Source of the DNA: Luteimonas sp.
GTDB taxonomy: Bacteria; Pseudomonadota; Gammaproteobacteria; Xanthomonadales; Xanthomonadaceae
Reading direction: 5' to 3'
Assembly (NCBI GenBank): GCA_014380115.1
Contig: JACMKK010000173.1
Span: forward strand, 1-33,516
Length of the DNA: 33,516 bases
Under the pieces are notes generated by a model. That model saw only the letters and a list, made by a program, of their open reading frames with translations, had not been told where the DNA came from and ran no database searches. The translations under genes were made by a program, and so were the position numbers. Below, piece after piece: positions 1 through 33,516 of the stretch (positions are counted from its first letter, which is position 1; the number at the start of each line of letters is the position of its first letter).

Positions 1-329
1 ACGGTGACGGCCCCGCCGCGGTTCTCGCGGATGCTCAGCACGTAAGGTCCGCCTGCCGCATGCGCGGGCAGTTCGACGCGCCACGTGCCGGCGTCGGAAG
101 CCGTGACCGTGGCGGTACCACCATCGAAGGCAACGTCGATCTTCGCGCCCGGCGTCGCCCAGCCCCACACGGGCAGCGGTTGGCCGCGTTGCATCACGGC
201 GCCGTCGGAGAACAACAGCGGCAGTTCGATGGCGGCGCGTGCCGGTAATGCGAGCACGAGCAAGACCAGCGCGAGACTCTTGCCCTTAAGACGGCGCGAC
301 CAGGCCGACGTCTGCACCATCGCATTCAT
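1..329 (-). CDS. Sialate O-acetylesterase-like SGNH esterase (CE20-like), N-terminal part
   Basis: The gene runs off the left edge, so only about 109 N-terminal residues are visible. They hold a signal peptide (about residues 11-33, hydrophobic core LALVLLVLALPARA) and then IELPLLFSDGAVMQRGQPLP and VWGWATPGAKI, the typical opening of the sialate O-acetylesterase family. The SGNH catalytic residues lie outside the window. The ATG at 329 overlaps the stop of the GH2 gene by 4 bases (ATGA), so it is the fourth gene of the glycosidase operon. From general knowledge, related SGNH esterases (CE20) in Xanthomonas xyloglucan loci remove acetyl groups from xyloglucan galactose; that role is inferred here from context. 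Sialic acid metabolism is not otherwise indicated. Confidence 0.8.
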   Translation of the reverse strand, partial: MNAMVQTSAWSRRLKGKSLALVLLVLALPARAAIELPLLFSDGAVMQRGQPLPVWGWATPGAKIDVAFDGGTATVTASDAGTWRVELPAHAAGGPYVLSIRENRGGAVT

Positions 330-2203
330 CGTTCGCTCTCCGCGTAGTAGTCGCGCATCACCTGCCACGCCAACTTGCGTTCGCCGCGCTCGGACAGCAG
401 GCCCTTGCGGTTGTAGCCGGCCTGGAACGGATGCATGCGCACCGGCGAGCGGAAATCCATCAGCACCCACGGCGCGCTGCCGCGCAGGAACGGAATCCGC
501 GCCAGCATGCGCAGCTGCTTGCGATAGAACTCCGCCTGGAATTCCTCGTTCCAGGCGCTGGCCACATCGTCCGCGCCGTGATGGCCGTGGCGCGCCTCGG
601 CGCCGAATTCGGTGATCAGCAGCGGCTTGCCGAACGGCTTCCACACGACCTGCTCGGGTTCCACCGGCCACGGCACGTACCAGCCGAAGTATTCGTTGAC
701 GCCGACCACGTCGAGCGATGCGACCAGCGGATCGGTCACGGCCACCCGGTGGCCGTCGTCGATGCCGGGCGCATACAGTGCCGCGGCCACCAGTCGGCTG
801 CGATCGAGTTCGCGTGCGCGTTGCGCCAGTGCGGAGAGAGCCGCATTGCGTTCGGCGCCCGGCGATGTTTCGTTGGCGATGCTCCACATCACGACTGCGG
901 CGCGGTTGCGGTCGCGGCCGATCATTTCCGCGAGCATCGTCGCAAGCTTGGCCTGCATCCCGGGTGCGGCGAAGTCGATGCCCTGGTAGACCGGGATTTC
1001 CTCCCACACCAGCAGCCCCATGCGATCGGCCAGGCGCGCCACGTGTTCGTTGTGCGGGTAATGCGCCAGGCGCACGAAGTTGGCGCCCAAGTCTTTGGCG
1101 TGTTGCAGCATGCGCCGCGCATCCGCTTTGGAATGCGCGCGGCGGCCGTCGATCTCTTCATGGAAATTGACGCCGCGCAGGAACACCGGTTCGCCGTTGA
1201 GCAGGATCTCGTCGCCGCGCACGGCAAGGCTGCGGAAACCGATGTCCTCCTCCAGCGCGTCGTCGGGCGTGGACACCTGCACCTTGTATAGCCTGGGCTG
1301 CGCCGGCGACCACAACACGAACGGCGCCTCGAAGCGCACGGGTGCATAGCCATTGGCATCGGCCTGCGCACGCACGTCCACATTCAGCTCGGCGATGCGC
1401 ACGCGCACCGGCTGCCCGGGTGCGCTGCCGGCCAGCTTCACCCAGCCGTCCACGCGCCGCTGCGAACCGGGCGCCAGCTGGATGAAGTAGTCCTGGATGT
1501 AGGTCGACGGCGTTTCGACCAGATCCACGTCGCGGGTCAGGCCGCCGTAGTTGAACCAGTCGAAGCCCAGCGCCGGAATGCCGTCCTTGCGCCGCTGGTT
1601 GTTGACGTGCACCAGCAGCCGGTTGTCGCCTTGCTGCAAACGATCCGTCATCTCGAACTGGAACGGCGTGAATCCGCCTTCGTGGCTGCCGAGCTTCTGG
1701 CCGTTGAGAAATACGTCCGCACGATAATTGGCGCCGCCGAAGTGGACGAACAGGCGGCGTCCGGCGCGGCGCGCGGCGGCGACGTCGTAGTCCAACGCCT
1801 TGCGGTACCACACTGAACCTTCGAGCCACATCAGGTCCGGCCGCTGCGTATTGAAATCGCCCGGCACTTCCAGCGTGACGCTATCGTCGAAGCCGTATTC
1901 GAAGAACTGGGTCTTGCCGGTCGCGGTCTGGTCCTTCCAGATCGCCTTCCACTGGCTGATGCCGTCGGCATACGGGTCGACCAGCGCCTGCCAGGTTCCG
2001 TTGAGGCTGCGTCGCTGGCGCGCCGGCAGATTGGTCAGCGGCGCAGACGCGGCCTCCGCAACGGACGTCGGCGCCGCGGCCGCGCGCTCCTGCGGACGCG
2101 GCGTGTAGCCTTGTGCACCCGCGAGCAACGGCGCGCACGCCAGCAGCACGGCACCGAGCCGACGGAGCAGGCGTACTGCGGCGAACTCAGCGCGGATCGC
2201 CAT
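326..2203 (-). CDS. Glycoside hydrolase family 2 (beta-galactosidase/beta-glucuronidase type), secreted
   Basis: 625 residues. The start is the ATG at 2203, which gives a signal peptide (residues about 10-31, ending LLACAPLLAGAQG); the frame is open further upstream but lacks such a start. The order is a jelly-roll sugar-binding domain (about 65-230), an immunoglobulin-like domain (about 235-330) and a TIM barrel (about 335-620). Acid/base Glu445 sits in SIANETSPG and nucleophile Glu532 in LLITEFGAEARHG, both canonical for GH2. The start lies 17 bases inside the end of the GH74 gene, and the stop overlaps the esterase start. In this locus the likely job is removal of beta-galactosyl side residues from xyloglucan oligosaccharides, feeding the nearby galactose pathway. 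Sequence alone cannot separate galactosidase from glucuronidase or mannosidase activity. Confidence 0.88.
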   Translation of the reverse strand: MAIRAEFAAVRLLRRLGAVLLACAPLLAGAQGYTPRPQERAAAAPTSVAEAASAPLTNLPARQRRSLNGTWQALVDPYADGISQWKAIWKDQTATGKTQFFEYGFDDSVTLEVPGDFNTQRPDLMWLEGSVWYRKALDYDVAAARRAGRRLFVHFGGANYRADVFLNGQKLGSHEGGFTPFQFEMTDRLQQGDNRLLVHVNNQRRKDGIPALGFDWFNYGGLTRDVDLVETPSTYIQDYFIQLAPGSQRRVDGWVKLAGSAPGQPVRVRIAELNVDVRAQADANGYAPVRFEAPFVLWSPAQPRLYKVQVSTPDDALEEDIGFRSLAVRGDEILLNGEPVFLRGVNFHEEIDGRRAHSKADARRMLQHAKDLGANFVRLAHYPHNEHVARLADRMGLLVWEEIPVYQGIDFAAPGMQAKLATMLAEMIGRDRNRAAVVMWSIANETSPGAERNAALSALAQRARELDRSRLVAAALYAPGIDDGHRVAVTDPLVASLDVVGVNEYFGWYVPWPVEPEQVVWKPFGKPLLITEFGAEARHGHHGADDVASAWNEEFQAEFYRKQLRMLARIPFLRGSAPWVLMDFRSPVRMHPFQAGYNRKGLLSERGERKLAWQVMRDYYAESER

Positions 2204-4400
2204 ACACGATGCCCCGTCCGCTGCCAGCGAAGTACACGCGGCCGTACAGCCGCGGATCGCCGGTGACCAGCGAAATTTTTCCGTAGCGATGCGCGTCGTC
2301 GTCGATGCGCTGCCAGTGGTGGCCATCGTCGTCGGAACGGAACAGGCCGGCCTTGCCGTCGACCTTTCCGGACACGAACAGCGTCGGCGCACTGCTGCCC
2401 TCCTTCGGCTTGCCCAGGCCCAGCGAATCGGCATGCTCCACGCCCGGCAACCGCTCCAGTTTGCCCGCCGACCAGCGCAGCAGGCCACGCCAGGACGCGG
2501 TGAGATAGACCACGGCGCTGCGCTGCGGGTCCGCATGGATTTCCGGACGGAACCCATTTCCGGCTTCGCCCACGCCTGCGGCGACTTCCTTGAACTCCAC
2601 GCCGCCGTTGCCGCTGACGTACAGCTTGCCGGTGATGCCGTCGAAGGCGTAGTAGAAGGCGGCGTCGACCTTGTCGGCTTCGATCACTGCACCGGCTGGC
2701 ACGCCCTTGACCTTCTGCCAGCGCTTGCCGAAATCGGTGGTGATCCAGGCGTGCGTCGCCTTGTCCGGCGTCCAGATCACGCGCTTGCCGTCCGCGGCGA
2801 TCGCGATCTGTCCGGCGCCCTCGCCTTCCGGTGGTTCGCTCGCGAACGAAGTCCAGGTCTTGCCGCCGTCCGCCGAGTGCGCGGCGCGTATTTCGTTGTG
2901 CACGCGATGACGGACCGTGCCGCTGCGTACGACGATCTGCGCTGCCTGGCCTGCGTAGTCGATGCTCTCGCCGTTGGTCAGGCGCGGACCGGCGTACTGC
3001 AGTGGCGAGGCGTTGAGATCGTCGTGCCGGAAGCCATCGATGTCGCCGAGCGCGCTGAGCAGGTGGGCGCCCTGCGGCGGACTGGCCAGGTCGAGCGCCA
3101 CGGTTTCCTCGAGGCCGGCGTTCTCGAACCGCCAAGTCACCTTGCCGCCATCGTCATGATCGAGCGCGCGCAGGTTGCGCGAAGCCCAGATGCCATAGCC
3201 GGTGACGAACAGCGCGCGGTCCGGATCGAAGGGATCGATCTCGATGTCCGCCATCCAGTGCGGCGTGGCATCGCGCGTCCATGGCGCGCTGTCGTGTTCG
3301 AACAGCGAGCGTTCCAGCACGGACGTCCAATGCTTGCCGCCATCGGTGCTGCGGAAGATCTCGTCATGCGGTCCGTAGCGGCAGAACGTGGTCGCCAGCA
3401 GCACGTCGGGATCGTGCGGATCGACGCTCACCGCGCCCCAGCCGAAGCCGTCGCCTTCGCTGTCGATCGATTGCGGCGCCGGTGTGATGTCCGTCCATCG
3501 ACCTACCGCCGGCTCGAATTTCCACACTGCGCCGTTGCGCATGCTGTCGGGGCCGGGTTCGTCGCCATAACTCAGGAAGTAGGCACCGTTCGATGCGCGG
3601 ACCATGTGATTGGGGCGCAGGCCGGCAGGCTGGCCTGCGACTGGCGCCCAACTGGCACCGCCGTCGTCGGATCGGTACAGGCTGGTCGCGCGCGTGGAGA
3701 CGCCTGCGTACAACGTCGGCGTCGGCGCGCCGGTGCTGCCGCTGCGCGGATCGAACACAACGAACACGATGCCGACCGGCTGCCGTCGCCAGGCATTGCT
3801 GGCGCGTGCCGCATCCGAAGTTGCGATGGCGGGAAAGGATGCGACCTTCGACCAACTCGCGCCGTGGTCGCCGCTGCGCCACAAGCCCGCGTCGCGCGAG
3901 CCGAAGAACAACACGCGTCCATCGTTGGGATCGACGGCCAGGCGCTCGCCGTTACCGCGTCCCAGTTCGTTGGCGCCGAGCTTGAACGGCAAATCGCTGC
4001 GCTGGAAGCTGCGACCGCGGTCGCTGGAGCGCAGGACGGCGCCGTTTCCCGTTTTTGCGGTGGTGTAAGTGCCCGCAGCGAGGTAGACGCGCTCGGGATC
4101 GGCGGGATCGAGCGCGATGCTTTCGATGCCGGCGAGGTTGACATCCTCCGCACCGAGCCAGTCGGTCAATGCCGACCAGCGCTGCGCAGCCGCGTCCCAG
4201 CGATACGCACCGCCGACATCGGTGCGCGCATAGAGCAGGCCGCGCTCCCTGGGGTGGAAGACCAGCCCGCTGACGAAACCGCCGCCGCCGATGGCGACGT
4301 TCTTCCATGCGTACCCTGCGGTCGTTTCATCGGCATGAACGACGCCGGTGCCGACCAGAACCACCAGCGCAAATAGCCACCGGGCACGCACGCCGGTCAT
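2187..4400 (-). CDS. Glycoside hydrolase family 74 xyloglucanase
   Basis: 737 residues, with a signal peptide (core LFALVVLVGTGVVHA, residues 9-23). The mature protein begins YAWKNVAIGGGGFVSGLVFH and continues with LLYARTDVGGAYRWD, the signature start of GH74. It is full of beta-propeller/sialidase-like repeats such as DPNDGRVLFFGSRDAGLWRS and IFRSTDGGKHW, and GH74 enzymes consist of two seven-bladed propellers. By comparison with characterised members, Asp61 (TDVGG) is the likely general base and Asp385 (WMADIEIDPFD) the likely acid. The enzyme should cut the beta-1,4-glucan backbone of xyloglucan, in endo mode or from the reducing end. The ATG at 4400 forms an ATGA overlap with the GH3 stop. 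A longer open frame upstream is just GH3 read in another phase. Confidence 0.92.
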   Translation of the reverse strand: MTGVRARWLFALVVLVGTGVVHADETTAGYAWKNVAIGGGGFVSGLVFHPRERGLLYARTDVGGAYRWDAAAQRWSALTDWLGAEDVNLAGIESIALDPADPERVYLAAGTYTTAKTGNGAVLRSSDRGRSFQRSDLPFKLGANELGRGNGERLAVDPNDGRVLFFGSRDAGLWRSGDHGASWSKVASFPAIATSDAARASNAWRRQPVGIVFVVFDPRSGSTGAPTPTLYAGVSTRATSLYRSDDGGASWAPVAGQPAGLRPNHMVRASNGAYFLSYGDEPGPDSMRNGAVWKFEPAVGRWTDITPAPQSIDSEGDGFGWGAVSVDPHDPDVLLATTFCRYGPHDEIFRSTDGGKHWTSVLERSLFEHDSAPWTRDATPHWMADIEIDPFDPDRALFVTGYGIWASRNLRALDHDDGGKVTWRFENAGLEETVALDLASPPQGAHLLSALGDIDGFRHDDLNASPLQYAGPRLTNGESIDYAGQAAQIVVRSGTVRHRVHNEIRAAHSADGGKTWTSFASEPPEGEGAGQIAIAADGKRVIWTPDKATHAWITTDFGKRWQKVKGVPAGAVIEADKVDAAFYYAFDGITGKLYVSGNGGVEFKEVAAGVGEAGNGFRPEIHADPQRSAVVYLTASWRGLLRWSAGKLERLPGVEHADSLGLGKPKEGSSAPTLFVSGKVDGKAGLFRSDDDGHHWQRIDDDAHRYGKISLVTGDPRLYGRVYFAGSGRGIVYGDPR

Positions 4401-6967
4401 GGCGTGGGACACACCGCGCCAGCCGGATCCGCTACCAGGCGCACTTCCGCGATCGACAGTTCCAGCGCCGAAGCCGTGCTCAGCACGAAAGGCTCGACGA
4501 CGTTCGAAAGTTTCGCGCCGGCCTTGCGGAAACAGTCGAGCCTGATTTTCGCGCTGCGCCACTGTCCGGCTGGTGCCGCGGTCAAGAGCGAAGTGACTTC
4601 GACTGCGCCGCGGCAATTCGCGCCGCAACCGAGCACCAGAGTCACCGGTCCCTGCGGCGCGCGGTCGACGCGATACTGCCACTGCAACGATACCTCGCCA
4701 TTGGCCTGGCGTTCGAGATCGAGCGGTTTCGCCTCGGCGTTGCCGACGATCGCCACGGCGGCCTCGGCGCTGCCGTTCCAGCGCAGACGACGTCCGCCTT
4801 CCTGCACGCCATTGGCATCGGTGGCGCGCAGTGAAACTGCGCCGCCGGCGGAGTCCGCGCTGTTGCCCGCGACCGGTGTCATCTTGCCGTCTTGGCGCAG
4901 CACCAGCTGCCACGGCGGCGGCGTGCGGCCGTTGACGTAGTAATTGCCGGCGTTGGTGGTCGCGGCATTGACGCCCGAGATCTCGGGCAGCATCGGCACC
5001 GTCGCCGGCTGCGCGTAGGTCAAGCCGTAGCCCAGCGGGAACAGCGGATCGTAATCCGCATCACCCTTGTTCAACTGCAACTGCGCGGCCGTGCGCGGCC
5101 ACGAGAACGACAGCCTGCCGCCGAAGTCGTGACGCGGCTTGCCATCGGCGCCGGCGACCAGCACGTCGCCGACACCGCCGCCTTCGGTACCCGGCAACCA
5201 CGCCGCGACGAACGCGTCGGAGGCATTGAGTTCCGGGTTCACCCACATTGGACGCCCCGACAGGAACACCGATACCACCGGAATGCCCTGCGCCTTGAGT
5301 TTCTTCAGCAACGCCAAGTCGCGCTTGTCGCCCGGCTGGTACTCGAGTGTCTGCACGTCGCCCATGAATTCGGCGTAGGGCGTCTCGCCATAGACCACGA
5401 TGGCGACGTCGGGACGCTGCTTGAACGCACCGTCGACGCTTAATTCCGCACGTCCGCCGCCGGCCGCGAACGCATCGCGCAGGCCCTCGAAGATCGTCTG
5501 CGCATTCGGAAAATCGGAACGCTGGTTTCCGATCCCCTGCCAAGACAAGGTCCAGCCACCGGACTGCTGGCTGATGTCGTCGGCGCCGGAACCGGCGACC
5601 AAGACCTTTGCCGACGCCGCGAGCGGCAGCACGCCGCCGTTGTTCTTCAGCAGCACCAGCGACTTGCGCACCGCTTCGCGCGCCAGCGCACGGTGCTCGT
5701 CCGAACCGATCACGCCGGCCATGCCTTCCCACGGACGCGCCGGGTCGAACAGGCCGAGACGATATTTGACCCGCAGGATGCGGCGCACCGCATCATCGAT
5801 GCGCGTCATCGGTACTTCGCCCGAACGCGCTTGCGCCAGCAGGTTCTCGTACAGGCCTTTCCAACTATCCGGCGCCATCGCCATGTCGAGGCCGGCATTG
5901 AAGGTCGCCGCACAGCTTTCGTTGCTGCAACCGGGAATCTGCCCGTGTCCGTTCCAGTCACCGACGACGAAACCCTCGAACCCCAGGCGTCCTTTCAGTA
6001 CCTCGGTCAGCAGGCTGCGGTTGCCGTGCAGCTTTGCGCCCTGCCAGCTCGAGAACGACGCCATCACCGTCATCGTGCCGGCCTCGATCGCGGCCGGATA
6101 GCCGGCCGCGTGGATGCGGATCAGGTCCGCCTCGCTGGCCGTGTTGTCGCCCTGGTCGATGCCGCCTTGCGTACCGCCGTCGCCAAGGAAATGCTTGGGC
6201 GAGGCCGCGACGTGGCCGTGCTGCAGTGGCAATGGTGTTCCCGGCTCGCCCTGCAGGCCTCGCACCATCTCGCCGGCATAGCGTCGTACGAGGTTCGGAT
6301 CCTCGGAATAGCCTTCGTAGGCGCGACCCCAGCCGTCGTTCTGCGGTACGGCCAGCGTCGGGCCGAAGGCCCAGTCGAAACCGGCTGCAGCGGTTTCCGC
6401 CGCGGTGGCGACGCCGATGCGGCGCATCAGCGCAGGATCGTTGGCCGCGCCGAGGGCGATGTTGTGCGGATAGATCACCGCGCCGATGACGTTGTTGTTG
6501 CCGTGCACGGCGTCGATGCCGAACAGGACCGGGATCGGCACATGACCTTCGCGTTGCTCGAGCGAGACGGCGCGATAGGCGCGCGCAGTGTCGATCCAAG
6601 GACCGACCGGCGAGCGGTCCGGCGCACCCAGCGGCGGCGAATTGCCGCCCGACAGGATCGAACCGAGCGGATATTTGCGCAGGTCCTCGGGGCGGACGCT
6701 GGAAGTATCGCCCTGGATCATCTGGCCGACTTTTTCCTCCAGGCTCATCTTCGCCAGCAATTCACCGACGAAGGCTTCCGTTTCGGCATCTTTGAAATCC
6801 GGACTGGCGGACTTCGGCCACAGCTCGGGATGTGCGACGCCTGCGGCGGCTTTCGGCGCTGCCTCGTCCTGGGTCGTGGTCGTTGGCGACTGCTGATTGC
6901 AGGCGCACAGCAGGGCGATGGCGAGGGTCGTTGCGATCGAGCGGCTCGCGGTCATGGCGGCTTGCAT
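4397..6967 (-). CDS. Glycoside hydrolase family 3 beta-glucosidase / exo-glucan glucohydrolase, probable lipoprotein
   Basis: 856 residues. The N-terminus has a hydrophobic stretch and a lipobox-like LLCAC with Cys23 as lipidation candidate, followed by a Thr/Ala-rich linker. The GH3 barrel runs from about 60 to 400 (KMSLEEKVGQMIQGD, GIDAVHGNNNV, SPKHFLGDGGTQGGIDQGDN), with nucleophile Asp337 in GFVVGDWNGHG. The C-terminal sandwich domain carries YGETPYAEFMGD, where Glu533 aligns with the acid/base of barley ExoI. About 180 further residues form an extra C-terminal domain as in ExoP-type enzymes. It is first in the four-gene hydrolase unit, 221 bp after the TonB receptor, and probably trims glucose from oligosaccharides. 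Start choice: ATG 6967 follows AGAAGAAAAGG directly; ATG 6955 is an alternative four residues on. Confidence 0.9.
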   Translation of the reverse strand: MQAAMTASRSIATTLAIALLCACNQQSPTTTTQDEAAPKAAAGVAHPELWPKSASPDFKDAETEAFVGELLAKMSLEEKVGQMIQGDTSSVRPEDLRKYPLGSILSGGNSPPLGAPDRSPVGPWIDTARAYRAVSLEQREGHVPIPVLFGIDAVHGNNNVIGAVIYPHNIALGAANDPALMRRIGVATAAETAAAGFDWAFGPTLAVPQNDGWGRAYEGYSEDPNLVRRYAGEMVRGLQGEPGTPLPLQHGHVAASPKHFLGDGGTQGGIDQGDNTASEADLIRIHAAGYPAAIEAGTMTVMASFSSWQGAKLHGNRSLLTEVLKGRLGFEGFVVGDWNGHGQIPGCSNESCAATFNAGLDMAMAPDSWKGLYENLLAQARSGEVPMTRIDDAVRRILRVKYRLGLFDPARPWEGMAGVIGSDEHRALAREAVRKSLVLLKNNGGVLPLAASAKVLVAGSGADDISQQSGGWTLSWQGIGNQRSDFPNAQTIFEGLRDAFAAGGGRAELSVDGAFKQRPDVAIVVYGETPYAEFMGDVQTLEYQPGDKRDLALLKKLKAQGIPVVSVFLSGRPMWVNPELNASDAFVAAWLPGTEGGGVGDVLVAGADGKPRHDFGGRLSFSWPRTAAQLQLNKGDADYDPLFPLGYGLTYAQPATVPMLPEISGVNAATTNAGNYYVNGRTPPPWQLVLRQDGKMTPVAGNSADSAGGAVSLRATDANGVQEGGRRLRWNGSAEAAVAIVGNAEAKPLDLERQANGEVSLQWQYRVDRAPQGPVTLVLGCGANCRGAVEVTSLLTAAPAGQWRSAKIRLDCFRKAGAKLSNVVEPFVLSTASALELSIAEVRLVADPAGAVCPTP

Positions 6968-7001
6968 CCTTTTCTTCTGGTCTCGACGTGCCGGAATTGG
7001 C

Positions 7002-7054
7002 TGTAGCGTGCGCTATGCGCGCATGGTCGTTTCGTGCGCACGGCGCACGCTACA
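7002..7054. repeat. Hairpin with perfect 12-bp arms between GH3 and TonB receptor
   Basis: TGTAGCGTGCGC at 7002-7013 is the exact reverse complement of GCGCACGCTACA at 7043-7054. The 29-base middle holds further short palindromes (ATGCGCGCAT, CGTGCGCACG). It lies 35 bp before the GH3 start in transcript orientation and looks like a REP-type dispersed palindrome or a transcript-processing element. There is no T-run to make it a classical terminator. Confidence 0.6.
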
Positions 7055-7061
7055 ACACAAC

Positions 7062-7097
7062 GTGCCATCGCGGACCGCATATGGCCCGCGATGGCAC
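7062..7097. repeat. Second perfect 12-bp-arm hairpin beside the first
   Basis: GTGCCATCGCGG (7062-7073) and CCGCGATGGCAC (7086-7097) are perfect reverse complements around a 12-base loop. It is unrelated in sequence to the hairpin 8 bp away. Both lie in the spacer that separates receptor and hydrolase genes, so together they may uncouple the expression levels of the two parts of the locus. Confidence 0.6.
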
Positions 7098-7151
7098 ACC
7101 GATCCGAACATGGTCCTTGATGGCGTAGAACAGCGAAGCTTCCAGTTGAGC

Positions 7152-7170
7152 GGGGAGGGAGTGCCTCCCC
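7152..7170. terminator. Stem-loop just after the TonB receptor gene
   Basis: GGGGAGG (7152-7158) pairs with CCTCCCC (7164-7170) around a 5-base loop, 18 bases past the receptor stop codon. No T-run follows on the minus strand, so it is at best a partial terminator or an RNA 3'-end stabiliser. Confidence 0.45.
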
Positions 7171-7188
7171 TTTCCAGCCGTATCACGC

Positions 7189-10100
7189 TCAGAACGTCAC
7201 GCGGAGCGTCGCGGCATAGCGTGTGTCGTTCACATACCAGGAGGTGACGCGCCGGCCGGCTCCGTTCTGGTCCATGATCGTGCGCTGTTCGGCGTTGTTG
7301 AGATTGTTCATCTCCAGGCCGATCTTGATGTTGTCGTTGAAGCTGTAGAAGACCGAGGCGTCCAACTGGCCGTATTCGTCGCTGTACACCGGCAGTTTCC
7401 AGGCAATGGCTTCATCATCGAGGTTGTTGTTGGTGCCGTTGTAGCCGTTGGGTCCGACCGACAGCAGGTACTCGCTGCGCCAGTTGTAGGCCACGCGGAC
7501 CTGCCAAGGGCCCTTCTCGTAGAACGCGGCGACGTTGTAGGAATTCTTGGAGAGGCCGTCGGCCGGCAGGTCGCCGAACGTCGAGCCATCGGTGTCGACC
7601 GGCTCCGCATCATCCTCATCCGGCACGTCGGTCGAGCTGTCGATGTAGGTGTAGTTCGCCGAGATACCGAAGCCGTCGAATGGCGCCGGCAGGAAGTCGA
7701 AGAACTGGTTCCAGCCGATCTCCGCACCCTGGATGCGCGCCTCGCCAGTGTTGATGGTTTGCGTGACCAGGTACTCGTATTCGTTGCCGTCGGCGCCCGG
7801 ATAGGGCACCAGCCGCGACTGGTTGCGGAAGTAGTCCTTGATGTCCTTGTGGAAGAAGTTGATCCAGGCCATGCCGCCCTTGTCCGGATCGAAGTACCAC
7901 TCCAGCGACAGGTCGAACTGGTTGGCCTTCATCGGCTCCAGGTACGGGTTGTCGGTGGAACTGCCGGTGAGAACCAGCCTGTCGAGCGGCAGCTCGGTAG
8001 TGCCCGGTGGCGGCGTGTAGCCCGGCTCCACGGCAGCGCTCAGCACCTGGTAGGTCTGCATGTCGCTGAAAGCGGGCCGGGCGATGGCCTTGGAGGCCGC
8101 AAAACGCACGATCAGATCGTCGACCGGTTCCCAGCGGACATTGAGGCTGGGCAGGATGTCGGTATAGGAATTGCTGGCCGTGATCGACTCCGATTCGCCG
8201 GCGCCCAGATACGGCGCAAAGGCTTGGTTCGGATAGACCAGGAACCCCTGGGCGGTATTCTCGGTGCGCACCGCGCGCACGCCGACATTGCCGTCAAGAC
8301 GCATGTCGTCCACGGCGAAATCCAGCATCGCGTAGGCGGCGGTGGTGGTCTCGTTCTGCACGTTGCTCCACTGCGGATCGCGTATGTTCCGCGGCGTGAT
8401 CTGCCCATAGCAGCAGGTGTAGTACGGGGCGGCGGCGCCGTGGATCGCGAGATAGCTGTCCGGGAACCCGAGCGCCGTGGCCAGCACGGGCGCAAAGAAG
8501 GAGCCCGGTGCATTGACATCGCCCCGGTAGAAATTGTCGAAGGTGTTGAGGTGCGTCAGGCTGGAGTTGACCTGGTCGTTGAGGTCCAGACCAGGCAGCT
8601 GGCCTGCCGGCACCGCCCAGGGCTGCTGCCAGGGCTGGAACACCGGTTGCCAGTCGTAGCCGGTATCCCTGCTGGTGGCGCCGCGATCGGTCATGCGGAC
8701 GCCGAACTTGACCGCCCGGAAGAAGCCGCTGTCGAAGCTGTGCTTGAGGTCGGCGCGCCACGCCACCTGGTCGGCGACGTTGTCGTCGCGATGGTCCATG
8801 GTGAAACCCCAGTAGTAGTTGGCTGGGTTTCCCGTGAACTCTTCGTCGATGCCGACCGACGGCGTGCCGCCGGTGAGGTTGACGTCGATATAGGGCACGT
8901 TGACGCCGAGCGACACCGTGGAATCCAGCCTCCGGGTCTCGGCCTTGACGTACTGCAGGTCGGTCGTCAGTTCGGTGCTGTCGCTGAGCGTCCACTTCAG
9001 GCCGAGGGAGAAGTCGGTGGTCTTGGACTTGCTGTTCGAGGCGCGGATGTCCGTGCCCATGGGGATATCGCCAGGCTGGACGAGCCGGCCCGAGCGGAAC
9101 ACGTTGCCGTCCAGTTCGAAAGGCTGGCTGGTGTCGATCGCGACCGCGGTGGGATCGTTCCCGACGAAGATGGCGTCCTCGTTCCAGAGCTCGTCGTACC
9201 GGCTCTGGAAGCCGGTGGCGTGAAGCTCGACGTCGTCGCTGGGTTGCCACTGCAGGGCTACGTAGACGCCCTGGCGTTCGCGTTCGAAATCCAGCGTGCG
9301 CCAGTCGGCGCCGCGCGGCAGCCAAAGTCGCTCGTTAGTGCCATCGCCGTCGACATCGGTGTTGTCGGTCTCGAAGAATGGCCGCACGAACATGCCGTCG
9401 GTGCGGGTGGCGAGTTCCGAATGCGCGACATCGATCAGGAAGCCGACCTTGCCGATGTTGGTGTCCCAGTTGTTGCTGTACAGGGCGGAGGCGGAAGGCT
9501 TCCATTTCTCGACGAAGTTGCCGTAGTTCTCGCTGAGGCTGAAGCCGATCCTCTGGCCTTCGAAGTCGAAGGGCTTGAAGGTGCGCAGGTCGACGGTGCC
9601 GCCGAGGCCACCCTCGATCATCTCGGCCTTTTGGTTCTTGTACACGTCGACGCCGGCCATCAGTTCGGAGGGCACGTCCTGGAAGCCGATGGCACGGCCG
9701 CCGTTCGCCGAGAAAGTGTCGCGGCCGTTGAGTTCGGAACGCACCTGGGTCATGCCGCGGACCTGCACGCCGCTGCCTTCGGCGGAGGGGTGTTCCGGAT
9801 CGCCCGCCGAGAGGAAGCGGTCGATGGTCACGCCGGGGATGCGCGACAGGGTTTCGGTGACGCTGCGATCAGGCAACGCACCGATGTCCTCCGCGGTAAC
9901 CGAGTCGACGAAGGTGTCGGCGGAGCGCTTGATGTCCTGGGCCCGGTAGACGGCACCACGGATTCCGGTGACAACGACCGTGTCGAGTTCCTTCGTCTCC
10001 TTGCTGTCCTGCTTGGCGCTGTCCTGCTTGGCGCTGTCCTGCTCGGTGTCCGCAGTCGCCTCGGCCGCTTCCTGCGCATACGCGTTGGCGCTGAGGAAGA

Positions 10101-10194
10101 CGGCGATGGCGAGCGCCATGGCCGAACGCCTCGCCTCGCGGCTGGAACCCTTGTACGCCCGGCGACTCGCCGGCTGGCTTTGACGGATTGACAT
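7189..10194 (-). CDS. TonB-dependent receptor, Xanthomonas/Caulobacter polysaccharide class
   Basis: 1001 residues, normal for this class. The ATG at 10194 is preceded by GGAGGGAG and opens a long basic n-region and signal peptide ending SANAYA (cleavage near residue 40). A Gln/Asp/Ser/Ala/Lys linker with three QDSAK-like pentads follows, then a TonB box (DTVVVTG, 71-77). The plug holds SADTFVDSVTAEDIGALPDR and TETLSRIPGVTIDR. The remainder is a beta barrel ending in a C-terminal aromatic (AATLRVTF), as needed for Bam insertion. It should import oligosaccharides across the outer membrane with TonB-ExbB-ExbD energy. Its position at the head of the GH3-GH74-GH2-esterase genes suggests xyloglucan oligosaccharides as ligand. 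No anti-sigma-binding N-terminal extension is visible. Confidence 0.93.
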   Translation of the reverse strand: MSIRQSQPASRRAYKGSSREARRSAMALAIAVFLSANAYAQEAAEATADTEQDSAKQDSAKQDSKETKELDTVVVTGIRGAVYRAQDIKRSADTFVDSVTAEDIGALPDRSVTETLSRIPGVTIDRFLSAGDPEHPSAEGSGVQVRGMTQVRSELNGRDTFSANGGRAIGFQDVPSELMAGVDVYKNQKAEMIEGGLGGTVDLRTFKPFDFEGQRIGFSLSENYGNFVEKWKPSASALYSNNWDTNIGKVGFLIDVAHSELATRTDGMFVRPFFETDNTDVDGDGTNERLWLPRGADWRTLDFERERQGVYVALQWQPSDDVELHATGFQSRYDELWNEDAIFVGNDPTAVAIDTSQPFELDGNVFRSGRLVQPGDIPMGTDIRASNSKSKTTDFSLGLKWTLSDSTELTTDLQYVKAETRRLDSTVSLGVNVPYIDVNLTGGTPSVGIDEEFTGNPANYYWGFTMDHRDDNVADQVAWRADLKHSFDSGFFRAVKFGVRMTDRGATSRDTGYDWQPVFQPWQQPWAVPAGQLPGLDLNDQVNSSLTHLNTFDNFYRGDVNAPGSFFAPVLATALGFPDSYLAIHGAAAPYYTCCYGQITPRNIRDPQWSNVQNETTTAAYAMLDFAVDDMRLDGNVGVRAVRTENTAQGFLVYPNQAFAPYLGAGESESITASNSYTDILPSLNVRWEPVDDLIVRFAASKAIARPAFSDMQTYQVLSAAVEPGYTPPPGTTELPLDRLVLTGSSTDNPYLEPMKANQFDLSLEWYFDPDKGGMAWINFFHKDIKDYFRNQSRLVPYPGADGNEYEYLVTQTINTGEARIQGAEIGWNQFFDFLPAPFDGFGISANYTYIDSSTDVPDEDDAEPVDTDGSTFGDLPADGLSKNSYNVAAFYEKGPWQVRVAYNWRSEYLLSVGPNGYNGTNNNLDDEAIAWKLPVYSDEYGQLDASVFYSFNDNIKIGLEMNNLNNAEQRTIMDQNGAGRRVTSWYVNDTRYAATLRVTF
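10004..10048. repeat. 15-bp tandem repeat inside the receptor gene
   Basis: The 15-base unit CTGTCCTGCTTGGCG occurs at 10004-10018 and exactly again at 10019-10033. A third, imperfect unit begins at 10034. On the coding strand it encodes QDSAK-type pentads between signal peptide and TonB box. Being a multiple of three, copy change would lengthen or shorten the periplasmic linker without a frameshift. Confidence 0.8.
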
Positions 10195-10364
10195 GGCTGC
10201 TCCCTCCGGAGGAACTGGCGTTGCGTCGAGATGGTTAGAAGCTGGTGACCGAGTGGCGCGTGGCAAGGCTGGTGTTGGAGTCAATCGGTACGGGGCCATC
10301 CATGTCGTGCTGCTGTTACCGTCGCCGTCGCTGTCAATGTCGTGGGGCATGGTCCGCGCCGGCG

Positions 10365-10380
10365 ATGTTACCGCTAACAT
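10365..10380. promoter_or_regulatory. LacI-family-type operator upstream of the TonB receptor
   Basis: ATGTTA-CCGC-TAACAT is a 16-base inverted repeat with perfect 6-base arms, in an AT-richer pocket 171 bases before the receptor ATG. The TGTTA-nnnn-TAACA form is the usual operator of LacI-family sugar regulators; Caulobacter XylR sites look very similar. A possible half-site (TGTTACCG) lies at 10314. No LacI-family gene is present in the window. Confidence 0.6.
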
Positions 10381-10547
10381 ATTTGTTCGCAGCTTTGAGC
10401 TCGAACGGCGCCGGGCGCGTCGTGCGCGTACGCACGGGCACTCGACAGCGCGGCGATCGCGAGCGCGATGGCCGAACGCCGGGATCCACGGCTGGGGGAT
10501 TGGCGCGCCACCCGGTTGGCTGAGGGGTGGCTCTGGCGCGTTGACAT
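10374..10547 (-). pseudogene. Duplicated 5' end of a TonB receptor gene (RBS plus signal peptide), truncated
   Basis: An ATG at 10547 with GGAGGGAACAATC before it opens a 57-residue frame starting MSTRQSHPSANRV and continuing RRSAIALAIAALSSARAYAH. It is plainly a relative of the start of the intact receptor (MSIRQSQPASRRA, RRSAMALAIAVFLSANAYAQ). The match extends to the DNA, including the ribosome site and GGCCGAACGCC. Similarity ends after the signal peptide and the frame stops at 10374, on the LacI-type operator. It is best read as the remnant of a second receptor gene or a local duplication. A translated leader peptide is possible but unsupported. Confidence 0.65.
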
Positions 10548-10680
10548 GATTGTTCCCTCCCAGGAGCCATGGCGAACGGTGTCGAGTTCTGACCGGGCCG
10601 TGGCGCTCCCGACTTGTTGCCTCAAGCTGGCTTGCCGACTCCGCTCTACCGGCGGATACCTGGCGCTGGCGCCGTCCGTT

Positions 10681-10777
10681 GTGGAATACATTGTGGCTTC
10701 GGCCCGAGAATAGGTTGTCGTCGCCATGCCATACCAATGAAATATTCCACTTTAGCTATCTTCTTTTGGAATATATT
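10681..10777. promoter_or_regulatory. AT-rich regulatory segment with TGGAATA boxes after the LysR gene
   Basis: Between the LysR stop and the receptor leader an AT-rich stretch holds AATATTCCA (10741-10749) and TGGAATATATT (10767-10777), an inverted pair centred near 10758. A further TGGAATA lies at 10682-10688. The same GGAATA/TATTC element recurs beside the LysR start codon. It is a candidate LysR binding region for the receptor promoter. No convincing -35/-10 pair could be fixed. Confidence 0.4.
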
Positions 10778-10803
10778 CAGCGCGTCGACTACGGCTTCCT
10801 CGC

Positions 10804-11814
10804 TCAGTCTTCGCCCAGGTAGCCAAGGTCCTTCGCCTTGCCGCGGCGCAAGCCTTGCGGAGGCGGCAGTTCGGCGTAGAGCCGGCGCGCGGTGATGCGT
10901 AGCTGGTCGAGCACCCGCTGCCCGCCCGGCGAAAGCAGATGGTCGCGGCGGCGGATGATGCCGAAGGATTCGATGCTCACGCCCAGCTCGATCGGCAGCA
11001 CGGTCAGCATGTTCGCCTGCGTATACGGTGCGATCGAATCCACCGGCAGTGCCGTCAGCAAGTCGCTGTTGCGCAACAGGCTGGTGATCACCGGCAGCGC
11101 TGAGGTCTCGACGATGTTCTGCGGCCAGCGCAGGCCGCGTTCGAGGAACATCGCATCCATGCGCGAACGCAGCAGGCTGGCTGGGGGCGGCAGGATCCAG
11201 CCGAACTCGAGCAGGTCCGCGTGTTCGAGGCGGCGACGCCGCGTCAGCGGATGCCCGGCGCGGGCGATCAGCGAATGCGGCTCGTCGGCCAGGGGCTCGA
11301 AATCCAGCTCTGCCAGTCCATCCGGCCCGAGGATGCGGCCGATCACCATATCGAGCTGGCCGTCGACCAACCTCGCCACCAGCGGGCGGCTATAGTCCAT
11401 CTCGACGCGGATCAGCAGGTCGGGGAACTCGCGCTTGACCGCCGCAATCGCCTGCGGGACCAGGTTGGTGCCAGGGTTGACCACGGTGCCGATGGCCACC
11501 TGACCCATCTGCCCGCTGCGCAGCGCGGCGATCTCATCGTGGGCACGGCTGAGTTCGGTCAGTGCGGTGCGGGCATGACGCAGCAAGACCTGGCCATACC
11601 AGGTCGGCTCCACGCCACGCGCGTGGCGCTCGAACAGCTTGACCCCGAGCATGCTCTCCATCTCCGCCAGCAGCTTGGAGGCCGCCGGCTGGGTCATGCT
11701 GGCCGCCTCCGCCGCCCGCAGCACCGAGCCGTGCTCGGACAGATGCAGCAACAGCAGCAATTGCCGGGTCTTCAGTCGTGTGGCGTTCGCCCAGTTCGTG
11801 CCTGTCTGGCTCAT
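10804..11814 (-). CDS. LysR-family transcriptional regulator, GbpR-like
   Basis: 336 residues. The N-terminal winged helix-turn-helix is clear (TRQLLLLLHLSEHGSVLRAA, MTQPAASKLLAEMESMLGV, KLFERHARGVEPTWYG). The effector domain follows from about residue 100 (GQVAIGTVVNPGTNLVPQAI, QLDMVIGRILGPDG). The pattern EHGSVLRAAE...MTQPAASK...LFERHARGV is that of the GbpR/PcaQ branch; GbpR members respond to galactose-type sugars in other proteobacteria. Its position, divergent from a galactose catabolic operon and ahead of the polysaccharide receptor, fits control of both. ATG 11814 has AGGA about 7 bases upstream. The palindrome at 11828-11844 lies 13 bases before the start codon and suggests autoregulation. 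Effector and target assignment are inference. Confidence 0.9.
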   Translation of the reverse strand: MSQTGTNWANATRLKTRQLLLLLHLSEHGSVLRAAEAASMTQPAASKLLAEMESMLGVKLFERHARGVEPTWYGQVLLRHARTALTELSRAHDEIAALRSGQMGQVAIGTVVNPGTNLVPQAIAAVKREFPDLLIRVEMDYSRPLVARLVDGQLDMVIGRILGPDGLAELDFEPLADEPHSLIARAGHPLTRRRRLEHADLLEFGWILPPPASLLRSRMDAMFLERGLRWPQNIVETSALPVITSLLRNSDLLTALPVDSIAPYTQANMLTVLPIELGVSIESFGIIRRRDHLLSPGGQRVLDQLRITARRLYAELPPPQGLRRGKAKDLGYLGED

Positions 11815-11827
11815 GACGAGTCCTGAG

Positions 11828-11844
11828 TATTCTTCCGAGGAATA
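11828..11844. promoter_or_regulatory. Palindrome at the LysR / dehydrogenase divergent promoter
   Basis: TATTC-TTCCGAG-GAATA is a perfect 5-base inverted repeat with an inner TTCC-GA-GGAA palindrome, of the size and symmetry of LysR-family sites. A second short palindrome (GAAAATTTC, 11854-11862) and a GAATATA box (11870-11876) follow. The 294-bp space 11815-12108 otherwise holds no gene. Confidence 0.5.
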
Positions 11845-12108
11845 TCATATGACGAAAATTTCATTGGTCGAATATAGCTTTACCCCGCATCGTTATGCCA
11901 CGGCGGCTATACACCGCCACCGCAGCCCGACGCTCCCGTTGCCGCGCCGCGCAGGCGGCCAAAGCAGGCTCGCGGCTCGCCCGGCGCTACCGGGCGCAAG
12001 GCAGGCAACCGCAAGCTCAGGGGCAGGAGAAGCCGGCATGGTCAGGCAGGACGGCAACACAGACCGCCGAAGGGACCGTCTCTCCCGCCTGCATCCGCGG
12101 TGGGCGCC

Positions 12109-12858
12109 ATGAGCGGCCGCCTGCAGGACAAGGTCGCCATCGTCACCGGCGCCGCACGCGGCATCGGTGAGGCCACCGCGCAGTTGTTCGCGCAACACGG
12201 CGCGCACGTTTTCGGAATCGATCGCGATCCCGCCGACGCGCCCTCGCCGCAAGTGGAATACCTGCGGGCCGACATCACTGAAGTCGCCGCGATCGAATCG
12301 GCCATCGAACAAGTGCGCGCACGCCACGGCCGCATCGACGTGCTGGTCAACAACGCCGGCGGCGATGTCTTCTCCGACCCGCTGGCGCTGGCGGACGACG
12401 AGTGGGACCGCTGCCTGTCGCTCAACCTCAAGGGCGCGTGGAACGCGACGCGCGCGACATTGCCGTCGATGCTGGCGCAAGGCGCCGGCGCCATCGTCAA
12501 CATCGCCTCGGTGCATGCGCACAAGATCATCCCCGGCGCATTTCCCTATCCCGTCGCCAAGCACGGCTTGATCGGCCTGACCCGCGCGCTGGGCATCGAA
12601 TACGCGGCGCGCGGCATCCGCGTCAATTCCATCTCGCCGGGCCTGATCCTGGTGCCGCGCATCGAGGCTTGGTTCGCTTCGCAAGCGGATCCGGAAGCCA
12701 AGCGGCGCGAACAGACCGAATTGCTGCCGTGCAAGCGCATCGGCACGCCCGAGGAAGTCGCCTACACCGCGCTGTTCCTGGCCAGCGACGAGGCACGCTT
12801 CATCAACGCCACCGACATCCTGGTCGATGGCGGCCGTTCGCAGCTGTATCACGACTGA
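12109..12858 (+). CDS. Short-chain dehydrogenase, probable D-galactose 1-dehydrogenase
   Basis: 249 residues, classical SDR length. Rossmann motif TGAARGIG (13-20), NNAG (81-84), Asn106, Ser134 (NIASVHA), Tyr147 and Lys151 (YPVAK) complete the catalytic tetrad, and the C-terminal end has NATDILVDGG. It is the first gene of a five-gene plus-strand operon whose other members make the galactonate pathway. Oxidation of D-galactose (or L-arabinose/fucose) to the lactone is therefore the natural first step, although SDR substrate cannot be read from sequence. ATG 12109 is preferred because the protein then starts MSGRLQDKVAIVTGA; a GTG three codons earlier at 12100 is possible. The Shine-Dalgarno sequence is weak. 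Confidence 0.85.
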   Translation: MSGRLQDKVAIVTGAARGIGEATAQLFAQHGAHVFGIDRDPADAPSPQVEYLRADITEVAAIESAIEQVRARHGRIDVLVNNAGGDVFSDPLALADDEWDRCLSLNLKGAWNATRATLPSMLAQGAGAIVNIASVHAHKIIPGAFPYPVAKHGLIGLTRALGIEYAARGIRVNSISPGLILVPRIEAWFASQADPEAKRREQTELLPCKRIGTPEEVAYTALFLASDEARFINATDILVDGGRSQLYHD

Positions 12859-12898
12859 TTGAAGCCGCGATTGATTGAGACCGCGACTGAGGCTGCGC

Positions 12899-13540
12899 AT
12901 GACTCCCCCGCCCGACGACGCCATCGCTGACCTTACTTTCCGGCTGCCGCTGATCGCGATCCTGCGCGGCATCCGGCCGGATGAAGTGCATGCGCATGTC
13001 GACGCGCTGGTCGCAGAAGGCTACGACGCCATCGAGATCCCGCTCAATTCGCCGCAGTGGGCGCTCGGCATCGGCGACAGCGTGCGCAGCTTCGGCACAC
13101 AGGCCTGGATCGGCGGCGGCACCGTGCTGCGCGAGGAGGACGTCGATGCATTGCAGGCATTGGGAGCGCGCTTCATCGTCACGCCGAACACGCGGCCGGC
13201 GCTGATCCGGCACGCGGTCGCGTGCGGCCTGCAGGTCGTGGCGGGTTTCGCCACCGCCAGCGAGGCCTTCGCTGCGCTCGATGCGGGTGCGCAGGCGCTC
13301 AAGCTGTTTCCGGCTTCCAGCTACGGTCCCTCTCACGTGCGCGCATTGCGCGCGGTGCTGCCGCCGGTGCCGTTGTTCGTGGTCGGCGGCGTCAGTGCGG
13401 ATTCGCTGCCCGCTTTTCTCGCTGCCGGCTGCATCGGCGCCGGCATCGGCGGCGAACTGTACCGGCCGGGGCAGCCGCCCGAACTGACGCGGAACCACGC
13501 CCGGATATTCAAGCAGGTCTACATGGAAGCGACCCGATGA
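12899..13540 (+). CDS. dgoA: 2-dehydro-3-deoxy-6-phosphogalactonate aldolase
   Basis: 213 residues, a class I KDPG/KDPGal aldolase. Visible motifs are [22 protein letters not shown] (Glu46), [17 protein letters not shown] and the Schiff-base Lys135 in [12 protein letters not shown], ending with VVGGVSAD. It splits KDPGal into pyruvate and glyceraldehyde-3-phosphate, the last step of the De Ley-Doudoroff route. The start ATG 12899 lies 40 bases after the dehydrogenase stop. The gap holds a short imperfect repeat (TTGAAGCCGCGA / TTGAGACCGCGA). The stop overlaps the start of the dehydratase gene as ATGA. KDPG specificity cannot be excluded from sequence, but the neighbours argue for KDPGal. Confidence 0.9.
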
Positions 13541-14685
13541 AGATCGTCCGCGCAGAAACCTTCCACGCCGCGCCGCGCTGGCTGTTCCTGAGGATCGAGA
13601 CCGACGACGGCGTCGTCGGCTGGGGCGAGCCGATCGTCGAAGGCCGCGCCGCGACCGTCGAGGCCGCCGTGCAGGAATTGTGCGAATACCTGATCGGCAA
13701 GAATCCCTCGCGCATCAATGACCTGTGGCAGACGCTGTACCGCGGTGGCTTCTATCGCGGCGGCCCGGTGCTGATGAGCGCCATCGCCGGTATCGACCAG
13801 GCGCTGTGGGACATCAAGGGCAAGACGCTGGGCGTGCCGGTTCACGAACTGCTCGGCGGCCGCGTCCGCGATCGCATGAAGACTTATCGCTGGGTCGGCG
13901 GCGACCGTCCCGCGGACATCATCGCGCAGATGAAAACGCTGCAGGCGCTAGGTTACGACACCTTCAAGTTCAACGGCACCGAAGAATTCGCCATGCTCGA
14001 CGGCCCGCGTGCAGTGGATGCGGCGGTGGAAAAAGTGGCGGAGATCCGCGCCGCGTTCGGCCACTCGATCAGCTTCGGCATAGACTTCCACGGCCGCGTC
14101 AGCATGCCGATGGCCAGGGTGCTGCTGCGCGAACTCGAACCGTTCCGTCCCCTGTTCGTCGAGGAACCGGTGCTGCCCGAGCAGTCCGAATACTATCCGC
14201 AGCTGGCGGCGGCGACCCCGATCCCGCTGGCCGCCGGCGAACGCATGTATTCGCGCTTCGACTTCAAGCGCGTGTTCGAGCGTGGTGGCTTGTCGATCGT
14301 GCAGCCGGACCTGTCGCACGCCGGCGGTATCACCGAATGCATCAGGATCGCCGCGATGGCCGAGGCCTACGACATCGCCCTCGCACCGCACTGTCCGCTC
14401 GGGCCGGTGGCGTTGGCGGCCTGCCTGCAGGTCGATTTCGTGTCATGGAACGCCGTGCTGCAGGAACAGAGCATCGGCATCCACTACAACCAGGGTGTCG
14501 ATCTGCTCGACTACGTGATCAACAAGCGCGACTTCGATTGCGTCGACGGCTACATCGCCGCGCTGCCTGGCCCGGGGCTGGGCGTGGAGATCGACGAGGA
14601 GCGGCTGCGTGCGGCGGCCGCGGACCCGCCGCATTGGCGCAACCCGGTCTGGCGGCATGCCGACGGCAGCATCGCCGAATGGTGA
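13537..14685 (+). CDS. dgoD: D-galactonate dehydratase
   Basis: 382 residues, the same length as Escherichia coli DgoD. As I recall that enzyme's key residues, they fall at identical numbers: metal ligands Asp183, Glu209 and Glu235, His185 in [13 protein letters not shown], and His285 in LAPHCPLGP. The enolase-superfamily capping domain opens the protein ([20 protein letters not shown]). The enzyme removes water from D-galactonate to give 2-keto-3-deoxygalactonate in the cytoplasm. It overlaps the aldolase gene by 4 bases, and its stop touches the start of the lactonase gene (TGATG). The frame is open far upstream inside the aldolase gene, but that extension is out-of-phase aldolase sequence. 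Confidence 0.95.
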
Positions 14686-15611
14686 TGGCGATGACCGAGC
14701 ACGCCGCTGCAAACGCCGAACCGGTACTCGCGGTCGACAGCCGCTGCGAACTGGGCGAATGCGTGCTGTGGTGCGAGCGGCGCGGGGCCTTGTTCTGGAC
14801 CGACATCGCGTCGGCGCGACTGTGGATGCACATGCCGGACAGCGGCGCCACACAGCATTGGGATCTGCCCGATCGTCTGGGCTGTTTCTCGCTGTGCGAC
14901 GACGGCCGGCTGCTGCTGGGTCTGGCGAAAGGCCTCTTCCTCACCGATCCTGACGGGCCACCGGGCACCTCCCTGGTGTTGCAGCATGTTGCCGACGTCG
15001 AGCGCGAACGCGACGACACGCGCATCAACGACGGCCGCAGCGACCGCCACGGCAACTTCGTGTTCGGCACCAAGGACGAACGCGACGGCAGCGCGTCTGG
15101 CGGCTACTACCAGTTCTCGTTTGCGCATGGCCTGCGCCGCCTCGCCCTGCCGGAGGCAGCCACTCCCAATTCCATCTGCTTCAGCGGCGACGGACGCACG
15201 ATGTACTTCTGCGACTCGCGCGAACCGGAAATCCTGCGTTGCGACTACGACGCGGATCGCGCCATGGTTTCCAATGTGCGCAGGTTCACGCGCATCGATG
15301 CCGCGGGCGCGTCGCCGGATGGTTCGATCGTCGACGCCGAAGGCTGTTTGTGGAACGCGCAATGGGGCGCCGCTCGCGTCGTGCGTTACCGGTCCGACGG
15401 CAGCATCGAACGCAGCGTGTCGATTCCGACGAAGAACCCGTCCTGCTGCACGATCGGCGGTGCCGCCTTCGACCAGCTCTACGTCACGACCGCACGCGAG
15501 GACCTGAGCGCGGACGAACTGGCGCGCATGCCGCATGCAGGCGGCGTTTACCGCATGCCGCTGGCGGACGTGCGCGGGATGCCGGAAAGCCGTACGGTGA
15601 CCGCGCCATGA
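14685..15611 (+). CDS. SMP-30/gluconolaconase-family sugar lactonase (probable galactonolactonase)
   Basis: 308 residues, a six-bladed propeller lactonase of the SMP-30/GNL family. Divalent-metal ligands correspond to Glu25 (LGECVLW), Asn162 (TPNSICFSGDG) and Asp212 (SPDGSIVDAEG); the spacing matches human SMP30 within one residue. RINDGRSDRHGNFVFGT is the usual substrate-loop motif. In this operon it should hydrolyse the galactonolactone made by the dehydrogenase. ATG 14685 shares its first base with the dehydratase stop; ATG 14679 and 14691 are in frame and also possible. The 3' end overlaps the kinase start as ATGA. Confidence 0.9.
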   Translation: MAMTEHAAANAEPVLAVDSRCELGECVLWCERRGALFWTDIASARLWMHMPDSGATQHWDLPDRLGCFSLCDDGRLLLGLAKGLFLTDPDGPPGTSLVLQHVADVERERDDTRINDGRSDRHGNFVFGTKDERDGSASGGYYQFSFAHGLRRLALPEAATPNSICFSGDGRTMYFCDSREPEILRCDYDADRAMVSNVRRFTRIDAAGASPDGSIVDAEGCLWNAQWGAARVVRYRSDGSIERSVSIPTKNPSCCTIGGAAFDQLYVTTAREDLSADELARMPHAGGVYRMPLADVRGMPESRTVTAP

Positions 15612-16492
15612 TCGCCATCGACTGGGGCAGCAGCAGCCTGCGCGCCTACCGCCTTGGCGACGACGGCGCCATCCTCGACCAACGCCGTGCCGACGTCGGC
15701 GTGCTGTCTTGCGACGGGCGCTTTGCCGATGTCCTCGCCCGCCACCTCGACGGCTGGGACGACGCGCGCATCATGATGTGCGGCATGGTCGGCGGTCGTG
15801 GCGGCTGGATGGAGGTGCCGTACGTGGAATGCCCGGCTGGCGAACACGAGATCGCAGCCGCGATTGCTCCACTCGAGAATGGTCCGACGATATTCGCAGA
15901 GCGCGACCTGCGGATCGTTCCGGGCATGATCGATCGCGGCTCCTCGCCGATCGCCGACGTGATGCGCGGCGAAGAGACGCAGATCATCGGCCTGCTCGAC
16001 AGCCTGGTCGAGGGCGTCCACACCATCTGCCTGCCGGGCACGCACAGCAAATGGGTCCAGGTGCGCGATCACGCGGTCTCGTCCGTCCGTACCGCGATGA
16101 CGGGCGAGGCCTACGCGCTGTTCCGTACCCATAGCGTGCTGGCGCGGTTGATGGCGATGGAGGATCCGCCTTTCGATGCCGCGGCTTTCGACGACGGGTT
16201 GCAACGCAGCGGCGATGCGGGCGGGCTGCTGCACCACCTATTCGGCATCCGCACGGCAGGGCTGCTCGGACGCCTGTCGGATACGCAGTCGCCCTCGTAC
16301 CTGTCGGGATTGCTGATCGGCCACGAAATCCGCGCACAGGCGCCGCGTCCGCAATGCGTGCACCTGATCGGCAACGATCGCCTGCTGACTGTCTACGCCC
16401 ACGCGCTGGCAGCGTTCGGCATCGAAGTCCGGCGCCATTCCGAGGATCTCGCGGCCATCGGCCTGCATCGCCTGGCACGCGTGATGGCGTAG
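15608..16492 (+). CDS. dgoK: 2-keto-3-deoxygalactonate kinase
   Basis: 294 residues, usual DgoK length. The N-terminus MIAIDWGSSSLRAYRL is the family's phosphate-binding start. Further family segments are MCGMVGGRGGWMEVPYVECP, GEETQIIGLL, CLPGTHSKWVQV and SYLSGLLIGHEI. It phosphorylates 2-keto-3-deoxygalactonate to KDPGal with ATP, the step before the aldolase. It is last in the operon and joined to the lactonase by ATGA. The five genes cover every enzymatic step from galactose to pyruvate plus glyceraldehyde-3-phosphate, but no sugar permease is linked. Confidence 0.93.
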   Translation: MIAIDWGSSSLRAYRLGDDGAILDQRRADVGVLSCDGRFADVLARHLDGWDDARIMMCGMVGGRGGWMEVPYVECPAGEHEIAAAIAPLENGPTIFAERDLRIVPGMIDRGSSPIADVMRGEETQIIGLLDSLVEGVHTICLPGTHSKWVQVRDHAVSSVRTAMTGEAYALFRTHSVLARLMAMEDPPFDAAAFDDGLQRSGDAGGLLHHLFGIRTAGLLGRLSDTQSPSYLSGLLIGHEIRAQAPRPQCVHLIGNDRLLTVYAHALAAFGIEVRRHSEDLAAIGLHRLARVMA

Positions 16493-16732
16493 CGGGCACT
16501 TGCAGCCCGAGTTGCGTCCCAGCGAATTTCGAGTCGGTACCCCTTCCGTTCCCGCGTTGCAGAATTGAAGGCGCGCAGCGCCTACGAATTCCTCAACGCA
16601 TGCTGCGCACGGAGCTGGGCTTGAAGTAGCGCGAACGTTGCTGGCGACGGGGAATTCCGGTTCAGCTCGAAGGCAACGCGTGGCCGCTTCCGACCCACGA
16701 ACTTGTGAAGCGGATAAACGGCTTGTCCGCGT
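16493..16732. other. Convergent intergenic space, no gene seen
   Basis: 240 bp between the ends of the kinase and MAPEG genes. It contains a small perfect hairpin, GGCGC-GCA-GCGCC (16570-16582), without a T-run. I see no coding signature or clear terminator. Confidence 0.5.
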
Positions 16733-17137
16733 TCAATGCATACCGCCGAGCTCGAGCAGGATCGCAGCGGAAGCCGCCGCGACGACGAGCACGGTCGCGC
16801 CGCCCCCGAACTGCCGCAACGGCGATTGGGCAAGCGATCGGTTGAGCGCGTACGCGCTGGCAAGGCGTGCGGCGACCAGGGCCCCGCCCAAGGCGTGTAC
16901 GACGAGCGAGTGCGTGCCCAATGCCTCCCCGAACGCGATGACGATCAAGGCAAGTGGCACCTGTTCCGCAAAGTTGGCATGCGCGCGGATCGCTTGCGCC
17001 AGCTTGGCGATGCCGCCATCGCCACTGTCAATGCCGCTGCGGACCCGATTCACGATGACATTGATGGTGAGCGCCGCGCCAAGCAGGCCGAGAATGGCCG
17101 CATAGAGGGCACTGTCGATCGGAGTCGTTGCATTCAT
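16733..17137 (-). CDS. MAPEG-family membrane protein
   Basis: 134 residues with four predicted membrane helices (about 10-30, 55-75, 80-95, 108-130). RAHANFAEQVPLALI is the MAPEG-family motif in the second helix region, and the total length is typical. MAPEG proteins include membrane glutathione transferases and related enzymes of lipid or peroxide detoxification. The bacterial members of this YecN-like kind are mostly uncharacterised. ATG 17137 has AGAGG 8 bases upstream. It follows the peroxiredoxin gene by only 53 bp on the same strand, so the two probably share a transcript and a role in peroxide defence (inference). Confidence 0.85.
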   Translation of the reverse strand: MNATTPIDSALYAAILGLLGAALTINVIVNRVRSGIDSGDGGIAKLAQAIRAHANFAEQVPLALIVIAFGEALGTHSLVVHALGGALVAARLASAYALNRSLAQSPLRQFGGGATVLVVAAASAAILLELGGMH

Positions 17138-17190
17138 GCTGAAAACCTCTGGTTGTGCCGCGGATGCGTGGAGAGTGTTCTCGCCCCGGA

Positions 17191-17850
17191 CTAGCCGACC
17201 GGCTGTTTGACCTTCCTGAGATAGGGCAGCACGCGCTCGAACTCCCCGAACTTTTCCCTGGCCTCGTCGTCCGCCACGGCGGCGGTGACGATCACGTCCT
17301 CGCCCTGACGCCATTGCGCCGGGGTGGCGAGCTTGTATTTCGCGGTCAACTGAATCGAATCGATCACGCGCAGGATCTCGTCGAAGTTGCGACCCGTCGT
17401 CATCGGATAGGTCATCGTCAGCTTGATCGTCTTGTCGGGTCCGATCACGAACACCGAACGCACGGTGGCGTTGTCGGCGGGCGTGCGTCCTTCGCAGGTG
17501 TTGCCGGCGCTGGCCGGCAGCATGCCGTAGAGCTGCGCCACGTTGAGGTCGCTGTCGCCGATGAGCGGATAGTCGACGACATGTCCGGTCGCCGTCTGGA
17601 TGTCCTGCTTCCATTGCGCGTGGCTCTCGACCGGATCGATCGAGATGCCGATGATCTTGACGTTGCGTTTGCGAAATTCGCCGACCATGCCAGCCACGTA
17701 GCCGAGCTCGGTCGTGCACACCGGCGTGAAATCCTTTGGGTGGCTGAACAGCACGGCGTAGCCGTCACCCATCCAGTCATGGAAGTTGATCCTGCCGTGG
17801 GTGGTCTCGGCTGTGAAATCCGGGGCGGGATCGTTGATGCGAAGGCTCAT
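17191..17850 (-). CDS. 1-Cys (Prx6-type) peroxiredoxin
   Basis: 219 residues. Peroxidatic Cys45 lies in HPKDFTPVCTTELG. The Prx6-class C-terminal dimerisation half is present (TPADNATVRSVFVIGPDKTI, YPMTTGRNFDEILRVIDSIQ, QWRQGEDVIV). An extra cysteine occurs in GNTCEGR, but there is no conventional resolving-Cys motif. The enzyme should reduce hydrogen peroxide and alkyl hydroperoxides in the cytoplasm. It is transcribed away from the adhesin gene and towards the MAPEG gene. The Shine-Dalgarno sequence is weak (GGCGAG about 8 bases ahead). Confidence 0.93.
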   Translation of the reverse strand: MSLRINDPAPDFTAETTHGRINFHDWMGDGYAVLFSHPKDFTPVCTTELGYVAGMVGEFRKRNVKIIGISIDPVESHAQWKQDIQTATGHVVDYPLIGDSDLNVAQLYGMLPASAGNTCEGRTPADNATVRSVFVIGPDKTIKLTMTYPMTTGRNFDEILRVIDSIQLTAKYKLATPAQWRQGEDVIVTAAVADDEAREKFGEFERVLPYLRKVKQPVG

Positions 17851-18342
17851 GTCGTGTCTCGCCTGATTGATGGATTACGGGTAGCGCGCATTGGCAGCTC
17901 CCGGTGGCCGGTTGAGTGGCGGGAGCACGGCAGCCTGGCGGCTTGAAGCCGCTTCGGCTGCGTCAACATCGGATCGCTGCCCCCTGATTTGAGAGAGCGC
18001 GAAACCGGAACGAATCTGATCATCGCCGGCATCACGCCGCGTGAATCAAGCGCTGACATGCCAGTCCTTCTTGCCACGATCGAAGTCCGGAATGCGCTAG
18101 TCGTCGCGACTCGCTTCCTGGCACATGGCGCGATGTCCACGTAGGGATTCGAGGATCGATGCGCCGTGAACGGTGTGAGCCCATCCTGACAATTCCGCCG
18201 TCCCGGTCAGCCGACCTGGCGCACCGCTTCGCAAAGCGTGATCAGAACTGTCCCAGGTTGGCGCAATACATGAAGAGCCGCGGTAGCCCGCGGCGGACCC
18301 GCGCGCGGGCACTCCTTCTCGCTTCCACGGACATCACCTCTC
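17851..18342. other. Divergent intergenic region of peroxiredoxin and adhesin genes
   Basis: 492 bp with no convincing gene. It must hold promoters in both directions, but no clear -35/-10 pair stands out. GCGGCTT-G-AAGCCGC (17938-17952) is a compact palindrome of the type common in Xanthomonadaceae intergenic repeats. Short open frames here lack ribosome sites and family resemblance. Confidence 0.5.
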
Positions 18343-20505
18343 ATGAAGAGCACTCGGTTTGCCTTGATCACCACTGCCGCGTTGATGATCGCCGCGTCGA
18401 TCCCGATCGCGGCACTCGCGGGCGAAGTGTGCGAAACCACCGACGGCACCGTCACCACACCTCCCACCAGCACCGCTGCGGGCGTGAACGCACTCGCCTG
18501 CGGCAATTCCAACACAGCGTCCGGCGAAGGCAGCACCGCCGTCGGCAACGCCAGCGTCGCGTCCGGTGACGTCAGTCAGGCGTTCGGCTTCGGCAACAAG
18601 GCGACGGGCGAGCACAGCACCGCGATCGGCGACTCCAATACCGCGGCCGGGGCCTACAGCACCGCGGTCGGCCGCGCCAATTTCGCCACTGGCGACCTCA
18701 GCCAGGCCATCGGCATCGGCAATTCAGCGTCCGGCGCACGCAGCACCGCGGTCGGCAGCTTCAATGTCGCGTCCGGTGACTTCAGTCAGGCCGTCGGCTA
18801 TGGCAACACCAGCGACGGGCCCGAGAGCACGGCCGTGGGTTTCGCGAACTACGCCGGCGAGTTCGGCACGGCCATGGGCAACAACAACACGTCTTCCGCT
18901 TTGAACAGTACGGCCGTGGGCAGCATGAACACCGCCGAAGGCCAATTCAGTCAGGCCTTTGGCTACAGCAGCAAGGCGTCGGGCGAGCACAGCACCGCGG
19001 TCGGCAGCTCCAACACCGCGGCCGGGGCCTACAGCACCGCGGTCGGCCGCGCCAATATCGCCAATGGCGTCTTCAGCCAGGCCATCGGCGCCGCCAACAC
19101 CAGCGACGGGCCCGAGAGCACGGCAGTGGGTTTCGCGAACTACGCCGGCGAGTTCGGCACGGCCGTGGGCAGCGGCAATAGCGCGACTGGTTCGGTCGCC
19201 TCCGTATTCGGCCGCTATAACAAGGCGCCCGGCGCCCTAAGCCAGGCCATGGGCAACTACAACACGTCTTCCGCTTTGAACAGTACGGCCGTGGGCAGCA
19301 TGAACACCGCTGAAGGAATTTTCAGCCAGGCCATCGGTAACTACAACACCGCTACGGCGGGGAACGGCACCGCAATCGGCGTGGCCAATACTGTGCAAGT
19401 GGGCGCATTGAACAGCTCGGCTTTCGGCGGCTTCAACACGGTCCAAGGCCGCGACAGCGTGGCGACAGGCCGCAGCAATCAACTGGCCGGCAGGAACAAC
19501 ATCGGCCTCGGCACCAGTAACGTCGTCAGCGGCGACTGGGCCACCGCGATCGGCACCAGCAATCAGGTTTCCGGCTTGAACGGTATCGCGCTGGGCAATT
19601 TCGCCGTGGTGACGGCGACCGACAGCGTAGCGATCGGCACGAACTCGGTCGCCGATCGCGAAAACACCGTGTCGATAGGCGCTAGCAGTGGCACGTATCG
19701 GCAGCTCGTCAACCTTGCCGCAGGCGTGCAGGACAACGATGCAGTCAACGTGGCGCAGTTGTTTCCGTTCGCCACTGCGCTCGGCGGTGGCGCCAGCTTC
19801 AGCGGCGGCGTGCTGTTCGCGCCCACCTATACGATCCAGGGCAGCAACTACAACAACGTCGGCTCTGCGTTCGCCGCCGTCGACGCGCGCCTGACCACGC
19901 TCGGCAGCCAGGTCGGGACGCCGGGACCGGCCGGTCCGCAGGGACCAGCCGGTCCGCAAGGTCCTGCCGGACCGCAGGGCCCAACCGGTCCACAAGGACC
20001 GGCCGGCTCAGGTGGTGCGGATCCGGAGGCCGTGCGTTATGACGACGCCAGCCATGCCCAGGTCACGCTCGACGGTGCGGACGGCACGCGCATCAGCAAT
20101 GTCGCCGACGGCGTCGCCAACACCGACGCTGCCACTCTCGGCCAGGTCCAAGCCGGCGATGCGACCACGCTGCACAGCGCGAACACCTATACCGATCAGA
20201 AGTTCGCATCCCTCGACCTCGAGTTCGGCAATCTGCGAACGGAAATCAACGACCGCTTCGAGCAACAGGACCGGCGCATCGACAAGGTCGGCGCCATGGG
20301 CGCAGCGATGGCCAACATGACCGCTTCGGCCGCCGGCGTACGCACCCAGAACCGGATCGCGATCGGCGTCGGCAATTACCGCGGCGCCAATGCGCTGGCG
20401 TTCGGCTACCAACGCGCCCTCTCCGATCGCGCCGTCGTCACGATCGGCGGCGCCTTCAATGGCGACGACAGCCAGGTCGGCGCAGGCGCGGCGTTTGGGT
20501 GGTGA
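18343..20505 (+). CDS. YadA-like trimeric autotransporter adhesin with collagen-like segment
   Basis: 720 residues. A signal peptide (about 1-26, ending PIAALAGE) is followed by Cys30 and Cys53, then a long YadA head of roughly 14-residue repeats ([19 protein letters not shown] type; about 55-450). The first neck motif is [20 protein letters not shown] (from 453). After TTLGSQV come ten Gly-X-Y triplets (525-554; GPAGPQ units). A second neck ([20 protein letters not shown], from 582), a coiled-coil stalk ([20 protein letters not shown]) and a four-strand YadA anchor ending in Trp (about 650-720) complete it. It should be a surface homotrimer for adhesion or autoaggregation. The head contains a 375-bp internal duplication. 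No Shine-Dalgarno sequence better than ACGGA is seen. Confidence 0.93.
18606..19320. repeat. Internal 375-bp duplication in the adhesin head
   Basis: The block from GGGCGAGCACAGCACC at 18606 recurs at 18981, and AACACGTCTTCCGC at 18886 recurs at 19261, both with a 375-base (125-residue) offset. A third shared segment (AACACCAGCGACGGGCCCGA) is at 18805 and 19096, offset 291. The order is A-B-C-A'-B'-C' with some spacer change, a recent tandem duplication plus small rearrangement. Confidence 0.8.
19915..20004 (+). repeat. 18-bp repeats encoding the collagen-like Gly-X-Y tract
   Basis: Five near-copies of an 18-base unit (GGACCGGCCGGTCCGCAG and variants) encode [12 protein letters not shown]. 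Each copy is also nearly palindromic. Gain or loss of copies would change the collagen segment length in frame. Confidence 0.85.
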
Positions 20506-20539
20506 TGCCGTCGGGCGGGCACGCTGGTCGAGTGTTCGC

Positions 20540-20557
20540 CTCGATTCGAGGTTATTG
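20540..20557 (+). terminator. Small stem-loop after the adhesin gene
   Basis: CCTCG-ATT-CGAGG followed by TTATT lies about 34 bases past the adhesin stop. A short stem with a weak T-run makes it a modest intrinsic terminator candidate. Confidence 0.4.
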
Positions 20558-20629
20558 CACCGCGCCGCAATCCGCGAACCGTGCAAACAAACGAGCCCGA
20601 CACCGCGCGCTCGGGAGCGTGCACTCGAG

Positions 20630-21388
20630 CTAGGCGTCGCGCGGCGGGTGGACGTATCGATTGGGCACATTCCCCAAAGGCGGAGCTGTCCTCCCCGCTG
20701 CCTGGAGCAGGACGCTTACGTTGGCATACACGTCGCGTTCGCTGCGATGCATCTGCGGAAGCAGCCCGAGTTGAGCATAGGAGACCGGAGTCACATCAAA
20801 ACAGGTCGTCTCCCAGTCGAAACCCTTGCCCCAGGTAATGCCAGCGAGAAGGATGTCGGCCCGCGCTCCTGCGTCCAGCAGGAGTCGCATCAGGGGTTCG
20901 GAGCGGTTTCCGCTGGAGTTCACCGTATGAAACAGCGGCGTGTGACCGTTCATTCCGAAGTCGTCCACCGCCGCACGCGCATCGACTGCCGCACCCGCCG
21001 CGAGCAGCACGCCGGCGACCTTCGGGTGGCCGTACTCCGCAGCCACGTGCAGCAGCGAGGCGCCGACCAGCGGGGTGAATGCCGAGGCCATGCTTGTCCT
21101 GTGTTCAAGAAGAAGCGGATTGCCTTGTAGTGCGGCCGAAAGCGACACCGCGTCGTCAAGCAGTACCGGAGCGATCAACGGATCGTCGAGCTCGGCGCCA
21201 TGCTCGAGGAGCAAGCGAAGGCATTCCGGGAATCGGTCGGATCTCGTGTACATCTCGAGGAGTGAATTGACCGGCGTCTTTCCCCGTATCGGAGCTCGCA
21301 CGTCGAAACCGGCCTGCAGGACAGCGTGAATTCGCTCGACGGAATGCAATTCAAACGCAACGAGAAGTTCTTCGTAATGGCTATTCAC
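20630..21388 (-). CDS. Ankyrin-repeat protein, cassette-like gene
   Basis: 252 residues from GTG 21388 (VNSHYEELLVAFELHSVERI). Ankyrin units are visible at about KTPVNSLLEMYTRSDRFPEC, GASLLHVAAEYGHPKVAGVL and NGHTPLFHTVNSS followed by LMRLLLDAGARADI. No signal peptide is present, so it is probably a cytoplasmic binding protein with unknown partner. The frame stays open upstream to a GTG at 21490, but that extension reads straight through an attC-like site (its product NSSFKPKP is what attC DNA encodes in this frame). I therefore place the start just downstream of it. The start codon comes 8 bases after the R' box, as is common in gene cassettes. No second attC is seen between its stop and the adhesin gene. 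Confidence 0.8.
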   Translation of the reverse strand: MNSHYEELLVAFELHSVERIHAVLQAGFDVRAPIRGKTPVNSLLEMYTRSDRFPECLRLLLEHGAELDDPLIAPVLLDDAVSLSAALQGNPLLLEHRTSMASAFTPLVGASLLHVAAEYGHPKVAGVLLAAGAAVDARAAVDDFGMNGHTPLFHTVNSSGNRSEPLMRLLLDAGARADILLAGITWGKGFDWETTCFDVTPVSYAQLGLLPQMHRSERDVYANVSVLLQAAGRTAPPLGNVPNRYVHPPRDA

Positions 21389-21396
21389 ATGTGCAT

Positions 21397-21455
21397 GTCC
21401 AACGCGTGGGTTAATCCGAGCCGTGATCGGCTTCGGCTTGAATGAACTGTTCGCG
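21397..21455 (-). other. Integron attC-like recombination site
   Basis: Read on the minus strand, the segment ends in the R' core GTTGGAC (GTTRRRY). It contains L'' TTCATTCAAGCCGAAGCCG and L' CGGCTCGGATTAA, which pair with an unpaired base as in folded attC, and begins with AAC in the R'' position. The 59-base length and the run AACAnTTCATTCAAGCCGA closely match the attC of aadA-type cassettes. R'' (CGCGAAC) is degenerate and not complementary to R'. It sits directly before the ankyrin gene. No integrase gene is visible. Confidence 0.6.
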
Positions 21456-21493
21456 CCTGCTTCCAGCTCTAGTAGATCACACGTTCGCACCGC

Positions 21494-22279
21494 TCACATC
21501 TGACGGAAGTGATGCAAATAACTGCGGCTTACGGGCAGCACTTCTTCACGACCCTTTAGGTGCACGTGCGCGGTTTCGTTGAGGCCGCGCGTGACGTGGC
21601 TGATCGCGCGTAGGTTCACCACCACCGAGCGATGCACCTGCACGAAATGCGCGGCGTCGAGTTGCGCGGCCAGTTCCTTCAACGGCGTACGGATCAGGCC
21701 CTCGCTGGCCTTGCCGCCGTCGCCGCGCCAGGCGACCAGCGTGTACTTTTCGTCCGAGCGCAGGAAGTCGATCTCGTCGACGGACACCAGGCGCAGCGAC
21801 TGCCCGACCGAGACGCGGATCCAGCGCAGCGGAGCAGGCCCATCGTCCTTGCGCAGGCGCGCCGCAAGTTGCTCCAGCAGCGCTTCGGCGTCGTGCACCG
21901 GTTGCGCGGCGCGCAGTCGATCCTGCAGACGCGCCACGGTGTCGGCCAGGCGTGCCGGCTCCACCGGTTTCACGAGGTAATCCAGCGCGCCCTGCTCGAA
22001 GGCCTGGACCGCGTACTGGTCGAACGCGGTGACGAACACGAGGTGCGCGCGACGACCGATAAAACGCGCCGCCTCCACGCCGGACAGGCCCGGCATATGC
22101 ACATCGAGGAAGCAGATATCCGGCTGCTGCGCCTCGAACTGCTCGACCGCCTCACGGCCGTTACGCGCCTGGGCGACCACCTGTAACCCGGGCCAGGCCT
22201 CCGCGAGCAGGCGCGTGAGCTGCTTGCGCAGCAGCGGCTCGTCGTCGGCGATCAATGCGGTCGGGCGCTGGTCTGTCAT
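21494..22279 (-). CDS. LytTR-family response regulator
   Basis: 261 residues. A receiver domain (1-120) shows ALIADDEPLLRKQL, phosphoacceptor Asp59 (CFLDVHMPG), VTAFDQYAVQAF and the Lys of YLVKPVEPARL. A LytTR DNA-binding domain (about 150-258) shows IDFLRSDEKYTLVA, FVQVHRSVVVNLRAI and LPVSRSYLHHFRQM. It is the AlgR/LytR architecture. Its ATG overlaps the stop of the sensor kinase gene by 4 bases, forming a dedicated pair. Target genes cannot be read from the window; the divergent oxidoreductase and the downstream ankyrin gene are only neighbours. Confidence 0.95.
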   Translation of the reverse strand: MTDQRPTALIADDEPLLRKQLTRLLAEAWPGLQVVAQARNGREAVEQFEAQQPDICFLDVHMPGLSGVEAARFIGRRAHLVFVTAFDQYAVQAFEQGALDYLVKPVEPARLADTVARLQDRLRAAQPVHDAEALLEQLAARLRKDDGPAPLRWIRVSVGQSLRLVSVDEIDFLRSDEKYTLVAWRGDGGKASEGLIRTPLKELAAQLDAAHFVQVHRSVVVNLRAISHVTRGLNETAHVHLKGREEVLPVSRSYLHHFRQM

Positions 22280-23358
22280 GTCGCGACCCGCCGTGCGGGG
22301 AATTCGATTTCCGCGGAGACGCCGCGCGGTTGCAGCGAACTCAGTCGCAACTGCGCATCGCCGCCGAAGGCCAACTGCAGGCGTTCACGCAGGTTCGAAA
22401 GACCGGTGCCCTGCCCGGCGCCGGCCTGCTGTATGCCAACGCCGGTGTCGATGACCTGCGCGCGGCAACGTCCGTCGCGCACACGCACGTTGACCTCGAT
22501 GCGGCCGCCCTCCTCGCTCGGATCGATGCCGTGGCGCACGGCGTTCTCGACCAATGTCAGCAACGTCATCGACGGACAGTTCAGCGCGAGCGCGTCGTCA
22601 TCGGCGTGCAACGTGAACTGCAGACGGTCGGGCATGCGCATGTGCATCACCTCGAGATACGCACGCACGAGTTCGAGTTCCTGGCCCATCGTGGTGGCCG
22701 GCTCGTGCAGACGCGGCACTGCAGCGCGCAGGTAGGCGATCAGACTGCCCAACACCGTCGAGGCCTGTGGTGAGCCTGACTCGACCAGCTCGCGTACGTT
22801 CGCCAGTGTGTTGAACAGGAAATGCGGCTCGACCTGCGCCTGCAGCAGCCGTAACCGGGCGTCGAGTGCATTGCGCTCGTATTCGCTGCGCTCGAGATCG
22901 AACGCCAGCGCCTGTCGTTGCGCCTCGCCGCTGATGTGGCGATACAGCGCCGACATCGCGATCCAGGGCGTCAGCAGGATACCGACCCCGGTGAGCAGCC
23001 CGAAGCCGCCCATGCGGTCTCCGTCCTGCGTCCAATGCACCGCGTCGCCGAACGTCGTCAGCGAATAGACGACCGCCACCGCGAACGGCATCACCAGCGC
23101 CACGCCTGCGACCTGCAGCGCCCAGCGCGCCAGCCAGCGCGGCAGGCGTGCCGGCCGGCGCTCGAACAGCCCAAACACCAGCAGCTGGATGCAACCGACG
23201 AACACCATGCGCACGAACAACACGCCCCACGATGCCTGCCAGCCCGGCAGCAAAAGAATGCTCAGTACCAGGCTCGTGATCAGCACGACGCGCAGGCGCC
23301 GCCAAGCCAGCACACGCGCGAGGCCTCGTGGTTTGCGTGGAGCAGCAGCTAGCGCCAT
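22276..23358 (-). CDS. LytS/YehU-type sensor histidine kinase
   Basis: 360 residues. Four membrane helices occupy about 22-40, 45-65, 78-100 and 117-139. They are followed by a cytoplasmic His_kinase domain with phosphorylated His179 in QAQVEPHFLFNTLANVRELV. The HATPase_c region has the N-box TLVENAVRHGIDPSEEGG and G-boxes VIDTGVGIQ and GTGLSNLRERL. There is no extracellular sensing domain, so the signal is probably sensed in or near the membrane. It is coupled to the LytTR regulator by ATGA. The Shine-Dalgarno sequence is poor. Confidence 0.93.
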   Translation of the reverse strand: MALAAAPRKPRGLARVLAWRRLRVVLITSLVLSILLLPGWQASWGVLFVRMVFVGCIQLLVFGLFERRPARLPRWLARWALQVAGVALVMPFAVAVVYSLTTFGDAVHWTQDGDRMGGFGLLTGVGILLTPWIAMSALYRHISGEAQRQALAFDLERSEYERNALDARLRLLQAQVEPHFLFNTLANVRELVESGSPQASTVLGSLIAYLRAAVPRLHEPATTMGQELELVRAYLEVMHMRMPDRLQFTLHADDDALALNCPSMTLLTLVENAVRHGIDPSEEGGRIEVNVRVRDGRCRAQVIDTGVGIQQAGAGQGTGLSNLRERLQLAFGGDAQLRLSSLQPRGVSAEIEFPARRVAT

Positions 23359-23725
23359 TGGACGACTATAGACCAGGGAATCGGGCGATCTCGCGCCTTA
23401 CGGCCTGGCCTCGTACTGCCTCGCTGTCGTTCGTCCGTTGCATTCGTGATTCGTCCCGCCCAAGCCGTCATCCGTCGCAACTGCCTCGTTCTCGCTCGTT
23501 CTCACGAGCATAGTCCCGGCCGAAGGGAAGCAGCGGGTGCCCGGCAAGTTACCTGCGTCAATTCCATGCTGTTATTCCAAACGTAGGGCTGCCATTCCGA
23601 TCGTGGTGCTGTCGTCCGAACGTAGTGATGAATCTGCTTCAAAACAGACCCTTCGCTGCACTCAGGATCACAGGCTTCATCCGCGAATCCGGGATGCAGA
23701 TACCCGCAACTGAAGGAAGGCGACG
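23359..23725. other. Divergent intergenic space with degenerate dispersed repeats
   Basis: 367 bp between the kinase and oxidoreductase starts; no gene is supported. The right half contains repeat material described separately (23572-23674). The left half is TC-rich with repeated ATTCGT/GTTCGT words and no clear promoter. Confidence 0.5.
23572..23674. repeat. Degenerate dispersed palindromic repeat with 20-bp tandem front
   Basis: Three imperfect 20-base units of the form nnATTCCgAACGTaGtGCTG run from 23572 to 23630. The last continues into GATGAATCTGCTTC, a short centre, and AGACCCTTCGCTGCACTCAG, forming a long imperfect palindrome. It resembles the widespread intergenic repeat with the pattern ATTCCGAGCGnAGCGAGGAATCT, here strongly decayed. 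Confidence 0.5.
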
Positions 23726-24832
23726 ATGAAGCTACGCAATCGGATCCTGACCGGCCTTCTGGTGCTCGCGGCGCTTGCGCTGGCGTCGCTGGCATTCGCC
23801 GTCAGCCACGACTCGCCTTGCCCCGTTCCGGAGGCTCTTCCCGATGGCACGACGCGGATGAAGGCCATCGTCCAGCGTTGCTATGGCTCGGCCGACGTGC
23901 TCAAGCTCGAAGAGATTGCCAAGCCGAGCGCAGCGGACGATGAAGTCCTGGTCAAAGTGCACGCGGCCGCAGTCAATCCACTCGACTGGCACTACATGAC
24001 CGGCACGCCGTACATCATGCGCATGTCGTCGGGCCTGGGTGCACCGGAAGACATTCGCATGGGAGTCGACTTCGCCGGGACCGTCGAAGCCGTCGGCAAG
24101 GACGTCAAACGGTTCAAGCCCGGTGATGAAGTCTTCGGTGGCAGAGGCGGTGCACTGGCCGAATACGTGACGGTCCGCGAGGATCGGGCGCTTGCGCGCA
24201 AACCCCCCAACGTTAGCTTCGAGCAGGCGGCCGCCATCCCCGTCGCGGCCATCACCGCACTGCAGGGTCTTCGCGACATGGGGCGTCTACATCCGGGGCA
24301 GAAAGTGTTGATCAACGGGGCATCGGGAGGCGTGGGGACGTTCGCGGTGCAGATCGCCAAGTCGCTCGGGGCGGAAGTGACCGGCGTCTGCAGTACCCGT
24401 AACGTAGAGATGGTGCGATCCATCGGCGCAGACCACGTGATCGACTACACCAAGGCGAATTTCACCGAAGGTGCGCAGCGCTACGACGTGATTCTGGACA
24501 ATGTCGGCAATCACGCCTTACTGGACACCCGACGCGCGTTGAAGCCGGGCGGCATCCTCGTCATGGTCAGTGGCCCGAAACGCGATCCGTGGCTCGGGCC
24601 GATTTCCCGCGTGATGCAGGCCGCCCTGTTGTCGCCGTTCGTCAGCGAGAAACTGGTCAAGTTCTTCGCAGAATTGAACCAGGATGACCTGAATGTCCTC
24701 GGCGATCTCGTTCGCGAAGGCGAGCTGACGCCGGTGATCGACAGGCGTTACACGCTCAGCGACGTACCCGCGGCGATCCGGTACCTGGAAACAGGGCGCG
24801 CGCGGGGGAAGGTAATCATCAACCTGCAATAG
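23726..24832 (+). CDS. Membrane-anchored zinc-independent MDR quinone oxidoreductase / NAD(P)-dependent dehydrogenase
   Basis: 368 residues. The MDR core starts at Met45 (MKAIVQRCYGSADVLKLEEI) and contains NPLDWHYMTG, MGVDFAGTVEAVG, the nucleotide motif NGASGGVGTFAVQIAKSLGA and CSTRNVEMVRSIGADHVIDY. It lacks catalytic zinc ligands, as in quinone reductases. In front of it an uncleaved signal-anchor-like helix (residues 7-26, ILTGLLVLAALALASLAFAV) would tether it to the inner membrane. ATG 23726 has GAAGGAAGG 5 bases upstream, supporting this longer start over Met45. The reaction is presumably NADPH-linked reduction of quinone or enal substrates; the substrate is unknown. A scrap of a related gene follows 83 bp after its stop. 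Confidence 0.9.
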   Translation: MKLRNRILTGLLVLAALALASLAFAVSHDSPCPVPEALPDGTTRMKAIVQRCYGSADVLKLEEIAKPSAADDEVLVKVHAAAVNPLDWHYMTGTPYIMRMSSGLGAPEDIRMGVDFAGTVEAVGKDVKRFKPGDEVFGGRGGALAEYVTVREDRALARKPPNVSFEQAAAIPVAAITALQGLRDMGRLHPGQKVLINGASGGVGTFAVQIAKSLGAEVTGVCSTRNVEMVRSIGADHVIDYTKANFTEGAQRYDVILDNVGNHALLDTRRALKPGGILVMVSGPKRDPWLGPISRVMQAALLSPFVSEKLVKFFAELNQDDLNVLGDLVREGELTPVIDRRYTLSDVPAAIRYLETGRARGKVIINLQ

Positions 24833-24836
24833 GACC

Positions 24837-24918
24837 GTAGGCCGGGTTGGTTTCACCAAACCAGCGCTTTTGATTCGTTCTCCCGGTGTGCTTGGTTGAT
24901 GGATCCAGTCCAGCCTAC
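24837..24918. mobile_element. 82-bp inverted-repeat element (MITE/REP-like)
   Basis: The ends GTAGGCCGGGTTGG and CCAGTCCAGCCTAC are imperfect inverted repeats (11 of 14 matched). The left side holds an inner hairpin, GGTTTGG-type with GTTTCACC. It lies between the intact oxidoreductase stop and the residual 3' end of a second copy. It has no coding capacity and would need an enzyme from elsewhere to move. Confidence 0.5.
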
Positions 24919-24969
24919 GTGCTGGAAACAGGACGCGCTCGGGGCAAAGTGGTGGTGGTCGTGGAATAG
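24916..24969 (+). pseudogene. 3' remnant of a second MDR oxidoreductase gene
   Basis: The frame TAC-GTG-CTG to TAG reads YVLETGRARGKVVVVVE and stop. The intact upstream enzyme ends YLETGRARGKVIINLQ and stop, so the last 15 or so codons of a tandem paralogue survive. Everything upstream of them is replaced by the 82-bp inverted-repeat element. Confidence 0.65.
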
Positions 24970-25029
24970 CGACTCTGGGCCCTTGCAGCACGACACGCGA
25001 TGAGATCGCAGCAACCGAGGAGTAAACTC

Positions 25030-25734
25030 GTGAAGTGGATCCACATCATCGCTGGACTACTCGCGCTCGCTTCAGGAGCGGTCGCGCTCTACGCCGCAAA
25101 AGGATCGCCGCTGCATCGCAAGGGCGGGATGGTCTTCGTCATCGCGATGCTGGTACTCACAACCAGCGCCGTGCTAATGGCGACGTTCCTGAGTCCGAAC
25201 AGGCTGAACGTGGTGGCCGGCGTGACGACCTTCTACCTGGTCTGCACCGCGCTGCTCACGGTGCGGCGTCCCGTCGAGCAGGCGCGTGGACTGGCGACGG
25301 GATTCATGCTGCTCGCGCTGGCGACAAGCGCGTATGCCTTCACGCTGGCCTTCGAAGCGGTGAACAGCGCGAGCGGCAAGGTGGATGGCATGCCGCCGCA
25401 GCCGCTGGTCGTGTTCGGCGTGATCGCCCTGTTGGGTGCGCTTCTGGATGCGCGCATGTTATGGGCCGGCAGCCTTCAAGGCGCCCATCGGCTCGCCAGG
25501 CATCTGTGGCGCATGGGCTTCGCGATGTGGATCGCGACCGCATCATTCTTCCTGGGCCAGGCCAAGTTCTTTCCTGAGCCGATTCGCAAGTCGGGCTTGC
25601 TGGCGATCCCGGTCTTGCTGGTGCTCGTAGTGATGCTCTATTGGCTGCTGCGCGTGCTCTTGAAGCGGCGCAATCCGGCTGCTCTTCCGATGAGGTCCGA
25701 CGCAAGCGGCTCCACGTTGACGACCCGGCCCTGA
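25030..25734 (+). CDS. Polytopic membrane protein of unknown function (DUF2306-like)
   Basis: 234 residues, six to eight hydrophobic helices. The start is GTG 25030 because CGAGGAG lies 6 bases upstream and the protein then opens VKWIHIIAGLLALASGAVAL; an ATG at 25000 has no such site. Conserved-looking segments are LHRKGGMVFVIAML, NVVAGVTTFYLVCTALLTVR and GAHRLARHLWRMGFAMWIAT followed by ASFFLGQ. The histidines in LHRKGG and RLARHLWRM could be haem or metal ligands, as in related predicted membrane proteins. I recognise the family as conserved hypothetical membrane proteins of proteobacteria, not as an enzyme with known function. Confidence 0.8.
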   Translation: MKWIHIIAGLLALASGAVALYAAKGSPLHRKGGMVFVIAMLVLTTSAVLMATFLSPNRLNVVAGVTTFYLVCTALLTVRRPVEQARGLATGFMLLALATSAYAFTLAFEAVNSASGKVDGMPPQPLVVFGVIALLGALLDARMLWAGSLQGAHRLARHLWRMGFAMWIATASFFLGQAKFFPEPIRKSGLLAIPVLLVLVVMLYWLLRVLLKRRNPAALPMRSDASGSTLTTRP

Positions 25735-26110
25735 CATCGCGCCAGGCGCGACGTCAGTGGTTTGCGCTGAAGTGACGTCTCGTGGCGAGGTCGAGAGTCG
25801 CACCGCCAGCGCGACGGCCAGAAGCGGATCCCGCGTTTATTCCGGAGCCTGCGACGATGACCGCAAAGCCATGGCCGCCGTGGTTGCAGAGCGGAAGCTT
25901 GTCGTCGTTGGGTGCAATGAGCTCGCGCTTGCTGCCAGCCATGTCGCTCTCGCACAGGTGACGTTTCCGATCCTGGCCGGGCGTTCATGAAGAATGCGAG
26001 AAAGCGCGGCAGGGTTCGCGACCGGAAGCCAAGCAACTCGCGTATGCGCTAGACGCACCAGTGCACGAAGTCGACGTATCCTCGTCGACTTCGTAGCAGT
26101 GATGCGGAAT
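25735..26110. other. Intergenic space, no gene supported
   Basis: 376 bp between the convergent membrane-protein and secreted-protein genes. Its only distinct structure is the strong stem-loop at 26065-26094. Short open frames here show no family resemblance or ribosome sites. Confidence 0.5.
26065..26094 (-). terminator. Perfect 12-bp stem-loop after the secreted-protein gene
   Basis: ACGAAGTCGACG and CGTCGACTTCGT are exact reverse complements with a 6-base loop, 16 bases past the stop codon. There is no T-run on the minus strand, so it could act as a Rho-assisted or RNA-stabilising 3' end. Confidence 0.55.
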
Positions 26111-26605
26111 TTAATAGTAGGTAAAACCGACGATATTGATTTCGACGCCTGGCGGAAGGAGGCAACTGAAATTCTCGAAACCCGTAAACGTCGTACCGCC
26201 GTTGTCGGACGCGAACCAATTCATCACTGCAGCACCGTTCGATGGGAGAGTGATGGTCTTCGGGTAGAAGAAGATCAAGTCGGATGCGATCAGTGCGCCA
26301 TCAACCAAGGTGCAAGTGAACTCCACGGGTGCGGCGTTGGTATTGATCGCGACGACGGTGGCAGATTCCACGACCTGCGGGTTAAACCCATACTGGGCCG
26401 CGCAGGAGACGTAGACAGCGGTGGCTCCCTCGTTGCGTATCGCCAGTGGGCGCTTGCGAAGATTGACGTCTGCCTCCGTCGTGTTGGCTAAACACGAGCC
26501 CACCGCGGTCGCGGCGCTGGCGGCTGCTTGTGTCGGAGGAGTCTGGATGAGAGCGGCGAAGCCGAGGACCGCGGCAGCCGAGATTGCACACTGGGAAAGT
26601 TTCAT
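26111..26605 (-). CDS. Secreted four-cysteine protein of unknown family, copy 2
   Basis: 164 residues with a signal peptide (about 1-28, core AAAVLGFAALIQ, ending PTQAAA). The mature part is predicted beta-rich and has four cysteines in the contexts VGSCLAN, VYVSCAAQ, EFTCTLVDG and NFSCLLPPGVEINIVGF, suggesting two disulphides in the periplasm or outside the cell. It is clearly paralogous to the gene 105 bp upstream: RKRPLAIRNEGAT, CTLV and PPGVEIN are shared. ATG 26605 has AAGGA 8 bases ahead. I do not recognise a characterised family. Confidence 0.8.
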   Translation of the reverse strand: MKLSQCAISAAAVLGFAALIQTPPTQAAASAATAVGSCLANTTEADVNLRKRPLAIRNEGATAVYVSCAAQYGFNPQVVESATVVAINTNAAPVEFTCTLVDGALIASDLIFFYPKTITLPSNGAAVMNWFASDNGGTTFTGFENFSCLLPPGVEINIVGFTYY

Positions 26606-26664
26606 TTGAGTGTTCCTTACGAGGTTGATTTCAACCGCGGCTCGGCGTTCAAGGACGCGGAACC

Positions 26665-26679
26665 GACTAGGTTCTAGTC
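26665..26679. terminator. Small perfect stem-loop between the secreted paralogues
   Basis: GACTAG-GTT-CTAGTC, 31 bases past the stop of the upstream paralogue. No T-run follows. It may attenuate read-through between the two copies. Confidence 0.35.
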
Positions 26680-26710
26680 ACGGGGCGGATCTACGGGCGT
26701 CGACCTGGCG

Positions 26711-27217
26711 TTACGGGTCGGGCTGCGTGTATTGGTAACCGACGAGATTGATCTCCACCCCTGGCGGCACGTTGCAGCTGACATTCTCGTAATTGGACAG
26801 TGATGTCCCCCCGTAGAGCTCGGATGGCACCCACTCGACCGAAGCGAACGTGAAGGGCGGCAGCGAAACGGTCCTGGTGTAATAGGCCACCTCTCCTGGA
26901 AGTGGCCAGCCATTGACGAGCGTGCAGGAAAGCTCAACCTGTCTTTCAGTCAGATTCGTCGCGACCACAAAGGCAGTCGGGGATTGGTACATGAAGTACC
27001 CCCACTGAAGGCCGCAGCTGATGAAGACGCTGGACGTACCGTCATTGCGGAAGGCAAGCGGACGCTTCCGTAGTCCTGCGTCATAGTTGTGTCGACTCGC
27101 CTGGCAGGAACCGGTGGCTGTGGCCACGCTCAACGACGCTTGGGCCTGCGGTGCATGACTGATCGCGGCGGCTGTGAAGACGATGGCGGCCGCGATCGCG
27201 GAACGGGACGGTTTCAT
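26711..27217 (-). CDS. Secreted four-cysteine protein of unknown family, copy 1
   Basis: 168 residues with a signal peptide (about 1-27, core AAAIVFTAAAIS, ending PQAQAS). It carries the same four-cysteine pattern as its neighbour (TGSCQAS, VFISCGLQ, LSCTLVNG, NVSCNVPPGVEINLVGYQY) and LRKRPLAFRNDGTSS. Similarity is strong around the cysteines and at the C-terminus, weaker between, so the duplication is old. ATG 27217 has a good CAGGAGA site 6 bases upstream. Function unknown; export and disulphides are inferred from sequence. Confidence 0.8.
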   Translation of the reverse strand: MKPSRSAIAAAIVFTAAAISHAPQAQASLSVATATGSCQASRHNYDAGLRKRPLAFRNDGTSSVFISCGLQWGYFMYQSPTAFVVATNLTERQVELSCTLVNGWPLPGEVAYYTRTVSLPPFTFASVEWVPSELYGGTSLSNYENVSCNVPPGVEINLVGYQYTQPDP

Positions 27218-27427
27218 GACCTGTCTCCTGAAAGTTGGGTCGCGTCGGAAGGTCCTTGCTCATACGTGCGCAGAACGAATCCACTCCTGGTCACTGACGT
27301 TGGCCGTTTTACGCCCACTTGAGTTGCGAGGAGTGCCTAAAGTCCAAGGCAGCGGGTCGTCTCATTGGCCTTGGCATTCAACATTAGAGCGATGGCAAGG
27401 GGCGCGATCCACTTGGTTGAGTAAGGT

Positions 27428-27465
27428 GGCCAGGGTTTTGTTCGTCCTTGAACGCCACCCTGGCC
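27428..27465 (-). terminator. Stem-loop after the autotransporter remnant
   Basis: GGCCAGGGT (27428-27436) pairs with ACCCTGGCC (27457-27465), and GGTGGC/GCCACC offers an alternative pairing. It begins 6 bases past the stop codon at 27471. It is probably the original transcription end of the autotransporter gene. The rest of the 253-bp gap to the secreted protein holds no gene. Confidence 0.5.
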
Positions 27466-27470
27466 AGGCA

Positions 27471-27873
27471 TCACCACCGATAGCGCAATCCCGCGCTGAG
27501 GTTGTGGGCCTTGAAGCCGTCGCCTGCCTGATAGTCGTAGTCGACGAACAGGTCGAGGTTGTCGTTGCGGGCGGCGAGGCCAAAGCCGATGACGCCGCGG
27601 TCTTGAGGCAAGGTCACGCCACGCACGCGCCAGCCGAACTCCGGCGTGCGGTAGCCCAGGTCGGGCGCGCCGGCGAAGGCGACGTCGAACTCGGCGTACT
27701 CATCACCTTCACTGTGCAACCAGCGCGCTTGCACGGTCGGCTCGAGCGTCCACTCGCCACGCTTGAACGTGGTCGACCAGCGCGTGCCTGCGCCGATGGT
27801 CAGGCGCTCGACACTGTCCGAACGCCCGATCAGATCGAGATCCTGCGCGCCGTGTTCTTGGAAGCCCTGGCTG
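27471..27873 (-). pseudogene. C-terminal end of a classical autotransporter beta-barrel
   Basis: The readable frame begins GTSQGFQEHGAQDLDLIGRS, continues ERLTIGAGTRWSTTFKRGEW and LEPTVQARWLHSEGDEYAEF, and ends AHNLSAGLRYRW and stop. This is the last roughly 134 residues of a PF03797-type autotransporter barrel with its terminal aromatic. The passenger, signal peptide and half the barrel are missing. At about 27870-27877 the sequence switches to an ECF sigma-factor gene in a different frame. It cannot make a functional translocator. Confidence 0.7.
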
Positions 27874-28110
27874 GTGCCGGCGACTCTCCCAGTCCGGTTC
27901 GTTTTTCCCGAAGAGACGGAAGAACACTTCGTGGATCAGCTCGGGTGCGCTCAAGGTCAGCATGCCGCGTTCGCGACGCAGCAGTTGCCGCGCGATCTGG
28001 TGCAGGTTGTCATAGAGCAGGCTGATCGCCTGGTCGCGCGACTGCAGGTCGCCGGCGCGTCCTTCGATGAGCAACCGGGTGATGTCGTTGGGGTCCTTGG
28101 GCGTGGTCAA
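27874..28110 (-). pseudogene. N-terminal half of an ECF sigma factor, truncated
   Basis: Beginning near a TTG at 28110 (TTPKDPNDITRLLIEGRAGD; an in-frame ATG at 28182 is also possible) the frame reads AISLLYDNLHQIARQLLRRE and LTLSAPELIHEVFFRLFGKN, then EPDWESRRH. This is region 2 of an ECF sigma factor of the Sig-70_X6 (TIGR02999) kind. Homology stops at DWESRRH, where the family normally continues FFALAA. From there the DNA is autotransporter sequence in another phase. Region 4 is missing, so it cannot work as a sigma factor. Confidence 0.7.
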
Positions 28111-28203
28111 AGCGTGCGATCCCCGACTCGATGCGCATAGAAGCGATACGGAGCGGTTCGGATCCAGGCGCGACAAGCGCATGGATCCCGAACCGCAAGG
28201 CAC

Positions 28204-28513
28204 CGGTGCAGCCTAACGTTCCCGAAATTGGCCGCCCTGTAAATGCCCGCTGCGTGCCTTCACGGGCCGTCGTTCATCGGCGCGACGGGCTGCAGCTGCA
28301 CGACAGTGCCATCGTGCGTCCCCCATCATCCGCTCCGGTTCGCGCAATTAACTGAATCCAAAGGCGTTTACGGCCTACCGCCACGTCGCGTAGCAGGCCG
28401 GGACCGCCGGGCAGTTTTCCTATGTCCTTTGCGGCGAGACCGAAGGCGCGGAACGACGGGACGCCTCGTCGACCCGCTGACCGGGCCGATCTCCGGCCCG
28501 TCCTATTGCCGAC
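28204..28513. other. Intergenic space, no gene seen
   Basis: 310 bp upstream of the sigma remnant and downstream of the EamA gene. It contains only the stem-loop at 28482-28500 and no coding signature. Confidence 0.5.
28482..28500 (-). terminator. Stem-loop after the EamA transporter gene
   Basis: CGGGCCG-ATCTC-CGGCCCG, a 7-bp GC stem 13 bases past the stop. A T-run is absent. Confidence 0.4.
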
Positions 28514-28948
28514 TCAACGGCGCAAACCCATCACCAGTACGCCCGCGCCGATCATCGCGATGCCCAGCCATTCCCTCGCGCTGGGGCGCTCGCCCAGGAA
28601 CAGGAACGCGAACACGACCACGAGCAGCAGGCTGAGCTTGTCGACCGGCGCGACCTGCGTGGCGTCGCCGAGCTGCAGGGCCCGGAAGTAGCAGACCCAC
28701 GACGCGCCGGTCGCCAGCGCCGAGAGCACCAGGAACAGCCACGTCCTGCCCGACAACTGCAAGGGATCGCTCCATTTGCCGGCGTACCACACGAACAACG
28801 ACAGCGGCACGATCAGGATGCAGGTGCGGATCAGGGTCGCAAGGTCCGAATCGACGCCGCGCAACCCGAGTTTGGCGAAGATGGCGGTCAGGGCAGCGAA
28901 GACCGCCGCCGACAGCGACCATGCAAACCAAGTGGGGATGCTGCTCAC
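28514..28948 (-). CDS. Half-size EamA/DMT-family membrane transporter
   Basis: 144 residues with five hydrophobic helices, one EamA domain rather than the usual two, so it probably dimerises. Typical segments are FAALTAIFAKLGLRGVDSDL, GASWVCYFRALQLGDATQVA, PVDKLSLLLVVVFAFLFLGE and REWLGIAMIGAGVLVMG. The start is GTG 28948 with CGGGAG 6 bases upstream; an extension to 29005 looks non-membranous and lacks a ribosome site. The substrate is unknown. It follows the phosphoethanolamine transferase gene by 81 bp on the same strand and may be co-transcribed. Confidence 0.85.
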   Translation of the reverse strand: MSSIPTWFAWSLSAAVFAALTAIFAKLGLRGVDSDLATLIRTCILIVPLSLFVWYAGKWSDPLQLSGRTWLFLVLSALATGASWVCYFRALQLGDATQVAPVDKLSLLLVVVFAFLFLGERPSAREWLGIAMIGAGVLVMGLRR

Positions 28949-29029
28949 GTTGCACTCCCGGGATGACGTTGCCCCCCAGTCTGCGCGCACGTGCCGCACC
29001 GCCACAATGCGGCGAGCGCGCGTCGGTCG

Positions 29030-30700
29030 CTAGGAACGGCTGCAGGACTGGAACAGATCCAGGCGCGGGTCGTATTCGCGCGTCTGCACCTGCATCAGGC
29101 CCAGCACCGAGTGGAACAGGTTGTCGTGGCTGGCGGGCGCTTTGGCTTCGCGCCGCAGACACGATGTGTCGATGCCGCGATCGGCGGCGAACCCGGACGA
29201 CAGCCAGAGCACCATCGGTACCTTGGTTTGCGTGTCGGGTGCGATCGCATACGGCATGCCGTGCAGGAACAACCCGTTCTCGCCCAGCGATTCGCCGTGG
29301 TCGGAAACATAGATCAGCGCGGTGTCGCGCGAGGACTGGCTTTGCAGCAGGTCGATCGTGCGGGCGAGGAAATCGTCTGTCTGCAGCACGGCATTGTCGT
29401 AGGCATTGACGATTTCTGCGCGGCTGCACTCGCCCAGTTCGGCCGATTCGCAAACCGGCACATAGCGGCGCAGCCGCGCCGGATAGCGTTTGTAATAGCT
29501 CGGTCCATGGTTGCCCAGCTGGTGCAGCACGACCACTTCGTCGCCAGCCCGACGACCGGCGATGTCGCCGAGCCCGTCCAGCATGACGCCGTCCAGGCAC
29601 CCCTCAGCGTCGCAATAGGCCGGATCCTTGGCATGCTCGAACGACTCGAACGCCAGTCCCGTGCACACGCCCTTGCAGCCGGTCTGGTTGTCGCGCCACG
29701 AGGTGGCGATACCGGCGTGCTCGAGCACGTGCAACAGCGATTCGGAACGCTCGATCTTCTGCTTGTCGTAATGCGCTCGGCCGTAGGGCGAAAACATGCA
29801 GGGCACCGAGATTTCCGTGCTGGAGCCGCACGCGGTCACGTCGCTGAAGTTGATCGGACCGATGCGCTGCAGCTGCGGCGTGGTCTGCCGTGCGTAGCCG
29901 TTCAATCCCCAGTTCTGTGCACGCACGGTTTCGCCGATCACGATCACCAGCAGTCGCGGCCTGGCCGAAGCCGGCCTTCCCACCACTTTGGCCTCGGTTC
30001 CCACCGGAATGCGCGGCAGATTTTTCCCGGCGCGATCATCGAGCGCCACGCGCGCCAGCGACATCACGTAGTTGCCGGGCGTGATCAGGTGCCGGACGTC
30101 CGTGTGGTTGCGCATGAGTCCCGAAATGCTCTGGAAGGACAGCACGATCGCACCGGTGGCGACTGCGATCGCGCCGGCCAGGTACAGGCCGCGGATCCAG
30201 AGCGCGCGCCTGAGTGGCCGATGCCGCAGCCGTACGCTCCACACCAGGCAGGCGGGCAACACCCCGTACAGCAGCAGCGGGAGGACCAGGCCGAACGAGA
30301 TCAGTTCGTTCGACTCCTTGCTGTCGGTATGCAGGATGTTGCGGATCATGTCCGCATCGAGATAGACGGTGTACTGGCCCATGAAGTGCACGGCCATCGC
30401 CGTGGTCAACAGCAGCAGCGTGAGCACGGGTTTGGCGGTCCAGCGATTGAGCAGCACGCACAGCAGAATCATGTTCAGTGCGGTGATCGCGATGAACAGG
30501 CAGGCGGCGGTCAGCCATCCGTTCGGGCCGTGCAAGGCGCCGGTTGCAGCGACCGCGCGCCAGAACGCGACATTCGAGAACACCGAGAAGAACAGGCTCG
30601 CGCCCAGCGCCAGGGTTTCGACGGACAACTCCGGGCGGTACGCGCCCGTAAGCGCATGACGCCGGGCGAGGCGCGGAAGGGCATGGCCGATCGCGCTCAT
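29030..30700 (-). CDS. eptA: EptA/MCR-like lipid A phosphoethanolamine transferase
   Basis: 556 residues. Five N-terminal membrane helices (to about 190) lead into a periplasmic alkaline-phosphatase-fold domain. VIVIGETVRAQNWGLNGYAR carries the first metal Glu. Thr295 in ACGSSTEISVPCMFS is the phosphoethanolamine-accepting nucleophile, and SDHGESLGENGLFLHG supplies the second metal site. Several paired cysteines (CGSS...PC, GCKGVC, CDAEGC) are typical of this family. The enzyme adds phosphoethanolamine to lipid A phosphates, lowering polymyxin binding. Its start overlaps the PAP2 gene as ATGA. No PmrAB-type regulator is present. Confidence 0.93.
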   Translation of the reverse strand: MSAIGHALPRLARRHALTGAYRPELSVETLALGASLFFSVFSNVAFWRAVAATGALHGPNGWLTAACLFIAITALNMILLCVLLNRWTAKPVLTLLLLTTAMAVHFMGQYTVYLDADMIRNILHTDSKESNELISFGLVLPLLLYGVLPACLVWSVRLRHRPLRRALWIRGLYLAGAIAVATGAIVLSFQSISGLMRNHTDVRHLITPGNYVMSLARVALDDRAGKNLPRIPVGTEAKVVGRPASARPRLLVIVIGETVRAQNWGLNGYARQTTPQLQRIGPINFSDVTACGSSTEISVPCMFSPYGRAHYDKQKIERSESLLHVLEHAGIATSWRDNQTGCKGVCTGLAFESFEHAKDPAYCDAEGCLDGVMLDGLGDIAGRRAGDEVVVLHQLGNHGPSYYKRYPARLRRYVPVCESAELGECSRAEIVNAYDNAVLQTDDFLARTIDLLQSQSSRDTALIYVSDHGESLGENGLFLHGMPYAIAPDTQTKVPMVLWLSSGFAADRGIDTSCLRREAKAPASHDNLFHSVLGLMQVQTREYDPRLDLFQSCSRS

Positions 30701-31560
30701 CGCGTACCCATCCAGGCTGCATCCGACCTACCGGTTTGCGCCGCGGCAAGAGGCGCGCTGTCGAGGCCGTTGCGTGCAGCGTCACCGGCACGGACTGCGA
30801 GATAGAGGGCGAGCGCCGTCGCCCAGCAGATCATCGCGGTCCACAGATCGTGCGAAAGGAAATGCGCGCCGCGCAGTTGCTGCGAGAGACCGAACAGCAG
30901 GCCTGCGCCCACGCCCGCGGCCAGGCCCCACCACCGCCATTGCGGGCGCGCCATGAGGAAGAAGAAGTACAAGGCCATCCAGGCATAGCCGGCGCTGGCA
31001 TGGCCGGCCGGAAAGCACGCGCCGCGCGTCAGGCCGATCGGCCGCAGATGCAACAGTTCGACGTAGGGGCGTTGGCCTCCGTAACGCAGCAGGTCCCATG
31101 GGCAATCCATGTTCGACCACGTCTTGAACCAAGCGACCAGGGTCGTCGCCACCAACACCGACAACGCCAAATAGGCCAACGGCCTGCGCAGCTGCGCAAG
31201 CTGCGGGCGCGTGCCTGCGACGATCCACGCGGCCACGACGCAGATCCAGGCGACGGCGCTGGCGTCGCGGCCGGCTTTGTGGATCAGTTGATCGGTGACG
31301 AAAGCCGACCTGAATGCCCAGCGATGCCCTTCCCAGGCGTAGAGGCGGTCAGCCCACCACGCATCGCCGCCCATCCAATAGAGCGCGCCAGCCAGCGCCG
31401 CGAAGACGACCAGCGGCAGCCAGCCATGTTTCAGCAGGAAACGAGTGGGGCGATTGGAAGCACCTGCACCCGCGCTTTGCGCGATGCCGGCAATCCTTGG
31501 GCCCGACTTGCGATCGAACAGGATCCGGCGCAAGGCCGTCCCGCTGTGGCTGTAACTCAT
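30697..31560 (-). CDS. PAP2-family membrane phosphatase
   Basis: 287 residues with about six helices and a soluble N-terminal 40 residues. The PAP2 signature is complete: C1 around FKTWSNMDCPWDL, C2 GACFPAGHASAGYAW (active His) and C3 LSQQLRGAHFLSHDLW (His and Asp). Members hydrolyse undecaprenyl-, phosphatidyl- or lipid A phosphates at the periplasmic face. ATGA coupling to the phosphoethanolamine transferase suggests a joint role in lipid A modification, or recycling of the lipid product (inference). Family resemblance does not tell lipid A 1-phosphatase from undecaprenyl-PP phosphatase. The Shine-Dalgarno sequence at 31560 is weak. Confidence 0.9.
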   Translation of the reverse strand: MSYSHSGTALRRILFDRKSGPRIAGIAQSAGAGASNRPTRFLLKHGWLPLVVFAALAGALYWMGGDAWWADRLYAWEGHRWAFRSAFVTDQLIHKAGRDASAVAWICVVAAWIVAGTRPQLAQLRRPLAYLALSVLVATTLVAWFKTWSNMDCPWDLLRYGGQRPYVELLHLRPIGLTRGACFPAGHASAGYAWMALYFFFLMARPQWRWWGLAAGVGAGLLFGLSQQLRGAHFLSHDLWTAMICWATALALYLAVRAGDAARNGLDSAPLAAAQTGRSDAAWMGTR

Positions 31561-32124
31561 CTAATTCGTTCATGCGCCGACGGACCAAGCGTCCGGGGAG
31601 TGATGATTCAGCCCGTGCTGTCGGAGAGCGGTAGGAGCGGTATTCGAAGTTCGTTAATCGCGGCACATTCAGCACGGCGGGTACCGATGCCAACGCAGGC
31701 ACCGCGCGCACCCTTGCGCTTCCTTCTCCCTGCGCAGCGGGGCGATGCCGTACTGCTTACGCACCGCAAGTGCGTGTACGGCTAAGCGCACGCGCGTCCA
31801 GCGCGGGCCGGGGCGCGAAGCGAGGTGCCGAAGGCGGATGGGGGGCGAGCGGAGCGATGGCGCGTCAGGTTGCCGCGGCAGGTTGACACTGCAGACACGC
31901 ACACCTCACCCGGCGCATGCGCGCCGCCCGCTCCCGCTGCGCGGGGCGAGGGATTCGTTTTCCTTCTCTCCGCGCAGCGGGGAGAAGGTGCCGAAGCGGA
32001 TGAGGGGCGAACGGAGGGGTTTGCGTGACGCTGCCGCAGCAAGTCCACGCTGCAAGACCCTCACTTCTCACCCGGCGCATGCGCGCCGCCCTCTCCCCGC
32101 TGCGCGGGGCGAGGGAAGACGCGA
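31561..32124. other. 564-bp intergenic region dominated by repeats
   Basis: No gene is supported. The left third, before the PAP2 start, should hold its promoter but shows no clear -35/-10. The right two thirds are GC-rich repeats described separately. Confidence 0.55.
31823..32115. repeat. Tandem copies of a roughly 150-163-bp dispersed repeat
   Basis: AGGTGCCGAAGGCGGATG at 31823 recurs with one base less at 31986, and CTCACCCGGCGCATGCGCGC at 31915 recurs at 32067. Each copy ends in a CCGCTGCGCGGGGCGAGGGA hairpin block (CCCCGC-TGC-GCGGGG in the second). A third, degenerate copy may start near 31725. The ACCCGGCG...GGGGCGAGGG pattern is common in intergenic DNA of Xanthomonadaceae. The copy at 32096-32110 may also act as the 3' end of the glycosyltransferase transcript. 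Confidence 0.65.
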
Positions 32125-33516
32125 TTATTCCGCGCGTTCCTTCGCGTCGCCGAACGACGGCGTCACGCAACCGGACTTCATTGCAGTCCCCGGTATCAGC
32201 AGCCAGTTGTGGCGGTTGGCCTGGCCGATCGCGATGCTCCGCGTGGGGTCGACGCAGGGGCTCAGCGCTTCGTCGAGCACGAACAACCAGCGCCGTCGTG
32301 GCGCCTGCGCCAACCACGCCGTCGCCTCGCGCCATTGCGCATCCCAAGGCTGCTTGAAACCGAAGTCGACGACCGGCCGATCCGCCTGCAGCAAGTTCTG
32401 TTCGCGCCACGCGACCATGCCCAGCTCGGCATCAGCGCCGATCCGCTTGCCGACGACCTGCATCAAGCCGCGCGCGGAACTGTTCGCATCCAGCGCCGGT
32501 GTCAGGCCGAGGCCGTAGACCGCCCACAATATCGCGGTGAACACGACGACAGCGATCGCACTGCGGCGCGCGCGACTGATCGCGGCCAGCACCAATCCGC
32601 TGATGCCGAGCGCCAGCAACCAGCCGAGGAAGATGCGGATTGCAGGTTCTGGGATGGCGCGCTGCTCGGCCAGGCGATGCGCCCAATCGCTCCAGCCCAG
32701 CAAGCCGGCCGTTCCGAGCACCGTCGCAGCACCGGCCAGCAGCAACAGGTAGGACAGCAGTACGCGCTGCACGCTGCGTCGCCGCAACAATCCCGGCAGC
32801 AGCGGCGCGGCCGCGAGGCACAACGCGGGCAGCGCCGGGAAGATGTAGACCTCGCGCTTGCCCGGACTGGCACTGAAGAACAACAGCACGAGCACGCTCC
32901 AGCCCAGCAGCAGGATGTAACGCGCGTCGCCGCGTCGCAGCCGCCGCCACCATGCCGGCAGCAGCCACGGCAGCAGCAGCGCACCCGGCAGCCACAACGT
33001 GACGATCACCTGCAGGAAGTACCAGGGCGGCTGCACGTGGTGCCATGCACTGGCGTAACGCTGACCGGTCTGCTTGAACAGCAGTTCTTGCGCATACGCG
33101 CGCAGCGCCGGATCGTCCTGCGTCGCCAGGGCCATCGACAGCGGTCCGAGCCACACCGCCGTGCCGACCACGAAGGCGAGCGCGAACAACAGCCAGCGCC
33201 ATGTGACCTTTTCGTCGGCGACGCGCGTCGACGGCATCGTCCTGTGCGCGATCGCCCAGGGCAGCAACAGCAGCAACGGCAGGAAGCCGACCCCCTTCGT
33301 CACCGTACCCACGCCCGCGGCGAACGCGCCGAGCCACAATGAACCCCAGGCCGGACCCTTCAGCAGGTGCCGCAAGATGCCCCACAGCGACAGCGTCGTC
33401 ATGAACACCAGCACCATGTCGATTTGCGCGCGCTTGGCCTGCAGGCCGAACTGCAGGCAGACCCACAAGGCACCGGCCGCGTACGGCGCAAGCCGCCGGC
33501 CCCACAGGCGCGCGGC
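32125..33516 (-). CDS. ArnT/GT39-like membrane glycosyltransferase, N-terminus missing
   Basis: The frame is open through the right edge; 463 C-terminal residues are visible. They begin AARLWGRRLAPYAAGALWVC and QFGLQAKRAQIDMVLVFMTT, the segment after the first periplasmic loop in GT39/ArnT proteins. KGPAWGSLWLGAFAAGVGTV, TKGVGFLPLLLLLPWA, QPPWYFLQVIVTLWLPGALL and SASPGKREVYIFPALPALCL are the family's middle region, where ArnT has similar PPW and K-R-E-Y segments. About ten helices and a small periplasmic C-terminal domain follow. Members transfer a sugar from undecaprenyl phosphate to lipid A or protein. Closeness to the EptA and PAP2 genes favours lipid A, but the exact donor is unproven. 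Confidence 0.85.
   Translation of the reverse strand, partial: AARLWGRRLAPYAAGALWVCLQFGLQAKRAQIDMVLVFMTTLSLWGILRHLLKGPAWGSLWLGAFAAGVGTVTKGVGFLPLLLLLPWAIAHRTMPSTRVADEKVTWRWLLFALAFVVGTAVWLGPLSMALATQDDPALRAYAQELLFKQTGQRYASAWHHVQPPWYFLQVIVTLWLPGALLLPWLLPAWWRRLRRGDARYILLLGWSVLVLLFFSASPGKREVYIFPALPALCLAAAPLLPGLLRRRSVQRVLLSYLLLLAGAATVLGTAGLLGWSDWAHRLAEQRAIPEPAIRIFLGWLLALGISGLVLAAISRARRSAIAVVVFTAILWAVYGLGLTPALDANSSARGLMQVVGKRIGADAELGMVAWREQNLLQADRPVVDFGFKQPWDAQWREATAWLAQAPRRRWLFVLDEALSPCVDPTRSIAIGQANRHNWLLIPGTAMKSGCVTPSFGDAKERAE

Follow-up and report, generated by a model that had tools for sequence, protein, structure and literature searches.

A YadA-type adhesin from a Xanthomonadaceae genome with a probable collagen triple helix in its stalk

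A 33,516-nucleotide stretch of DNA (here, the window) from a metagenome-assembled genome of the Xanthomonadaceae (88% complete, 574 contigs) encodes a YadA-type trimeric autotransporter (TAA) adhesin that carries a collagen-like segment in its stalk. We consider it probable that this segment, which lies between a DALL-like domain and a YDD domain, forms a homotrimeric collagen triple helix acting as a spacer. The protein is a trimeric autotransporter of the YadA family, which suggests a homotrimeric state at the cell surface. The analysis established the sequence, the order of domains, the conserved position and periodicity of the segment, and its variation in length among relatives; the triple-helical fold, the spacer role, and the function in adhesion are inferred.

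The features of the gene and its product are collected in Table 1. The C-terminal YadA anchor (PF03895) scored 34.2 bits against a Pfam cutoff of 22.7, and both the YadA_head family (PF05658, 10 stretches) and the YadA_stalk family, which corresponds to the neck (PF05662, 2 stretches), were detected above their cutoffs. Alignments to solved structures gave the domain order as neck 1, DALL-like domain, Gly-X-Y run, YDD domain, neck 2, coiled coil, and anchor. The entries that matched the domains on either side of the run (2yny, 2yo2, 3wpa, and 3wpo) come from SadA of Salmonella and AtaA of Acinetobacter, and the domain names DALL and YDD apply to these entries. Within the head, Tandem Repeats Finder (TRF) also reported a 375-bp internal duplication at 18572 to 19337 (2 copies, 77% matches).

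Table 1. Features of the adhesin gene, in window coordinates
Feature	Residues	Coordinates	Strand	Basis
Complete ORF, YadA-type TAA adhesin (ATG at 18343, stop codon ends at 20505)	720 aa	18343..20505	+	ORF call, Pfam
Putative signal peptide	1-26	18343..18420	+	Typical N-terminus, judged by eye
Head, left-handed beta-roll YadA_head repeats	~42-456	18466..19710	+	Pfam; matches to BpaC 7o23 and 1p9h
Neck 1 (17 residues)	457-473	19711..19761	+	YadA_stalk best stretch 454-487; 2yo0 alignment
DALL-like beta layer and short helix	474-524	19762..19914	+	2yny/2yo2 and 3wpa alignments
Collagen-like segment, ten perfect Gly-X-Y triplets	525-554	19915..20004	+	Pfam, alignments, shuffles
Degenerate 18-bp tandem array, codes GPA-GPQ units		19919..20006	+	TRF
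YDD domain (21 residues)	563-583	20029..20091	+	3wpo match, 3wpa alignment
Neck 2 (19 residues)	584-602	20092..20148	+	Second YadA_stalk stretch; motif by eye
C-terminal coiled-coil stalk	~603-664	20149..20334	+	Sequence; helix at 631-664 in low-confidence model
YadA_anchor outer-membrane beta-strands	671-720	20353..20502	+	Pfam PF03895

A first-pass annotation of this DNA had placed ten perfect Gly-X-Y triplets between two YadA necks. The ORF, the Pfam matches, and a shuffling analysis all agreed with that description, and its coordinates were right. Elsewhere in the protein the longest Gly-X-Y run is 2 triplets, and among 5,000 shuffles of the protein sequence the maximum was 7 triplets in a row, with 2 to 3 being usual, compared to the 10 observed. 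The segment also resembles solved collagen peptides in sequence alignments. The Pfam Collagen family (PF01391) matched residues 525 to 558 with 19.2 bits, below the cutoff of 27.2. The run is short; relatives with longer runs (L080, L048, L074, and L087) passed that cutoff. Given the alignments to solved stalks, the position can be stated more precisely than between two necks: the run follows a DALL-like helix of the kind found in SadA and precedes a YDD domain like that of AtaA. A Gly-Pro reading frame on the antisense strand was dismissed as a by-product of the GGN and CCN codons.

We then asked how widely the segment occurs. A profile of the slot between the DALL-like and YDD domains was run on 52 genomes of the same genus, 399 of the order, and 399 of the phylum; many of its matches span the DALL part alone, so the number of genomes matched does not give the number of collagen slots. 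By direct inspection of the retrieved sequences, we found 52 distinct TAA ORFs, including that of the window, with at least 5 perfect triplets, distributed over approximately 15 genera and two families of the order as assigned from genome labels. The best named relatives were a Xanthomonadaceae metagenome-assembled genome, Lysobacter profundi, and Luteimonas gilva. Most runs, which range from approximately 4 to 18 triplets, are located at the DALL/YDD junction, and runs at this same junction were present in same-genus relatives, in L. profundi and L. gilva, and in other genera. A stricter count gave 30 DALL-to-YDD slots with perfect runs of 4 to 18 triplets, five further slots with runs that have Gly in the Y position too, and 16 other, collagen-free slots that we read as internal repeats of other TAAs; because the loci were chosen with a profile that contains collagen, the proportion of collagen slots is biased upwards.

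The first-pass annotation had named homologues lacking glycine periodicity as an observation that would refute a collagen-like stalk segment. Most homologues keep the periodicity within the conserved slot, with repeat types GPP, GPT, GPQ, and GPE. Two relatives depart from this pattern. In L094, which shares 62% identity with the window protein from neck 1 to the anchor, the run is absent, the slot is nearly empty, and both flanks are continuous; in L078, the slot holds a proline-rich, non-collagen sequence. Since these two proteins do without a Gly-X-Y run, the architecture does not strictly require the segment.

We propose that three identical chains would be exported via the Sec pathway and inserted into the outer membrane by their C-terminal anchors, with the beta-roll repeats forming a head atop the stalk. 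At the Gly-X-Y segment, the flanking trimeric domains would hold the three chains together, and the segment most likely folds as a homotrimeric collagen triple helix of approximately 9 nm. At the 2.9 Å per residue of a collagen triple helix (PMC3368898), the calculated length of the segment, if triple-helical, is approximately 8.7 nm. Such a rod would act as a stiff spacer that sets the distance between head and cell, perhaps with a flexible joint where coiled coil changes to collagen. A single-chain AlphaFold model based on four sequences had a mean pLDDT of 35 and was not usable.

The triple helix is the likeliest fold because the trimeric flanks would hold the chains together and because bacterial collagens fold without hydroxyproline (PMC8968730, PMC3368898). 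With only ten triplets and no hydroxyproline, its stability at growth temperature is uncertain, and the same shortness is an argument for reading the segment as a flexible polyproline-II or disordered linker that is too short, and too poor in hydroxyproline, for a stable triple helix. That the corresponding slot holds a proline-rich linker in L078 and almost nothing in L094 points the same way. However, a linker needs no strict period of three, whereas Gly is kept at every third position across the GPP, GPT, GPQ, and GPE relatives, and the trimeric neighbors favor a triple helix; overall, we judge a linker improbable.

Run length differs between species and between paralogues, in a data set with one genome per species. 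It is possible, though slightly less likely than not, that the DALL/YDD junction permanently accommodates a collagen rod of approximately 4 to 18 triplets, which is gained, lost, and resized among species and paralogues, thereby tuning the length and stiffness of the stalk in the Xanthomonadaceae and a neighboring family, mostly in environmental bacteria.

How such changes in length might arise bears on another statement of the first-pass annotation, that the repeat consists of 18-base units able to slip. The array itself exists: TRF reported 18-bp units in 4.9 copies with 77% matches. The ability to slip, however, is doubtful, because the units are only 12 to 16 of 18 bases identical, differing at two to six positions that are nearly all third codon positions, and because the longest exact direct repeat in the array is 11 bp. 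This pattern fits old repeats kept by selection on the protein rather than fresh slippage. The view that the array is a slippage hot spot altering stalk length among strains is compatible with a collagen rod and draws on the copy number, on the variation in run length among species and paralogues, and on two published VtaA8/VtaA_N4 sequences that differ by 18 aa inside a collagen repeat (PMC6211672). Given the divergence of the units, the short exact repeat, and a comparison set of one genome per species, we think it unlikely.

Collagen-bearing TAAs are already known, so the combination found here is not new. The VtaA proteins of Haemophilus (Glaesserella) parasuis, which we liken to the window protein by architecture, have a YadA head, stalk, and anchor, and their passenger carries collagen triple helix repeats ahead of the C-terminal anchor (PMC6211672, PMC6755704), and a quoted 18-residue VtaA fragment is rich in GPT, GPQ, and GPA, as is the window segment. 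The two differ in extent and in their N-termini: the VtaA proteins of strain Nagasaki have 2 to 8 Pfam collagen repeat domains, in contrast to the single run of ten triplets here, and they are drawn with ESPR signal peptides, whereas the window protein has no ESPR match in Pfam. Deleting the collagen region of VtaA2 reduced attachment to collagen without reducing it for most of the other substrates examined (PMC6755704). By analogy, the segment might be mainly a binding site that associates with collagen or with triple helices of other kinds, and not a spacer. This seems very unlikely given the short run in the window protein, the variation of relatives in length and in X and Y residues, among which a shared binding motif was not evident, and the probably environmental habit of the organism, as judged from its relatives.

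Other systems resemble parts of the proposed collagen rod and its surroundings. The stalk modules of SadA and AtaA have DALL-like and YDD domains like those flanking the slot, but in the alignments their matched solved stretches, unlike the window protein, are without a collagen run. In EPclA of Escherichia coli, as in the window protein, a hydroxyproline-free collagen domain adjoins a trimeric coiled coil; it melts at 42°C, and a hinge between the two has been suggested (PMC3368898). EPclA is, however, a prophage collagen-like protein rather than an autotransporter, and its collagen domain has 111 residues. The collagen-like proteins of the Burkholderia cepacia complex resemble the window protein in having collagen-like repeats in proposed surface adhesins, but PMC10224339 treats them as a class of their own, which carries a "bacterial collagen-like, middle region" domain. 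In the open-licence literature, we found no paper titles on Xanthomonadaceae YadA proteins with collagen. Our data indicate that collagen-like stalk segments of TAAs are not confined to H. parasuis and that many bacteria of the Xanthomonadaceae type have them at one particular junction. Together with the naturally segment-free L094, the window protein offers a ready pair for testing the role of a short, hydroxyproline-free collagen rod between trimeric domains.

The codons of the segment are unusual. GGC accounts for 1 of its 10 Gly codons, compared to approximately 80% in the remainder of the ORF, and across the 52 ORFs it makes up 36% of Gly codons in Gly-X-Y segments versus 71% elsewhere; in the window and its relatives, the Gly, Gln, and Ala codons of the collagen segments are all strongly unlike those of the remaining ORF. 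Across 400 kb taken from one genome of the genus, using mechanically picked ORFs of which some may be spurious, GGC was used for 34% of Gly codons before Pro versus 50%, and CAA for 36% of Gln codons before Gly versus 18%. Because GGC is rarer before Pro in ordinary same-genus ORFs too, its avoidance is mostly a matter of codon context, and we rejected foreign origin and selection against slippage as causes.

A SAYE-like module (SAYE..., NGF.GTE, WL.SL) lies beside the collagen run in many relatives, among them L013, L049, L050, L077, L087, L093, L104, and L035, the last from Acinetobacter venetianus. Pfam reported no family for the module in L049 or L087. It usually precedes the run and follows it in L087.

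The adhesin gene is preceded by a peroxiredoxin gene and followed by ankyrin-repeat, LytTR-regulator, and histidine-kinase genes, all on the opposite strand, and inspection of these neighbors revealed no obvious partner gene beside it. A sigma-70-like promoter was not found near the gene, although a sigma-70 search says little for this bacterial group. Elsewhere in the window, genes for a TonB-dependent receptor, a LysR regulator, an enolase-superfamily enzyme, and a 2-keto-3-deoxy-galactonokinase occupy 7192 to 10737 (-), 10807 to 11814 (-), and 13057 to 16489 (+), which suggests a putative cluster for the uptake and breakdown of sugar acids.
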